DNA of 64,000 nucleotides, from assembly GCA_943331445.1 (NCBI GenBank), contig CALQLO010000006.1, forward strand, positions 1 through 64,000. The letters are read 5' to 3'. Under the pieces are notes generated by a model that saw nothing but the letters and a program-made list of their open reading frames with translations, did not search any database and was not told where the DNA came from. A program made the translations under genes and the position numbers. Shown here piece by piece: positions 1-64,000 of the stretch; within the stretch, counting starts at the first letter, position 1; every line of letters starts with the position of its first letter. Source of the DNA: Akkermansia muciniphila. Its GTDB lineage: Bacteria > Verrucomicrobiota > Verrucomicrobiia > Opitutales > UBA953.

Positions 1-312
1 GACGACCTTTCCCGGGCCCACCTCGACGTGCTGCCTCAACTGAATCAGCCCGGGCAGGCCTTTTTCTATAATCTCGGAACGGGCACACCGTATTCGGTCA
101 AAGACGTCATGGGCAGCGTTGCTCGCGTGCTCGGGCGACCCGTGCCGTATGAATGCGCCGAGCGGCGCGAAGGAGATCCGCCCGCGCTTTACGCCGATGC
201 TTCCAAGGTGAAGCGGGAGCTCGGTTGGACACCGCGTTATGATACCCTCGACAGTGTCGTGCTGACGGCATGCAATTGGCACCTTGCCCGACCGAAGGGC
301 TTCGCCTCCTGA
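1..312 (+). CDS. galE: UDP-glucose 4-epimerase, C-terminal end (partial)
   Basis: The gene enters from the left edge already open; 103 codons remain before the TGA. The fragment shows the C-terminal signature of GalE-type short-chain epimerases: FYNLGTGTPYSVKDV, then an RREGDPPALYAD segment and KRELGWTPRYDTLDSVV. In the family this part forms the nucleotide-sugar binding end, and the enzyme interconverts UDP-glucose and UDP-galactose in the cytoplasm. The N-terminal Rossmann half and catalytic Tyr/Lys lie outside the window, so substrate choice (UDP-Glc or UDP-GlcNAc) cannot be judged. The next gene starts four bases after the stop, which suggests one transcript. Confidence 0.87.
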   Translation, partial: DDLSRAHLDVLPQLNQPGQAFFYNLGTGTPYSVKDVMGSVARVLGRPVPYECAERREGDPPALYADASKVKRELGWTPRYDTLDSVVLTACNWHLARPKGFAS

Positions 313-316
313 ACCA

Positions 317-808
317 ATGTCCGAACAGCTTCACCCGCACTGGCGCATCCAGTATATCCGCACCCGCAAGGAGCCTGGCGCAGGTAGTCCGTTCGCGGCC
401 TTGCTCGCGGCGAACGACGACGAAGCCAACCTGATCCTACATCGCGGCGCACACTGCTTCGTCATCCTCAACAACTCTCCTTATAATCCGGGCCACCTGA
501 TGGTGCTGCCGAATCGTGAGGTCGGCGAACTGGCAGACCTCACCGCGGCCGAACGCGCCGAGATGATGGACCTACTCGTGCGTTGTCAGGGCGTCTTGCA
601 GAAGGTGATGAGCCCGGCGGGCTTCAATATGGGCCTCAATCTCGGCAAGGCCGCCGGTGCAGGTATCCCGACGCACCTCCACTTCCACATCGTGCCGCGC
701 TGGGATGGGGACCACAACTTCATGCCCGTCCTCGCCGACACCCGGGTGCTCCCGCAGGCACTCGGTGAACTATGGTCGCGGCTTAAGCCCGAATTTACTC
801 AAGCATGA
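317..808 (+). CDS. HIT family protein (nucleotide phosphohydrolase/transferase)
   Basis: A 163-residue protein with the histidine triad HLHFHIVPRW near residues 127-136. HIT proteins hydrolyse or transfer nucleotide phosphates such as Ap4A or AMP conjugates in the cytoplasm. The motif NMGLNLGKAAGAGIPTHLHF and the following WDGDHNFMPVLADTRVLPQ are typical of the Ap4A-phosphorylase-like HIT branch. I chose ATG 317, four bases after the galE stop; an in-frame start at 284 would add a proline/arginine stretch that lies inside galE. Its stop overlaps the ybeY start as ATGA, so the two are probably translationally coupled. Confidence 0.88.
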   Translation: MSEQLHPHWRIQYIRTRKEPGAGSPFAALLAANDDEANLILHRGAHCFVILNNSPYNPGHLMVLPNREVGELADLTAAERAEMMDLLVRCQGVLQKVMSPAGFNMGLNLGKAAGAGIPTHLHFHIVPRWDGDHNFMPVLADTRVLPQALGELWSRLKPEFTQA

Positions 809-1266
809 GCCGTATCGTCGATGTCTCCGTCCGCCACCCGCGGACCAAGGTTTCGACCATCTCGGTCGTGCGGCTTGTGCATGCCCTAGATAAATTGCGC
901 GGCTATCGTTGTCCGGAAGGAGCGCTTTCGATTGCCTTCCTCGGCGACAAGGAGACCGCCAAACTGCATGACGATTTCCTGGGCGATCCGACGGTGACGG
1001 ATGTGATTACCTTCGTCGGTGAAGATCACCCCGGTGAGCCGTTTGCTGGTGAAATCTGTGTGAATATCGATCAGGCCCGGCGGGCGGCCAAAGAACACAA
1101 GGTCACGCTCTCCACGGAGCTCAGGCTCTACGTGGCCCACGGCTGGCTGCATCTTTCCGGCTTGCGCGATAGTAATAAGAAAGAGTCGGCGGCCATGCGC
1201 GTCGGCGAGGCGGTGGCGATTTCGCATCTCGACAAACTCGGGACGAAACTGACGGTCCGCGATTAA
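805..1266 (+). CDS. ybeY: endoribonuclease YbeY (rRNA maturation)
   Basis: A 153-residue protein with the UPF0054/YbeY layout: TDVITF at 65-70, GEICVNI at 82-88 and the metal motif HGWLHLSG at 112-119. YbeY is a single-strand-specific RNase needed for 16S rRNA 3-prime maturation and ribosome quality control. Oddly, the third metal ligand, a His in the usual H-x3-H-x5-H motif, is Asp122 here (H112, H116, D122). Asp can be a metal ligand in related metalloenzyme motifs, so activity is not excluded. It overlaps the HIT stop by four bases and is followed 43 bases later by queC. Confidence 0.88.
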
Positions 1267-1309
1267 CTTGCTCGCCCTGGGAGCAGTCCACGGCCAACTT
1301 TCGGCCAGG

Positions 1310-1969
1310 ATGAAGCGTACCGTCATCATTCACTCAGGTGGAATGGATTCCACCGTGCTCCTGGCGCACTTACTGGCCGAGGGCAGGGAAGTGCATGCTC
1401 TTTCCATCGACTACGGCCAGCGCCACCGCCGGGAGCTCGCCGCCGCCGCGGAAATTTGCGCCCACTACAAGGTGCCCCACCGCATCGCTGACCTGCGTGG
1501 CCTGACGCCGCTCTTCGGCGCCAACGCACTCACGGATTCCCACATCGATGTCCCCGAAGGCCATTATGAGGAAGTGAGCATGAAGGCGACCGTCGTGCCG
1601 AATCGGAATATGCTCCTTATCGCGACCGCCGCCGCCTGGGCGATGTCGCTGAAGGCTACGTCGGTCGCCTATGGTGCACATGGCGGCGACCATGCCATCT
1701 ATCCGGATTGCCGCCCGGCTTTCGCCGATGCCTTGGATAAAGCCATCCGCCTCGCGGATTGGCATGAGGTTTCGCTTGAGCGCCCGTTCGTGGGCATGGA
1801 CAAGACCGCTATCGTGAAGCGCGGTGTCGAACTCGGCGTCCCGTTCGCCCTGACTTGGTCGTGCTACGTCGGCGGCGACAAGCACTGCGGCAAGTGTGGC
1901 ACTTGCGTGGAGCGTAAAGAGGCCTTTCTCCGCGCCGGTGTGAAGGATCCGACTCCTTACGTCGGGTAG
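1310..1969 (+). CDS. queC: 7-cyano-7-deazaguanine synthase QueC
   Basis: A 219-residue PP-loop enzyme that converts 7-carboxy-7-deazaguanine to preQ0 with ATP and ammonia, a step in queuosine tRNA modification. The N-terminal SGGMDST is the PP-loop; the C-terminal [15 protein letters not shown] supplies the four zinc cysteines (about C185, C193, C196, C199). I start at ATG 1310 ([11 protein letters not shown]); an upstream in-frame start at 1268 would add 14 residues unlike the family. queD and queE lie 1.8 kb downstream on the same strand, so three consecutive pathway steps are present, interrupted by two unrelated genes. Confidence 0.95.
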
Positions 1970-2057
1970 CCTTATTCGTCAGATAAGAAGAGGTAAGACT
2001 GTTAGGTCGGTCAGTTTATGAAGTTGAGGCGATCCTTGCCTTGGGCATTTTTGCCCT

Positions 2058-2459
2058 GTGCTTCGCCGTCTTCGTCAACCTTTCGCCTGGCTCGCCCTTG
2101 TGGCGTGGCTGGCTGCGTCGGGTCTGTCGTGGGACCTCCTGCAGGTCGTAGCGTGGACGAAGATGTCGGTCGACAACGCGTCCCAGCTGACGGCATCAGC
2201 GGCGGTCTCGAAGACCTTGGAGGACGCCCCCTGCCCCTTGTGCAAAGTGGCGCAGGAAGGTCGTAAGAACTCGGAGCAGGCTCCATTGTCCAAGGACGAG
2301 GTCGCCAAGGTGAAGGCCAAGGCCGACCCGGCGAGCAGCGAGATCCGCCTCGTGGCGGCGAAGCTATTTTCCGGACGCGATTATGCGCGTCCCCAGGACG
2401 AGGTAAGCGTGTCACGCGTGGCCGAGGTGCCCGTGCCGCCTCCGCGAGTGCTCGGCTGA
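2058..2459 (+). CDS. small exported protein with a CPLC motif
   Basis: A 133-residue product with a GTG start. The N-terminus has basic residues (LRRLRQ) and a hydrophobic run to about residue 24, a signal peptide or membrane anchor. The mature part has one CPLC pair (DAPCPLCKVAQ, near residues 58-61) followed by a charged Lys/Glu-rich region and a Pro-rich tail. The arrangement recalls small periplasmic DUF2946-type proteins often linked with metal genes, but I do not recognise a family with confidence. An outer-membrane protein with its own CPCGC motif follows 132 bases later. A competing ORF at 2018-2266 in another frame lacks any recognisable feature. Confidence 0.6.
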   Translation: MLRRLRQPFAWLALVAWLAASGLSWDLLQVVAWTKMSVDNASQLTASAAVSKTLEDAPCPLCKVAQEGRKNSEQAPLSKDEVAKVKAKADPASSEIRLVAAKLFSGRDYARPQDEVSVSRVAEVPVPPPRVLG

Positions 2460-2591
2460 TCACCGTTGCGGGCTGCGGTCAGTCGGCTCGCTCGTGGCAT
2501 TCCTCCTATTCCCAAGTCGCACCCACTCGGTGCGCATCGTCGCCTGCGCGGGCCGCCACACCTGCGTCGAAGACACCCAAATCATACTCTC

Positions 2592-3593
2592 ATGAAGTTT
2601 TCTCTCCTTGCGGAGCGCCCCACGAGGGTCGCTCTCCTCTCCCTCCTCGCGCTCGGTGCTTACACCGAAGCCCAGGCCTGTCCCTGCGGTTGCGTGAAAA
2701 TCTGCGTCGATAACCTGGCCGACCGTCCGGCTATCTCCGCGACCAGTCCGTTCGTCCTCGATGTGCGTTTCGACGCCATCGACCAGAACGAGCGTAACGA
2801 CGCCGCCCATGCGCACTGGTATGGCTCCCACTTCCTCACGACCACTACAGTCGAGACGCAGCTGGGCGGTCAGACCTGGACACTCTCGGTCCCGCGTGTG
2901 GAACGTCACCTGCACACCGACAAGACGGCTCTCGGCGCGACCAACTATAATCAGACCGTCGTCGGTCTAGGTGATATCACGATCGGCACGCGTTTCGCCT
3001 GGAGCGGCTTTACGGTCAATGCCGGCGTTAAGCTGCCGACGGGTAAGGACGATGTCGTCTTCGCTGATCCCGATGGTGGTCTGTCGCGTCGCTACCTCCA
3101 GCCTGGTACCGGTTCGACTGACCTACTCGCCGGCATCCGCAAGGATTTCGGGGCGGCCGATTCTGCTTGGTCTGAGTTCGTGCAGCTGCAGGCGCAGGGT
3201 TCCGTTGCTTCGGACGTCAACTTCCGCCCGGGTACGACGATTTCCCTCGGCGCTGGCGTTCGCTACAAGCTGACGGATAACCTCGCGGCTTCGCTCCAAG
3301 CTTCGTTGCTCCGTCAGTTCCGCGACAAGAACACCATGCGTCTGGATCCGTCGACCCAGCGTCAGGTCGCCGCTCCGACCAAGTCGGTCTACGACGAGGA
3401 TCTCGAATCCGGTGGCCTTACGACGAGCGCCGCGGCGGGCCTGTCCTACAAGCTCAGCGCTTCCACGAGCGCCTACTTGTTCTACAGCCAGCCGATCGTG
3501 ACGCGTAACTACGTCGCCAAGAGCGCGAGCTCGCTGGTCAATCCGGTACACGCCACCGCGATCTGGTCGCTGGGTCTATCGCACTCGTTCTAA
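2592..3593 (+). CDS. outer-membrane beta-barrel protein with N-terminal CPCGC
   Basis: A 333-residue protein. ATG 2592 gives a clean signal peptide ending near AQA; the longer frame from 2466 would prepend an Arg/Pro-rich stretch typical of noncoding DNA. The mature N-terminus begins with CPCGCVKICV, four cysteines that could bind metal or form disulfides. The rest is rich in alternating strands and ends in GLSHSF, the terminal Phe expected for BAM-dependent outer-membrane barrels. LPTGKDD and GTGSTDLLAGI segments resemble the transporter/phenol-degradation-MetA-like barrel group. Substrate is unknown; the cysteines and the CPLC neighbour point weakly to metal or redox handling. A strong terminator follows. 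Confidence 0.72.
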   Translation: MKFSLLAERPTRVALLSLLALGAYTEAQACPCGCVKICVDNLADRPAISATSPFVLDVRFDAIDQNERNDAAHAHWYGSHFLTTTTVETQLGGQTWTLSVPRVERHLHTDKTALGATNYNQTVVGLGDITIGTRFAWSGFTVNAGVKLPTGKDDVVFADPDGGLSRRYLQPGTGSTDLLAGIRKDFGAADSAWSEFVQLQAQGSVASDVNFRPGTTISLGAGVRYKLTDNLAASLQASLLRQFRDKNTMRLDPSTQRQVAAPTKSVYDEDLESGGLTTSAAAGLSYKLSASTSAYLFYSQPIVTRNYVAKSASSLVNPVHATAIWSLGLSHSF

Positions 3594-3616
3594 GCGAACC
3601 CGCTTCATCGCCTCGC

Positions 3617-3654
3617 GAGGCCTGCCGTATGCGGATACGGCAGGCCTCTTTTTT
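3617..3654 (+). terminator. intrinsic terminator after the outer-membrane protein
   Basis: A perfect 14-bp stem (GAGGCCTGCCGTAT with its complement) closes a four-base GCGG loop and is followed directly by six T. It ends the transcript of the barrel protein and separates it from queD. Confidence 0.95.
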
Positions 3655-3728
3655 GGGCTTTTTACGCAGGGTAGGGGGCTCATCTTCCTTGCGACCGGGG
3701 CTTCCGCCCCTCTATCTGCAGGAGTCCC

Positions 3729-4163
3729 ATGTTCACCTGCAGCAAAATCTACCGCGATATCCCGTTCGCCCACCGGCAGCACCGGCACGACGGGCATTGC
3801 TCGTTCCTGCACGGCCATAACTGGGGCATTGAGATCGAGTTCGGTTGCGAGCAACTCGACGAGCGCGGCTTTGTGGTGGACTTCGGCGGCCTCGGTTTCC
3901 TGAAGACCTGGATCGCGGAGCACCTCGACCATGCCTGCCTCTTCGCCCAGTCAGACCCGGTCCGCGAGCAGCTCCTTAAGGATTATCCGAAGCTTTTTCG
4001 CCCGCTCGTCATCGATTCCGTTTCAACCGAAGGCATTGCGCAGTTTCTCTTCGAGACTTTCGATCCGATGGTCCGCAAGGAAACCGGTGGCCGCGCTTGG
4101 GTCCGGCAGATCATCCTGCACGAGGACACCAAGAATAAGGCGAGCTACCAGCCGAAGGCCTGA
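3729..4163 (+). CDS. queD: 6-carboxy-5,6,7,8-tetrahydropterin synthase QueD
   Basis: A 144-residue member of the 6-pyruvoyl-tetrahydropterin synthase family, which makes 6-carboxytetrahydropterin from dihydroneopterin triphosphate as the first dedicated step to queuosine. Visible residues are the zinc histidines H15, H28 and H30 (AHRQ and LHGHNW), Cys24 as the likely catalytic thiol, HLDHACL, and a C-terminal HEDTKNKASY with the substrate-binding Glu. ATG 3729 lies 75 bases after a terminator, so it probably has its own promoter. The stop is two bases before queE, which indicates co-transcription. Confidence 0.93.
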   Translation: MFTCSKIYRDIPFAHRQHRHDGHCSFLHGHNWGIEIEFGCEQLDERGFVVDFGGLGFLKTWIAEHLDHACLFAQSDPVREQLLKDYPKLFRPLVIDSVSTEGIAQFLFETFDPMVRKETGGRAWVRQIILHEDTKNKASYQPKA

Positions 4164-4165
4164 CC

Positions 4166-4849
4166 ATGGCTGAGCTCTACCCCGTCAATGAGACGTTCCT
4201 CAGTTGGCAGGGGGAAGGGGTCCATCTTGGTCGCAAGGCCTTCTTCATTCGCTTGCAGGGTTGCCCCGTGAAATGCGCTTGGTGTGACTCCGCGTCCACC
4301 TGGCATCCCCAGTTCGTCCCCAAGCAGGTCCGCAAGGCCTCCGCCGCCGAGCTGGCCGCCGAGGCCTCCTCCGCCCGTCCGGAATTCGTCGTCCTAACCG
4401 GTGGCGAACCTTGCATCCATGATTTGACCGCCCTGTTGGCCGCCATGGCCTCCGTCGGACTCAAGGTGCACCTCGAGACCTGTGGCGCCTACCCGATTGC
4501 CCCTGGGTTCGCCTGGGTGACCGTCAGTCCCAAGTGGGCTAAGCCCCCTTTGGCCGAATCCTTGGCCCGGGCCGACGAGGTGAAGCTCATTGTCGAAGCC
4601 CCAGACTCTATTGCCCGTTGGACGGAGGCGGTGGGCGGCAAGTGGCTTAGCCCGAACGTCTGGCTCCACCCAGAATGGTCCCGCCGGGCGGTTCCCGAGG
4701 TTTTAAAGGCCATAACCGAGCAGGTGAAGCAAGTCGGTGCGCCTTACCGGGCGGGTTGGCAGGTTCATAAGCCCTATTCCGCCGATAGTCTCGATCCGCG
4801 AGCTCGTCCGCCGGCCCCCTTGGGGGGTGATCTCGGCAAGGGTTTCTGA
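4166..4849 (+). CDS. queE: 7-carboxy-7-deazaguanine synthase QueE (radical SAM)
   Basis: A 227-residue radical-SAM enzyme converting 6-carboxytetrahydropterin to 7-carboxy-7-deazaguanine. The cluster motif is CPVKCAWC (C33, C37, C40), a standard CX3CX2C, followed by DSASTW as in QueE. VLTGGEPCIH is the SAM-binding GGE motif, and SPK and WQVHKPY near the end match the substrate-binding C-terminus. It follows queD by two bases. With queC upstream, the window encodes QueD, QueE and QueC; folE, queF and tgt are not seen here. Confidence 0.94.
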   Translation: MAELYPVNETFLSWQGEGVHLGRKAFFIRLQGCPVKCAWCDSASTWHPQFVPKQVRKASAAELAAEASSARPEFVVLTGGEPCIHDLTALLAAMASVGLKVHLETCGAYPIAPGFAWVTVSPKWAKPPLAESLARADEVKLIVEAPDSIARWTEAVGGKWLSPNVWLHPEWSRRAVPEVLKAITEQVKQVGAPYRAGWQVHKPYSADSLDPRARPPAPLGGDLGKGF

Positions 4850-4921
4850 GTTCCCGGGGTGGCCGTCGTCACTGATGGGAGGGTGGGGTCGGGAGACTAT
4901 CTTCGCATGGGAACTTTTTTT
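4849..4921 (+). promoter_or_regulatory. possible attenuator stem upstream of carA
   Basis: AGTTCCC at 4849-4855 is a perfect complement of GGGAACT at 4909-4915, and the second arm runs directly into seven T (4915-4921), 40 bases before the carA start. The 53-base loop is GC-rich. The stem could end the queDE transcript or act as an attenuator for carA, whose family is often controlled by pyrimidines. The stem is only 7 bp with a long loop, so this is a proposal. Confidence 0.35.
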
Positions 4922-4960
4922 GCTTCACACGGGGGCGGAACCGTCATTCAAAACGACCTC

Positions 4961-6118
4961 ATGAACCGAACTGCTGTGCTCGCTCTTGAAGATGGAACCA
5001 TTCTTCGGGGCAGGGCGTTCGGGGCAACGGCCACCCTCTGCGGGGAAGTTGTGTTCAATACGAGTATGACCGGCTACCAGGAAATCCTTACGGACCCTTC
5101 CTACTTCGGTCAGATTGTCACGATGACCACGCCGCAGATCGGCAACTACGGCGTCAACGAAGATGACTTCGAATCCGCCCGCCCGCATGTCGCTGGTTTC
5201 GTCGTGCGGGAACTTTCGCCGATTGTCTCCAACTGGCGCGCAACGACCGACCTCGGTACCTGGCTCGCGAAGTATGGTATCCCTGGCATCGAAGGCATCG
5301 ATACCCGTTCACTGACCAAGAAGCTCCGTTCCGCCGGCGTGATGAAGGCCTGCCTTTCCACGGAAAACATTTCCGACGAGGAAGCCCTCAAGCGCGCGCG
5401 GGCTTGGACGGGCACCGTCGGCGCCGACTTCGTTAAGGACGTCACCTGCAAGGCACCTTACCATTTCAACGCCACCGCCGGCGATTGCGAGGCCTTCACC
5501 GTCCCGGGTACGCACCTGAATAAGCCTAAGGCGCGCGCGACCAAGTATCGCATCGCTGCTTACGACTTCGGCGCCAAGACCTCGATCTTCCGTCGCCTCG
5601 TCGCCTCGGGCTTCGATGTGCATGTCTTCCCGGCGCGCACGCCAGCAGCGGACATCCGCAAATTCAACCCCGATGGCGTTTTCCTGTCGAACGGACCGGG
5701 CGACCCTGCCGCACTAAAGTATGCGCACGAGGCCGTCTCGGATCTGATCAAGACCTACCCCGTTTTCGGTATCTGCCTCGGTCACCAGATTATTACTCAC
5801 GCCATCGGCGCGACGACTTATAAGCTTAAGTTTGGCCATCGCGGTGGCAATCAGCCCGTCAAGAATACTGAAGAAGGTCGCGTGGCCATCACCGCTCAGA
5901 ATCACGGCTTTGCCTCGAATCGCGAAGACCTTGAGCGCTGCGGCGCCGTCGTCACCGAAGTTAACCTGAACGATAATACGGTCTCGGGTCTACGCCTGAA
6001 GGATAAGCCCGTTTTCTCTGTTCAGTATCACCCCGAGGCCGGTCCTGGCCCGAATGACGCCGATGTGCTCTTCGATCGCTTCTACGAGCTGATCGCCAAG
6101 AGCAAGGGCGCCAAATAG
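4961..6118 (+). CDS. carA: carbamoyl-phosphate synthase small subunit
   Basis: A 385-residue glutaminase subunit that feeds ammonia to CarB for carbamoyl phosphate, the precursor of arginine and pyrimidines. The N-terminal domain shows LALEDGTILRGRAFGA and TGYQEILTDPSY; the C-terminal class-I amidotransferase domain has GICLGHQ with the nucleophile near Cys272 and the His357/Glu359 pair in QYHPEAGPG. I start at ATG 4961 because MNRTAVLALEDG matches family N-termini. ATG 4907 is in frame but lies inside a possible attenuator stem. carB is not adjacent. Confidence 0.95.
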   Translation: MNRTAVLALEDGTILRGRAFGATATLCGEVVFNTSMTGYQEILTDPSYFGQIVTMTTPQIGNYGVNEDDFESARPHVAGFVVRELSPIVSNWRATTDLGTWLAKYGIPGIEGIDTRSLTKKLRSAGVMKACLSTENISDEEALKRARAWTGTVGADFVKDVTCKAPYHFNATAGDCEAFTVPGTHLNKPKARATKYRIAAYDFGAKTSIFRRLVASGFDVHVFPARTPAADIRKFNPDGVFLSNGPGDPAALKYAHEAVSDLIKTYPVFGICLGHQIITHAIGATTYKLKFGHRGGNQPVKNTEEGRVAITAQNHGFASNREDLERCGAVVTEVNLNDNTVSGLRLKDKPVFSVQYHPEAGPGPNDADVLFDRFYELIAKSKGAK

Positions 6119-6128
6119 ACCGCTTAAG

Positions 6129-6647
6129 ATGGCTGCGCGACTTAATGCAGCCTTGCTTCTGATTGTCGCAGCCCTGCTGGCAGGCTGCACCTCTGCGCCC
6201 GCCACACCCGAAGCAGCCTTGGGTGAGTTGATTGAAGATGCGGTCTACGGGCGGACGCCGGATGGGCAGTATCAGAATATCACGCCGACGGATGAGGCCG
6301 CCGCGGCCCAATTCATCTACGTCGAGGAGTGGCTCGATATTAACGGCGAGTCCGTCGTGGGGGTCGTGCCGATGTCGCCCTCTACTGAAGGTGCTTTTCG
6401 TTTCACTCGCTCACGTGACGGCAAGATTACCTACCTCATTTCCTATGGGTGGCCGGGGCCGTTCATTCGCTCAAAGGTGTTACGTCCAGCCGCCGGAACG
6501 GTCATTAGTATGCTTGGCTGGCCTGATATCCTGCCGTGGGAGCAGCGTGGAGGTACCTTGGTCATTGAGACGCCCCGCGAGATGGCCGATGAAGAGAATC
6601 ACCCCTGCAAGCAGGCGTTCGTCTTCAAGATTGAGGCCCTGCGCTGA
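6129..6647 (+). CDS. lipoprotein resembling a stand-alone GH29 C-terminal domain
   Basis: A 172-residue protein with a lipobox LLAGC (Cys20), so it is probably a membrane-anchored lipoprotein. The mature part looks like the C-terminal beta-sandwich of GH29 alpha-L-fucosidases: LGELIEDAVYGRTPDG, then FRFTRSRDGKITYLISYGWPG, VISMLGWPDILPWEQ and LVIETP, in the order found there. No catalytic barrel is present, so a carbohydrate-binding or structural role is more likely than hydrolysis. It starts ten bases after carA and ends nine bases from the convergent kup gene, with no clear terminator between them. The assignment rests on pattern recognition only. Confidence 0.6.
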   Translation: MAARLNAALLLIVAALLAGCTSAPATPEAALGELIEDAVYGRTPDGQYQNITPTDEAAAAQFIYVEEWLDINGESVVGVVPMSPSTEGAFRFTRSRDGKITYLISYGWPGPFIRSKVLRPAAGTVISMLGWPDILPWEQRGGTLVIETPREMADEENHPCKQAFVFKIEALR

Positions 6648-6656
6648 GCGCCGAGC

Positions 6657-8717
6657 TCAGAGCTCGACCTGCATGCCCAACTCGACCACGCGGCCGGGCG
6701 GGAGGTTGAAGTAAGCCGTTGCCGAGAGGGCGTTGCGGTTCAGGACTTCAAAGAGTTTTTCCTGCACCGCGTTAAGCGTGAAGCCGGTCGTCGCGCGGAC
6801 AATCGTCTCGCGGCTGAGGAAGTAGGTCGTCTCCATCATGTTCGGCGTGATGCCGAGCTCCTTGTAGGCCGCGTCGAGCACCGGGAAGACGTCCTGCTTC
6901 TCGCGGAAGCCGAACTTGCCAGTCACGCTGAGTACCGATGGGAATTCTTCGTGGCTATCGACCTTGCAGAACTTCGGGCCGCGGGTGTTGAAACTGATGC
7001 GGTCGGATGGGGGTACGATGGCGCGGTCTTCGTCGACCTTGAGGGTCACCACGATAATGTGGTCGTGGAGCGCCTTGTTGTGCTTGAGGTTGTGGGCGAG
7101 GGCCATTGGCACCGACTTCGTCGAGCCAGTCATATAGATGGCGGTGCCCTTGACGCGACTGAGTTTACCCGCGATGAAGCGATCCTCGACGCTATCCAGG
7201 AAGTTCTCGAAATCGCCGCTGCTCTCGCCTTCGCTCATCTTCTCCTTCATGACGAGTCGGCCTTTGTTCCAGACCGCCATGATGTAATAGACCAGGGCGC
7301 CGGCGGTGAGGGGTAGCCAGCCGCTCTCGAAAATCTTCGGGACGTTGGACGAGACGAAAACCAACTCCAGCAGGATGACGGGAGCGATTAAAACGTAGGC
7401 CGTGACGGAGGGGATTCGAAAACGTTGGCGGAGGTATTGACCGAACAGAATCGTGGTCACCAACATCGTCATACTCACGGCGATACCGTAGGCACTGGCC
7501 AGATGTTCGGAGGACTTATACTGCAGGACCAGCAGGATGGAGCCGATCATGAGTAACCAATTAATGATGGGGATATAGATTTGTCCGGATTCCTGGTCGG
7601 AGGTGAACTCGACGCGCATTCGCGGCAAGTAGTTCAGCTGAATGGCCTGCATCGTCGTCGAGAAGGCCCCTGAAATCAGCGCCTGTGAGGCGATGATGGC
7701 AGCGAGGGTCGCGATGATGACCAGCGGGATTTGTGCCCATCCTGGGGCCATGTTGAAGAACGGATTGAAACCGTGGATGAACTCAGATGCCGGCTGCGCG
7801 AGGGCCCAGGCGCCTTGGCCTAGGTAGTTAAGGATGAGGGCAGGGAAGACGATGAAGTACCAGCCGGCTCGAATCGGCTTTTGGCCGAAGTGACCCATGT
7901 CTGCGTAAAGCGCCTCGGCGCCAGTGACGGAAAGGAAAACCGCACTGAGAATAATCATCGCCAAGCCTGGGTTGGTGATGAAGAACCCGACAGACTCCAA
8001 GGGGTTGAAGGCGTGGGCAATCATCTTGGCTTGGGCTGGGTGGGCGATGAGCGCACCGATGCCGGTGGCGGCAATGCAACCAAACCAAGCGAGTGTAATG
8101 GGGCCGAAATACATACCGACCTTGCCGGAACCGCGTCGCTGCAGGGCGAAGATGCCCACGAGGATGAATACCGCCACGGCCGGAATCAGGATGGTCAAGA
8201 AGTGGTCCGAGATCGGCCCTTTCATGCTCTCGTTAGCCTCTTTGATGCCTTCAAGGGCAGAGAGCACCGAAATGGCCGGGGTAATGACGCCGTCGCCGAA
8301 GAGCAGGGCAGTACCGAAGACGCCGAGCAGCACGAGCACGCTGCGGTGCTTGCGCTTGGACTGAACGTGGGTCCGATCTTCTTCGCTCTTTTCATCGGCC
8401 TTCTGCTTCTTGCTGGCCAGGGAGACCAAGGTCATGATGCCCCCTTCGCCATCCTCATTGGCCTCCATGATGAACAGGACGTATTTGACCGTCACGACGC
8501 AGATGAGGGACCAAATGATCATGGATACCGCGGGGACGACAATCTGTCCGATGGTGGCGTTGGCGTGGAGGCCGTTGCGCAGGCACTCGCGGAAGGCGTA
8601 GAGCGGGCTGGTCCCGATATCCCCGAAGACCACCCCGAGGGCGGCAACGGTCGCAGCCATGGTGAGCGGCTTGACGAGTTCGGAGCCTTTGTCTGACTCC
8701 TGTGAGGGTTTACTCAT
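6657..8717 (-). CDS. kup: KUP-family potassium uptake protein
   Basis: A 686-residue integral membrane protein that takes up potassium, generally with protons. The N-terminal cytoplasmic stretch is followed by LGVVFGDIGTSPLYAFREC, the hallmark of the KUP/HAK/KT family, and about twelve hydrophobic segments through residue 480. The C-terminal hydrophilic domain carries IYMTGSTKSVPMALAHNLKHN and ends in GMQVEL. It is slightly longer than the E. coli protein (622), partly because of a charged insertion around DEKSEEDRTHVQSKRKHR. It is divergent from yajC, with 130 bases between the starts. Confidence 0.95.
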   Translation of the reverse strand: MSKPSQESDKGSELVKPLTMAATVAALGVVFGDIGTSPLYAFRECLRNGLHANATIGQIVVPAVSMIIWSLICVVTVKYVLFIMEANEDGEGGIMTLVSLASKKQKADEKSEEDRTHVQSKRKHRSVLVLLGVFGTALLFGDGVITPAISVLSALEGIKEANESMKGPISDHFLTILIPAVAVFILVGIFALQRRGSGKVGMYFGPITLAWFGCIAATGIGALIAHPAQAKMIAHAFNPLESVGFFITNPGLAMIILSAVFLSVTGAEALYADMGHFGQKPIRAGWYFIVFPALILNYLGQGAWALAQPASEFIHGFNPFFNMAPGWAQIPLVIIATLAAIIASQALISGAFSTTMQAIQLNYLPRMRVEFTSDQESGQIYIPIINWLLMIGSILLVLQYKSSEHLASAYGIAVSMTMLVTTILFGQYLRQRFRIPSVTAYVLIAPVILLELVFVSSNVPKIFESGWLPLTAGALVYYIMAVWNKGRLVMKEKMSEGESSGDFENFLDSVEDRFIAGKLSRVKGTAIYMTGSTKSVPMALAHNLKHNKALHDHIIVVTLKVDEDRAIVPPSDRISFNTRGPKFCKVDSHEEFPSVLSVTGKFGFREKQDVFPVLDAAYKELGITPNMMETTYFLSRETIVRATTGFTLNAVQEKLFEVLNRNALSATAYFNLPPGRVVELGMQVEL

Positions 8718-8847
8718 GTAGAGTTATTCACAGTGACAGCTCGCGGAGCCTAATCAAAGCCAATCGGGGTGTGCCCGGGCTTGCTTTTTTGCCCTTAAAT
8801 CGCATTTCCAGACTTTCCCCTTTCACGCTTTCCAAACAATACGAACA

Positions 8848-9177
8848 ATGAACACCATCCAAACTGTTGTTAGTCAAGTACTAGCACAATCGAATGCCGC
8901 CGCATTCGACCCCACCAGCCTCGTCATTCCGGTCTTAATGATGGCCGGCTTTTATTTCCTTTTCATCGCTCCCCAGCGGAAGCGCCAGAAGGAGCTCGAA
9001 AAGCTCCAATCCGAACTCGCCGTGGGCGATGAAGTGATCGCTTTGGGCGGAATTTACGCTCGGGTGGTCACTATTAAGGAAGATCGCGTCACCCTCGAAC
9101 TCGATACGGGTCGGATGACCGTTCATAAGTCTGCCATCATGGGCAAGGACGCGAGCGCCATCGTCGCCCAGGCCTAA
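8848..9177 (+). CDS. yajC: preprotein translocase subunit YajC
   Basis: A 109-residue inner-membrane protein of the SecDF-YajC accessory complex. One transmembrane helix (VIPVLMMAGFYFLFIAP, about 27-43) is followed by the family signature QRKRQKELEKLQ and a small soluble domain ending GKDASAIVAQA. secDF starts 22 bases downstream, the conserved order. Confidence 0.94.
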   Translation: MNTIQTVVSQVLAQSNAAAFDPTSLVIPVLMMAGFYFLFIAPQRKRQKELEKLQSELAVGDEVIALGGIYARVVTIKEDRVTLELDTGRMTVHKSAIMGKDASAIVAQA

Positions 9178-9199
9178 CCCTTACCTCCTGAATCATATT

Positions 9200-11890
9200 A
9201 TGAACTCCAGGTCATGGGTCTGGAAGCTGGCGCTTTCGCTGGTTTTTGTTGGTTGGGCTTGCTGGCGCATGGTGCCAGTCGCACCGGTACCATTTGAAGT
9301 TTACGCTCCCACTCGCGCGCTTTCGGCTAAGGCGGACGAATTCAAGAAGCTCGATGCGGAAGCCCGCGCGCGCATGCTTAAGGATAGTTGTTCTTATTAT
9401 AAGGCCCTGGGTGATATCGGCGAAGGGGTTGGTCGTGATAAGGGCGTCGATCTCCTGCCGTTCTTTTACGACGAAGCCAAGTTCGTGCGTATTCCCAATC
9501 AGTCTAAGCGTAATGCGAAGGTCATCGCCGAGCTTTACAAGGAATGCCAAGGCCGGCTGACGCTGGGCCTCGATCTGCAAGGCGGGGTTTCCTTTACACT
9601 CAAGATTGACCCGACCGGCGTGGAATCCAATCCCGCTGGTGCCACGAAGGAGACCGCCATGTCTCACTCGGAAATGGTGGCACAGGCGCTCAAGGTTATG
9701 GAGCAGCGCGTGAATTCCGCAGGTCTCGCCGAGCCGGTCATCCGGCCAGTCGGTGACCTTTCCATCGAAATTCAACTCCCGGGAGCCGATGCCGCCAATG
9801 ACTCCCAAGTAATGGATAAGTTGAAGGCCCCAGCCAAACTCGAATTCCGTCAGGTTTATCGCTATGGGACCCCGGCTGATACCGAGAAGGAGCACTCCTT
9901 TAAGTCGCTTCCCGATGCTGGCCCCGGGAGCGATGGCTCGTCCTATTCCCAGTACGAAGTCCTAGTTCAAGATTCGGAGCCTTCCCGCACGGGTGAAGTG
10001 CGCCAGACGCGTTACTACGTTCGCCGTCGCGCCGATGCCGATGGCTCGATCATCCAGAAGGCTGCCGGGATGCCCAATCCCGACGGCGTCTCTTTCTACG
10101 TCGACATGCGTTTCACGGATGAGGGGGCGAAGAAGTTTGGAGATCTGACCGCCAAGATTGCCGAGGCTAATGTTCGCTCCATCGGCCAGCTGGCCATTGT
10201 GCTCGACGGTAAACTCCAGTCCTCGCCGACGGTTCGCGAAGCTATCCGGAGCTCGGGTGCGACCATCAGTGGTAATTTCAGTCGCGAAGAGGTTATCAGC
10301 CTAGCCAATGTTTTGAACAATCCGCTCCGGTTTCCGATGATCACGCAGGACGTGACTTCTGTGGGTCCGACGCTGGCTAAGGATGCTCAGACCAAGTCGG
10401 TCATGGCCTCGGCCGTTGCGGTCGGCCTCGTCGTCCTCTTCATGGTCGGCTTCTACGTCTGGGGCGGTTTCATTGCCGTCTTCGGCATGGTGGTCAATCT
10501 GGTGATGATGCTCGGTGCCATGGCCATCGCGGGTGCCACCATCACGCTTCCGGGCGTGGCGGCGTTGGTGCTCACCCTCGGCATGGCGGTGGATGCCAAC
10601 ATTCTCATCCTTGAGCGCGTCCGTGAGGAAGCCCGCGCCGGCAAGGACCGTGCGATGGCTCTCCGCGAGGGCTATAACCGTGCGACCTGGACCATCGTCG
10701 ATGCCAATCTCACGCACTTACTGGTCGCCTTGATCCTCGCCTTCATGGGTACGGGGCCCGTGCGCGGCTTCGGTATCACGCTGATTATTGGTATCTTCAC
10801 GACGCTCTTCACGACCCTCGTGACCTGCCGTGGGTTGCAGGAACTTGCGCTGGCGCGCGGCATCATGGCGCGAATCTTTGGCCTGCCGGTCTTCAAGCCG
10901 ACCCTTTCTATCCAGTTCCTGGACTATGCTCGCAAGGCTTTCATCGTCTCTTGGGTGATTGTCGCCCTGGGTATCGGCGAACTGGCCGTTAAGGGTAAGG
11001 AAGCTTTCGGTAAGGATTTCCGCGGTGGTGAGTCGACCCTGGTCAATATCGCCCCTGGCTCAAAGGTGGATATCGGGCGGGTCGTCAAATTGGCCAGTTC
11101 CATCGGATTGCCTGATACCACCGCTACGGTGCAGACTCCGATTGGCGGCGGTGCGCCGACGCTGCGAATCGAAACCGAACTCACGAAGGATAAATCCAAG
11201 GGCGAGTTCGCCAATCTTAAGAAAATCGTCACCGCGCTCAAGAAGGACTATCCTGAGATTCTGAAGGATAAGGCCGCGACCGAGGAGAATCTGATGCTCA
11301 ATCGCGAGTCCATCGGTGCCTCGGTGAGCGGAGAATTACGCTATAACGCAATCATCTCCGTGGTCCTAGCCCTCGTGGGTATCGGCATCTACGTTTCGCT
11401 CCGCTTCGAAACCGGCTTCGGCGTCGCGGCGATGATCGCCACGTTGCACGACGTGCTGATGACCATCGCGCTGTTCGTCTTCTTTGGCGGCCAGTTCAAC
11501 TCAGGCCTGATTGCCGCCATCCTGCTCATCATCGGTTACTCGGTGAATGACACGATTGTCGTCTTCGACCGAATCCGCGAAGAGCTCGGGCATAACCCGG
11601 GACGCACGTTGAAAGACGTGATCCACTTCGCCATCAATCGCACGCTTTCCCGTACGGTCCTGACTTCCTCCACGGTCTTCCTCTGCGCTGTCGCCCTCTG
11701 GGCCTTCGGTGCCGGCGATGTCCGTCTCTACGGCGAAGTCTTTATCTACGGCGTGCTCACGGGAACCTTCTCCTCGATCTTCATTGCCAGCCCCATTTTC
11801 TATTGGTGGCACAAGGGTGATCGTAAGGGTGTGGATGCGGCGGAACTTCCGCGCACCTACTCCTGGGAAGCTGGCTCCGACACCAAATAA
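9200..11890 (+). CDS. secDF: SecDF fusion, protein export membrane protein
   Basis: An 896-residue fusion of SecD and SecF, which use the proton gradient to pull secreted proteins through SecYEG. The SecD part has LGLDLQGGVSFTL, the periplasmic P1 region, and a six-helix domain with AVDANILILERVREE. The SecF part begins near residue 570 with LSIQFLDYARKAF and has DFRGGESTLVNI and VNDTIVVFDRIREE. Both RND-like halves keep the acidic residues at the family positions. Fused SecDF occurs in several phyla. It follows yajC by 22 bases and precedes recJ by eleven. Confidence 0.95.
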   Translation: MNSRSWVWKLALSLVFVGWACWRMVPVAPVPFEVYAPTRALSAKADEFKKLDAEARARMLKDSCSYYKALGDIGEGVGRDKGVDLLPFFYDEAKFVRIPNQSKRNAKVIAELYKECQGRLTLGLDLQGGVSFTLKIDPTGVESNPAGATKETAMSHSEMVAQALKVMEQRVNSAGLAEPVIRPVGDLSIEIQLPGADAANDSQVMDKLKAPAKLEFRQVYRYGTPADTEKEHSFKSLPDAGPGSDGSSYSQYEVLVQDSEPSRTGEVRQTRYYVRRRADADGSIIQKAAGMPNPDGVSFYVDMRFTDEGAKKFGDLTAKIAEANVRSIGQLAIVLDGKLQSSPTVREAIRSSGATISGNFSREEVISLANVLNNPLRFPMITQDVTSVGPTLAKDAQTKSVMASAVAVGLVVLFMVGFYVWGGFIAVFGMVVNLVMMLGAMAIAGATITLPGVAALVLTLGMAVDANILILERVREEARAGKDRAMALREGYNRATWTIVDANLTHLLVALILAFMGTGPVRGFGITLIIGIFTTLFTTLVTCRGLQELALARGIMARIFGLPVFKPTLSIQFLDYARKAFIVSWVIVALGIGELAVKGKEAFGKDFRGGESTLVNIAPGSKVDIGRVVKLASSIGLPDTTATVQTPIGGGAPTLRIETELTKDKSKGEFANLKKIVTALKKDYPEILKDKAATEENLMLNRESIGASVSGELRYNAIISVVLALVGIGIYVSLRFETGFGVAAMIATLHDVLMTIALFVFFGGQFNSGLIAAILLIIGYSVNDTIVVFDRIREELGHNPGRTLKDVIHFAINRTLSRTVLTSSTVFLCAVALWAFGAGDVRLYGEVFIYGVLTGTFSSIFIASPIFYWWHKGDRKGVDAAELPRTYSWEAGSDTK

Positions 11891-11901
11891 AGCTGCCGAT
11901 T

Positions 11902-13614
11902 ATGGCCGCCTGGTCTCACCGGGCTGCGGACGCGGGTCTTGCCCGTCGTATCGCAGCCTCGCTGGGGGTTAGTGAACCTCTCGCCTTTGTCTTGGCTCGT
12001 TCCTTCGCGGATGAAGCCTCGGCGGAGCAGCATCTCCGCCCGCAACTGGCCCATGTCTCCGATCCTTTCGCGGTCGGTGGACTCCGGGAGGCTGCCGAGC
12101 GTCTCGTGGCTGCGGCCGCCAAGGGGGAGCGCATTGCCATCTTGGGCGATTACGATGTCGATGGCGTTTCCAGCACCGCAATGCTCGTGCATTTCATGCG
12201 CCGTCTGGGGGCGCAGCCGGAATACTTTGTGCCCCGACGATTGGAGGAAGGCTATGGCCTTTCGATGGCCGCCTTGGAGCGGGTGCTGGCCGAAGCTAAG
12301 CCGCAGTTATTCGTGGCTCTAGATTGTGGGACGAATTCCAAACCAGAAGTGGATCGACTCCGCGCCGAGGGCGTCGATGTCATTGTCGTTGACCACCACG
12401 TCGCGAAGGAGACCCGGGTCACCTGCACGCTGGTCAATCCGCGCGTCAATGATGCGGAAGATGCGCCTTGGCAGTCTCTCTGCACGGCGGGCTTGGTGTT
12501 TAAGCTCGTGCATGGCATCTTGAAGGTGCTGCGTCTCGCCGGCGACGAACGGGGCACGCGTATCGCGGTAAAGGAATACCTGGATCTGGCCGCGTTGGGT
12601 ACCATCGCCGACTTGGTGCCGTTGCGCTCTGAGAATCGGATTCTGGCAGCCCATGGCCTCCGGGCCCTCGGCGAGGCTCGTCGGCAGGGGGTGCGTGCTT
12701 TGATTAGCGTCAGCGGCATGGAGCCAGGGGGCGTCCTGACCTCGGTGGATGTCTCTTATCGGATCGGCCCGCGTATCAATGCCAGCGGCCGACTGGCGGA
12801 TGCCTCGTTGCCCCTGCGCTTGTTGCTCTCAGATGACCCCGATGACTGCATCCGCGATGCGGCCCAGCTCGACGCCATCAATCGCGAGCGTCAGGAGATC
12901 GATAAGAAGGTCACCGAAGAAGCCACCGCTCAGGCCAAAAGCATGGGGGATCTCGCGGGCTATGTGGTTCACGGCGATTGGCATCCCGGAGTGGTCGGGA
13001 TTGCCGCCGGGAAAATTTGCCGAGCGTTGGATCGCCCGGTCATCGTCCTCGGCAAGGAAGGGGAGAGCGCCAAGGGTTCTGGGCGCAGCGTGCCGGGTAC
13101 CAATCTTGTGGAGGCACTCGGTGCCTGTGCGGACCTGCTGAAGACTTATGGTGGTCATCCGATGGCCGTGGGCGTCTCCCTAGATATCGTCGATGTGCCT
13201 GCCTTCCGCGAACGCTTCGCCGCTGCCATTGCCGCCCAGCGTTTAGCCGGTGGCGTGCAGGTCGATGGTCGTGATATCGATATCGCCCATTGGATTAAGC
13301 CCTCGGAAGTCACCGATAACCTGCTGGATGACTTGGATCTGCTGCAGCCCTACGGCGAAGGGAATCCCGAGCCCGTCTTCGGTTTCAAGAGTTTCGTCTT
13401 TGATCGCATGCCGACGCCTTTTGGGGACGGCAACTTCCGCCATCAACTGTCGCTCAGCGGTGGCCGGCGCCTCAACTTCGTTGCTTGGCGTATGGCCGAG
13501 CGTCTCCCTGAGCCCGGCAAGCCCGTGGAGATGGCGGTACGCCTTCAATGGAATCGGTGGCAAGGGCGCCGTATTCCGCAGGCGGAGATCCTCGACTGGC
13601 GCTACGTCAGCTGA
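11902..13614 (+). CDS. recJ: single-stranded-DNA-specific exonuclease RecJ
   Basis: A 570-residue DHH-superfamily 5-prime-3-prime exonuclease used in recombination and mismatch repair. Metal motifs visible in order are ILGDYDVDGVSSTAML, VALDCGTNS, VIVVDHHVAKE and the INASGRLADA segment. The DHHA1 domain contains GSGRSVPGTNLVEAL and TYGGHPMAVGVSL, and the C-terminal OB-fold has LLQPYGEGNPEPVF and LNFVAWRMAE. Length matches E. coli RecJ (577). Its stop is two bases from the end of a convergent minus-strand gene. Confidence 0.95.
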   Translation: MAAWSHRAADAGLARRIAASLGVSEPLAFVLARSFADEASAEQHLRPQLAHVSDPFAVGGLREAAERLVAAAAKGERIAILGDYDVDGVSSTAMLVHFMRRLGAQPEYFVPRRLEEGYGLSMAALERVLAEAKPQLFVALDCGTNSKPEVDRLRAEGVDVIVVDHHVAKETRVTCTLVNPRVNDAEDAPWQSLCTAGLVFKLVHGILKVLRLAGDERGTRIAVKEYLDLAALGTIADLVPLRSENRILAAHGLRALGEARRQGVRALISVSGMEPGGVLTSVDVSYRIGPRINASGRLADASLPLRLLLSDDPDDCIRDAAQLDAINRERQEIDKKVTEEATAQAKSMGDLAGYVVHGDWHPGVVGIAAGKICRALDRPVIVLGKEGESAKGSGRSVPGTNLVEALGACADLLKTYGGHPMAVGVSLDIVDVPAFRERFAAAIAAQRLAGGVQVDGRDIDIAHWIKPSEVTDNLLDDLDLLQPYGEGNPEPVFGFKSFVFDRMPTPFGDGNFRHQLSLSGGRRLNFVAWRMAERLPEPGKPVEMAVRLQWNRWQGRRIPQAEILDWRYVS

Positions 13615-13616
13615 GG

Positions 13617-14438
13617 TTATTTTTTCTTACCCTTCCGGTCAGCCGCCGAGGCGGCGCCGGGCGGTGGGCCGGTGAGTCCAGCTCCTTTGCGATCCTGCAC
13701 GCCTTTGATCTGCGTTTGGCCGGTGTCGGGCGGCCCTGGCGTCACGAAGTAAAGAAAGCGGGTATCGTCCTGCTGGAGTGCGTGAAACGAATAACCTGAA
13801 CGGCGTTCACCATTTTCGAAGGTAAAGATTTCGCCATCGAAGTAACTGCCTTCCTCCACTCCTGATTTAATCACCCCGGAACTGCGCGGGGCGATTTTCG
13901 TCAGGGTTTTGCCAGTCTGTAATTCAATGTGGTAGGGGCAGAGGTTAAAGAAGCGCCAGCTGCCGTAAGGGAAGCTGCCGGGAGTGTCCTCGATGACGCT
14001 GATGCCGCCCTCAGGCTTACCCGTGGCGACCAGCAGAATGAGGTGATGAGGGCCTGGGGTGGTCGGGAGGTTGACCCAGGCTGTGGGCGCGCTGTCGCTC
14101 TTGGCTTCGAAGTCGGCCGACCCCTTGTTATTGGCGTTCCGGGGTGGGCTGCCTTTGGTGGCTTTGGTCGGGTCGTCTGAGGCTTTGGTGCCCTTGGGTT
14201 TGATCGGGACTAGCTCGAAGCGGGCTGGGCCTTTGTAGACGAATTCTTCGGAGAAGAAGTCGGGGGCGATGACGAGCGGGACGATCGTGCGGCCTTTACG
14301 ATAGCCTTGGGCCAAGATGGGGCCCTCTAGTGAGATGAGCTTCATGCGGACATCGACCTGGGGGCCAGACGCCTCTTGGGCGACGGCTGCGGTGAAGAGT
14401 AACGTCAGCAGAAAACTGACAATGGGCTTACACTTCAT
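13617..14438 (-). CDS. secreted protein partnered with the pilin-like giant protein
   Basis: A 273-residue protein. MKCKPIVSFLLTLLFTAAVAQ is a clear signal peptide, so I start at 14438 and not at the longer frame from 14510, which lies inside the upstream gene. The mature part has a mostly beta pattern, a Lys/Pro/Ser-rich linker (residues 80-115), and a low-complexity C-terminus ending KGKKK. I do not recognise a domain. It overlaps the 3-prime end of the Verru_Chthon A-like gene by eleven bases on the same strand, so the two are almost certainly co-translated and work together, perhaps in assembly or anchoring of a surface structure. Confidence 0.7.
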   Translation of the reverse strand: MKCKPIVSFLLTLLFTAAVAQEASGPQVDVRMKLISLEGPILAQGYRKGRTIVPLVIAPDFFSEEFVYKGPARFELVPIKPKGTKASDDPTKATKGSPPRNANNKGSADFEAKSDSAPTAWVNLPTTPGPHHLILLVATGKPEGGISVIEDTPGSFPYGSWRFFNLCPYHIELQTGKTLTKIAPRSSGVIKSGVEEGSYFDGEIFTFENGERRSGYSFHALQQDDTRFLYFVTPGPPDTGQTQIKGVQDRKGAGLTGPPPGAASAADRKGKKK

Positions 14439-17400
14439 CAGGCTTAAGCCAGCGGACATTGATAATTTTGAAACGACGGCCGAGCGCATGGTTGAGAGGG
14501 GTGAGCGCATTGCTCAAGGCGGGAATGGCCGGGGGGGTGGCATCCCAATCGGAGGTTGTCGCGGAGGGCTTCGGTGCGGCCGAACCCGTTTCGGGGGCGT
14601 TGGTATTCTTAGTGACTCCACTGTCGATGAAGTCCGGGATGCGTTGGACTACGGCCTCAATCCAACTACGTCCCATACCGGTTCCGATCGTGCCTGCTTC
14701 GCCGTAACAGCGAATCGTGAAGGTGTCAGACCGGGTGGCCAGGGCAGGGCCGAGCAAGGCAAGGACATCAGATTGGATGAGGTTACCGGCCGCGCCGAAC
14801 GCCGTGTGGGTTCGGCTGGTGCCGGTTTGCGCGGTGAGTTCAATGTTCTCGGGATTGGAGGCGAAGCTGGCCGCGGGCTTGGCGAGGTCGGCTTGATAGA
14901 TTTTGCCGAAGGTCATGCTGTTGGTGAGCCGGTCGCTTAATCCGAGATTATCGGTTTGGTCTGAACGGAGGATGGCGGCTTGAATGGTGCCGCATCGCGA
15001 CGCCCAAGTGCTCGGAGTCAGGAAACGGTTCACGAACTCGCTTAAGCCGAGGTAAGGGGTGGTCGCTTGGCTGAGGCCGCGGAAAAGGCGCGGCATCGGG
15101 GTGGTTACGGCAGGTGAGGCGAGGCTGTTGCCGAGTTCGCGCTCCGAGCGCGTCAGGATGGTGAAGCGCGATTTGTTCTCTGCGACGATGGCCTTAGCTA
15201 GGCTAACAATTTGCGCGTCCGTCAGGTTGACGAAACCATTCCAGTTGGCGGCGTCCGTCATATTCGCACTCGTCGCCGGGGTAGCGGTGCCCGTTGGAAT
15301 GCCGCGAGGGAAACGCGCCGATGCGGTGGCCGGAAGGGTTGAAGTCAGGCTGCCGATGGCCATTTTTTTCGCGGAGCCGAGGAGGGCGGTCCACGCTTCG
15401 ACGGAAGTGGAGTTGACGTTGAAGGCGCCATCGTTGAGGAGGACGGAGGAGGAGCGGCGATAATCCTGCAGGGCAGCGAAAAGGGTATCGCTCGATTGGC
15501 CGTTGCGATGCAAGTGCATGCGCGGGTTGTCGAGCGGGGCGACGTCGGCAATGAAGTCGTCTAAGACGCCCGGACTGCTGGTGGTGCCAATGAGGGGTTT
15601 TTGTTCGACGAGGCCGGGGTTAGAGAAGACGGAGGCTTGTGCCGTGGCGAGGCCGGCTGCCGCGGTGGGATTGGGGCCGCTCGCGGCTTGACCGGGTGGC
15701 ACGGTGGGATCCGTCGCCTGAGGCTCCGCCGGGGTGGTTGAGATCGTCATGCGCGGTGCGGAGCCGGAGAGGAAGAAGCCATCCCATAGGGCAGTGTTGA
15801 GCAGGTAGGTTTGGTCATACTCCGTCCAGTTAGGGCCATTGTCCTGGAGGACTCGGTCGGATTTCACCAAAGGGTTGGCGAAGCTATTGCCGATGCTCAG
15901 GAGGGGTTGTTGGTCGCGGACGCTGAAGTTGGCGTGGGCGTATTGTGCCAGAGAGGTCGGCTGAAAGAGTGGAATCTCGGTATGAATCGACTTGGTCATC
16001 GTGCCGCTCGAAGTGAGGGTATAGCCACCATAGGTCGCCGCACCGCTTGAAGCGGTTTGGATGACTTCCGGCCAACTGGCAGGGGTCCAGACGCGGGTGC
16101 GGTAACTGGGGGAGGCACCATTCAGTCCTTGAGCCGACCCGGTGCCTTTTCGTCCGGCTCCATCGGCGCGAATGGTGGCTGCCATGGGGTTCGAATGGGT
16201 GAAGGTCGGGAACGGGCTGGCGGTCCAATCCGCAGTTTTGGCCGACATCTCGATGGCCGAAACGATGGAAGGTTCGCGCGGGGTGACGCCGTTCGAAAAG
16301 AACTTAGGATTGATATACGAGTAGTTGTTGAAGAACTTTTCGGGAGGGGTCCCGACGACCGTTGGATCTAGCCCGCGTTGCACCAGCTCGGTATGTTCGC
16401 TGTTCTTGTAGTAGAAATTGAAAGTCGTCTCGGTGTCATTGATGCGATCGCCGGGCCAGCATGCCATGGTGTGTCGCACGCGGTAAGTGGTCGCCGGGGT
16501 CACGGTGAAGCCGAAGGCATCGGTCCAGTGCCAACCCGAATCATCGCCGAAGCCCCACTGGTTAAGGTCATCGTTAAATCCTCCGGTGGTATTAAAAGTG
16601 TTATTCAGGGTGACGGCCTGCTTCCAATTGGTCATGCCGGCGGGGCAGGAGAAGACGCGGTATTCCCCGGGGGCGATGGTGAAGGTGGACGGCAGGTAGA
16701 TTCGGAACATGTCCTTATCGTTGGCCCGCCCGGTGAGATCCTGCAGCTTGAAGAAGTCGCTGAGCTTGATGTTATATTCAGTCATCGCGCCGGCACCGTA
16801 GTTGGCGTACTGGCGGTAGCGGAAATTCCAGTCATTCCATTCCGTGAAGGAGAGGGCCATCGCGTATTCACCTGTGCCGGACTGCGTCGGCGACCAGGTC
16901 ATGGATACGTTGTAGGGGTTATGCAGGACGACAATCGGGGTGATATTCAGCCAGATGCCGCCGTTCCAATAGTTGACGCTGAACACGAGGGTGACTCGGT
17001 GCACATACGGCGTGGCGGCGCAGTTGATCGGGCGAGGGACCACCCGATTGGCATTGCCGGAAATTTCCGCGAGGTCCGTGGCGTTGGGATTGAAGGGGGT
17101 CGGTTGGTCTCCGCTGTAGACATCCGAAAAACTATAGATGCGGTTACGGATGTTGTTGTCGGCGCCGGCCGCTGGGCTGGGGTGGACGCGGCCAACATTG
17201 GGGTAGAAGGTACGGGCGCGCAGTGAAGGGGTGTTGGCGGTGTTCCAGCCGACTTGCTTGTAGAGGCGGTGGAAGTCACGGAGGGCCCACCACGTCGGGC
17301 CGCGCACATTCCCGTCCGCGGTGGTCCGGTTGAAGATCGGCGCGGTGGTGATCGTGCTGTTGTCCATGGGGATAGTCATCGCGACCGCCCCGTAGCCATT

Positions 17401-18450
17401 TTCCGTCATCGTGGCAGCCGCGCCGGCGGCACCACCGCCGAACTCCGTGCGGGCAAAGTCCGCATCCGGTTTTTCGAAAGCCAAGGAAAGGTCGCGCTTC
17501 AGTGCACCGTTATAGGAGTCGGCGATGACGCCGGACGAACTGGTGGAGACATCGTGGAAGAGTTGTCGGGAATTGAGGATCGTACCCGTACCCTGGTCGA
17601 AGCCGGTCAGCAGGTTGATATTTCGCGTTGCATCGATCCGCGGGAGTTCCGCAGGTAAGGACACCGCCCCCATGCCGGTCAGGAGCGAGTACCCCGCATT
17701 CATCGGGCTGCGGAGGGCAAGCAGGTTGCCAAGGGTGTTGGCGGTGGCGACGGTTCGAGGGTCCAGCAGGTTGATGCGGGCTTTCAGGCCTTCGTCGCCA
17801 ATCCAGTAGGCATAGGTGCCGGTCGTGTCGGTCGGGATGGTGTCTCCGGCGACCGTGGGTCCGGGTAAGTCGACTTTGGGCAGTGTCACTTGGCCGCTGG
17901 GCTTGGTGGCCGTGGCGGGAGCCGACGAACCAAAGCCCACCAAGTCGACTAAGCGGTCCGCGGGTGGGGTGTAGTCAGTCTGCCAAGGGGCGAGGGAGGC
18001 GAGAGGATAGTCCCCGTAGGGCCGCACGCCAGCGGTCAGGAAAGTGATGGCTTCACTGGGGGCAGGCCCGAGCGTTACCGATTGGCTGCCGGGGTAGTCA
18101 TGGCGACCGCTGACGAGCCAGGCGGGTGGGCTATCCGGGAAGTCGGAGCGCCAAACCCCGGTCCACATCGGGTTCTTAAGGTTGGCCGCGAGCACCCCAG
18201 GCTGAGTGATATCAGCCCGAGCGGTGGAGCGTCGGTCTGGTCCGGCTTCTTGTTGCAGGTGGGCGACGGCGAGCTTGAGCGCCACGATCGCGTTGAGTTT
18301 AGCCCGGGTCGCCTGTTGGCTTTGCGTCGCCATCCGGGCTTCGATGGAAATAAACGAAGCGGTGACGATTGTGCACAACAGCAGCATGGCCATCACGGTC
18401 AACGTGAGGATGAGGCTGAAGCCTGAACGATGTTTGCTTTTTTTAAGCAT
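14428..18450 (-). CDS. Verru_Chthon cassette protein A-like giant pilin-like protein
   Basis: A 1,340-residue protein. The N-terminus SGFSLILTLTVMAMLLL after a short basic leader is a type IV pilin-like prepilin motif, but without the Glu5 of classic pilins, as in the Verru_Chthon cassette A family of Verrucomicrobia. After ISIEARMATQSQQATRAKLNAIVALKLAVAHLQQ, a helix that would pack like a pilin stalk, come more than 1,200 residues rich in Thr, Asn, Pro and aromatic residues. Known cassettes follow A with small pilin-like B, C and D genes; here there is only one signal-peptide protein. A surface filament or secretion-pseudopilus role is inferred. The 228-base leader is rich in small hairpins. 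Confidence 0.75.
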   Translation of the reverse strand: MLKKSKHRSGFSLILTLTVMAMLLLCTIVTASFISIEARMATQSQQATRAKLNAIVALKLAVAHLQQEAGPDRRSTARADITQPGVLAANLKNPMWTGVWRSDFPDSPPAWLVSGRHDYPGSQSVTLGPAPSEAITFLTAGVRPYGDYPLASLAPWQTDYTPPADRLVDLVGFGSSAPATATKPSGQVTLPKVDLPGPTVAGDTIPTDTTGTYAYWIGDEGLKARINLLDPRTVATANTLGNLLALRSPMNAGYSLLTGMGAVSLPAELPRIDATRNINLLTGFDQGTGTILNSRQLFHDVSTSSSGVIADSYNGALKRDLSLAFEKPDADFARTEFGGGAAGAAATMTENGYGAVAMTIPMDNSTITTAPIFNRTTADGNVRGPTWWALRDFHRLYKQVGWNTANTPSLRARTFYPNVGRVHPSPAAGADNNIRNRIYSFSDVYSGDQPTPFNPNATDLAEISGNANRVVPRPINCAATPYVHRVTLVFSVNYWNGGIWLNITPIVVLHNPYNVSMTWSPTQSGTGEYAMALSFTEWNDWNFRYRQYANYGAGAMTEYNIKLSDFFKLQDLTGRANDKDMFRIYLPSTFTIAPGEYRVFSCPAGMTNWKQAVTLNNTFNTTGGFNDDLNQWGFGDDSGWHWTDAFGFTVTPATTYRVRHTMACWPGDRINDTETTFNFYYKNSEHTELVQRGLDPTVVGTPPEKFFNNYSYINPKFFSNGVTPREPSIVSAIEMSAKTADWTASPFPTFTHSNPMAATIRADGAGRKGTGSAQGLNGASPSYRTRVWTPASWPEVIQTASSGAATYGGYTLTSSGTMTKSIHTEIPLFQPTSLAQYAHANFSVRDQQPLLSIGNSFANPLVKSDRVLQDNGPNWTEYDQTYLLNTALWDGFFLSGSAPRMTISTTPAEPQATDPTVPPGQAASGPNPTAAAGLATAQASVFSNPGLVEQKPLIGTTSSPGVLDDFIADVAPLDNPRMHLHRNGQSSDTLFAALQDYRRSSSVLLNDGAFNVNSTSVEAWTALLGSAKKMAIGSLTSTLPATASARFPRGIPTGTATPATSANMTDAANWNGFVNLTDAQIVSLAKAIVAENKSRFTILTRSERELGNSLASPAVTTPMPRLFRGLSQATTPYLGLSEFVNRFLTPSTWASRCGTIQAAILRSDQTDNLGLSDRLTNSMTFGKIYQADLAKPAASFASNPENIELTAQTGTSRTHTAFGAAGNLIQSDVLALLGPALATRSDTFTIRCYGEAGTIGTGMGRSWIEAVVQRIPDFIDSGVTKNTNAPETGSAAPKPSATTSDWDATPPAIPALSNALTPLNHALGRRFKIINVRWLKPDEV

Positions 18451-18472
18451 AGGTCCCGTTGAGGAGCAACTT

Positions 18473-18544
18473 GGGTAATAGTACCCATAAGGAAGAGGGT
18501 AGCAAGCCCCATGACCCCTCTAAAAGGGCCATAAATCCGCCTCT
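18473..18544 (-). promoter_or_regulatory. structured leader of the pilin-like gene
   Basis: Upstream of the minus-strand start at 18450 the sequence holds a 5-bp hairpin with a four-base loop (GGGTA/TACCC, 18473-18486) and a larger fold in which AGAGG at 18494-18498 complements CCTCT at 18540-18544, enclosing a GGCCC/GGGGTC pairing. It could be a riboswitch or thermosensor-like leader, or chance. I could not match it to the c-di-GMP-I consensus. Confidence 0.25.
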
Positions 18545-18677
18545 GGGTTTTGCTAAAAATATGTAAACATAACCGCCCTTGGCCGCGGGTAATCTGGATA
18601 CGCTGACTCATAATAGCCGGTTAGTTATTTTAAATAATCGTTGGCAGCAGGATATTTGCGGGTAGGTTAATGGCGTC

Positions 18678-18929
18678 ATGAAAACCCTCGTCATGTGCTC
18701 GGTCCTCTTCGTCGGATCATCGCTCTTCGCCGCTTCCACTGCGGTGACGCCTCCTCCGGTGGTCACCCCTCCTACGGTCGTGGTGGTTAAGCCGACCTGC
18801 AACCATGTTGAAGTCAAGGAGGTCGAAGTAAGGAAAGTCGAAGTGAAGAAAGTTGAAGTGAAGAAGGTCGAAGTGAAGGCCACGGCGCCCACCCCGGCGA
18901 CCAAGTCTGGTACCTGCCAGAAGAAGTAA
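18678..18929 (+). CDS. tiny secreted Val/Lys-repeat protein
   Basis: An 83-residue protein with a clear signal peptide (MKTLVMCSVLFVGSSLFAA). The mature part of about 64 residues has a Pro/Val stretch, one Cys, and about four copies of a V-E-V-[KR]-[KE] pentapeptide (residues 45-67), then a Thr/Pro-rich tail with a second Cys near the end. The repeats are visible in the DNA as a degenerate 15-base period, so the Val-Glu-Val-Lys pattern is held by selection or recent duplication. No known family is recognised. It has a strong terminator 20 bases after its stop and an exported-looking methyltransferase just beyond. Confidence 0.65.
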   Translation: MKTLVMCSVLFVGSSLFAASTAVTPPPVVTPPTVVVVKPTCNHVEVKEVEVRKVEVKKVEVKKVEVKATAPTPATKSGTCQKK

Positions 18930-18950
18930 GCGGTTCTTCCGCTGATTTAA

Positions 18951-18979
18951 AAGGGCCGACATTTTGTCGGCCCTTTTTG
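18951..18979 (+). terminator. intrinsic terminator after the Val/Lys-repeat gene
   Basis: AGGGCCGACA pairs with TGTCGGCCCT around a short TTT loop and is followed by a T-rich run. Only 29-38 bases separate it from the methyltransferase start, so that gene has little room for its own promoter and may depend on read-through. Confidence 0.9.
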
Positions 18980-19016
18980 TTTCCAACGGTTCAGCAGGCT
19001 TTGCAGTATGGCCCCT

Positions 19017-19715
19017 ATGCCCCGAAAATTATTCCTCCTCATCTTCTCTCTAGGTGTCGGTGTGCTTGGTGCAGCCGATGTGCCTTATGGTGCCTGCAAG
19101 CCTTCCAAGGATGGGATTGGTCGCACATATATGGGACGCGAGATTGCCCAAGTGATGGGCCATCCTGGTATCGGTTGGTTGGAACGCAGTGATCGCGAGA
19201 AAGAAGAGGCGCCCTCCAAGGCCATCGCACTGCTCGATTTAGCTCCGGACGCAGTGCTTGCCGATATCGGTGCGGGTTCGGGGTACTATTCTTTTCGTAT
19301 CGCCCGGAAGTTGCCGAAGGGAAAGGTGGTGGCCGTCGACATTCAGCCTGAGATGATCGATTTTCTGAAGAAAGAGTCGGACAAACTAGGCGTTAAGAAC
19401 GTCCAGCCACACCTAGGCACCATCGAGTCCGTCCAATTACCGCCCGCCTCGATTGATGCGGCTCTGATGGTCGATGCTTATCACGAGTTTGATCATCCGG
19501 TAGAAATGCTGGCTTCGCTCCGGATTGCTTTGAAATCCAAGGGGCGCATCTACCTTTTAGAATATCGTGCCGAAGACGATAATGTGCCCATTAAGACGCA
19601 TCACAAGATGACGGAAGCGCAGGCGCGCAAGGAATTCGAGGCCGCGGGCTTCAAGTTCGTGGTCAATAAGCCAAATCTGCCGTGGCAGCACCTGCTGATT
19701 TTCGAAAAGCCCTAA
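19017..19715 (+). CDS. SAM-dependent methyltransferase with a signal peptide
   Basis: A 232-residue class I methyltransferase: LADIGAGSGYYSFRIA is SAM motif I, VVAVDIQPEMI motif II and MVDAYHEFDHP a motif IV-like region. Unusually, the N-terminus (MPRKLFLLIFSLGVGVLGAADV) reads as a cleavable signal peptide, which would place the enzyme outside the cytoplasm where SAM is not expected. The segment TYMGREIAQVMGHPGIGWLERSDREKEE recurs in a family of exported-looking methyltransferases that I recall from PVC bacteria and proteobacteria. ATG 19008 is an alternative start three codons earlier. Substrate unknown. Confidence 0.75.
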   Translation: MPRKLFLLIFSLGVGVLGAADVPYGACKPSKDGIGRTYMGREIAQVMGHPGIGWLERSDREKEEAPSKAIALLDLAPDAVLADIGAGSGYYSFRIARKLPKGKVVAVDIQPEMIDFLKKESDKLGVKNVQPHLGTIESVQLPPASIDAALMVDAYHEFDHPVEMLASLRIALKSKGRIYLLEYRAEDDNVPIKTHHKMTEAQARKEFEAAGFKFVVNKPNLPWQHLLIFEKP

Positions 19716-19722
19716 GCGGACC

Positions 19723-21210
19723 TTAGGCGCCGACGTTCTTCTTGATGTCCTTGAGCTGCTGAAACTCCGGCTTGGCGGTGTAGAACTTGTCGAGTGGGTA
19801 GCAGCCCGATATCAAACCGTTGCGCGGCGCGGTCGTGCAGTCGCTAAAGGTCCGGCAGATAAATTTGGTTTCTATGCTGCCGTTCTTGGCCGCATCGGCC
19901 AGCATGCTCGGGTAACTGAGGACGGCCCGACCAATACCGATGGAGTCGCTACCGCCCGTGCGCAGGATGTGCTGAGCGAGGTGCGGGAGGTATTCCTGGA
20001 CGTAACTGAGCCCGGAGCTGACGACAATCATGTCGTGGGGTGCTCGTTCACGGACGACCCGAACTGCCTGCACTTGGCGGGCCACATCTATGAGGGGATC
20101 GTGGGCCGCCTGATAGCCATCGCTGGGTGGGTAAGCCGCGGGTCGCTGGAGGTGTGGCGTAGAATAAGGCGAGCCCGCCGTGGTGTTGAGGATCTTCACG
20201 CCCAGTTCGCCGAGGAGCTGCACGAAGGCGAAGGTTTCGGTGAGGTCGATCTCGGTGGGCTTAGCCGGGTTGACGCCAAAGGCGAAATGGTAGGGGAGAA
20301 GATGGGCGTGTTCCTCCGGGATGCCGGGGCCGAGCTTGCCGGGGACGCTCAAGGCGGGGTCGGGTCGGAAGGGTACCATATCGAACAGGCTGAGGCGCAC
20401 ACCGATATCGATGGCGTTATCGTCCGCGCGAATACCGGCGATGATGTCGCGTAGAATGCGCGTACGATTTCCGAAACTCCCACCGAACTTGCCGGGTCGG
20501 GTATGGGCGCTGAGGAATTCGTGTAAGAGGTAGCCGTGGCAGTGCTTGAGGTCGACGAAGTCGGCCCCGCAATCACGAGCGATGCGGGCGGCGCGGACAT
20601 AGCAGCGAATCAGTTCCTCGACGTCGGCGTCGGTCAGGACTTGGTCGTCGGAGGTGACGTTGAACTTCTTGTCGAGGAGCGGGTGGCGGTAGGCTACGCG
20701 GGACTCCCAGCGCTTCTTGTCATGGGGCCGGCAGAAGCGGCCGGAATGGGTAAGTTGGAAACCGATGACGAGGTCATCGATCGAACCCCAGCGTGCGAGG
20801 TGCTCGGCCTTCAGGATGCTGACGAGTTCGGTGATACCGGCTTGGTTCGTCTCGTTGATAATTAACTGATTCATGTTCGCCCGCCCATCGGCCCTCACGG
20901 CCATGGCTTCTGCCCCGCAAATAAGTTTCGCTCCGCTTGCCCCGAAGCGTTGCCAGCGCCGCTTCATCTCCTCGGAGATCCCGCCGGTGGTGGTACCGTC
21001 CCAGCCTTCCATGGGGTGGATGGCGATGCTATTACCAATGGTCTTTCCGTTGATCATGCACCGGGTAATTGGCTGCAAGAGCGGGTTGCCGGGCCCGGCT
21101 TCGATGGAATCCTCCAAGGGGAGGTCGGCGCCAACCGCGGCACAATGGGTGCGGAAGTCCGCGACGGTCTTGAGGGACGCGACTCGGGTGAGTTTAAAGG
21201 GCGTACTCAT
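19723..21210 (-). CDS. NADH:flavin oxidoreductase, old-yellow-enzyme family
   Basis: A 495-residue FMN-dependent TIM-barrel oxidoreductase. Family marks are ITRCMINGKTIGNSIAIHPMEGWDG at the N-terminus, IGFQLTHSGRF, CGADFVDLKHCHGYLLHEFLS with the substrate-binding His pair, and the FMN-phosphate site SSGLSYVQEY with GIGRAVLSYPSM. The last 40 residues contain CRTFSDCTTAPRNGLISGCYP, a possible extra Cys-rich tail as in 2,4-dienoyl-CoA-type relatives, but without the C-terminal FAD/NAD domains. It is three bases downstream of the DapA-like gene, so the two form an operon divergent from a transporter and an enolase-superfamily enzyme. Confidence 0.85.
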   Translation of the reverse strand: MSTPFKLTRVASLKTVADFRTHCAAVGADLPLEDSIEAGPGNPLLQPITRCMINGKTIGNSIAIHPMEGWDGTTTGGISEEMKRRWQRFGASGAKLICGAEAMAVRADGRANMNQLIINETNQAGITELVSILKAEHLARWGSIDDLVIGFQLTHSGRFCRPHDKKRWESRVAYRHPLLDKKFNVTSDDQVLTDADVEELIRCYVRAARIARDCGADFVDLKHCHGYLLHEFLSAHTRPGKFGGSFGNRTRILRDIIAGIRADDNAIDIGVRLSLFDMVPFRPDPALSVPGKLGPGIPEEHAHLLPYHFAFGVNPAKPTEIDLTETFAFVQLLGELGVKILNTTAGSPYSTPHLQRPAAYPPSDGYQAAHDPLIDVARQVQAVRVVRERAPHDMIVVSSGLSYVQEYLPHLAQHILRTGGSDSIGIGRAVLSYPSMLADAAKNGSIETKFICRTFSDCTTAPRNGLISGCYPLDKFYTAKPEFQQLKDIKKNVGA

Positions 21211-21213
21211 GGC

Positions 21214-22173
21214 TCAGCGGAGCGCTTCGATCCGACGGGCGAGGTCGGCGAGGATCTCACGGTCGGATTCCGGACGCTTGGCCGAGCGCGGGTGGGTGTC
21301 GTCGCACCCAATCCAGCCCCGAAGTTTCAGGAACATCGCAGCAGAGTGTTTATATGCAGGGACAGGCGGGCGGAAGGCAAGGAAGCCGAGATACTGAAGA
21401 AGGTCGTTAATCTCGTAGAAGGAGGCGTCGCCGTTTTCCCAGGTTTTGTCTCGTAAGGCAAAGGCTTCGGGAGCGAAGGTGCTCAGCCCGAGAAGGTAGT
21501 CGCTGCCGTACATCACCATGTCGATGGCGAGGTCGTTGCCAGTGTAGACGCGGAAGTCCGGGCGGGTGGCATCGCGCAGGGCGAGGCGTTCCCATTCGAG
21601 GTCGCGGCGGAGAGACGAATGCTTGGCGCCGATGCATGAGTCGATGCCCATCAATCCTCGGTAGACCTCGAGCGAATAGATTTTTCCGAACGGCGCGAAC
21701 ATCTGGCCGAGCTCGAAGCCCACGAATCGCGGCGCATGGCGGCCGATGGCAGCATACGCCTCCACGATTTTTTCATCGCTTTGATTGGTTAGGCCGTAGC
21801 TCTGAAAGATGACCGGTGTGCCCCCGTACTGTTGGATTAAATCAATCTGGCGAGCGTAGGCGGCGAGGTCGAAGGCGGCCCCGGGTTGATCGAGGACGAA
21901 GGCGCCAGCGACAAACCATTTACCGCCCGTCTCCGCTTGGGTGATTTGCAGGGCTTTCCGACGGATCGTGTCGTCGATGAGATTGCCGAAGCCTGTATCC
22001 ATGTTTACGGCCGGAGCCAGGCCCGCTGCAACGGTACGGCGGACGTGCGCCGTGAAGCCCACCCAGTCGATATCACCGTTGGCGTGGAAGGGGAGCAGGA
22101 TAGCGGAGCTGCCTTCGATGCGGCGCTTACGGCGAATCATGCCGGTGGGCTCGGGGTGCGTCGGGGTGCTCAT
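21214..22173 (-). CDS. dihydrodipicolinate synthase-family aldolase/lyase
   Basis: A 319-residue DapA/NAL-superfamily TIM-barrel protein. The Schiff-base lysine is probably in CIGAKHSSL (about residue 184). The usual GTTGE motif of true DapA is replaced by NMDTGFGN, so it is unlikely to be lysine-pathway DapA; family relatives cleave or dehydrate 2-keto-3-deoxy sugar acids. The operon with an old-yellow-enzyme oxidoreductase and the divergent enolase-superfamily enzyme and MFS transporter support a sugar-acid or related catabolic role. In-frame ATG 22173 gives the full-length family alignment. Confidence 0.78.
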
Positions 22174-22294
22174 GCGTGAAGGATTGATATCCGCCCATTA
22201 ACGCCAAACCCGCGCGACGGAACAAGTCCCAACCGCCGTAGGGTAAATCGTTCCTTGAAGCCTCGGGATTAGTCCATCTGATGGAGCCGAAACC

Positions 22295-23611
22295 ATGACC
22301 CTTACCGATTCGAAGAATGATGCCATCACCAAGGGGATGCAGATGACCCTTCTGGCCGGCTTTCTAGGTTGGATGATGGATGGGTACGAGCAGGCGCTTT
22401 TTCCGATGCTGGCGGGGCCCGCGTTAAAGAGCATGGCGCCGACCGATGTCGTCGAACTTGGTAACCAGGCGATTAATGGTTGGGTCGGCGTATGGATGGG
22501 CAAAATCACGGCTGCTTTCCTGGTTGGCGCTGCCTTTGGTGGTGCTGCCTTCGGTTGGCTGGGAGACCGCATTGGACGGGTGAAGGCGATGTCCTTTAGT
22601 ATTCTTTTCTATTCGATCTTCAGCGGGGTCTGTTATTTTGCGACTGACCCACTTCATCTTGCTGGCGCTCGCTTCATGGCCGCCCTTGGCATGGGCGGTG
22701 AATGGGCCCTGGGCGTCGCTCTCGTCATGGAAGCCTGGCCGGAACGGCATCGCTCCAAGATGGCGGGTGCCATCGGTATGGCGGCAAACCTCGGCATGGT
22801 GCTCGTGGGCTGCATGGCATTACTGAAGCCAGCGGATGAGAATTCTTGGCGCATCCATTTCTTAATCGGAGCTTCGCCCGCGATCCTAACTTTGCTGATT
22901 CGTCTCTTCGTCCCCGAATCTGAAAAGTGGGAGCGCGCCAACGCGAAGGAGGCATTATCGACGGTGCCCGCCAAATCCCGTCTAGCTGAAATCTTCAGTG
23001 GTGAGCTGCTCATCCCAACGGTTTCCGGAATCTTGATGGTATCGGTAGTTTTCATTGGCACTTGGGGTGCGGTCCAATGGATTCCGCTCTGGATTTCCGA
23101 ATTGGCCGGCCCGGAGAGTCCTCGAGCGAAGGCTCTCGCTATGGTTATTGTTTCTGTGGGCGCCTGTGTCGGCACGATGATTGCCCCCTTACTGTTGGCC
23201 CGCTTTCGCCGGCGGACTGGGTATCAATTGCTCTGTATCTTCGCCCTTGCCGCGACCATGTGGATTTATCGGACGGACGCTGATTGGAGCGGTCCTAGGC
23301 TTTTCGGCATCTTCCCGTGGCTGATGGCTCTGAAGGTCTTCACCCTCGGAATGTCGGCGACGGCGTTCTTCGGCTTCTTCCCGCTCTACTTGCCTGAACT
23401 ATTTCCGACCCGCGTCCGGGCAACCGGGCAGGGGGTCTGCTACAATACGGGTAGGCTGATTGCAGTTCCCTTTGTTCTGCTCAGTGGGAAGTTGGTTGAA
23501 ATCCTCGGTGGCTATCAGCATGCCGCCGCTGCTATCACCTTGGTCTACCTAGTTGGCTTGTTAGTCGCTTTCTTGGGCAAGGAAACCTCCGGTCAGGCTT
23601 TGCAGGAATAA
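22295..23611 (+). CDS. MFS transporter, probably of an organic acid
   Basis: A 438-residue major-facilitator protein with about twelve hydrophobic segments. The loop after segment 2 carries GWLGDRIGRVKAM, the MFS signature, and GMGGEWALGVALVMEAWP is typical of the sugar-acid/benzoate/sialate (AAHS/SHS-like) group. It begins the plus-strand arm of the catabolic cluster, and the enolase-superfamily gene starts four bases after its stop, so the transporter likely imports the substrate of that enzyme. The substrate is not known. Confidence 0.85.
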   Translation: MTLTDSKNDAITKGMQMTLLAGFLGWMMDGYEQALFPMLAGPALKSMAPTDVVELGNQAINGWVGVWMGKITAAFLVGAAFGGAAFGWLGDRIGRVKAMSFSILFYSIFSGVCYFATDPLHLAGARFMAALGMGGEWALGVALVMEAWPERHRSKMAGAIGMAANLGMVLVGCMALLKPADENSWRIHFLIGASPAILTLLIRLFVPESEKWERANAKEALSTVPAKSRLAEIFSGELLIPTVSGILMVSVVFIGTWGAVQWIPLWISELAGPESPRAKALAMVIVSVGACVGTMIAPLLLARFRRRTGYQLLCIFALAATMWIYRTDADWSGPRLFGIFPWLMALKVFTLGMSATAFFGFFPLYLPELFPTRVRATGQGVCYNTGRLIAVPFVLLSGKLVEILGGYQHAAAAITLVYLVGLLVAFLGKETSGQALQE

Positions 23612-23615
23612 TTTC

Positions 23616-25022
23616 ATGAACCCTCGCGACGTTCAGATTCGTGCGGTGCGCTGGCATGCCTTGCCAGTCACGTTACGACTTCCGCTTAAGTTTGGCCATG
23701 AGACGGTGACGAGCGTGGTCTGCGCGCGCGTCTGCGTGACGGTCGAGAAGTCCGATGGCTCCCGGGCTGAAGGGTGGGGCGAAACCCCGCTGAGCGTGCA
23801 ATGGGTCTGGCCGTCGCCGGTGGCGTATGATGTCCGCCTGAAGGCTTTGCAGGATTTCTGCAATGTGCTCACGGAGGCCTACGCCTCTTATCCTGTCCGC
23901 GGCCACGCCATGGAGGTTGGCCATGAGTTTCTGGAGCAAATGATGCCAACACTGCTCCAGAAATTTAACACGACGTTGCCCGAAGGCGTCGTTGTCCCGA
24001 CCCTTGCCGCCCTGGTTTGTTGCTCGCCCTTCGATCTCGCCCTGCACGATGCCTATGGGAATGCCCACGGCGTCCCGACCTATACGACCTATTGTGCTCC
24101 TTGGATGAATCGCGATTTGTCGTCGTACCTCACTCCGGCGACTGACGCCCCGCAGGTGAATTTCGCCGGACGCTATCCGTCTGAGTATTTCCGCTCTCCG
24201 GTCACGACTAAGCTGCTGGCGTGGCATCTCGTGGGAGGGTTGGATTTCCTGACCCTCGCCGAGGCGGGGGCCAACGTGCTCACCGATGGCTACCCGACCT
24301 CGCTGGATGAGTGGATTCGTGTCGATGGACTCAAGGCACTGAAGGTGAAGCTGCGTGGTAATGATGCGGCTTGGGATTTTGAGCGCCTGAAGCGCATCGC
24401 GGCCATCGGCCTGCCGCTCGGGGTCGAACTCTTCACGGCCGACTTCAATTGCACGGTCATGGACCCGGCCTACGTCAACGGCGTCCTGGATCGCGTGAAG
24501 GCCGAATTGCCCGAACTCTGGCAACGCCTGAGCTACGTCGAACAGCCTTTCCCCTACGAGCTCGAGGAGCATCGTATCGATGTCCATTCAGTCAGCGCTC
24601 GCATGCCGCTCTTCCTCGACGAGAGCGCCCATGACTGGCGCATCGTTCGACTCGGACGCGAACTCGGTTGGACCGGCGTGGCGCTCAAGACCTGTAAAAC
24701 CCAGACGGGTGCGGTTCTCAGCCTGTGCTGGGCGCGTGCCCACGGGATGCAGCTGATGGTCCAAGATCTGACAAATCCGATGATGGCGCAGATGACGCAC
24801 ATCCTCCTCGCCGCCCATGCGCCGACCATCGCCGGGGTGGAAACGAACGGCATGCAGTTCTATCCCGCGGCATCGGCCGCCGAAGCCAAGGTGCATCCCG
24901 CGCTCTATTCCCGCCGTGGCGGGATGGTCGATGGCTCTAGTCTACGCGGTAGCGGTTTCGGTTATCGATTAGCCGAAATTACCCGCGATTTGCCGCCCCA
25001 CCGCTGTTCCTCAGGGCTTTAA
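23616..25022 (+). CDS. enolase-superfamily enzyme (mandelate racemase/MLE type)
   Basis: A 468-residue protein. The C-terminal barrel has KVK at residues 243-245, FTADFNC, YVEQPFPYE, FLDESAHDW and GVALKTCKTQTG, which supply the metal-binding acids and lysines of the muconate-lactonizing subgroup, in which a KxK and a later Lys act as the acid/base pair. The N-terminal capping domain contains a 100-residue insertion relative to typical 370-residue members. Reactions of this group are dehydration, epimerisation or cycloisomerisation of carboxylates. It follows the MFS gene by four bases. Confidence 0.85.
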   Translation: MNPRDVQIRAVRWHALPVTLRLPLKFGHETVTSVVCARVCVTVEKSDGSRAEGWGETPLSVQWVWPSPVAYDVRLKALQDFCNVLTEAYASYPVRGHAMEVGHEFLEQMMPTLLQKFNTTLPEGVVVPTLAALVCCSPFDLALHDAYGNAHGVPTYTTYCAPWMNRDLSSYLTPATDAPQVNFAGRYPSEYFRSPVTTKLLAWHLVGGLDFLTLAEAGANVLTDGYPTSLDEWIRVDGLKALKVKLRGNDAAWDFERLKRIAAIGLPLGVELFTADFNCTVMDPAYVNGVLDRVKAELPELWQRLSYVEQPFPYELEEHRIDVHSVSARMPLFLDESAHDWRIVRLGRELGWTGVALKTCKTQTGAVLSLCWARAHGMQLMVQDLTNPMMAQMTHILLAAHAPTIAGVETNGMQFYPAASAAEAKVHPALYSRRGGMVDGSSLRGSGFGYRLAEITRDLPPHRCSSGL

Positions 25023-25080
25023 GCCCCAATCGGCTTGCTTGCGAGGGTGGGGTGGGTTTGTTCGAACCCACCCCAATCCC

Positions 25081-26010
25081 ATGCTGACCCGCTCATTCCT
25101 CCTCTGCCTGCTGGCGCTCAGTGCCCTCGCTGCCGACGCCCCTAAGCGCAAGGTGCTCTTCTTCACCAAGTCTTCGGGCTACGAGCACGAGGTGATTTCC
25201 TACAAGAAAGGACAACCTAGCTTCGCCGAGAAACAGCTCCTTGAAATGGGGGCCGCCAATAATATTGAATTCGTCTTCTCCAAGGATGGTTCGAAGTTCT
25301 CGCCCGAGTATCTCGCGCAGTTCGACACCGTAATGTTCTACACCACCGGCGACCTTTGTTCCGAAGGTACGGACAAGAATCCTCCGATGACGCTCGCGGG
25401 CAAGAAGGCGCTCTTTGATTACGTCCGCAGTGGTAAGGGCTTCGTTGGCACGCATTCCGCCGCCGATACTTTCCACACGGATAACGAATCCGCCAAAGGG
25501 CCGGAGCGTTTTAAGAATCACGGCGATAAGGCCGATGATTATGTGCATTTCCTTGGCGCTGAGTTCATCCGCCACGGCAAGCAGCAGGTTGGTCGCAATC
25601 AGGTGATTGACCCTTCCTTCCCTGGCTTCGCCAAGGTGGGGGCTTCGTACGAGTTCATCGAAGAGTGGTATACGCTGAAGGATTTCGTCGCCGATATCCA
25701 CGTGCTCGCCGTTTTCAATGATCCTGCCCTGGAAGGCGACGACTACAAGCGTCCGGCCTATCCGAACACCTGGGCCCGCCTAGAGGGCAAAGGCCGCGTC
25801 TGGTACACCGCCATGGGTCACCGCGATGACGTTTGGACCAACCCGACTTTCCAGCAGATTCTCGTCGGTGGCCTCAAGTGGGCCATGGGTGATACCAAGG
25901 CGGCGGATATGACGCCTAACCTTCTCAAGGTCGCCCCCGGTGCCATGACGAATCAGCCCTTTACGCCTTCGCCGGCGCCGAAGGCCAAGAAGGCCGACGC
26001 CAAGAAATAA
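25081..26010 (+). CDS. secreted ThuA-domain protein
   Basis: A 309-residue protein with a signal peptide (MLTRSFLLCLLALSALAADA) and a ThuA/GATase1-like fold: KVLFFTKSSGYEHEV, TVMFYTTGDLC, GFVGTHSAADT, FLGAEFIRHG and RVWYTAMGHRDD. These proteins are very common in PVC bacteria and have been linked to carbohydrate degradation, but no catalytic activity is established. I start at ATG 25081; an earlier in-frame start at 25039 adds no signal peptide. The C-terminal Ala/Lys-rich tail (KAKKADAKK) is low complexity. Placed between two transporters in the catabolic cluster. Confidence 0.85.
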   Translation: MLTRSFLLCLLALSALAADAPKRKVLFFTKSSGYEHEVISYKKGQPSFAEKQLLEMGAANNIEFVFSKDGSKFSPEYLAQFDTVMFYTTGDLCSEGTDKNPPMTLAGKKALFDYVRSGKGFVGTHSAADTFHTDNESAKGPERFKNHGDKADDYVHFLGAEFIRHGKQQVGRNQVIDPSFPGFAKVGASYEFIEEWYTLKDFVADIHVLAVFNDPALEGDDYKRPAYPNTWARLEGKGRVWYTAMGHRDDVWTNPTFQQILVGGLKWAMGDTKAADMTPNLLKVAPGAMTNQPFTPSPAPKAKKADAKK

Positions 26011-26019
26011 GTCCTCTTC

Positions 26020-26047
26020 GCAGGGCGGGCCGCAAAGCCCGCCTTGC
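26020..26047 (+). terminator. hairpin after the ThuA gene
   Basis: GCAGGGCGGGC pairs with GCCCGCCTTGC (one G-T wobble) around a CGCAAA loop. The following TAATTTCT is a poor U-run, so it may be a weak terminator or an mRNA-end stabiliser before the second MFS gene. Confidence 0.55.
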
Positions 26048-26077
26048 TAATTTCTAGGCCGTTTCAACTGTCACTCC

Positions 26078-27337
26078 ATGAGCGAGACCCCCGCCGAAGC
26101 CACCAAGTGGAGCGAGCTTTCCACCCATCAGAAGAAGTCTGGCTTCGCCGCCTGGCTTGGCTGGTTCTTTGATGGTCTCGATCTCCACCTCTACACGCTC
26201 GTCGCGACGGTCTTTGTGGCTGAGTTGCTGGTTACTTCAGAGGCTGACCCAGACGTTGGTCGCTATGGCTCCTATGTGCAGGCGGCCTTCCTGCTCGGCT
26301 GGGCGCTCGGTGGCGCGTTCTTCGGTATCATCGGCGACCGATTGGGTCGCAGTCGTACGCTCGTCCTCACGATACTGACCTACGCGCTCTTCACTGGACT
26401 GTCTTTCTTTGCACACACTTGGTGGCAGCTCATGATTTTCCGCTTCCTCGCCGCGCTCGGGATTGGCGGTGAATGGGCCGTCGGCGCTTCGCTGCTCTCC
26501 GAGACCTGGCCGAAGAAGTGGCGCCCTTGGATCGCCGCGGTGCTGCAGTGTGCGGTTAACTTTGGCATCCTCGCCGCTATCGCTGCCGTCTTTCTCCTGC
26601 AGCAGGTTCCCGGTTACGTCCCGCGCTGGGTTTTCCTGATTGGCGTCCTACCAGCGTTCGTGACGCTTTGGATCCGCAAAGAAGTCCCCGAGACCGCCGA
26701 GTGGTCGTCCGCGAAGGGTAAGCGGGAGGCTCCTTCGATGATGGGGCTTTTCGGCAGCGACAACCGCCGCACGACGTTGATCGCCTCTTTATTATGCGCG
26801 ATTTCGCTGACCGGACACTGGTGCTTCATGTTTTGGCAGCAGGCGTTCATCCGTTCGCACTCTGAAGTCATCGCTGGGTCGCTCGATAAGGCTAAGATTG
26901 TCTCGGTGGCTCTCTTCTGCGTCATCGCTGCTTCAGTGGTCGGCAACTTTGCCTCCGGCTGGGCCGCCCAGCGTTTCGGCTATCGTCGGGCTCTGGCGGC
27001 GTTCTTTGGCGCCTACTTCGTCCTAATGGCGCTGACCTTTGCCTACCCATGGAGCCTGTCCGCGACCTATGCGCTCTATGCGGGAATCGGTTTCTGCCAG
27101 GGCGTCTTCGGCCTCTTCACGATGGCCTTGCCGCCGCTGTTCCCGACCTTGTTGCGCACGACGGGTGCTGGCTTCAGCTATAATATCGGTCGTGTCTTTG
27201 CCGCCGCCGGCACGGTCTTCTTCGGCATCTTCGCCAAGCCCTCTGATTTTAGCTCGGTCCTGCTTTATGCCTCGTTCCTTTTTCTGCCCGCCGCCATCCT
27301 GGCGATGTGGCTGCCGACTGAAGAGGCTACTTCCTGA
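26078..27337 (+). CDS. MFS transporter (second in the cluster)
   Basis: A 419-residue major-facilitator protein, sharing with the first the signatures GDRLGRSRTLVL and AALGIGGEWAVGASLLSETWP. Twelve segments are visible. The two MFS proteins clearly belong to one family but are divergent in sequence, so they may carry different substrates of the same pathway. Its stop overlaps the convergent EVE gene by eleven bases. Confidence 0.85.
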   Translation: MSETPAEATKWSELSTHQKKSGFAAWLGWFFDGLDLHLYTLVATVFVAELLVTSEADPDVGRYGSYVQAAFLLGWALGGAFFGIIGDRLGRSRTLVLTILTYALFTGLSFFAHTWWQLMIFRFLAALGIGGEWAVGASLLSETWPKKWRPWIAAVLQCAVNFGILAAIAAVFLLQQVPGYVPRWVFLIGVLPAFVTLWIRKEVPETAEWSSAKGKREAPSMMGLFGSDNRRTTLIASLLCAISLTGHWCFMFWQQAFIRSHSEVIAGSLDKAKIVSVALFCVIAASVVGNFASGWAAQRFGYRRALAAFFGAYFVLMALTFAYPWSLSATYALYAGIGFCQGVFGLFTMALPPLFPTLLRTTGAGFSYNIGRVFAAAGTVFFGIFAKPSDFSSVLLYASFLFLPAAILAMWLPTEEATS

Positions 27338-27788
27338 GTCCGCCTAGTCCAGCGATTGCCTTGAACTCCGCGGCGGTCACGGGGGTGACGGAGAGTCGAT
27401 TGCCTGGTCGGAGGATGAGCATCTCCTTGAGTGCTGCGCATTCGCGGAGGTCGGGTAGGCTGACAAGCTGTTTGAATGACTGGTAATACGATACCTCGAT
27501 GCAACTCCAGCGGGGATTATCCTTGGTCGACTTGGCGTCGTAATAATCAGACTTGGGTTCGAATTGCGTCGGATCGTTGAAGGCTTCCTTGGAGACCTTG
27601 GCGACGCCGATGATGCCTGGCTCGTCGCAGTTGGAATGATAGAAAAGCACGAGGTCGCCGACTTTGGCGGCGCGCATGAAGTTACGCGCCTGGTAATTGC
27701 GTACGCCCGTCCACGGTTCCTTGCCCTTGCGTTCGAGTTCTTGGAAGGAGAACTCATCGGGTTCAGACTTCATCAGCCAGTGGTACAT
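27327..27788 (-). CDS. EVE domain-containing protein
   Basis: A 153-residue protein made of a single EVE domain (PUA-like fold): MYHWLMKSEPDEFSFQEL, TGVRNYQARNFMR, KVGDLVLFYHSNCDEPGIIGVAKVSKEAF. EVE domains bind modified DNA or RNA bases; the stand-alone bacterial form has no agreed function. Tail-to-tail with the MFS gene and divergent from tatD with an 83-base gap. Confidence 0.9.
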   Translation of the reverse strand: MYHWLMKSEPDEFSFQELERKGKEPWTGVRNYQARNFMRAAKVGDLVLFYHSNCDEPGIIGVAKVSKEAFNDPTQFEPKSDYYDAKSTKDNPRWSCIEVSYYQSFKQLVSLPDLRECAALKEMLILRPGNRLSVTPVTAAEFKAIAGLGGLRK

Positions 27789-27871
27789 GCGGCCAAGGTG
27801 CAGGGTGGGGCGGCCTTTTCAAGGCCGGGCTGTGGTCTTGCCCTTTCATCGCCGGCTAGCCTAATCACCCC

Positions 27872-28675
27872 GTGCGCCTGTTGGACTCCCATTGTCATCC
27901 TGAATCCGTCCTCAAGGCGGGTCGGCTCGCCGCATGGGTGGGCGAATGTCGTGCGGTGGGCGTCGAAGGCGTGGTCGCCATCGGTACTGACCTCAAGGAT
28001 TGGTCCGCGTACCGGGAGTTGGCTTCAACTCAGCCAGATTTCTTTCGCCATACGGTGGGCCTGCACCCTTGTCATGTGGAGGAAGGTTGGGAGGAGACGG
28101 TTGCCGCCATCTCGCCTTACTTCGCCGACGCCACGCATCCCGCCGCTCTCGGCGAAATTGGCCTCGATTATTTTCGACTGCCGACGGATGAAACCGAAGC
28201 CACTCGCGTCAAAGGCTGGCAACAGGAGGCTTTCCGACATCAGCTTTCGCTGGCCTATCAATTTGGCTGTCCAGTGGTGATCCATTCGCGCCATGCTTTT
28301 GATGACTGCGTTCGGCTCATTGATGGCAGTGGGGTCGATTGGCGGAAGGTGGTCTTCCATTGTTTTGTCGAGGGGCCGGAGCAGGTTCGTCAGATCAACC
28401 AGCGCGGCGGCCGTGCCTCCTTCACCGGGATCATCACTTACGCTAAGTCCGAAGAGATCCGCCAGGCCCTCAAAGCGCAGGGACTCGCCCGCTTGATGCT
28501 GGAGACCGATTCGCCCTACCTCGCTCCGCAATCCGTCCGTGGTAAGGAAAATACACCGGCCTACCTTCCGGAAATCTGTGCCAAGGCCGCTGAATTACTT
28601 GGGCTGCCGACGGATGAAGTCGCCGAGGTGGCCACACGTAATGCGCGTGAGTTCTTCGGTTTCCCTTCTGCCTGA
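27872..28675 (+). CDS. tatD: TatD-family metal-dependent DNase/hydrolase
   Basis: A 267-residue TIM-barrel hydrolase starting with GTG. Metal ligands are visible in order: DSHCHPE, GEIGLDYF, VIHSRHAFDD, FHCFVEGP and METDSPYLAP. TatD proteins act as 3-prime-5-prime exonucleases or deoxyribonucleases in DNA repair and turnover. The family core is complete. It precedes the acyltransferase gene by 60 bases. Confidence 0.9.
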   Translation: MRLLDSHCHPESVLKAGRLAAWVGECRAVGVEGVVAIGTDLKDWSAYRELASTQPDFFRHTVGLHPCHVEEGWEETVAAISPYFADATHPAALGEIGLDYFRLPTDETEATRVKGWQQEAFRHQLSLAYQFGCPVVIHSRHAFDDCVRLIDGSGVDWRKVVFHCFVEGPEQVRQINQRGGRASFTGIITYAKSEEIRQALKAQGLARLMLETDSPYLAPQSVRGKENTPAYLPEICAKAAELLGLPTDEVAEVATRNAREFFGFPSA

Positions 28676-28735
28676 CACGATATTGTCACGCGGTCGCCGC
28701 TGATTCCGTACACGTCCGTGGCATACTCGCCATAG

Positions 28736-30535
28736 ATGACGCAGAAGGCCATAATGAGTAATGCGGATGAGCTGCGAGCGAGTCTCGGCCCGCTGGGTTG
28801 GTCCGAGCCAGTTTTGGATAGGTTCTTTAAGGTACGGGCTTTTGATGCTTTTCTGGCGCGGATTCTCGCGGCAGGTCGGCCGGATTTTTTCACATCAGCG
28901 CTCGAGCAAGCCGGCGTCACCGCTTCGTGGGCTGATCAATGCCTGGCTCGGATTCCGCGTTCTGGTGCATTAATTGTGATGGCCAATCACCCTCATGGGT
29001 TGGCGGATGGGCTGGTGGCGATGGATTTTCTCCTACGTGTCCGCCCAGACACGTTGATTGTCGGTAATCGTTGGCTGCAACAGATTCCGGGTATCCGACC
29101 TTGGTTGATCGAGGTTAATCCCTTCGACCCGAAGTCTGCTGATCCTGCCAATATCGCGGGTACGCGCCGGATGCTGGCGCATCTCCGGGCGGGCGGGTGT
29201 ATCATGACTTTCCCGGCCGGCGAGGTCTCGAGTTTGAAATTACGCGAACGTCGTGTCACGGACTCGGTCTGGTCGCCTTTGATGATTCGAATGGCACGCA
29301 AGGTGGGCGCTTCTATCTTGCCGCTGCGTATCGAAGGCCGGAATTCCAATCTATTCCAGACGCTCGGGTTGGCGCACCCGCGGATTCGCACGCTCCTACT
29401 GCTGCGAGAGTTTCTGCATCATCGCGGGAAGGTGATTCGGCTAAGGACGGCCAATCCAGTGACCCCTGCCCAATTGGCGGACCATCCCGATGATGATGAG
29501 GCCACGAGCTTCCTGCGTTTACGCTGTGAGTTGCTTTCCTCCCGGGAAACGGCGGTCAGGTCGGCCGCAGCGAGCAGTGGCGTTGTTCAGACCCCGGTCA
29601 TTAGTCCAATTAATCCGCGTTTAATCCAAGCCGAACTCCAAAGCCTACCGGCAGAAGACCTCCTGCTGACCAGCGGCGATTTCAAGGTCTACCGCTTCCT
29701 TGGCAAGGATCTCCCGCATACCTTACGCGAGGTGGGTCGGCTGCGCGAAGTGACGTTTCGCTCGGTTTCCGAAGGTACGGGCTTGGACTGCGATCTCGAC
29801 GCGTTCGATGCTTGGTATGACCAGATCGTCCTGTGGGATGATAAGGCGGCCCAAGTTGTCGGTGGTTATCGTCTGGGCCCAACCGACCGCATCTTGCCAT
29901 TACAGGGCAAGCATGGGCTCTACACCTCCACGCTTTTTGAATTTAAGGGCGACTTCTTCCGACGCATGGACCCGGCCTTGGAGATGGGGCGGTCATTCAT
30001 TCGGCAGGAATACCAGCGGCGTCCGAATAGCTTGCCGCTACTCTGGCGAGGAATTGGCCGCTACGTCGTGCGTTTTCCAAAGTATCACCTCTTGTTCGGG
30101 CCGGTAAGTATCAATCCGGAATACGGCCAGGCCTCCAAGGATCTCATCCTGTCGTATTTGCAGAACAACCGTTCGGCCGATGATTTATTGCCGTTCGTTC
30201 GGGCGAAGAATCCGCCTCGATCGATGAGCCTGCGGGATGCTGACCTCGATGTTTTGCAGCGTTGCGCTTTTGATCTCGAGCACGTTTCGAGTCTGGTGAG
30301 TGACCTTGAGCCTGACGCCAAGACGGTGCCAGTGCTGCTTAAGCATTATCTTAAATTGAATGGCCGACTCATCGCGTTCAATGTCGATGAAGGTTTCGGG
30401 GGGTGTCTCGACGGGCTGATCGTCGTGGACCTTACCCAGACCGACCCAAAGCTGCTCTCCGCCTACATGGGCGACGAAGGTGCCCGGCAGTTCCTGGAAT
30501 ATCACGATTTCGACGCGGCGAAGGTGCGGGTATAA
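28736..30535 (+). CDS. fused PlsC-type and OlsB-type acyltransferase
   Basis: A 599-residue fusion. The N-terminal half is a lysophospholipid/glycerolipid acyltransferase: MANHPHGLADG around residue 80 has the catalytic His and Asp, and TFPAGEVSSLKLRE resembles motif III. The C-terminal half (about 290-470) looks like the GNAT-related OlsB/hemolysin family: VGGYRLGP, EMGRSFIRQEYQ and LWRGIGRYVV. The order resembles bifunctional ornithine-lipid synthase OlsF, so an aminoacyl-lipid made in two acylation steps is the likely product. ATG 28754 is an alternative start. Inference from domains only. Confidence 0.75.
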   Translation: MTQKAIMSNADELRASLGPLGWSEPVLDRFFKVRAFDAFLARILAAGRPDFFTSALEQAGVTASWADQCLARIPRSGALIVMANHPHGLADGLVAMDFLLRVRPDTLIVGNRWLQQIPGIRPWLIEVNPFDPKSADPANIAGTRRMLAHLRAGGCIMTFPAGEVSSLKLRERRVTDSVWSPLMIRMARKVGASILPLRIEGRNSNLFQTLGLAHPRIRTLLLLREFLHHRGKVIRLRTANPVTPAQLADHPDDDEATSFLRLRCELLSSRETAVRSAAASSGVVQTPVISPINPRLIQAELQSLPAEDLLLTSGDFKVYRFLGKDLPHTLREVGRLREVTFRSVSEGTGLDCDLDAFDAWYDQIVLWDDKAAQVVGGYRLGPTDRILPLQGKHGLYTSTLFEFKGDFFRRMDPALEMGRSFIRQEYQRRPNSLPLLWRGIGRYVVRFPKYHLLFGPVSINPEYGQASKDLILSYLQNNRSADDLLPFVRAKNPPRSMSLRDADLDVLQRCAFDLEHVSSLVSDLEPDAKTVPVLLKHYLKLNGRLIAFNVDEGFGGCLDGLIVVDLTQTDPKLLSAYMGDEGARQFLEYHDFDAAKVRV

Positions 30536-30562
30536 AATAGGGCGGGCCTAATGGCCCGCCCT
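30531..30562 (-). terminator. terminator of metY
   Basis: AGGGCGGGCC and GGCCCGCCCT form a 10-bp stem around TAAT. Read on the minus strand, the stem is followed by an A/T-rich ATTTTATA, so it serves the minus-strand metY transcript; it also overlaps the end of the plus-strand acyltransferase gene. Confidence 0.85.
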
Positions 30563-30584
30563 GATACGCAACTTGGAGGTTAAT

Positions 30585-31895
<1,311 letters not shown>

Positions 31896-31978
31896 TTATC
31901 GGGTTTTGAGGCAGTTTAAACAAGCCGTTTTGGCTTTATGGGGTTGTCTAATGTTGGGGTTGAGGTGCAAAGTAGGCC

Positions 31979-32761
31979 ATGCCCCGCCTATTAGTCCCAC
32001 TCTTCATGGTGCTTTCCGCCGCCGCTGCCGAATGGCGTGAGGTCTGGCGCGATGACTTCAACGGTAAGGAGCTCGATTGGACTAAATGGGCGGTCGAAGA
32101 AAACGGCCATGGCGGCGGCAATAATGAATTACAATATTACCTAGATCGTCCGGCCAACCTGCGCGTCGAGAATGGCCATCTGATCATCGAGGCTCGCCGC
32201 GATAACTTGAATGTGGCCGGGGTGCAGAAAAACTTTTCCTCGGCCCGCATTCGGACCAAGCGCCGGGCGGACTGGCTTTACGGGCGCTTTGAGATGTCCG
32301 CGAAGCTTCCGGCTGGGAAGGGCCTTTGGCCGGCTTTCTGGATGCTGCCTTCCGACGAGAAGTATGGCGGCTGGGCTTCCAGTGGCGAAATCGACATCAT
32401 GGAGTTCAAGGGTCAGGAGCCCCATCAGGTCCATGGTACCATCCATTACGGGAATGCCTGGCCTCATAATAAATTTAAGGGACAAACCTACCGGCTACCG
32501 AAGGGGGACTTCTCCCAAGATTTCCATCTGTTCGCCGTGGAGTGGGAGCAGGGTGCGATTCGCTGGTTCGTCGATGGCGTTCAATATCAGGAGCTCAAAG
32601 AGTGGTCGACGGTGGGTGGGCCGTTCCCGGCGCCCTTCGACCAGAAGTTCTATATGGTGCTGAACTTGGCGGTCGGTGGCGGCTTCGGGGGTCCGGTCGA
32701 TCCAGAGACTCCCTTCCCGGCGCAGTTTCAGGTGGATTACGTCCGCGTCCTGCAGCGCTAA
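31979..32761 (+). CDS. secreted GH16 endo-beta-glucanase
   Basis: A 260-residue glycoside hydrolase family 16 enzyme, probably a laminarinase-type beta-1,3-glucanase. A signal peptide (MPRLLVPLFMVLSAAAA) precedes the beta-jelly-roll. The catalytic motif GEIDIMEFKG gives the nucleophile and acid/base near E137 and E142 with D139 between them; GLWPAFWMLP and YMVLNLAVGG are family marks. No carbohydrate-binding module or second domain is present. It starts 105 bases from the divergent metY start. Confidence 0.9.
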   Translation: MPRLLVPLFMVLSAAAAEWREVWRDDFNGKELDWTKWAVEENGHGGGNNELQYYLDRPANLRVENGHLIIEARRDNLNVAGVQKNFSSARIRTKRRADWLYGRFEMSAKLPAGKGLWPAFWMLPSDEKYGGWASSGEIDIMEFKGQEPHQVHGTIHYGNAWPHNKFKGQTYRLPKGDFSQDFHLFAVEWEQGAIRWFVDGVQYQELKEWSTVGGPFPAPFDQKFYMVLNLAVGGGFGGPVDPETPFPAQFQVDYVRVLQR

Positions 32762-32817
32762 CCTCCCTTCAGTTCCGTCTCGCCCCGGGGGGGCTGAGTT
32801 TGCTAACTCACACGCCT

Positions 32818-34248
32818 ATGGCCGTGTTCCTGCACGATACGATGTCCCGCGAGAAGCGCCCTCTGCTGTTGAAGCCCGGGCACGAGACTTTCGGCATGTA
32901 TTGCTGCGGTCCCACCGTATATGGGCCGGCCCATATCGGTAATTTCCGGACCTTCGCGGTCCAGGACGTCCTCCGCCGAACCCTTGAAATCGCTGGGCTA
33001 CAGGTTAAGCACGTCCGTAATATCACCGACGTCGATGATAAGACCATCCGGGGGGCCCAAGCTGCCGGGCAGACTTTGGCCGAATTCACCCAGGGCTGGA
33101 CGGACAAGTTCCATGCGGACTGCCTAGCGCTCGGTCTGCTCCCTCCCCACGTTGAGCCGAGTGCGGTCGTCCATATCCCTCAGCAGGTGGCGATGATCAA
33201 GTCTTTGGTCGATCGTGGGCACGCCTATGTGGCCAAGGATGGTTCGGTCTACTTTAAGGTCTGCAGCTGCCCGGATTACGGGAAGCTCAACCACATCGAC
33301 TTCTCTAAGCTGCAAACTCAGGCCGAGAACTCTGCGGGCGAAGCGAACGATGCGGACGAGTACGAGCGCGAGTCAGCCTCGGACTTCGCCCTCTGGAAGT
33401 CCCGTAAGCCTGAGGATGGCGCCAACTTTTGGCCCTCTCCCTGGGGGGAAGGCCGCCCTGGTTGGCACATCGAATGCTCCGCGATGTCCCTCGCCCATCT
33501 AGGTGCGACCTTCGATCTGCATGGCGGCGGCATCGACCTCTGCTTTCCTCATCACGAGAACGAAATCGCCCAGTCAGAATGCGCCACGGGCGTGAAGGGC
33601 TTCGCTGCCCACTGGTTCCATAGCGCCCACTTGATGGTCGAGGGAGAGAAGATGTCCAAGAGCAAAGGCAACCTCTATACCTTGTCACAGTTAGTTGATA
33701 AAGGGTTTACTGCCAATGAGTTAAGGTACACCCTAATTAGCGGACATTACCGTAGTTCCCTGAACTTTACCTTCGCAGGTTTAGAGAGCGCCCGGTCGGC
33801 CATCGCTAAACTTGAGCGATGGACGGATCGGTTGCTGGCGGTTGCAGGTTTCTCCCGCGCGGACTTCGTCGCCCCGGCTGTCCAAGAGGTTCAGACCGCT
33901 TGGGGTCGTTTCGCGCCCGCGTGGGAAATTTTGCAAGAAGATCTCAATGTCCCTGGTTGCCTCGGGCAAATCTTTACCGTGGTGGGAGAGAAGGATGAAG
34001 TTTCGCCCCACCAAGCCCGCGAAGATGTCTGCGGTCTCGCCAAGATTCTGTACGCCCTCGGTATCGTGCTGTTCGTCGCCAAGGATGGCGTGGCTTTACC
34101 GGCTACTATCGTCGAGCTAGGTGCACGTCGCTGGGCGGCGAAGCAGGCGAAGGACTTCGCGGCGGCCGACCGTCTCCGTCAGGAATTGACCGCCGCTGGC
34201 TGGACGATGCTCGACCGGAAGGATGGCTACGACCTCCGGCCGCTCTGA
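32818..34248 (+). CDS. cysS: cysteinyl-tRNA synthetase
   Basis: A 476-residue class I synthetase. CGPTVYGPAHIGNFRTF holds the first zinc cysteine and the HIGH-like motif; GEKMSKSKGN is KMSKS. The other zinc ligands lie in WHIECSAMS and HHENEIAQSE. I start at ATG 32818 (MAVFLHDTM). A longer reading frame reaching back to 32542 overlaps GH16 and is a frame shadow. Confidence 0.95.
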   Translation: MAVFLHDTMSREKRPLLLKPGHETFGMYCCGPTVYGPAHIGNFRTFAVQDVLRRTLEIAGLQVKHVRNITDVDDKTIRGAQAAGQTLAEFTQGWTDKFHADCLALGLLPPHVEPSAVVHIPQQVAMIKSLVDRGHAYVAKDGSVYFKVCSCPDYGKLNHIDFSKLQTQAENSAGEANDADEYERESASDFALWKSRKPEDGANFWPSPWGEGRPGWHIECSAMSLAHLGATFDLHGGGIDLCFPHHENEIAQSECATGVKGFAAHWFHSAHLMVEGEKMSKSKGNLYTLSQLVDKGFTANELRYTLISGHYRSSLNFTFAGLESARSAIAKLERWTDRLLAVAGFSRADFVAPAVQEVQTAWGRFAPAWEILQEDLNVPGCLGQIFTVVGEKDEVSPHQAREDVCGLAKILYALGIVLFVAKDGVALPATIVELGARRWAAKQAKDFAAADRLRQELTAAGWTMLDRKDGYDLRPL

Positions 34249-34317
34249 CTCGGGGTGAATAGATTTTTAGAATAGTCTATTGTAAGTAGTTTATGAACAC
34301 GGTAGGTTTGGCGGGCT

Positions 34318-35154
34318 ATGTCCAATAACACACCACCCCGTCCGGTTAGTCCCACCCTCTATCCATCGCTCGCCTTTCTCCTCTTTGGAGTCGTGTTGGC
34401 GCTGGGTTTCGTCACCGCCACCGATCGCTTCGGTCGCGTGATTACTCAATCCCGCCAGAATCGCCCTGAAATCAGTGTGAAAGGCGTGGCGACCCAGGAT
34501 CTCCGTTCCGGTCAAGGGATGATCGGCGGTGACCTGAATTGGCGTGGCGAGAATTATGAAACCGGTCGCACGGCTATGGCCACGCAACGCGAAGCGTTGG
34601 CCAAGCTGTTGCATGCGGCGGGTTTTAATGACAAAGAAATCATCTTTGAAGTTACGAGCGTCCGTCGACTCGATCCGGCAATTTACGTCGAGCCTCCGGT
34701 GGTCGCCGGCGAGAAGCAATTGCCGCGCACTCGCCAGATTATCGATCTCGAGGTACACGCACGCGGGCAAGTTCCGGAATACGTTTTCAGTCAGCATCTC
34801 ACGGTCGAGTCCGCTGATGTCGCGCGTATTTTAGCTTTCTCCCGGCAGGAGATTTTTCCCGCCGATGGCGTTTCCTTTAATCGCGGCACGCCCGTTTTCC
34901 GCCTCCTCAATCTCGCCGAGGTGAAAAAAGATTTACTCGAGTCAGCGGCGAAGGATGCCCAGCGCCGCGCGCAGACGATGGTCGGCGGTTCCGGTAGTCG
35001 CCTAGGTTCGTTACTCGAGGCCGCCCAAGGTGTGATTCAAATTAGCGCCAAGGACCGGATCAATGAAAGTGATTCCGGCAACGTCGATGTCTTCTCCATT
35101 GATAAGACCATCCGTGTCGTCGTGACGATGCGCTTTGAAATCGTGAAGGAGTAA
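34318..35154 (+). CDS. SIMPL (DUF541) domain protein, membrane-anchored
   Basis: A 278-residue protein. An N-terminal helix (LYPSLAFLLFGVVLALGFVTA) anchors it or acts as an uncleaved signal; ISVKGVATQDL is the start of the SIMPL domain. The rest fits SIMPL/DUF541 proteins, periplasmic oligomers whose function is not settled. It precedes thrS by 95 bases. Confidence 0.82.
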   Translation: MSNNTPPRPVSPTLYPSLAFLLFGVVLALGFVTATDRFGRVITQSRQNRPEISVKGVATQDLRSGQGMIGGDLNWRGENYETGRTAMATQREALAKLLHAAGFNDKEIIFEVTSVRRLDPAIYVEPPVVAGEKQLPRTRQIIDLEVHARGQVPEYVFSQHLTVESADVARILAFSRQEIFPADGVSFNRGTPVFRLLNLAEVKKDLLESAAKDAQRRAQTMVGGSGSRLGSLLEAAQGVIQISAKDRINESDSGNVDVFSIDKTIRVVVTMRFEIVKE

Positions 35155-35232
35155 GGCCAGCCGGCCCGGACCAAGGGCAGGGCGGGGGGTCTCCTCCGTC
35201 CTTGCCCTCCGCCCCGGGAGTCCCTAGCGAAA

Positions 35233-35238
35233 GAGGAG
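35233..35238 (+). promoter_or_regulatory. ribosome binding site deciding the thrS start
   Basis: GAGGAG lies eleven bases before ATG 35250 and favours that start over TTG 35202. The preceding 80 bases are GC-rich and can form a stem between AGGGCAGGG and CCTTGCCCT. Confidence 0.6.
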
Positions 35239-35249
35239 CTTTTAACGAC

Positions 35250-37130
35250 ATGTCCTCCCGCCCGCAGATGACTCCCCTCGAGGAGATTCGCCATTCCGCC
35301 GCCCACATGCTGGGTGCTGCGGTTCTCCGCCTGTTTCCGCAGGCCCAGCTCGATATCGGTCCGCCCACCGATAACGGCTTCTATTATGACTTCGACCTGC
35401 CCCATGCTTTCACGGCTGAGGACTTGGTAAAAATTGAAGAGGAGATGCGTCGAATCTCGAAAGAGAACCAGAAATTTGAACGTTTCGAGTGCACCCGCGA
35501 AGAGGCGGAGAAGCTCCTCACCGAACGTGGTCAGACTAGCTATAAGGTCGGCCGTCTCGGCGATATTCCGGCCGGCGAGATCATCTCCTTTTACAAGAAC
35601 GGTGAATTCGTCGACCTTTGCGCGGGCACCCACGTCCGCTACTCGTCTCAGGTCAAGGCGTTCAAACTTCTCCACGTCGCCGGCGCCTATCATCGTGGTA
35701 ATGAGAAGAACAAGCAGCTGCAGCGTATCTACGGAACCGCCTACGCTACCAAGGATGAACTCGAACAATCGCTGGCCCGGGCCGAAGAGGCCAAGAAGCG
35801 CGACCACCGTAAACTCGGCAAGGAACTGAAGTTATTCCACATCGACGAAAAGGTAGGCCAGGGTCTTATCCTCTGGACGCCGAATGGCGCCGTCGTCCGC
35901 CAGGAACTTCAGAACTTTATTTCCGAGCGTCTTTTCCAGACCGGCTATAAACAGGTCTTCACTCCCCATATCGGCAACCTCGACCTCTATCGCACCTCGG
36001 GTCACTTCCCTTATTACAAGGACGCCCAATTTCCGCCCATCGTGGAGCGCGAAGCGCTCGAGATGCTCGCGAAGGAAGGTTGCGGTTGCGGTGAACTCAC
36101 CAATCGCCTCGCCGACGGCACGGTACAGGGGTTTCTGCTGAAGCCGATGAACTGCCCGCACCACATCCGTATTTTTGCTTCGCAGCCGCATTCTTACCGC
36201 GATCTGCCCGTGCGCCTGGCCGAATTCGGCACGGTTTACCGCTGGGAACAATCGGGTGAATTGAACGGGATGACCCGCGTCCGCGGCTTCACTCAGGATG
36301 ACGCCCATTTATTCTGCACCGAAGACCAAGTCCTGCCGGAAGTGCTCGGCTGTCTCGAATTGGTGAAGGTCGTCTTGAAGACCCTCGGCTTGAATGATTA
36401 TCGCGTCCGGGTCGGCCTGCGTGATCCGGATTCAAAGAAGTACACTGGTACGACCGAGAACTGGGATAAGGCCGAGGCCGCTTGCCGTGCCGCCGCCGCC
36501 ACCCTGGACGTCGCTTTCTCCGAGGAGCCGGGTGAGGCCGCATTTTATGGACCCAAGATCGACTTCGTCGTTCGCGATGTGATCGGTCGAGAATGGCAGT
36601 TAGGCACGGTGCAGGTAGATTTCAATCTGCCCGAGCGTTTCGAGCTGACCTACAACGGCGCTGACAACAAGCCGCACCGACCCGTGATGATCCATCGCGC
36701 ACCGTTCGGCTCGATGGAACGCTTCGTCGGTATCCTGATTGAGCACTTCGCGGGCGATTTCCCGACTTGGCTTTCGCCTGAGCAGGTCCGCCTGATCCCG
36801 CTCAATGACGACCTCAACGCCGATTGCGAAGCGATGGCCGAGATCCTTAAGGTGGCTAAGATCCGCTGTAGCGTCGACGGTTCGTCCGATAAGTTGGGGG
36901 CCAAGATTCGCCGGGCCGAGATGTCTAAGGTCCCGCACATGCTGGTGGTGGGCGCCAAGGAAAAGGAAGCTGGCCTAGTTAACGTTCGCTCCCGGGCGGA
37001 TAAGTCTTTCGAGGGTAATCGCACCTTGGCGGAATTCGTCGCCTTGGTTTCGGCTGAAGTTGCCGAACGTCGCCTGAAGGCCCATGTGCCGACGCCGCCC
37101 GCTGCCGCCCCGTCCGCCCCACAGGCTTAA
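35250..37130 (+). CDS. thrS: threonyl-tRNA synthetase lacking the TGS domain
   Basis: A 626-residue class II synthetase. It starts at once with the editing domain: EEIRHSAAHMLGAAVLRLFP, then GFYYDFDLP and the second-metal motif FVDLCAGTHV. Catalytic core motifs PMNCPHHIRIF, RWEQSGELNGMTRVRGFTQDD and the anticodon-binding C-terminus (VRSRADKS) follow. The first 60 residues of E. coli ThrRS, the TGS domain, are missing, while the C-terminus has an extra Pro/Ala tail (VPTPPAAAPSAPQA). Confidence 0.93.
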   Translation: MSSRPQMTPLEEIRHSAAHMLGAAVLRLFPQAQLDIGPPTDNGFYYDFDLPHAFTAEDLVKIEEEMRRISKENQKFERFECTREEAEKLLTERGQTSYKVGRLGDIPAGEIISFYKNGEFVDLCAGTHVRYSSQVKAFKLLHVAGAYHRGNEKNKQLQRIYGTAYATKDELEQSLARAEEAKKRDHRKLGKELKLFHIDEKVGQGLILWTPNGAVVRQELQNFISERLFQTGYKQVFTPHIGNLDLYRTSGHFPYYKDAQFPPIVEREALEMLAKEGCGCGELTNRLADGTVQGFLLKPMNCPHHIRIFASQPHSYRDLPVRLAEFGTVYRWEQSGELNGMTRVRGFTQDDAHLFCTEDQVLPEVLGCLELVKVVLKTLGLNDYRVRVGLRDPDSKKYTGTTENWDKAEAACRAAAATLDVAFSEEPGEAAFYGPKIDFVVRDVIGREWQLGTVQVDFNLPERFELTYNGADNKPHRPVMIHRAPFGSMERFVGILIEHFAGDFPTWLSPEQVRLIPLNDDLNADCEAMAEILKVAKIRCSVDGSSDKLGAKIRRAEMSKVPHMLVVGAKEKEAGLVNVRSRADKSFEGNRTLAEFVALVSAEVAERRLKAHVPTPPAAAPSAPQA

Positions 37131-37151
37131 GGCCTGTCACCGGCTTTTAAC

Positions 37152-37190
37152 GACCCTTCCGGCAACTACTGTTGCTCGGTAGGGTCTTTT
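37152..37190 (+). terminator. intrinsic terminator after thrS
   Basis: GACCCT pairs with AGGGTC and GCAAC with GTTGC around a TACT loop, with a CCG/CGG pairing between; four T follow. Confidence 0.8.
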
Positions 37191-37207
37191 GAGCCTATAC
37201 CCGTGGG

Positions 37208-38590
37208 ATGAACCCGCCCCGTTCCCCCTCACGCCGTAATTTCCTCAAGCTCGCCGGACTCGGCGGTCTGGTCTTCGGTGCTGGCTCGGCCCGGGCGCTC
37301 GGCGAGGACCATCGTGAGGCCGCGGCTAATTCCGCCAAACGTCAGGCGAAGAACGTGATCTTCATGGTCTCCGATGGGATGTGCTTCTCGGTGCTCACCG
37401 CCGCGCAGACTTTCCTGACCCGCACCGAGAAGCGCTCCTCTAACTGGATGAAGATGTATGGTGAATTGCCAGTGGTGCGTTCGCTCTGTGAGACAGATTC
37501 CGCCAGCGGTATCGTCACCGACTCCGCTGCTGCCGCCAGTTGCTGGGGCATCGGTGAACGAATCAATAATGGGGCAGTGAATGTCACCCCTGACGGCCGT
37601 AAGCCCGCCACCTTGGTTCAGAAGATGAACGCCGCTCGTAAGCGTTGCGGCCTCGTGACTACGGCCACCGCCACGCACGCCACCCCGGCGGGATTTGCGA
37701 CGACCGTTGCCAAACGGTCCGACCAGAAGGTCATCGCCGCCCAGTATTTGGAGCGCGGCGTCGATGTCGTCCTCGGCGGCGGCACGATGTATTTCAACGA
37801 GGACCTCGTGGCCGCTTATCGTAAGGCTGGCTACGGTGTCGTACTCAATCGCGGGCAGCTTCTTGCCGACACTGGTAAGGCGCCGTTGCTCGGTCTTTTC
37901 AGTCGCAGCCATATGCCTTTCGAGATCGACCGGCTGCAGTCGCCAGAACTCCAAGCGGCCACCCCGACGCTTTCCGAGATGACTAAGGTCGCCCTCCAAC
38001 GACTCAGCTCGGCGCCCGAAGGGTTTTTCCTGATGGTCGAGGGTGGTCGGATCGATCATGCCGCTCACGGTAATGACGGGGCCGCGGCCATTCGCGACCA
38101 GATCGCGTTTGACGAAACCATCGCCACCGTCCTCGCTTTCATCGGTAAGCACCCAGACACGTTGCTGATCATCACGACCGACCATGGTACCGGAGGCTTC
38201 AACGTGAACGGTCTCGGCAGTGAAGATTTTGATACCACCGTTCCTTCTTACGCTGAATCTTCGCCCGCCTTTGATCGCCTGTCCGGCTTCAAGATGTCGC
38301 TCGAAGTCCTTAAGGTGGTGACGAAAGATTTTTCACCCAAAGACTTCCTCGCCGCGGCGGAGAAGGTGACAGGATTGAAGTTCAAGCCTGCTGATCAGGT
38401 AAAAATCATCGACCCCAAGACGCTCTCCGCGGCTTTGATGAAGTATACGTCAATCGGTTGGACGAGTAATAATCATACGGGCGAGATGGTTGAGTTCTGC
38501 ACCTATGGGCCTGGTTCCCAGCTGTTCACGCCGCACCTGCGGAACGATCAGGTGCACGCCAAGCTGCTGCAGGCGACCGGGGTAGCCTAA
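37208..38590 (+). CDS. Tat-exported alkaline phosphatase
   Basis: A 460-residue PhoA-family phosphatase. SRRNFLKLAGLGGLVFG is a twin-arginine signal; the nucleophile is Ser106 in IVTDSAAAAS, with Asp56 (SDG) and VEGGRIDHAAHGND and TTDHGTGGF as metal ligands. It releases phosphate from monoesters outside the cytoplasm. It is preceded by the thrS terminator and followed by a shared terminator. Confidence 0.92.
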   Translation: MNPPRSPSRRNFLKLAGLGGLVFGAGSARALGEDHREAAANSAKRQAKNVIFMVSDGMCFSVLTAAQTFLTRTEKRSSNWMKMYGELPVVRSLCETDSASGIVTDSAAAASCWGIGERINNGAVNVTPDGRKPATLVQKMNAARKRCGLVTTATATHATPAGFATTVAKRSDQKVIAAQYLERGVDVVLGGGTMYFNEDLVAAYRKAGYGVVLNRGQLLADTGKAPLLGLFSRSHMPFEIDRLQSPELQAATPTLSEMTKVALQRLSSAPEGFFLMVEGGRIDHAAHGNDGAAAIRDQIAFDETIATVLAFIGKHPDTLLIITTDHGTGGFNVNGLGSEDFDTTVPSYAESSPAFDRLSGFKMSLEVLKVVTKDFSPKDFLAAAEKVTGLKFKPADQVKIIDPKTLSAALMKYTSIGWTSNNHTGEMVEFCTYGPGSQLFTPHLRNDQVHAKLLQATGVA

Positions 38591-38610
38591 GCACGGCCAT
38601 CTCAGCCAAT

Positions 38611-38644
38611 AAAAAGGGCGTCCTTGCGGACGCCCTTTTGTTTT
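38611..38644. terminator. bidirectional terminator between phosphatase and redoxin
   Basis: AAAAAGGGCGTCC pairs with GGACGCCCTTTT around TTGC, with A- and T-rich flanks on both sides, so it can stop transcripts of both convergent genes. Confidence 0.93.
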
Positions 38645-38660
38645 ACCCGTTGGGGTTGGC

Positions 38661-39230
38661 TTAGAGCTTGTTGTACTTCACACCGCAACCGTAAGGCTTG
38701 GTGTTGGTGACTTCTGGTTCCTTGCCTTCCTTCACGGCCTTGACGGCGGCGAGGACGTAGTTGGTGGACTTGTCGAGGTCAGCCACCGGGGTGTTGACCT
38801 TGCCGCTGTCGATGGCGCCTTTGTAGACGACCACGCCCTTGCCATCGATGACGAAGCAGTGCGGGGTGACCTTGGCGTCGAAAGCGCGACCGATGCTCTG
38901 GTTGGTGTCCTGCACGAGGGTGCCAGGGTAGTAGGTGCTGCTTTCCTTGATTTCAGCGCCGTTGGTGTTGATGATCAGCCAAGCACCGCCGCTGGCGATA
39001 ACCTGCTTCTGGAATTCCTGCATCTTGCCGGCGTCATAGAACTTCTTCACGACTGGGCAACCTGGGTTATACCATTCGAGGACGACGGTCTTGCCCTTGA
39101 AGTCGGCGAGGCTGACGGTCTTGCCGTCCAGGGTCTTGCCGGTGAAGTCAGGAGCAGGCTTGCCGACTTCAGCGGCCGCAAAAGCGGCCACCGCAGCGAA
39201 GCACGCGAGGAGGGAGGATAGGATACGCAT
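38661..39230 (-). CDS. secreted thioredoxin-like/redoxin protein
   Basis: A 189-residue AhpC/TSA-type redoxin with a signal peptide (MRILSSLLACFAAVAAFAAAE). The active motif is GCPVVKKFY with one Cys58 and no second Cys in a CxxC arrangement; a further Cys near residue 182 (KPYGCGVKY) may be the resolving residue. It probably acts in the periplasm on disulfides or peroxides. Confidence 0.85.
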   Translation of the reverse strand: MRILSSLLACFAAVAAFAAAEVGKPAPDFTGKTLDGKTVSLADFKGKTVVLEWYNPGCPVVKKFYDAGKMQEFQKQVIASGGAWLIINTNGAEIKESSTYYPGTLVQDTNQSIGRAFDAKVTPHCFVIDGKGVVVYKGAIDSGKVNTPVADLDKSTNYVLAAVKAVKEGKEPEVTNTKPYGCGVKYNKL

Positions 39231-39270
39231 GGTGGTGTTGGGGATAGGAGGGTGTTTGTAGGGGCAGGCT

Positions 39271-39331
39271 TGCAGGTTTCAACCCCATCAACGTCTTTAT
39301 TTCCAATTTTAACGATAAACCTGCATTTTTT
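39271..39331 (+). promoter_or_regulatory. possible attenuator stem upstream of cysE
   Basis: TGCAGGTTT at 39271-39279 is a perfect 9-bp complement of AAACCTGCA at 39317-39325, which is followed by six T. The loop of 37 bases is AT-rich. It could terminate or attenuate transcription into cysE. No T-box or SAM-riboswitch core was recognised. Confidence 0.35.
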
Positions 39332-39390
39332 ACGCTTAATTGACTCGCGGGTTGCCAAATTGAACGAAAACCACGAATTAAAACGTGTCT

Positions 39391-40197
39391 ATGGCTGACG
39401 CCCGTTCCATCGCCTTGGTTTGCGCCAACGAAGCTTCCCTTTGGGAAGAACTGCGTTCTCGTGCTAAAATCGTCGCTCAAGCTGAACCCGCTTTGGCCCC
39501 GATGCTCCATCGCTATGTCTTGGACCGCGAAAGCTTCGGTGCGGGCATGGTGCAACGCTTGGCTGAGCGGCTTGCCCCGTCAGGCCATGATGTCTCCGTG
39601 ATCCTGCAGGTGCTGGGTGAGGCGGTGGCAGCGGATGCGGAAGTGCTCTCTCAGATGCGGGCGGATATTCGCGCGACGCTTGAACGTGATCCGGCGACCG
39701 AGCATGCCTTGATTCCGTTCCTTTGGTTTAAAGGGTTTCACGCAATTTCAACCCATCGGCTGGCGCACGTCCTCTGGAAGGCCGGCCGCAAGGAGCTCGC
39801 CACGCATTTGCAGTCTCTTGCCTCGGAACACCTCGCGGTCGATATTCATCCGGCGGCCCGTTTCGGCGTCGGTATCCTGCTGGACCATGCCACGGGCTTT
39901 GTCGCCGGTGAGACCAGTGTGGTCGCAGATAACGTTTCGTTCCTTCATGAGGTGACACTCGGCGGCACGGGTAAGGCGCGCGGTGACCGCCATCCGAAGA
40001 TTCGCTCCGGGGTGCTGGTCGGTGCCGGCGCCAAGATTCTGGGGAATATCACCATTGGTGAAGGTGCCAAGATTGGGGCTGGTTCGGTGGTGCTGAAGGA
40101 TGTCGCCCCGCATACGAGCGTGGCGGGCGTGCCTGCCGTGGTCATCGGACAGACTAATGTCGACGCGCCTGCGCTCGACATGGATCACTCGCTCTGA
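39391..40197 (+). CDS. cysE: serine O-acetyltransferase
   Basis: A 268-residue left-handed beta-helix acyltransferase making O-acetylserine for cysteine synthesis. Visible are FHAISTHRLAHVLW, DIHPAARFGVGILLDHATGFVAGE with the catalytic His, and LHEVTLGGTGKARGDRHPKI. Start ATG 39391 is preferred over GTG 39385. The histidine-kinase gene begins three bases after its stop. Confidence 0.93.
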   Translation: MADARSIALVCANEASLWEELRSRAKIVAQAEPALAPMLHRYVLDRESFGAGMVQRLAERLAPSGHDVSVILQVLGEAVAADAEVLSQMRADIRATLERDPATEHALIPFLWFKGFHAISTHRLAHVLWKAGRKELATHLQSLASEHLAVDIHPAARFGVGILLDHATGFVAGETSVVADNVSFLHEVTLGGTGKARGDRHPKIRSGVLVGAGAKILGNITIGEGAKIGAGSVVLKDVAPHTSVAGVPAVVIGQTNVDAPALDMDHSL

Positions 40198-40200
40198 GTT

Positions 40201-41919
40201 ATGCCTCAGTCTCATTCAACGCAGGATCGTCCCGGTGACGCCCGCGTCCTGGATTGTCTCTATCGCGTCGGTGCCTTCGTGAATGAGACCGAAGACCCGC
40301 GCGAAGCACTTGATTTCATTCTCGCCGAGATTGTCCGAACCCTGGGTGCCTCGAGTGCGTCCATTGCGCTGGTCGAGCCCGCCACGGGGGCGCTTCGAAT
40401 TGAAGTCAGCAACGGCCTCGATGATCAATCCGCTAAGCAGGTGATCGGGCAAGGGCAGGGTATCACGGGTTGGGTGGCGCTCTATGCCAAGCCGCAGCGG
40501 GTCCCCGATGTGTCCAAGGATCAGCGTTACGTCGAAATCCGGAAGGGCATCCGTTCCGAACTCGCCGTGCCGATGGAACTCATGGGCCATGTCATCGGAG
40601 TCGTGAATTGCGACTCCGACCGCCTTGATGCGTTTTCGGAACAGGATGTCGCGTTCCTCGCGCTGCTCACCAATGAGGCCTCCAAGGCCGTCGGCCGAAT
40701 TTGGTTGCTTCGTCAGCTTCGGTCTAAGGCTGCGCAGCTCGAGGCCCTGGTGAGGGCTGCCCAAGGTCTCGCGCGGGAACGCGATGAGCCAGGTATTTCG
40801 CAGGATCTTGCCCGGCACACCCGTGGTTTACTGGGTGCCCGGGCGTGCGCTTATTACAAGTTGGTCGACGATGTCCTCTTGCTGAAAAGCCTCGATGGCG
40901 ACTGCGCGGACAGTGTGCTGACCCCAAGCATCGGCTTGAATCAGACTTCTTTAGGTACGGTGGTCAGTCGTGGTCGTCCGGTGGTGGTCCCGCTGGCGGG
41001 GAAGACGGAAGAGCATCTCTTCGAAAAACTTAGCGAGCCGATTGCCTCTTCGTCGCTTCTGGCCGTGCCCGTGCGTTATGAGGATGAGACCTTTGGCGTC
41101 GTGCTCTGTGTTGCCATGGGAGCCTACCGTTTTTCTGATGATGACAAGCATCTGGTGACGGCGCTTTCTTCTTTCGGGGCTTCCTCCATCCAGAACGCCC
41201 GCCTTTACGCGAAGGTCTTCTCGGTCGAAGAAGGCCTGCGTCGCAGCGAACGTTTGACCGCCCTCGGGCTACTCTCCGCTGAGGTCGCCCACGAGATCCG
41301 CAATCCACTGACGGTGATGAAACTTCTTTCAGATACGTTGTCGCAGGGCTTGGCGGCGGACGACCCGCGGATGGAAGACTTGGGTGTCATGCGTGAGAAA
41401 ATCGCTTATATGGAAGGTGTCGTCTCGCGCGTACTCGGCATGAGCAAGGCGCAATCGGGCGCATTCCGTTCGGTTGACCTGCGTCAGGCCTCAGAGAACT
41501 CCGTGTTACTTCTCCGGCTGAAGCTGCAGCAACTGGGCGTCAAGGTGTCCATCGACTCGCCGGGTGAGTTGCCGTTGGTGCAGGGGCATCCTGGTCAGAT
41601 CCAACAGGTATTCCTCAATCTGATGATGAACGCCGTGCAGGCCATGGTCGGTGGAGGGTCGCTCCAGTTACGTCTCGGCGTGGAGCCTGGCCCGCAGGGG
41701 GAAGTTGTGACGGTGCGGATTGCCGATACCGGTGCGGGTATCCCTGCTGAAATCCTCCCCAAGATTTTTGAGTCGTTCTTCACCAGCCGCGAAGACGGTA
41801 CTGGCCTCGGTCTGGCCATCGTGAAGCGCATTCTGCGCGATCACCGGGGCGATATTGTCGTGGAATCTTCCGGCCCCGACGGTACGACCTTTAAGTTTTG
41901 GATTCCCGTCGCGAAGTAA
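40201..41919 (+). CDS. soluble GAF-GAF histidine kinase
   Basis: A 572-residue sensor kinase without visible transmembrane helices. Two GAF-type domains (about 25-165 and 190-330) precede the HisKA helix with the phosphorylatable His364 in EVAHEIRNP. The ATPase has [18 protein letters not shown] and [12 protein letters not shown]. No response regulator gene is nearby, so its partner is elsewhere. It follows cysE immediately, which suggests a shared transcript but not a known functional link. The last 29 bases overlap the convergent dedA gene. Confidence 0.9.
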
Positions 41920-42556
41920 GCCAAGCTTTGGCGGCTTTATAGACGATGGGGAGGAAGGAAACCGCGATGACCGACCCGGTCACGACGCCGAGGTTCTTGG
42001 CGAGCGGGGTTCCGCCGATGACGTGGCCGAGGCCCACAAGTGAGCCAATCCAGATAACCGCCCCGAGGATATTCCAGAAAAGGAACCGGTCGGCGGGCAT
42101 CTTGCCCATGCCCGCGACGAAAGGAACGAAGGTGCGAATGACGGGGATGAAGCGGGCCATGACGAGTGAGGTGGCTCCCTTGTCGGCGTAATAGCTGCGC
42201 GCGGCCTCAAGATAGCGGCGCTTATAGAGCCATCCGTCTGGCCACTTTTCGACCCGCTCGCCGAACTTCAGGCCAAGCCAGCGGCCCAGTTGATTGCCGA
42301 TGATGGCGGCGATAATGAGTGTGGTGGTCAATGTCCACGGGTTGAGCAGGGCGTTGCGCTTGGCTTCGAGGTTGGGAGCGGTTAGCACGCCCGCCACGAC
42401 GATCATAGAGTCTCCAGGGAGAAAGAACCCAAAGAGTAGCCCTGTCTCGGCGAAGACGATGAGACACATCACGGGGATGCCGCCGATGCTGATCATCTTC
42501 TCAACGTCGGACATTGACTGCAGTGCTGTCTTTATTTGAACAAACCAGGAGTCCAT
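41891..42556 (-). CDS. DedA-family membrane protein
   Basis: A 221-residue polytopic protein. FAETGLLFGFFLPGDSMIVVAGVL and RFIPVIRTFVPFVAGMGKM are the DedA/SNARE-associated signatures; such proteins are lipid flippases or transporters. Start at 42556 (MDSWFVQI) is chosen because the longer frame to 42637 adds a hydrophilic stretch. The convergent histidine kinase overlaps its 3-prime end by 29 bases. Confidence 0.9.
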   Translation of the reverse strand: MDSWFVQIKTALQSMSDVEKMISIGGIPVMCLIVFAETGLLFGFFLPGDSMIVVAGVLTAPNLEAKRNALLNPWTLTTTLIIAAIIGNQLGRWLGLKFGERVEKWPDGWLYKRRYLEAARSYYADKGATSLVMARFIPVIRTFVPFVAGMGKMPADRFLFWNILGAVIWIGSLVGLGHVIGGTPLAKNLGVVTGSVIAVSFLPIVYKAAKAWLTSRRESKT

Positions 42557-42635
42557 ACCCGATAAAAGGACTTTCAGGTTAGCTTGGCAATGGCCTTGAA
42601 CGTCCGCTGCTTTGTCTGCACGGTAGGCGTGTCGC

Positions 42636-45317
42636 ATGTCGCCTGAATTCGAATCCGCCGCCGTTACCCTCCGTCGCTCCGCGCTGCAGCATGGATTAGC
42701 AGGGGAGGCCGCCTTAGAGGGTGAATTTCTCCCGCGAGCTAAACTCTTTATTCAGGTCGCCCGCGATATCCAGCTGGCCGCCCACCGTGCTGGCACTCCC
42801 GGAGGTGAAGTCGCCAAGTTACGTTCCGATGCCATGGATATTCTGATTGAGGCGCTTTTCCTCCGGGCTGGGCCCACCGCTTCGACTATTTCCTTGGTGG
42901 CCACCGGCGGTTATGGCCGCGCCGAACTCTGCCCGCTCAGCGATATCGACTTACTGGTGCTCGTGCCCCGTCATTCGGCGGCGATGAAAGCCCTCGTGGA
43001 GGCGATTCTTTACCCGCTTTGGGATTTAGGACTAAAGGTGGGGCAATCGGTTCGTACGGTCACAGAGTCGACTAATTACGCGAAGGATGATCTTCATCTG
43101 CACGTCGCCCTGCTTGAGACGCGTCACCTTTGCGGTTCAGCCGAACTCTACGCCCAGCTCGAGTCCAAGACGGCGGCCCTCCTCGCTGGTCAGGCTTGGC
43201 GTCCGTTTGCCCGGGCGATTGTCGAATCACAGCGCAAACGTCGTGAAAAGGCGGGCGGAAGTGCCTACCTGCAGGAGCCCGATCTCAAGAATGGCGTAGG
43301 TGCACTGCGGGATGTGCAAGGCTGTATCTGGATTGCCCGGACGGCGCGTAATGGGGTCGGTAACGCTGGATTGGCTTCCTCGGGTTTCCTGCCTTCGGTG
43401 GATCTGCAGAAGTTTGAAGAGGCGAAGGCCGTCCTCCTCCGTTTAAGGTGTGAACTCCATTTCCAGGTGACGCGACCAACGGAGCAACTGTCCCTTGAAC
43501 GTCAGGATTTAATGTCCGAGTCCCTCGGTTATCCCGGTACGCTGACGGAACGTATCGGTGCAATGATGCGCGAATATTTCGACGCCGCGGATCACGTCCG
43601 GCGCTGTGCCGAGATTGTTGAGGGTGCCGTGATGGGCGAGCCAGAGCCAGAAGGGTGGGGTGCTCCATTCGTGATGGATGGATTGCGGGTGGTCCCGGGC
43701 GGCACGGTCACGGCGCAGCACCGACTGGTGTTCGAAGAGGATCCGGGCCGATTGGTTCGCCTCTTCAGAATCTGCCAGATTCATGAAGCCCGCCCCGACC
43801 GGGCGCTTTCCCTCTTGGTACGCGAACGTGCGCATTTGCTTACACCGACGATTGCAGCTTCCGAGGAATCTTCCAGTGCCCTGCGGGCAATGCTCACCGA
43901 AGGCGGTCGCGTTTATCCAGCACTCAATGCGCTCCGTGAGCATGGTTTGCTCTACCGACTGGTTCCTGAATTCGCCGGATTGCACTGCCTAGTGCAGTTT
44001 GAGTTCTACCATCGCTGGACAGCCGATGTGCATACCCTCCGCTGTCTGATGGAGTTGGATACGATTTACGCCGGGGCGACGTCGGTTGATCAGCGATACC
44101 GCGAGGTCGTCCTCGGTTCCGAAGCCCCTTCGTTGCTATACGCTATTCTTTTTCTGCACGACATCGCGAAGTCGGGCGGCATTGAAGGCCATGCGGTCCG
44201 GGGTGTCCCTATCGCTGAGGTGGTCTTGGAGCGTCTCGGTTTCGATGCGCGTGAGCGGGAAATCGCCGCGGGGGTCATTCTGCATCACCTGCTGATGGGG
44301 CTCTATTGGCAGCGACATGATATTGATGACCCGGCCAATATTGACCGCTTCGGTCGCTTGGTCGGCGATGAGCAGGTGTTGCGCAGTCTTTTCGTCCATA
44401 CGCGTTGTGACGCCCGGGCCACCTCACCTGATCTCTGGACGGACTTCAAGGACGGCCAGCATTGGACGCTCTATCGTCGCACCCTTGCTCGACTCGCTGG
44501 AGGTGCGGAAATCGACCATGCCTCCGTCATCGCCGAACTGCGTGCGGCGACCACCGCCATCGTGGGCGACCGTGTGCCCGACGATGAGTTGGTCGCTCAC
44601 TTCGCGACGATGCCTCAGGGGTATTACCTCCACGCCGCGCCGGAGGATGCCGCTCACCATTTGTTAATGATCCACCAGTTGATTGCTTCGGTCTCGGAAG
44701 CGGACGCGGAAGTTTCGCTCCGTCCGATTGTGGAATGGCATGACGATGTCGGCTCAGCCCAGTCTTCGGTCACCGTGGTCACCTGGGATCGGGCGGGGTT
44801 ATTCAGCCGGATGGCGGGTGCCTTTGCTGTGGCCGGAATCAATATTGTCTCCTGCCGCGCCTTTTCGCGTGAGGATGATGTGGCCATCGACTTCTTCAAA
44901 GTGATGTTGCCGCTCGGCAAGGAGCCGCAGTCCAAGGAACGGTTTACGGCCGCCCTTGCAAAATCCCTGCTCGAAGGGACGGATTTATTGGAGGATGTCT
45001 CGGCCGAAGAGGCCCACGCACTCCTGACGGCTCCGCGTCGCAAGGCGCATGTCCCCTTGGCTGCCAAGGTGGAGGTCTACTTTGAAGAGGAACTGCAGCG
45101 TACGGTCGCCGAAATTCAGTGTAATGATCGACTCGGACTACTCTTCCATGTCGGTCGAGCGATTCGAGAAGCCGGCTATACCATTACCTTTGCCAATGTA
45201 TCGACCGAGCAGGGCTTTGCCCTGGATACTTTCTACTTGGTGCCCGAACGTGGGCTCACGACCGCCCCGCATCCGCCCGAGGTCCTAGCGGAAGCGCTCC
45301 GTGGGCAGGTTTCCTGA
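42636..45317 (+). CDS. glnD: [protein-PII] uridylyltransferase/UR enzyme
   Basis: An 893-residue sensor of glutamine that adds and removes UMP on PII. The nucleotidyltransferase domain has GGYGRAELCPLSDIDLLVL near 88-108, the HD domain HRWTADVHTLRCL, LFLHDIAKSGG and HHLLMGLYW, and two ACT domains at about 695 and 810. All four parts are present. glnB is not in the window. Confidence 0.95.
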   Translation: MSPEFESAAVTLRRSALQHGLAGEAALEGEFLPRAKLFIQVARDIQLAAHRAGTPGGEVAKLRSDAMDILIEALFLRAGPTASTISLVATGGYGRAELCPLSDIDLLVLVPRHSAAMKALVEAILYPLWDLGLKVGQSVRTVTESTNYAKDDLHLHVALLETRHLCGSAELYAQLESKTAALLAGQAWRPFARAIVESQRKRREKAGGSAYLQEPDLKNGVGALRDVQGCIWIARTARNGVGNAGLASSGFLPSVDLQKFEEAKAVLLRLRCELHFQVTRPTEQLSLERQDLMSESLGYPGTLTERIGAMMREYFDAADHVRRCAEIVEGAVMGEPEPEGWGAPFVMDGLRVVPGGTVTAQHRLVFEEDPGRLVRLFRICQIHEARPDRALSLLVRERAHLLTPTIAASEESSSALRAMLTEGGRVYPALNALREHGLLYRLVPEFAGLHCLVQFEFYHRWTADVHTLRCLMELDTIYAGATSVDQRYREVVLGSEAPSLLYAILFLHDIAKSGGIEGHAVRGVPIAEVVLERLGFDAREREIAAGVILHHLLMGLYWQRHDIDDPANIDRFGRLVGDEQVLRSLFVHTRCDARATSPDLWTDFKDGQHWTLYRRTLARLAGGAEIDHASVIAELRAATTAIVGDRVPDDELVAHFATMPQGYYLHAAPEDAAHHLLMIHQLIASVSEADAEVSLRPIVEWHDDVGSAQSSVTVVTWDRAGLFSRMAGAFAVAGINIVSCRAFSREDDVAIDFFKVMLPLGKEPQSKERFTAALAKSLLEGTDLLEDVSAEEAHALLTAPRRKAHVPLAAKVEVYFEEELQRTVAEIQCNDRLGLLFHVGRAIREAGYTITFANVSTEQGFALDTFYLVPERGLTTAPHPPEVLAEALRGQVS

Positions 45318-45371
45318 ATTCCTCCCCACTTGCTTTAGGCTAAAAATTCTCCAGAGTATGGGGGTACTGCC

Positions 45372-45974
45372 ATGCCCAAGCTTCTCTCCTTCCTTACCTC
45401 GCTCCTGCTCGCCGGTGTCGCCGTTACCGGCGCCGAGCCCACCGCTGTTTCTTCCAAGCCCATGCCTAACCCTCCTAAACTCGAAAAAGCCACTTACGGC
45501 GCCGGTTGTTTCTGGGGTGTTGAATACCAGTACGCCAAAATCCCCGGGGTCATTTCCGCAGTTTGCGGTTATGCCGGTGGCAAGATTGCTAATCCGACTT
45601 ATGAGGACGTCTGCTCGCACACCAGTGGCCATGCGGAAGTCATCGAGGTGACCTTCGACCCGGCCAAGGTGTCTTACAAGACTTTGACGGAATATTTTTT
45701 CCGGATGCATAATCCCACGCAGGTGGACCGGCAGGGCCCAGATCGGGGTGACCAGTATCGTTCAGTTATCTTCACCCATTCGGCAGAGCAGCAGAAGACG
45801 GCGGAAGCAATTATGGCTGCGCTCACGGCGGCCAAGGTCTATGCTCAGCCGATTGCCACGAAAATTCAGGAGGCCCCGAAGTTCTGGCGCGCTGAGGAGT
45901 ATCATCAGCGACATTATCAGCTCCGCGGCACGAAGCCTTACTGCCACTTGGTGCCGTTCGCCGAGGAGAAGTAA
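45372..45974 (+). CDS. msrA: peptide-methionine (S)-S-oxide reductase, exported
   Basis: A 200-residue MsrA. A signal peptide (LLSFLTSLLLAGVAVTGA) suggests export. The catalytic motif is GAGCFWG, followed by GYAGGKIANPTYEDVCSHTSGHAE and QGPDRGDQYRSVIF. It repairs oxidised methionine in envelope proteins. It follows glnD by 54 bases and precedes rarA by 5. Confidence 0.93.
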   Translation: MPKLLSFLTSLLLAGVAVTGAEPTAVSSKPMPNPPKLEKATYGAGCFWGVEYQYAKIPGVISAVCGYAGGKIANPTYEDVCSHTSGHAEVIEVTFDPAKVSYKTLTEYFFRMHNPTQVDRQGPDRGDQYRSVIFTHSAEQQKTAEAIMAALTAAKVYAQPIATKIQEAPKFWRAEEYHQRHYQLRGTKPYCHLVPFAEEK

Positions 45975-45979
45975 TCTTC

Positions 45980-47338
45980 GTGGCTGAGCGGCGATCTGGG
46001 TCGGATGAAGCGCTCCCTGGCTTGGGCCAAGGCGTGCCCGATGCTATCCCTGCTCGTCGTCGGCCGCTGGCCGCACGGATGCGCCCGCGCAATCTGACGG
46101 AAGTTGTGGGTCACGCTGGGTTGCTCGGCGAAGAGGCACTCCTCCCGAGGTTGATCAAGGCCGACAATTTCGGGTCCTTGCTTTTTTACGGCCCCCCCGG
46201 TTGCGGGAAGACCACCCTCGCTGAAGTCATCGCTGCGGAAACTGACTCTTCCGTGGTGCGGGTTAATGCGGTTCTCTCCGGAGCGTCCGAGTTACGGGAA
46301 GTGCTCGCGGAGGCTCGCCGTAACCCTTCGCGAAAAACGGTACTCGTGGTCGATGAAATCCATCGCTTCAACAAGGCGCAGCAGGATTTATTGCTCCCCG
46401 ATGTAGAGGCGGGCGTTGTTCGCCTCATTGGCTGCACGACGCATAATCCCGGTCTCTACGTCGTGCCGGCCTTATTGAGTCGGAGTCACTTATTCCGACT
46501 TGATCCGCTTTCCGTCGAAGAAATCGCGACGTTTCTCGGAACCGCCTTGGCTGATGCGGAGCGTGGGCTCGGGGCACTTGGCATTAAGGCCTCCGCCAAG
46601 GTTTTGCAGCAAGTTGCCGAAATGGCCTCGGGCGATCTCCGTCGCGCCCTGAATTGCCTTGAGACACTCGTGCTGTCGGCACCGGCACTCGGTACTGTCA
46701 CCGATGAGGCCGTGGCCTCCTTTGCCCGCGAGCGGCGCATCCGTTATGATGACGGCGGCGATGATCACTACGACACGGCTTCCGCTTTCATTAAATCGGT
46801 CCGCGGGGGTGATCCAGACGCGGCGTTGTACTGGCTCTTTCTGATGCTCGAAGGAGGGGAGGAGCCCCGCTTTATCGCACGTCGACTCGTCATCTGTGCT
46901 TCGGAGGATATCGGTCTCGCTGATTCCCGTGCACTCGGGGTGGCGACCGCCGCTTTCCAGGCTTGTGAGTTAGTCGGACTGCCCGAATGCGAATACGCAC
47001 TCGCCCATGCGACGCTTTTCCTGGCGCTCTCGCCGAAGAGTAACAGCACCACGTTGGCCATCTCCGCCGCCAAGGATGCCGTCCGTACCCAGCCACGGCA
47101 GGAAGTTCCGTTGCATCTCAAGGATGCTCATAATTCGACCAACAAGCGTTTGGGTAATGGCGGCACCTATCGCTACAGTCATGGTTATCCGGAGGGTATC
47201 AGTGGGCAGGATTATTTATCTAAGCCGCTTCCCCTTTATCAGCCCGGCGATGCCGGTGCCGAAGTGCAGATTGCGGAGCGCCTCGCCCATTGGCGCGGGT
47301 TGAAGGCCGCCTTGAAGAAGAAGGACGGTCGTCCGTGA
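45980..47338 (+). CDS. rarA: replication-associated recombination protein RarA
   Basis: A 452-residue AAA+ ATPase. Walker A GPPGCGKT and Walker B VVDEIHRF are present, with the C-terminal MgsA-type domain (KSVRGGDPDAALYWLFLML, PVRTQPRQ-like and GYPEGISGQDYL). RarA acts at stalled forks. GTG start at 45980; the stop overlaps the dus start as GTGA. Confidence 0.93.
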   Translation: MAERRSGSDEALPGLGQGVPDAIPARRRPLAARMRPRNLTEVVGHAGLLGEEALLPRLIKADNFGSLLFYGPPGCGKTTLAEVIAAETDSSVVRVNAVLSGASELREVLAEARRNPSRKTVLVVDEIHRFNKAQQDLLLPDVEAGVVRLIGCTTHNPGLYVVPALLSRSHLFRLDPLSVEEIATFLGTALADAERGLGALGIKASAKVLQQVAEMASGDLRRALNCLETLVLSAPALGTVTDEAVASFARERRIRYDDGGDDHYDTASAFIKSVRGGDPDAALYWLFLMLEGGEEPRFIARRLVICASEDIGLADSRALGVATAAFQACELVGLPECEYALAHATLFLALSPKSNSTTLAISAAKDAVRTQPRQEVPLHLKDAHNSTNKRLGNGGTYRYSHGYPEGISGQDYLSKPLPLYQPGDAGAEVQIAERLAHWRGLKAALKKKDGRP

Positions 47339-48339
47339 GTAAGATCGCCCCCCGCCTGCCTTGGTTTGGCCCGGGGAAGTTCCCCCTCTACCTCGCCCCC
47401 ATGGCCCGCCATACGGATGTGGCCTTCCGCCAGCTCTGTAAGGAGCAGGGGGCTGACGTGATGGTGACGGAGTTCGTCCAATCCGAGGCGTTGATCCGTG
47501 ATAACGCCAAAGCCTGGGAAATGGTTGATTTCACGGAGTCCCAGCGTCCGATGGGGGTGCAAATCTTCGGTGCCACTCCCGCTTCGATGGCCAAAGCCGC
47601 CCGGCTGGTGTGCGATCGTATGCGGCCAGACTTTCTGGATCTAAATTTCGGTTGCCCCGCCCATAAAGTCATTGAGCAAAATGCCGGCTCGGGATTGCTG
47701 CGCTGTACACCGCTCCTCTATGACCTCGTGAAGTCGGTGAAGGATGCGATTCCTGATATCCCGCTCACGGCAAAGATGCGCCTCGGGTGGGATCATTCGA
47801 CCATCGTAGCCGTCGAAGTCGCGGGTCGCCTCGAGCAACTCGGGGTCGAGGCCATCGCCGTCCACGGCCGCACCAAGGAGCAGGGCTACTCCGGGGAGGC
47901 ACACTGGGGCTGGATCGCCCAGGTCGCGGCCGCGGTTAATATTCCCGTGATAGGTAATGGTGACGTCAAAGATGGGGCCTCAGCCATGCGCCGTCGGGCC
48001 GAGACGGGCGTCTCCGGTCTGATGATTGGTCGGGCGGCTCTCGGTAATCCTTGGGTTTTTGCCCAGATCAAAGCGTCGATGGAGGGGAGAGAGGCGGAAT
48101 CGTTGGTCGTGACGAGTCGACAGCGCTGGGATTGTATGCTCCGCTTGGCCGAGCTGACGATTGAGGTGCATGCGACGCGACTGGGTTCGCGTGATGTGCG
48201 CTGGATGCTCGATCGACTCCATCCGCTCACGCATGGACTGCCCGGTGGACGTAAATTACGCGATCGGCTGAGGTACTGTTTGACGCTTGACGACTTGCGG
48301 CACCTGCGGGACGCGCATCTCGTGGAAGTCGCCGCATGA
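47335..48339 (+). CDS. dus: tRNA-dihydrouridine synthase
   Basis: A 334-residue FMN enzyme that reduces uridines in tRNA. LAPMARHTDVAFR, the catalytic Cys in NFGCPAHKV and the FMN-phosphate site GNGDVKDG are clear. GTG 47335 overlaps the rarA stop, so the two are coupled. Which of DusA/B/C it is cannot be judged; DusB-like layout is most likely. Confidence 0.92.
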   Translation: MSKIAPRLPWFGPGKFPLYLAPMARHTDVAFRQLCKEQGADVMVTEFVQSEALIRDNAKAWEMVDFTESQRPMGVQIFGATPASMAKAARLVCDRMRPDFLDLNFGCPAHKVIEQNAGSGLLRCTPLLYDLVKSVKDAIPDIPLTAKMRLGWDHSTIVAVEVAGRLEQLGVEAIAVHGRTKEQGYSGEAHWGWIAQVAAAVNIPVIGNGDVKDGASAMRRRAETGVSGLMIGRAALGNPWVFAQIKASMEGREAESLVVTSRQRWDCMLRLAELTIEVHATRLGSRDVRWMLDRLHPLTHGLPGGRKLRDRLRYCLTLDDLRHLRDAHLVEVAA

Positions 48340-48728
48340 ATTAAACTCCCTATCCATTGGGGTTCGGTGATTGGGTGACAGGCGTGCAACAGAAACCTCA
48401 CTTTCTTATCTACAGGGGTCTTGTTAATAACCTGTGCAGGGCTTGCACTTGTCCCTCTCTGGTATGGGTTCACAAATGCGCTCCGATTCGTCCTTCTGGG
48501 ATGCATCGCGGCCCCTTCACCCGATCCTAAATGAAGGAAACCACTTTTAAGCACCGCAACCATCCTTTCAGCAACGACTTACATGACGCCTTAGCGTGGC
48601 CTATTCCCGTCGCGCAAAGCCCGTCCAGTCGCCCATCGAATCCCTTCATATCCCTTTTACAAAAAATACCTCACTTTCGGGCTTCCAAAGAGCCTGTGAA
48701 CAACCTTTCTCAACCTTCCCCCTTTCCC
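48340..48728 (+). other. 389-base leader of dnaA, possible origin
   Basis: This gene-free stretch has one near-consensus DnaA box, TTATCTACA at 48406-48414 (one mismatch to TTATCCACA), and a weak reverse site TGTGAACAA near 48694. Between lies TTGTTAATAACC, and AT-rich tracts occur at 48645-48670. It may be oriC or simply the dnaA promoter with autoregulation. The box count is too low to be sure. An in-frame extension of dnaA to 48531 overlaps it. Confidence 0.35.
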
Positions 48729-50090
48729 ATGTCCCCTTCCGTCAGCCACCTTTCCCTCTGGGAGACCGCCAAATCCGAACTGAGCAACACTTTGCCTCGC
48801 GCCGATTTCGAAACTTGGATTTCCGCCCTCAAGCCGGTCTCCATCCTCGAAGGTAAGGTTCTCGTCCTGGAGGCGCCTTCGGTTCTCACCGAGGCATGGG
48901 TCAACAGCAACTATGGCGAAGTGCTCCGTCGTCAGCTCACCCTGGTTGCGGGTCGCAACATGGACTACCGCTTGACCGCGATCGCCGATACTTCGCGCGA
49001 AGCCCCAATCGCTTCGGCGCCTGTGACGCGTTCGGTGCGCCAAGTCGCCACCGCTTCGCCAGCTCCGGCCATCAAGGCGACAAACACTTTCGATAATTTC
49101 ATCGTCGGTCCGGAAAACGAAATGGCGCACGGTGCTTCGCTCGCCGTCGCCAAGGAGCCTGGTCATTACTACAACCCGCTTTTCATCCACGGTCCGACCG
49201 GTCTCGGTAAGACCCACTTGATGCACGCCATCGCACACTCGGTCTATGCCGCTAATCCGCAGGCTCGCATCGCTTACATTTCCTCCGAGACTTTCACCAA
49301 CGATTTCATCCAGGCCCTGCAGACGGGAAGCGTGGCTTCCTTCCGCCGCCGTTATCGCGAACTCGACCTGCTCCTGATCGACGACATTCATTTCCTCGCG
49401 GGTAAGGAGTCCACGCAGGATGAGTTCTTCCACACCTTCAACGAGCTGCATAATAATCATAAGCAGGTCGTCCTCACGAGCGATCGTCCGGCTTCGGAGA
49501 TCGCCAAGCTCCAAGAGCGCCTCGTTTCCCGTTTCCAGTGGGGGATGGTGGCTTCCATTCAGGCTCCTGGCCTCGAAACCCGGATTGCGATTCTGCGGAA
49601 GAAGGCCGCTGCCCGTGGCCTCGACCTCCAGCCCGAAATTGCCGAGTTCATCGCTTCCCGCGTCGCCCGGAATGTCCGTAACCTTGAGGGTGCCGTCACC
49701 CGTATTGTCGGCCTGACCGGCATGACCCGTAAGCCGCTCGAACTCGCCCAAGTTGAGAAGCTGCTCCATGACATCCTCGTCGAGGAAGCCAGCCATACGC
49801 TCACGGCGGAAGTCATTCAGCGTAAGGTGGCGGAGCATTACCGCATCCAGATGTCCGACATGACTTCCAAGCGTCGCATGCAGAATATCGCTTTCCCTCG
49901 CCAGATCGCGATGTACCTCGCCACCCAGCTCACGGGTATGTCGCTCGTGTCCATCGGCCAAGCTTTCGGCGGCCGCGATCACGGCACCGTGATTCATGCC
50001 CGTAAGACGGTGGTGAATCAGATGGAAGTAGATGCTAACGTGCGTCGCACGGTCGAGTATCTCCGGGCCCAGCTGTCGATGAATCGCTGA
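48729..50090 (+). CDS. dnaA: chromosomal replication initiator DnaA
   Basis: A 453-residue AAA+ initiator. N-terminal domain LWETAKSELSNTLPRADFETWISALKP; Walker A GPTGLGKTHLMHA, Walker B LLLIDDIHFL, and the C-terminal helix-turn-helix with MSLVSIGQAFGGRDHGTVIHA. I start at ATG 48729 because the family N-terminus begins there; the earlier in-frame start at 48531 adds an unrelated stretch. It is not flanked by dnaN or gyrB. Confidence 0.95.
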   Translation: MSPSVSHLSLWETAKSELSNTLPRADFETWISALKPVSILEGKVLVLEAPSVLTEAWVNSNYGEVLRRQLTLVAGRNMDYRLTAIADTSREAPIASAPVTRSVRQVATASPAPAIKATNTFDNFIVGPENEMAHGASLAVAKEPGHYYNPLFIHGPTGLGKTHLMHAIAHSVYAANPQARIAYISSETFTNDFIQALQTGSVASFRRRYRELDLLLIDDIHFLAGKESTQDEFFHTFNELHNNHKQVVLTSDRPASEIAKLQERLVSRFQWGMVASIQAPGLETRIAILRKKAAARGLDLQPEIAEFIASRVARNVRNLEGAVTRIVGLTGMTRKPLELAQVEKLLHDILVEEASHTLTAEVIQRKVAEHYRIQMSDMTSKRRMQNIAFPRQIAMYLATQLTGMSLVSIGQAFGGRDHGTVIHARKTVVNQMEVDANVRRTVEYLRAQLSMNR

Positions 50091-50110
50091 GATCGGTTCT
50101 CAGAGACGCA

Positions 50111-50145
50111 AACAGGGCCCGACTTATTGTCGGGCCCTGTTGTTT
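50111..50145 (+). terminator. intrinsic terminator after dnaA
   Basis: A 13-bp stem (AACAGGGCCCGAC with its complement) around a short TTATT loop is followed by a T-rich GTTT. Confidence 0.9.
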
Positions 50146-50282
50146 GGTGAACTGAGGGGAAGGGTGGGGATGGTGCTTACGCCTGACGGCCGTGGTCTCG
50201 GTCATAAACTCAGCCGAGAGCCGAGCAAGGTCTTGCTTCCCCAGGGTAGTCGGTCTTCATTAAGACGTTCCTTCCTAGTCTT
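50146..50282 (+). other. gene-free stretch before the TPP riboswitch
   Basis: It holds three small hairpins in a row, including TCTCGG/CCGAGA, GCAAG/CTTGC and GTCTT/AAGAC. No ORF here looks real. It should contain the thiC promoter but I see no convincing -35/-10 pair. Confidence 0.3.
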
Positions 50283-50367
50283 TCCCAGGGGAGTCCGCTA
50301 CCGGACTGAGATGAGGCTTGGCCTCGAACCCTCGTACCTGATGCGCTTCGGCGCCGTAGGAAGCGGA
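50283..50367 (+). promoter_or_regulatory. TPP riboswitch (THI element) upstream of thiC
   Basis: The conserved aptamer core is visible in order: CAGGGGAGTCC, GGACTGAGATGAGG, ACCCTCGTACCTGAT and the 3-prime GTAGGAAGCGG. These match the THI box, including CTGAGA and ACCTGAT. Downstream, GGAAGCGG (50359-50366) can pair with CCGTTTCC (50386-50393), a possible expression platform. Binding of thiamin pyrophosphate should lower thiC expression. Confidence 0.92.
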
Positions 50368-50397
50368 TTGTGCAGTCATAACATCCCGTTTCCGTGA

Positions 50398-52359
<1,962 letters not shown>

Positions 52360-52368
52360 CGGGTTTAA

Positions 52369-52396
52369 GCGGTTGACGGTAAGCGGTTGGCGGTTG
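52369..52396 (+). repeat. left heptamer array (4 units)
   Basis: Four head-to-tail heptamers, GCGGTTG, ACGGTAA, GCGGTTG and GCGGTTG. It lies just after thiC and is the inverted counterpart of the array at 52478-52512. Confidence 0.8.
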
Positions 52397-52477
52397 GGGT
52401 AAAACCCAAACCCAGTCGTCTTGCCGTGACTCTGTCTCCTAGCCCTATGTTTGAACCCGCCTCGGTACTGTCTTTGC

Positions 52478-52512
52478 CAACCGCTATCCGCTAACCGCCA
52501 ACCGCTGACCGC
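52478..52512 (+). repeat. right heptamer array (5 units)
   Basis: Five head-to-tail heptamers, CAACCGC, TATCCGC, TAACCGC, CAACCGC and TGACCGC, ending two bases before the likely methyltransferase start. The two arrays are complementary, so the transcript could form a long imperfect stem around an 81-base loop. Confidence 0.8.
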
Positions 52513-52513
52513 T

Positions 52514-53314
52514 TTGTCCTCTTCCAAACAATCCGCCACGGCGTGGTACGACTCCCCGTTGTATTACGACATGGTCTACGCGGACTATACGCCGAAGGAG
52601 ACCCGCTTCATCGAGGGTATCATGAAGAAGCATGGGCCGAAGCTGGATGGTCCGATGAGGGTCTTCGAGCCGGCCTGTGGCTCCGGAAGATTGTTGGAAT
52701 CACTTTCCGTCCGCGGCCATGTCGTTCATGGGTTTGACTTAAATCGCCATCAAGTGGCCTTCGCGAAGGATCGACTCAAGGCGAAAGGGCTCAAGGGCAG
52801 GGTGTGGCGCGATCGCCTCCAGGATTTCAAGGTGCCCAAGGCGGCACGTTACGACGTCGCTCACTGTTTTGTGAGTACCTTCAAGTATATCGACACGGAG
52901 GCGGGTGCCGTCCGTTCGCTTCGTCGGATGGCCAAGGCGCTTCGCCCGGGTGGTCTGCTCCTGCTCGGGCTGCATCTCACGGATTACAAGCACACGCCGC
53001 CCGACCATGAACGATGGATCGGGCGCAAGCCAGGTATCCGCGTTGTGAGTGATACTTGGTCTGCTCCTGCCAATCGAAAGTCACGCACCGAAGCGATGCG
53101 GACACGCATGCGTATCACCGAGTCCGGCGTCACCCGAACCGAGGAGACACTCTGGAATTTCCGAACCTACTCACCCCGGGAAATCCGTGCCTTGCTTGCC
53201 CGCGTGCCTTCGCTCGAACTCGTCGTCTGCCATGATTTTCATTACGACTTAGCTTCCACGCGGAAGCTTGATCTTGAGTACTCCGACGTGATTTTGGTCC
53301 TGCGGCGAAACTGA
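52514..53314 (+). CDS. class I SAM-dependent methyltransferase
   Basis: A 266-residue methyltransferase with a TTG start, chosen because the upstream in-frame region (from 52451) is made by the heptamer repeats and is not family-like. Motif I is VFEPACGSGRLLES, preceded by WYDSPLYYDMVYADY as in the Methyltransf_25/YcgJ-like group. ALRPGGLLLLGLHL is the post-motif. Substrate unknown; the family includes small-molecule methyltransferases. Confidence 0.82.
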   Translation: MSSSKQSATAWYDSPLYYDMVYADYTPKETRFIEGIMKKHGPKLDGPMRVFEPACGSGRLLESLSVRGHVVHGFDLNRHQVAFAKDRLKAKGLKGRVWRDRLQDFKVPKAARYDVAHCFVSTFKYIDTEAGAVRSLRRMAKALRPGGLLLLGLHLTDYKHTPPDHERWIGRKPGIRVVSDTWSAPANRKSRTEAMRTRMRITESGVTRTEETLWNFRTYSPREIRALLARVPSLELVVCHDFHYDLASTRKLDLEYSDVILVLRRN

Positions 53315-53446
53315 GTGCCGAGTCTACTGAGGTGTTTTGAGTGCCGCTAGCCAAGCTTATCAGCCCTTTAATGCCTAAATGGTTGCGGCTTAACCGCCTC
53401 TTGCGTCCTCGGCTGGTGTCCTCATCGTCTGGGTAGCCCCCTCGCT

Positions 53447-54421
53447 ATGTCTTCCCTCAAATTGCTCATTATTGCCACTGTCTCGAGTCTCGCGGCTGCG
53501 GCCTCGGGTTTTGACCTGATTTATGATGCCGGCTCGAAGTCCGTGATTATCTACCCCGACAAACCCACGGACGTCATTCGCTATACGCTTAATGGCAAGG
53601 ATCCCGATTTCAGTGCCGGCAATTATCTGGCCCCGATTGAGTTGCCGCTCGGCGGCATTGTGAAGGCTGCACAATTCGATGAGAAGAATATCGTCGGTAA
53701 GGTTGTGACCAAGTCGCTCCCCGTTGACCCTTCGCGCGCCCCCAACTCCGCCGAGACCCCGCTCACGCAGAATCGTGACTGGCGCTCCTATGATTGGGTG
53801 ACGCGGCACAATGAGATTCTCGCCCTTAATAAGCCTGGCGCCATTCAGGCCGATGTCGTGTTTATCGGTGACTCGATTACCCATTTCTGGTCTGGCGAGC
53901 CCAAGGCCAAGCGCATTGCGGGGCGTGAGTCGTGGGACAAGTGGATTGCCCCGCATCATCCAATCAACCTCGGGTATGGCTGGGACCGCACCGAGAATGT
54001 CCTCTGGCGTTTGCGTCATGGTGAAATCTCCGGGCTCAAGCCCAAGGCGTTTGTCGTGCTCATCGGCACCAATAATCTTTCGGGTGCCGCCCAGACCGTC
54101 CCAGAAACCGTCGATGGCATTTCCGAGGTTTGTCGCGAAATCCGCCGGCAGGCTCCCCAGGCCAAAATCTTGCTACTGGCTTTGCTTCCTCGCTCTGAAC
54201 GCCCCGACGCCACGCGTAATCGGGTCATTGATACCAATATGTTCCTCAAGGAACGCGCGGCGAAGATCTGCGATGCCTTCGTCGATGTTTCCCCCAAGTT
54301 GCTCGTTTCCGATGGCCGTATTGCGAAAGATATCATGGGCGATTTTCTGCACCCGACGGATAAGGGTTATGATATCGTGGGTGCCGCCATTGATGTGCAG
54401 TTGAAGGCTTGGGGTCTTTAA
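53447..54421 (+). CDS. secreted SGNH/GDSL hydrolase with N-terminal beta domain
   Basis: A 324-residue secreted esterase-type protein. A signal peptide is followed by a chitobiase-like beta domain (YPDKPTDVIRYTLNGKDPD, about 35-95) and the SGNH domain: Ser143 in FIGDSITHFW, GTNN and Asp299/His302 in DFLHPTDKGY. Family members deacetylate or hydrolyse carbohydrate esters. Confidence 0.88.
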   Translation: MSSLKLLIIATVSSLAAAASGFDLIYDAGSKSVIIYPDKPTDVIRYTLNGKDPDFSAGNYLAPIELPLGGIVKAAQFDEKNIVGKVVTKSLPVDPSRAPNSAETPLTQNRDWRSYDWVTRHNEILALNKPGAIQADVVFIGDSITHFWSGEPKAKRIAGRESWDKWIAPHHPINLGYGWDRTENVLWRLRHGEISGLKPKAFVVLIGTNNLSGAAQTVPETVDGISEVCREIRRQAPQAKILLLALLPRSERPDATRNRVIDTNMFLKERAAKICDAFVDVSPKLLVSDGRIAKDIMGDFLHPTDKGYDIVGAAIDVQLKAWGL

Positions 54422-54498
54422 TCGTCGGCGGGAACAAGCCCCCCGCTTAGTCTTCATCCCTTTCTTGCGCTAACGATGGAGGGGCCTACGTTGACGCA

Positions 54499-55809
54499 AT
54501 GCGTTATACCCTCGTTGCGGTGATGCTCGGCTGGCTCCTTCCCGTGAGTCCTGGGGTTCTGCTGGGCGCACCAACGACGCCGACCGTGCCAGGTAAGGTA
54601 CCCGTCGCCGAGACAACCTTCGCGCAGGTGAACGAGTTGCTCGGAGTCGAACTCTTTACGGATGACAAGCTCTGGAATGACGAGGCTTCGGTCTTGGCTG
54701 ATCGTTTGCGTTGGCCCCTTGAATCTAAGACCGAAAGTGAGCTGAGCTTCCGTTCTTATCCTGATGATGCGGCCCGACTCTTCGGCTGCCGACCTTTCTC
54801 TGTCGCCTTATATGCGGACAAGAATGGCCCGTCGCTCCTTTCACTCATCTTCGCTAACAAGGGAGATTCGGTGAGTTACGTACCGAAGGCGGGTAAGCCC
54901 GATAAAGAGGCCCTCGCTGCCCGCGATGGGCAGATTAAGGATTTCAAAAAGGCGATTGCCGATGATAAGAAAAACCTGACCACCGCACTCACCAAACTTT
55001 TTGGGGCACCGGTCGCGGAGCGCATGGGGCAGGGGAAGCAGACGAGCGAGGTCTCGACGCGTTGGGACTGGAAGGAACACGCGTTCCTTTTGAGCGCCCC
55101 GCGGGATGAATATGTCGCTTTGCGGGTGATGCCCTCCGCCACCGCCGATCTCGGCGGCAAGTCCCGCATCTCGGATAGTGAATTGATGGCGCGCTCGAAG
55201 ACCCGCATCTTGCGTCGTGAGAACGGTGATGTGCTACTAAAGGACATCCCCATGGTCAACCAGGGCCCCAAGGGCTACTGCGCGCCGGCCACCTGGGAGC
55301 GAGCCCTCCGTTATATGGGGGTTCCGGCCGACATGTATGTCCTCGCGATGGCAGGACATAGCGGGGCAGGGGGCGGCACTTCCCTCACGGCTCTGGCCGC
55401 CGGGGCGCATGATGCCGTGGTCGCCGGCGGTCGGAAAATTGAGGGAGGCTCGATGGCCAAGGTCGACCCAACTTTTGTTGCGAAATATGTCGATCGGGGG
55501 TTGCCCATCATCTGGGGGATGTTTTCGACCAAGGAATATAACGCCCTAGCCAATGAGCGGATGAAATTGCGCGTCGATATGAAGGATCCCAAGGCGTGGA
55601 AAAAGGAAATTACTCCGGCGCGCAAGGATGCCAAGCCACTCAAGGTAGATCGTGCGACCGCCCATGCGTGCATGATCATCGGGTATAACAAAGAGACCGG
55701 AGAGATTGCCGTTTCTGATTCCTGGGGGCCGGAATTTGAGGAACGCTGGGTTACGGCGGCTGAGGCCACCGCCGTCAGTCAAGGGGTGTTCCAGGTCGTC
55801 TCTTACTGA
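54499..55809 (+). CDS. secreted C39-like cysteine peptidase
   Basis: A 436-residue protein with a signal peptide. The first 230 residues have no recognised domain. Then a papain-fold C39-like domain: Gln255 and Cys261 in NQGPKGYCAPATWERAL, His389 in TAHACMIIGYN and Asp407 in VSDSWGP. It could cleave leader peptides or be a secreted peptidase; no ABC transporter is fused or near. Confidence 0.82.
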   Translation: MRYTLVAVMLGWLLPVSPGVLLGAPTTPTVPGKVPVAETTFAQVNELLGVELFTDDKLWNDEASVLADRLRWPLESKTESELSFRSYPDDAARLFGCRPFSVALYADKNGPSLLSLIFANKGDSVSYVPKAGKPDKEALAARDGQIKDFKKAIADDKKNLTTALTKLFGAPVAERMGQGKQTSEVSTRWDWKEHAFLLSAPRDEYVALRVMPSATADLGGKSRISDSELMARSKTRILRRENGDVLLKDIPMVNQGPKGYCAPATWERALRYMGVPADMYVLAMAGHSGAGGGTSLTALAAGAHDAVVAGGRKIEGGSMAKVDPTFVAKYVDRGLPIIWGMFSTKEYNALANERMKLRVDMKDPKAWKKEITPARKDAKPLKVDRATAHACMIIGYNKETGEIAVSDSWGPEFEERWVTAAEATAVSQGVFQVVSY

Positions 55810-55846
55810 CCCGACGGGCATTGGGTAATGCTCTCGGGAGCTTTCT

Positions 55847-56506
55847 CTAGATCGACTTAACGACGGACTTCGCGATGCCTTGGATTACCAGCGACTGCAC
55901 GGGCGTCAGGTCTGGGTAGTTCTGATTAGCGGCCTGCAGGTAGGTTTTGTTCCCCTGCTTGATCAAGCGCTTGAGCGTCGTTTCGCCGTCAATCAAAGCT
56001 GCGACAATGTCTCCATGTTTCGCCTGACCGGGCTCGATGATCACGGTGTCGCCATCGTGGATGTCCGCATCAATCATGGAGTCACCGCGGACACGTAGCG
56101 CAAAAGCTTGCGGAGCACGACGGCGCGAGCCTTCGGAAATCGGAGCCTGCATGGTATTGAGGACGCCGGAAGATTCCGTATAGTCTGGGAAGCCAGCGGC
56201 GATATGGCCGACCAACGGAATCCCATTCAACTCGATGGCGTCCTCTCCCGGGCCTTCATAGCGGATGATATTATCTGAAAGGTCCGCAACGATTTCGGGG
56301 ACGATCTTGTAGGCCCGAGCGGCGCCGGGAATGCGCTGGAGCACGCCCTTGCGCTCTAGGGCTTGGAGGTGGCCGAAGACGGCATTGGTCGAGGCGAAGC
56401 GGAACTTGGCCTGGATGTCGCGGATGCTTGGCCAATAGGTGTGCTCGGCCACATGGGCTTTCATGTAGTCAAGGATGGCTCGCTGCTTCTTGGTCAGTTC
56501 TTCCAT
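55847..56506 (-). CDS. lexA: LexA repressor
   Basis: A 219-residue SOS repressor. The winged helix covers about 1-65 (PSIRDIQAKFRFASTNAVFGHLQAL); the latent peptidase has the Ala104-Gly105 cleavage site in IAAGFP, Ser143 in GDSMIDAD and Lys179 in TTLKRL. Start 56506 is chosen; a longer frame to 56575 crosses the operator region. RecA-stimulated self-cleavage would derepress the SOS regulon. Confidence 0.95.
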   Translation of the reverse strand: MEELTKKQRAILDYMKAHVAEHTYWPSIRDIQAKFRFASTNAVFGHLQALERKGVLQRIPGAARAYKIVPEIVADLSDNIIRYEGPGEDAIELNGIPLVGHIAAGFPDYTESSGVLNTMQAPISEGSRRRAPQAFALRVRGDSMIDADIHDGDTVIIEPGQAKHGDIVAALIDGETTLKRLIKQGNKTYLQAANQNYPDLTPVQSLVIQGIAKSVVKSI

Positions 56507-56544
56507 AGTGAACGCATGTTCTATGAAAACTTGTTCACTGTCAA
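56507..56544 (-). promoter_or_regulatory. lexA promoter with two LexA-like operator sites
   Basis: Plus-strand GAACGCATGTTC at 56510-56521 is a perfect GAAC-N4-GTTC palindrome, and GAAAACTTGTTC at 56525-56536 is a second with one mismatch. Read on the minus strand, a perfect TTGACA (56539-56544) and TAGAAC 15 bases further (56518-56523) form a promoter that overlaps both sites. The predicted start of transcription is about five bases from the ATG. Confidence 0.7.
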
Positions 56545-56654
56545 GCCTAGCCCCTAAACCCCTTATATTCAGCATTTATTGGGATTTAACCTTCCTGGAT
56601 TGGGTGGGAACTCGGTCGAGGTTCCCGTGTCTAATCTTATACCCTACCCTAAAT

Positions 56655-57191
56655 ATGAAGCATACCTATAGCCTCGGTTTCCTCACCCTCATCGCTGCGT
56701 CCGCCTCCGCGGTGGCCCTGCCTACCGTCGTCGCTCCGTCGACCCAGTTCGCGAGCAACGTCTCCCTGACCTACGGCCAGGAAAGCACCTCGGGCGTCTC
56801 TGGTCACCAGAACGGCTGGTCTCTCGGTGCCACTGGTTATCTTGGCGGCTCCGACCTCTTCGTCCAAGGCGCAACCTCTGTTGGCGGCGACCTCGGTAAC
56901 GGCCAGGACCTCGTCCAGCTCGGCTACCGCTTCAAGAATGTTGGTGGTATCGCTGATGCTGCCCTCGCGATCGGCTCGGATGAGCGCTACACGCTCAGCC
57001 TCCACCGGGCGCTTGGTGGCGGTTTCGGCGCTTGGGCCACCTACGTCCGTCAGGGCCATGACAATCAGTATGGTCTGACGATCAGCAAAATGCTGAACCA
57101 CGATTACTCGCTCGATTTGAGCTTCACCCGCGTCGAAGTTTCCAGCGTTAATTCCGACGTCTGGGGTCTCGGCGTGCGTCGTAAGTTCTAA
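56655..57191 (+). CDS. small outer-membrane beta-barrel protein
   Basis: A 178-residue protein with a signal peptide (MKHTYSLGFLTLIAASASAVA). The mature part is all alternating strands and ends in VRRKF, the terminal Phe of outer-membrane barrels; about eight strands would fit. No name can be given. A strong terminator follows. Confidence 0.72.
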   Translation: MKHTYSLGFLTLIAASASAVALPTVVAPSTQFASNVSLTYGQESTSGVSGHQNGWSLGATGYLGGSDLFVQGATSVGGDLGNGQDLVQLGYRFKNVGGIADAALAIGSDERYTLSLHRALGGGFGAWATYVRQGHDNQYGLTISKMLNHDYSLDLSFTRVEVSSVNSDVWGLGVRRKF

Positions 57192-57230
57192 GTCTTACTG
57201 TACCGGTTGACCTGCTTGGTCAGACTAACA

Positions 57231-57258
57231 GCCGCCGCTTCACTGCGGCGGTTTTTTT
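57231..57258 (+). terminator. intrinsic terminator after the small barrel gene
   Basis: CCGCCGC pairs with GCGGCGG around TTCACT, followed by seven T. Confidence 0.95.
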
Positions 57259-57262
57259 GTGC

Positions 57263-58066
57263 CTAGGCGGTTCGGTGGTACCGAGCCTCGAAGGTCCCCA
57301 CGCATTCCGCTAAACCCGGATAGCACCGTTCGGCGATGGCCAAGGATGTCTCTCGAATCTCCGTCGGGATGCCCCATAACGCTTCGCTGACCGATCCGGT
57401 AATCGCCGCCAAGGTATCGGCATCGCCTCGAATGGAGCAGGCGAGCCGCACCGCCGCTTCAAAAGAATTCGTGCCGCAGGCGATGGCCATGCACTCGGGC
57501 ACGCAGCCTTGGCAGGTTTCGTTATAACGATGGGTGGCCTTAATCTGCGCCAGGGAGGGCAGGGGGCCGTAATATTTCTCGGCGGCCGCCCGCATCGCCT
57601 GCGGATCGCGGGTCTGGCGGGCCACCCAGATACACTCGGCGGTGCATTGCGCACCTTTGATGCCCTCCGCATGCCCGTGGGAGGGTTGCGCACTTAAGCG
57701 GGCATGCTCGAGGACGTCTGCGAGATCGGTGAAAGCCCAGGCGACGGGTGATACCCGCATCGCCGAGCCATTGCCGTAGGAATCTCGTTCGCCGACGGCA
57801 CCCGCATAGACCCATCCGCTGAAGCCGGAGCCGAAGGCGGCCGGTAGCGGAGCCCGGTGGGCATTCTTTTCGTAATAGCCGACTATACCGACGAGATAAG
57901 GCTTATAATCGGGATCACCTTTGAGCAAGGCCTGCGCGATTGCCCAGGTCAGGAGTGAATCATCCGTCGGGCATGATCGCTCCGTGAATAGCGGAAACGT
58001 CGGGTCATTGTTTGCGCTAAACTCATGGACGGAACCGATGATATCTCCGGTGATGGCACCTAGCAT
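57263..58066 (-). CDS. ADP-ribosylglycohydrolase family protein
   Basis: A 267-residue DraG-like hydrolase. Metal motifs are TDDSLLTWA and SIRGDADTLAAITGS, with GNGSAMRVSP between. It would remove ADP-ribose from protein or nucleic acid. ATG 58066 (MLGAITGDIIGS) matches the family start; 58084 is an alternative. Convergent with the small barrel gene and divergent from the cytochrome. Confidence 0.9.
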   Translation of the reverse strand: MLGAITGDIIGSVHEFSANNDPTFPLFTERSCPTDDSLLTWAIAQALLKGDPDYKPYLVGIVGYYEKNAHRAPLPAAFGSGFSGWVYAGAVGERDSYGNGSAMRVSPVAWAFTDLADVLEHARLSAQPSHGHAEGIKGAQCTAECIWVARQTRDPQAMRAAAEKYYGPLPSLAQIKATHRYNETCQGCVPECMAIACGTNSFEAAVRLACSIRGDADTLAAITGSVSEALWGIPTEIRETSLAIAERCYPGLAECVGTFEARYHRTA

Positions 58067-58227
58067 ACCCGGGACTATTCCCATTTGGTCGCATCCTTCC
58101 ATCCTTCTTTGTGTCATCCGTGGGCGGACGGTGTTTTCCTCCCGCCCGACATCGGTCAAATACACCTCTCGCCCTCAATGAGAATGTCAGGCATCTTTGC
58201 ACCTATCTCGCCCGCCCCGCTATCCAG

Positions 58228-61200
58228 ATGACTATGCTTTTGAACCTGCGCACCCTTACTCGCACATTGCCCCTTACTTGGGCGGTGCTGGCATGCGCGC
58301 TGTGCATCCTGTCCGTCGCCGACGCCGCCAGCCCCACGGTCGGGACCGCCGCCACGACCGCCGTCCCGGGCGCCTTGCTCTCTCGGGATACTTGGCTGCG
58401 CACGTGGGTGCGCGTGGATGATTCATTCTTCGCCAAGCATGAGCGTAATCTTTTCGAGGAATCGGTGGGCGTGCACTTCCGGGATCTCGAGGGAGCCCAC
58501 GAACTTTTTGTCAATGGGGTGAAGGTCGGCACGGGCGGCACATTCTCACCCTACAAGAGCGCCCGGGCTGAGGTCTTCCGTCATAAGGTCCCGGTGGGCA
58601 CGCTCAAAAAGGGCGAATGGAACGAACTCCTTTTTCATATTCATCACGAGGCCGGGAAGGGCGGCTTCCTTGGCGAAGCTCCGTTCATCATGAACTACTT
58701 CATGGAGTGCGTCCTCGAAGGGCCGTGGGAAATGTCGTCGACGGCGTTGTCGCCTGGTCCGTCGCTGAAGGTGCAACCGACCACCACTTCCTTCGCGACG
58801 TTCCGCGAATCCAATCGTGTATTGGGTCGCGCTGAACAGTTTCACGGGCAGGCGCTCTCACCGGCCGATGCCTATGCGAAGATGCGTTCCACGCCTGACC
58901 TCGCCGTTGATTTATTGCTAGCGGAGCCGCTCATCGCTCAGCCAACGCATTTCAGTTTTGATACCCGCGGCCGCCTCTGGGTTACGCAATACCGTCAATA
59001 TCCTTACCCCGCCGGGGTGACCATGATCAGCCGCGATAAGTATTATCGCTCGCACTACGATCGCGTCCCGCCCGCTCCCCCGAATCACGATCGCGGCGCC
59101 GATATCGTCTCCATCCATGAGTCGACCAAGCATGACGGGGTCTACGATAAGCACACGGTCTTCCAGGATGGTCTCAACATGGCGAACTCTGCGGTGCGCG
59201 CCCAGGGCGGCGTTTGGGTGATGAATCCTCCTTATCTCCTCTTTTATCCCGATGCCAATGGTGACGACATCCCGGATGGCCCGCCGGTCGTCCATCTCGC
59301 GGGCTTCGGGCTCGAAGACACGCACTCGGTCGGCAATGGTATTATCCTTGGACCCGACGGCTGGATTTATGGTGTCCATGGCAGTACTTCCTCCTCGCGC
59401 GTCACCCGCCCGGGTTTCGATTCCGCGGATTCGTCAGCCGTTCATTTCGAGGGTTGCATGGTCTGGCGCTATAATCCGAAGACGCGTGAATACGATATCT
59501 TCAGCGAGGGTTCGGGGAATCCGTTCGGTCTCGAGTTCGATGGCGACGGACGCATGTACTCGGGTCATAACGGCGGCAACACCCGCGGCTGGCATTACGT
59601 CCAAGGCGGTATCTACCTGAAGCAAGGCGTCGATCCGGGTAAATTCGGACCTCCGCGCAGTCCTTATTCCTTTGGCCAGCTTCCCATCCTCGGCACCAAG
59701 AATCCGGTCCCGCGTTTCGCCCACTTCGGTTCCTTCATCGAAGGCACAGCGATGCCCGCCAACTATCAGGAGCACCTCTTCTCCCTCGATCCGTTACACA
59801 ATACGGTCACTGACTCGGAGCGCATTCCGCAGGGGGCCACGTATGTCACGGCCGACAAGGGTATCGCCATGTGGTCCGAGGATGTTTGCTTCCGACCCCT
59901 CTACAGCGCCAATGCGCCGGATGGATCGCTTTTCGTGTCGGACATGTACGAGTTTTATATCGCCCACGGTCAGCACTACCAGAACCAGATCGACCCCACG
60001 ACCGGCCGACTCTACCGTCTGCGCGGTAGGGATGCGAAGCTTGAGACCGATACGAATCTGGAAGGTAAATCCACGGTCGAGCTCGTTGCCCTGCTGACCC
60101 ATGCGAATAAGTTCCACCGCACGGCTTCCCTGCAGCTTCTCGCTGAACGTAAGGACCCGACGGCCCTGCCGGTCCTGCAAAAGCTCTTGAAAGATGATCA
60201 TGGTCGCGGTGCCCTTGGTGCGCTCTGGGCTCTCTATCAGGTGGGTTCCCTGAGTGATGCCCGCGCCCGTGAATGCCTGACACATGCCTACGCGCCCGTC
60301 CGCTTCTGGTCCACGCGGTTTCTCGGGGATAAGTATGGCGTGAACCGTGGTCTTGGCGTGCCCGGACTGGATGCCAAGCCTGCCCGCGATCTGCCGGTGG
60401 CCGCTTTCGCAGATATCCTGAAACTGGCCCAGACCGAGCCCGATGCCGAAGTGCGTTCGCAGATTGCCTCGACGGCTCGTCGTCTGCCGACCGCCCAGAT
60501 GTTGAAACTCGTGGCTGCCCTGGCCGCCCGCGATGAGGACGTCGCTGACGCCTACCTGCCTCTGCTGCTTTGGTTTGCCCTCGAATCGCATATCACGCTC
60601 GACCGTGATGCGGTGGTGAACTTCGTGAAGGATCCCGCAATCTGGGATCGACCGCTGGTCCAGCAACATTTGTTGCCACGTCTGATGCGCCGCTTTGCCA
60701 CCGAAGGCCGCCGGGCCGATCTCTTGGTCTGTGCCCAGCTGCTTCGCCTCGCCCCGACGCCCGCACACAGTGTCTATTTGATGAAGGGATTCGAAGATGC
60801 CTATCGCGGCCGCGAGCTTGCCGGCCTGCCGGATGAATTACTCCAGGCGATGGCCGCGTCCGGAAGGGCGCCGATTATCCTCCGGGTGCGCCAAGGGGAT
60901 GCCGCCGCGATTAAAGAAGCCCTCACCGTCATCGCTAACAAGAAGGCGGACGTGACCGAGCGACTTAATTATGTGCGGGTCTTTGGGGAGGTTCGCCAGC
61001 CCGATGCCTTGGCTGTGCTCCTGGCCATCGCTGACTCTGCCGAGCCCGTTCCGCTCCGTAAGGCCGCCTTGGTTTCACTGATGTCCTACGAGAAGCCGGA
61101 GATTGGCGCGAAAGCCGTGGCCCTGCTTGCGAAGTCCGCAGGGGAGGTCCGCCTCACTGCCTTAGCGCTGCTGGTCAGTCGGGCTGAATGGAGCCTCGAC

Positions 61201-61812
61201 CTCTTGAAATCCATTAAGGCCGGCGAGGTCGCCGCCAACACCGTCCCACGTGATATGGTCGACCGGATTCGTCACCACGAGCCAAAGCAGCTGCAGTCGC
61301 TGCTCGCCGAGATTTACCCCCAGCAGCCCGCCGCGGGGGTGACGGATTTTATCGCTAAGATCGCTGACGTTGAAGCCAAACTCAAGGCTGGCTCTGGCAA
61401 CCCATATGCCGGTGAGCCCATCTTTATGGAGAAGTGTGCCCCGTGTCATAAACTCTTCTTTAAAGGTGGCCGGATTGGACCCGAGCTTACGGCGTATCAA
61501 CGCGACAACCTCGGCACGATGCTCATCAGTATCATCAACCCTAATGCGGAAATCCGTGAAGGGTTTCAGTATTACTCGGTGAGCACTAAGGACGGCCGTT
61601 CGTTGAGCGGCTTCCTGGTCGAGCGTGACGCGCAGATCCTGGTTCTCCGCGGGCTCGAGGGTGAAGATATCACCTTGCGCCATGCCGACGTCAGCCTGCT
61701 CACGCCCATGGGGCGCAGTCTGATGCCCGAAGGTCTGCTCGATACCCTTTCGGACCAGCAGCTCCGTGATCTTTTTGCCTACCTGCGCATCTCTCAGCCG
61801 ATTTCCAAGTAA
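58228..61812 (+). CDS. PVC-type cytochrome c with propeller and HEAT-like region
   Basis: A 1,194-residue exported protein. After a signal peptide comes a beta domain (residues 55-170), then an L-sorbosone-dehydrogenase-like beta-propeller (GRLWVTQYRQYPYP, GNGIILGPDGWIYGVHG, NPFGLEFDGDGRMYSGHNGG), an alpha-helical HEAT-type region, one CAPCH heme site at about C1070-H1074, and a C-terminal domain (LSGFLVERDAQILVL) typical of the family. Such proteins are abundant in Planctomycetes and Verrucomicrobia and probably oxidise sugars or alcohols. No redox partner is adjacent. Confidence 0.9.
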   Translation: MTMLLNLRTLTRTLPLTWAVLACALCILSVADAASPTVGTAATTAVPGALLSRDTWLRTWVRVDDSFFAKHERNLFEESVGVHFRDLEGAHELFVNGVKVGTGGTFSPYKSARAEVFRHKVPVGTLKKGEWNELLFHIHHEAGKGGFLGEAPFIMNYFMECVLEGPWEMSSTALSPGPSLKVQPTTTSFATFRESNRVLGRAEQFHGQALSPADAYAKMRSTPDLAVDLLLAEPLIAQPTHFSFDTRGRLWVTQYRQYPYPAGVTMISRDKYYRSHYDRVPPAPPNHDRGADIVSIHESTKHDGVYDKHTVFQDGLNMANSAVRAQGGVWVMNPPYLLFYPDANGDDIPDGPPVVHLAGFGLEDTHSVGNGIILGPDGWIYGVHGSTSSSRVTRPGFDSADSSAVHFEGCMVWRYNPKTREYDIFSEGSGNPFGLEFDGDGRMYSGHNGGNTRGWHYVQGGIYLKQGVDPGKFGPPRSPYSFGQLPILGTKNPVPRFAHFGSFIEGTAMPANYQEHLFSLDPLHNTVTDSERIPQGATYVTADKGIAMWSEDVCFRPLYSANAPDGSLFVSDMYEFYIAHGQHYQNQIDPTTGRLYRLRGRDAKLETDTNLEGKSTVELVALLTHANKFHRTASLQLLAERKDPTALPVLQKLLKDDHGRGALGALWALYQVGSLSDARARECLTHAYAPVRFWSTRFLGDKYGVNRGLGVPGLDAKPARDLPVAAFADILKLAQTEPDAEVRSQIASTARRLPTAQMLKLVAALAARDEDVADAYLPLLLWFALESHITLDRDAVVNFVKDPAIWDRPLVQQHLLPRLMRRFATEGRRADLLVCAQLLRLAPTPAHSVYLMKGFEDAYRGRELAGLPDELLQAMAASGRAPIILRVRQGDAAAIKEALTVIANKKADVTERLNYVRVFGEVRQPDALAVLLAIADSAEPVPLRKAALVSLMSYEKPEIGAKAVALLAKSAGEVRLTALALLVSRAEWSLDLLKSIKAGEVAANTVPRDMVDRIRHHEPKQLQSLLAEIYPQQPAAGVTDFIAKIADVEAKLKAGSGNPYAGEPIFMEKCAPCHKLFFKGGRIGPELTAYQRDNLGTMLISIINPNAEIREGFQYYSVSTKDGRSLSGFLVERDAQILVLRGLEGEDITLRHADVSLLTPMGRSLMPEGLLDTLSDQQLRDLFAYLRISQPISK

Positions 61813-61999
61813 GCCCTGCGGGCGGCGGCGCCAACAGACGGCGTGTGCGCAAGTTCTTGGCGTTGGTCCTGCGGGCCGCCGCCGAGGCCGTCCAAAGCCT
61901 GTCGAGTTTTATTTTGGATATTACCCCCTTTAGGGGGAGCTCGGCACGATGGGTCGCCAAAGGGGTGTTTTGAGGAGACGGGTGTATAGTGCCGCTCTC
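61813..61999 (+). other. 187-base GC-rich gene-free stretch
   Basis: It can form a hairpin: GGCGGCGGCGCCAA (61821-61834) against TTGGCG (61857-61862) and GGCCGCCGCCG (61874-61884). There is no U-run right after it. Function unknown; it may end the cytochrome transcript. Confidence 0.35.
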
Positions 62000-62653
62000 A
62001 TGCCCCGCCATACCCTCCAGTCCGCCGCCATCCAGCAGAACACCCGCTCCATTATCTGGTTGGACGTTGAGATGCGTAAGGCCGATATCTTGCCCGCCCT
62101 GACGTCGGTGCTTTGGGCCGAGGGGCTAATGACGTATGCGCATGATGCCATTCTCGCGGAATCGGCGGAAGCTCGGAAGCTGGTGTTCCTGACGTGGAAG
62201 GAACTGGCGAGCCAGGTTGTTCAGCAGGCCATGGCGTCGGGTAGCCTCATCGCCGGCTACAGCATCCCTGAGCGCGACGTGCTCATGGCAGCTTGCCCTG
62301 AGTACGCGGAATGGATCAAGGAGAACTACTTTAACGTGAACGCCGCGAGGTGGTTTAGGAACAACCAGCCAGAAATCTATGCGGAGGCCTGCCGTCTGGC
62401 CGGTGAGCGGCGGAAGCCTGGCCTGAAGAACTTCCTCGTCCAGGCCGCGGTCGGCTATCCCTATAAGCGATACCTCCTCGCCGTGGAGCCGGGTGCGATC
62501 CTTGGGCGCTTACGTCGGTTACTTGCCAAGCGGGATGGCACCCATCGCGAACTCACCCCGGAGGCTAAGCGGGATTGGGCGCGTTTAATTGAGTATAACC
62601 GCGAGGACGTCATGGGTATGCGCTATCTGGCGGAGTATGTGCAGCGAAGCTAG
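62000..62653 (+). CDS. RNase H-like DEDD exonuclease-fold protein
   Basis: A 217-residue protein. WLDVEM (D22, E24) and the C-terminal YNREDVMGM (D203) match motifs I and III of DEDD/YprB-like RNase H folds; GYSIPERDV could be motif II. ELTPEAKRDWARLIEYN is typical of the same group. It has no helicase partner domain. Start 62000 follows a 187-base GC-rich gap. Confidence 0.7.
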   Translation: MPRHTLQSAAIQQNTRSIIWLDVEMRKADILPALTSVLWAEGLMTYAHDAILAESAEARKLVFLTWKELASQVVQQAMASGSLIAGYSIPERDVLMAACPEYAEWIKENYFNVNAARWFRNNQPEIYAEACRLAGERRKPGLKNFLVQAAVGYPYKRYLLAVEPGAILGRLRRLLAKRDGTHRELTPEAKRDWARLIEYNREDVMGMRYLAEYVQRS

Positions 62654-62720
62654 GCGGATACGGCAGATCGTTTGATTGAGACTTTATTATATCAGGCGAA
62701 CGGGTAGGGTGGGGTTGACG

Positions 62721-63911
62721 ATGAAACCCCACCTCGCCCGCCTCGCTCTCTTCTTGTTCTTGCCGATCATGGCGCTCGCCGCCGGTCCGCAGCCTTTTGG
62801 CGAGAACGTCCAATTCCGCGGAAGCCTCGATAACTCCCGCTTGCAATTTGAGCGCACGAAGCGCGGCAACGTGGCCTTCTTAGGTGGTTCCATCACGGAG
62901 ATGAATGGCTACCGTCCGATGGTCTGCGAAATTCTCCAGAAACGCTTTCCGGGGACGGAGTTCACCTTTACGAGCGCGGGGATCAGTTCGACTTGTTCCA
63001 CGACGGGGGCTTTCCGTCTCGAACGCGATGTACTCTCGCATGGTCCGATTGATCTGCTGTTCGTGGAGTTTGCCGTCAACGATGACCAAGATGCCCATCA
63101 TACGAAGGCTGAATGCATCCGCGGGCTCGAAGGCATCCTTCGGCACGCTCAACAGAATAACCCAAACATGGACATCGTGGTGACGTTCTTCGTGAATGAA
63201 TTCATTTTATCGTCCTTCCAGCAGGGCAAGATCCCGCTTACGGTCGAAACCCATGAGGCAGTGGCACGGTACTATTCCCGCTCGACTATTAATCTCGCCC
63301 GAGAGGTGGCCTCGCAGATTACGGCAGGGTCGCTGACCTGGAAGACTTTCGGTGGCGTCCATCCGGCCCCAGCCGGTAATCGAATCTGTGCGAATATGAT
63401 CGATGACTTATTCGGTCGGGCGTGGGCAGCCCCTTTGTCGGCGCAGGCCAGCCTAAGCCCGGCGAAATTGCCCGCGTCGCCGCTGGATGCTTTCAGCTAC
63501 TCGTCTGGACGCTTCATCGACCCGATGCAGGCCAAGGTGAAAAGCGGTTGGACTCTTGGCGTACCTGAGTGGAAGAAACTGCCTGGCTCTTCGCGTGCGA
63601 CCTTTGCGAAGTTACCCATGCTCTCCGCCTCTGAACCTGGAGCAGAGGCTACCCTGACCTTTGAGGGTACGGCCGTTGGCGCCTTCATCGTCGCGGGACC
63701 CGATGCGGGGATTGTCGAGGCGAGCATCGATGGCGGGCCGTTCAAGCCCACGGACTTACTGCATGCCTACAGCAAAGGACTCCATTATCCCCGCACGGTG
63801 ATGCTCGGCACGGAACTCGCGCCCGGTGCGCATACGCTTACCCTGCGAATCTCCAGCGAAACGCATGGAACGGGGCATGCGATGCGGATCATGCAGTTTG
63901 TCGCCAACTAA
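62721..63911 (+). CDS. secreted SGNH hydrolase with C-terminal beta domain
   Basis: A 396-residue secreted hydrolase. After the signal peptide, Ser57 sits in FLGGSITE, then EFAVNDDQDA and a His in FGGVHPAPAGN complete the SGNH triad. The last 130 residues form a beta-sandwich-like domain. It is distinct from the first SGNH protein in sequence and order of domains. The remaining 89 bases of the window hold no gene. Confidence 0.85.
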   Translation: MKPHLARLALFLFLPIMALAAGPQPFGENVQFRGSLDNSRLQFERTKRGNVAFLGGSITEMNGYRPMVCEILQKRFPGTEFTFTSAGISSTCSTTGAFRLERDVLSHGPIDLLFVEFAVNDDQDAHHTKAECIRGLEGILRHAQQNNPNMDIVVTFFVNEFILSSFQQGKIPLTVETHEAVARYYSRSTINLAREVASQITAGSLTWKTFGGVHPAPAGNRICANMIDDLFGRAWAAPLSAQASLSPAKLPASPLDAFSYSSGRFIDPMQAKVKSGWTLGVPEWKKLPGSSRATFAKLPMLSASEPGAEATLTFEGTAVGAFIVAGPDAGIVEASIDGGPFKPTDLLHAYSKGLHYPRTVMLGTELAPGAHTLTLRISSETHGTGHAMRIMQFVAN

Positions 63912-64000
63912 GGGGTAGGGAGGTGCGACATTGAGAACACGACGCTTTTTGGGAGGATGAACCCTCTGACTCGTCGCTGACCTGGGGGGTTTTAATATAA

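Follow-up and report, generated by a model that had tools for sequence, protein, structure and literature searches.

Facing heptamer arrays between thiC and a methyltransferase gene in a freshwater verrucomicrobial genome, a candidate gene-boundary element

The window analysed here is a 64,000-nucleotide stretch of contig CALQLO010000006.1 (assembly GCA_943331445.1), from a draft genome of the verrucomicrobial lineage UBA953. It contains thiC (50473..52359, + strand), encoding a protein of 628 aa that matches the Pfam family ThiC_Rad_SAM with 627 bits. Nine bases past its stop (52359) begins a left array of four heptamers with the G-rich strand on + (52369..52396; GCGGTTG ACGGTAA GCGGTTG GCGGTTG). 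There follow a spacer of 81 bases (52397..52477), opened by a small palindrome, GGGTAAAACCC (52397-52407), that is common to several congeners, and a right array of five heptamers with the G-rich strand on - (52478..52512; on the + strand CAACCGC TATCCGC TAACCGC CAACCGC TGACCGC). The last base of the right array falls one base short of TTG 52514, which is in frame with the downstream methyltransferase gene (52514..53314, + strand; Pfam Methyltransf_25, 47.6 bits). Both arrays were recognised by sequence, TRF and shuffle test, and TRF assigns period 7 to each; the initial annotation's picture of inverted arms of four and five units with an exact seven-base period around an 81-base spacer is thus borne out.

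The same annotation held that the arrays decide the start of the next gene. That they bear on it stands; the longest-ORF start, TTG 52451, which would place the right array within the protein, does not, given the start codons of congeners. Across congeners TTG, GTG or ATG occupies the position equivalent to 52514, and those without arrays have ATG there, so that the arrays are most likely non-coding and the ORF from TTG 52451 is probably not the gene. From this comparison TTG 52514, which lies outside the arrays, is the most likely start of the methyltransferase. The position of array edges matters to gene calling, since longest-ORF starts can extend into arrays.

With at most one mismatch allowed, the pattern CGGTN3CGGTN3CGGT is found five times in the window, each time in the arrays of the thiC gap; shuffled windows averaged 0.51 matches and never exceeded 3, none of 100 reaching 5. 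A two-unit pattern with up to three mismatches was unspecific in the window (33 matches against 21.4 expected). No Rfam family matched the window at gathering scores, and the thiC spacer has no second copy in 354 kb of stretches from its own genome. The search for further copies that had been proposed with the initial annotation proved productive: the three-unit pattern has 68 matches in the 2.41 Mb draft genome of this freshwater verrucomicrobial, against 1 for the reversed pattern, and it recurs in relatives, with 0 to 67 matches per genome in 36 congeners. In 18 of 20 same-order genomes it was absent; one had a single match and one had 12, by other units. By sequence, two of the stretches compared agree at 98.8% and 99.3% with a MAG, uncultured Opitutae bacterium Umea2p1_bin-0805, and one agrees at 92% over 815 bases with Opitutia bacterium UBA953, so that the genus is probably that of UBA953. 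The order relative G056 carries CGGTNNT-type heptamer arrays at C182:14721-14766 and also on C146 and C152. By a strict definition the own-genome stretches hold 83 arrays, mostly of 3-4 units (GCGGTTR hereafter), and the same heptamer and layout appear in relatives of Steroidobacter.

A survey of tandem periods from 4 to 15 found 11 arrays of period 7 in a set made up of the window plus 20 more own-genome stretches, mostly on L339, and 14 in 17 stretches of congener G021. Every other period gave at most 4 arrays in either set, the multiple 14 excepted (6 own, 11 in G021). The own-genome stretches of this survey were taken at round coordinates clear of those fetched around GCGGTTR arrays, and this family is consequently scarce in them; those of G021 come from contigs that the GGGGRTR scan described below had named. 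No period-7 array was found in 180 kb of congener G060 or in 140 kb of two order relatives. One own-genome contig, C10, bears a cluster of AAGAACN / GTTCNTN heptamer arrays, some in inverted pairs (L339:4683-10191).

Own-genome neighbours no more than 400 bp apart comprise 14 pairs that face each other, with G-rich strands inward, 9 that run the same way and none back-to-back, so that close opposed neighbours face in 14 of 14 cases. Among the matches listed by a GTDB scan, 115 stretches contain 19 facing pairs, 0 back-to-back and 4 the same way. Two of these at least 19 facing pairs (L106, L183) come from a near-copy of our genome; 8 of the 19, among the matches listed, come from Povalibacter, Steroidobacter and Peristeroidobacter, which we take to be Steroidobacteraceae (Gammaproteobacteria). 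One contig from the scan, L082 (CALPIW020000214.1), has a facing GCGGTTR pair and is titled Polynucleobacter meluiroseus; as it matches our genome over 1.4 kb with 87% identity, it is probably mis-binned.

The outer edges of the arrays lie at gene ends. Boundaries were taken from a simple codon-score gene caller rather than a trained gene finder, and the count covers arrays outside L039-L044 and L047. Read along the G-rich strand, own-genome arrays whose upstream boundary is a stop lie at a median of 14.5 bases from it (14/24 within 20), and an upstream start lies at a median of 57 bases (2/25 within 20); the right array of the window enters this count at a wrong distance (934), because the caller missed the methyltransferase start at 52514. 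None of 50 downstream boundaries is within 20 bases. In Steroidobacteraceae (28 arrays in 18 stretches) the upstream medians are 7 bases for stops (n=13) and 13 for starts (n=13), with downstream medians of 118 (n=17) and 91 (n=9, one within 20).

Not all arrays conform to this layout. Outside close facing pairs are 55 of the 83 own-genome arrays, 30 of them on seven contigs, L039-L044 (C38, C49, C54, C63, C65, C67) and L047. There the GCGGTTR arrays form part of a larger repeated intergenic module and lie, nearly all, on a single strand of each contig (L040 6/6, L041 4/4, L042 5/5, L043 3/3, L044 4/4, L039 5/6), while gene direction varies and contig ends often fall at the module. An integron attC reading of these one-way arrays was rejected, since no integrase exceeded the cut-off in the draft genome (best piece 79.9 bits, cut-off 265). 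In 18 viral stretches, among the matches listed, the 12 close neighbours are without exception same-way, with no facing case. The viral contigs L195 (IMGVR_UViG_3300009934_000009), L187 and L189 each carry several GCGGTTR arrays, with close neighbours in the same direction.

The facing pairs are predicted to be able to fold into long, imperfect hairpins. All 14 own-genome pairs that were folded form arm-arm stems of 13-25 pairs, with z from -2.4 to -11.0; the window element has z -3.25, with 2 of 200 shuffles equally good. A stable hairpin directly 3' of the thiC stop codon is what a Rho-independent terminator of thiC would offer, yet we consider that reading very improbable. In none of the 14 pairs is the right arm followed at once by four or more T (L056 has TTTT seven bases beyond the stem), and the scan found no terminator-like site at the arrays. 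Furthermore, spacers run from 52 to 217 bases, and a single base separates the element from the next start. The initial view that this is no standard terminator therefore survives.

Among thiC alleles, z lies between -2.4 and -7.5 for 12 with GCGGTTR arrays, between -1.7 and -4.5 for 5 with GGGGATR arrays and between -1.4 and -4.1 for 8 that are array-free, an overlap between array-bearing and array-free alleles that leaves the separation unclean; the mixed-arm allele of G009 (z -0.21) folds no better than shuffles. Nor do arms fit their own partners better than those of other pairs. Across 15 pairs spanning less than 900 bp, own partners gave -33.3 kcal and permuted partners -34.0, with 4719 of 5000 permutations as low, and when arms were swapped among 12 thiC alleles the own mean equalled the swapped mean (2468 of 5000 as low), although such a test has little room, the arms being already ~93% complementary. 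Arm complementarity follows from the common repeat unit.

Intergenic position, many copies and inverted pairs are also typical of REP and REPIN sequences, whose arm is self-palindromic. The GCGGTTR arms share the first three properties but are tandem heptamers rather than palindromes. Neither do Y1 transposases follow the arrays, so that a REP/REPIN system with its RAYT was rejected, in keeping with the initial annotation: among these draft genomes, G012, G022, G030, G035 and G057 have arrays with no Y1 match, and G001 and G029 have Y1 matches with few arrays. A miniature mobile element (a REPIN or MITE) bounded by the arrays would explain dispersed inverted ends whose copy number varies among congeners. 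We regard it nevertheless as most unlikely, Y1_Tnp showing no link and 8 of 15 spacers matching only themselves in the 354 kb of own-genome stretches, which argues against a shared element body; of the remainder, the spacer at L045:7550 has two weak matches and six others share partial short repeats. In addition, at thiC, the one locus compared in detail, the gap differs between the window genome (G000) and G057 by replacement, not by an insertion, and the G057 site is not empty. The spacers of L055, L056, L057, L061 and L066 contain other short dispersed repeats, making such gaps mosaics of repeat families.

The same gap holds different sequences in related genomes. Among 30 congener thiC loci, 12 have GCGGTTR arrays on both sides, 8 are array-free with another short sequence in the gap, and 5 have GGGGATR arrays opposite a C-rich arm of TATCCCC type. 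G009 combines a GGGGATA left arm with a YAACCGC right arm, G014 shows the right array alone, at a contig end, and G060, G005 and G036 fall outside all these classes. The initial annotation had suggested looking for length variation, and this was found: G002 has two left and four right units at thiC, G057 has none, and the left arrays 5' of tgt in G057 and G000, described below, differ by one unit. A tree built from the ends of the flanking genes (28 rows, with 11 of 25 inner branches open and a bootstrap that had not settled) makes the array-free G057 the sister of the window genome (100/99). Five changes are needed on this tree for GCGGTTR arrays, three of them forced by well-supported branches, and a single one for the GGGGATR group (81/69), which G009 adjoins.

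This turnover extends across whole genomes. GGGGRTR arrays reach 9-47 matches in G009, G017, G020, G021, G023, G032 and G033, and at most 1 match in each of the remaining 35 of 42 genomes; a reversed-pattern control is useless for this unit, as the reversed pattern itself matches like arrays. The same seven genomes have 2-8 GCGGTTR-type matches, against 0-4 for the reversed control. Mixed states occur in G021, where GGGGATR faces YAACCGC at L350 and units are mixed inside one array at L346. By eye, the gap 3' of a GDSL lipase gene contains GCGGTTR arrays in some congeners and, in others, arrays of GAGTATN, GAGTACN, GGGGGTT or the hexamer GGGACA; the gap 5' of tgt likewise holds GCGGTTR arrays or other repeats.

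At tgt the left array of G057 is one unit shorter than that of G000, while all other 100-base windows are 100% identical for more than 1 kb on each side, which points to gain or loss of a whole unit. At thiC the flanks of the same two genomes are 99.0% and 99.3% identical and the gap 47%. Conversely, G000 and G016 at tgt have flanks at 77% and 91% around a gap at 95%, and two consecutive 100-base windows are fully identical. We compared 655 genome pairs over three loci (325 from 27 of 30 thiC loci, one with an empty gap; 120 from 16 of 30 GDSL loci; 210 from 21 of 30 tgt loci). In 7 pairs the gap exceeds both flanks in identity by at least 4 points, and an unlike gap (<65%) lies between flanks of at least 95% in 1. 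Five of the seven alike gaps (two in the GGGGATR group at thiC, three at GDSL) could reflect conservation instead, and the two at tgt, which both have G016 as partner, are likely one event. As array-free gaps lie outside this comparison, no excess of exchange is claimed; a few cases support exchange of the whole gap sequence between species, apart from the flanking genes. Such behaviour resembles horizontal regulatory transfer, in which non-homologous intergenic sequences alternate between the same genes and move apart from their flanks (PMC9944727). In the accessible part of that paper the process is described within species; here it would act between species-level lineages, and on repeat arrays.

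The strongest rival to a functional reading is that these are neutral repeats, originated by polymerase slippage, spread by recombination and tolerated in gaps. The arms lack pairwise co-variation, several unit families coexist (at the GDSL and tgt loci and in the period survey), presence differs between sister genomes, and the accessible text of PMC4692102 attributes comparable repeats, by citation, to slippage at 7-nt units. Slippage alone, however, does not predict that close opposed arrays only ever face (14/14; 19/19 among the matches listed), that their edges lie within ~15 bases of stops or that each lineage has one heptamer, and we consider neutrality a possible explanation but a doubtful one. 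An alternative that we judge unlikely is a lineage-specific protein that binds the heptamer at gene boundaries, as an insulator or transcription block, orientation being kept and folding incidental. It would account for one heptamer at many loci of a lineage, changed as a set in another, for the fixed orientation of arms not matched to each other, and for the tolerance of mixed arms (thiC of G009; L350 of G021). Against it, no candidate protein emerged, Y1 transposases being excluded only loosely in these draft genomes, and the thiC gap can lose every array, as in G057.

The closest published kind is the G-rich intergenic heptamers of Rehm et al. 2015, GGGAATC in Xanthomonas and GGGGA(C/T)T in Nostoc (PMC4692102). 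According to the accessible text of that report, the Xanthomonas arrays have mostly four units, vary in length, lie nearer to the ORF upstream of them (on average 28 nt, as opposed to 160) and form 70 facing pairs in Xcc and 75 in Xac; the authors saw no regulatory role and cited slippage at 7-nt units as explanation. The GCGGTTR arrays agree in being multicopy tandem intergenic heptamers, near the upstream ORF and in facing pairs, so the layout itself is not new. New here are a unit with GG but no GGG tract (GGGGATR, the unit of other congeners, does contain GGGG), the phylum, and lineage-specific turnover, in which related species carry different heptamers in one gap. Lacking a GGG tract, GCGGTTR does not allow the G-quadruplex idea proposed for Xanthomonas to be transferred directly, and makes a canonical G-quadruplex unlikely as a general answer. 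The TAACTGA heptamers of Beggiatoaceae are also intergenic, multicopy and at gene edges but, in the accessible part of that report, are direct repeats 5' of start codons with one inverted case, and are not G-rich (PMC4679880). A text search for four 13-letter dimers of GCGGTTR returned only work on S. aureus cell division, unrelated as judged by title and the start of the abstract, and a literature search on Verrucomicrobi repeats yielded, among the papers listed, no mention of UBA953.

The reading that we prefer, with confidence somewhat short of an even chance, is that the thiC gap holds one of many gene-boundary elements, each consisting of two inward arrays, whose heptamer is specific to the lineage (GCGGTTR in this case), around an otherwise variable spacer. 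At the level of sequence, the period of seven, the facing-only close opposed pairs, the outer edges at gene ends and the many copies are established, as are, from comparison of genomes, whole-unit length change between sisters and the fact that one gap may contain unlike heptamers, or no array, in related species. RNA across the gap would form a long, imperfect hairpin whose leading arm, from whichever side it is transcribed, is the G-rich one; this would mark the end of the upstream message and hide the next start codon from read-through RNA, with slippage lengthening and shortening the arrays. In favour of a boundary hairpin we count copy number, facing-only pairs, stop proximity, arm-arm stems, the one-unit change, the states and exchange of gaps, lineage-specific heptamers and the Xanthomonas layout. 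Counted against it are arms that fit their own partners no better than others, the G009 mixed allele that folds no better than shuffles, the partial folding of array-free alleles, the 55 of 83 arrays that lie outside close facing pairs and the same-way viral arrays, the array-free thiC gap of the nearest relative, G057, and the failure of the Xanthomonas authors, in the accessible text, to find a regulatory role (PMC4692102).

Rather improbable, though of wider reach, is that an undescribed process writes inward heptamer arrays at both edges of a gap, the heptamer being specific to the lineage and rewritable genome-wide and arm by arm, here as in the Steroidobacter relatives and Xanthomonas. 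If such a process exists, its trace would be that related species, the GCGGTTR and GGGGATR groups, hold different heptamers in the same gaps. The heptamer repeats of Xanthomonas, Nostoc and Beggiatoaceae have been reported without established function, and a genus whose members carry different heptamers, or none, at one and the same gap offers a natural comparison for the role of such arrays and for the way in which they spread.
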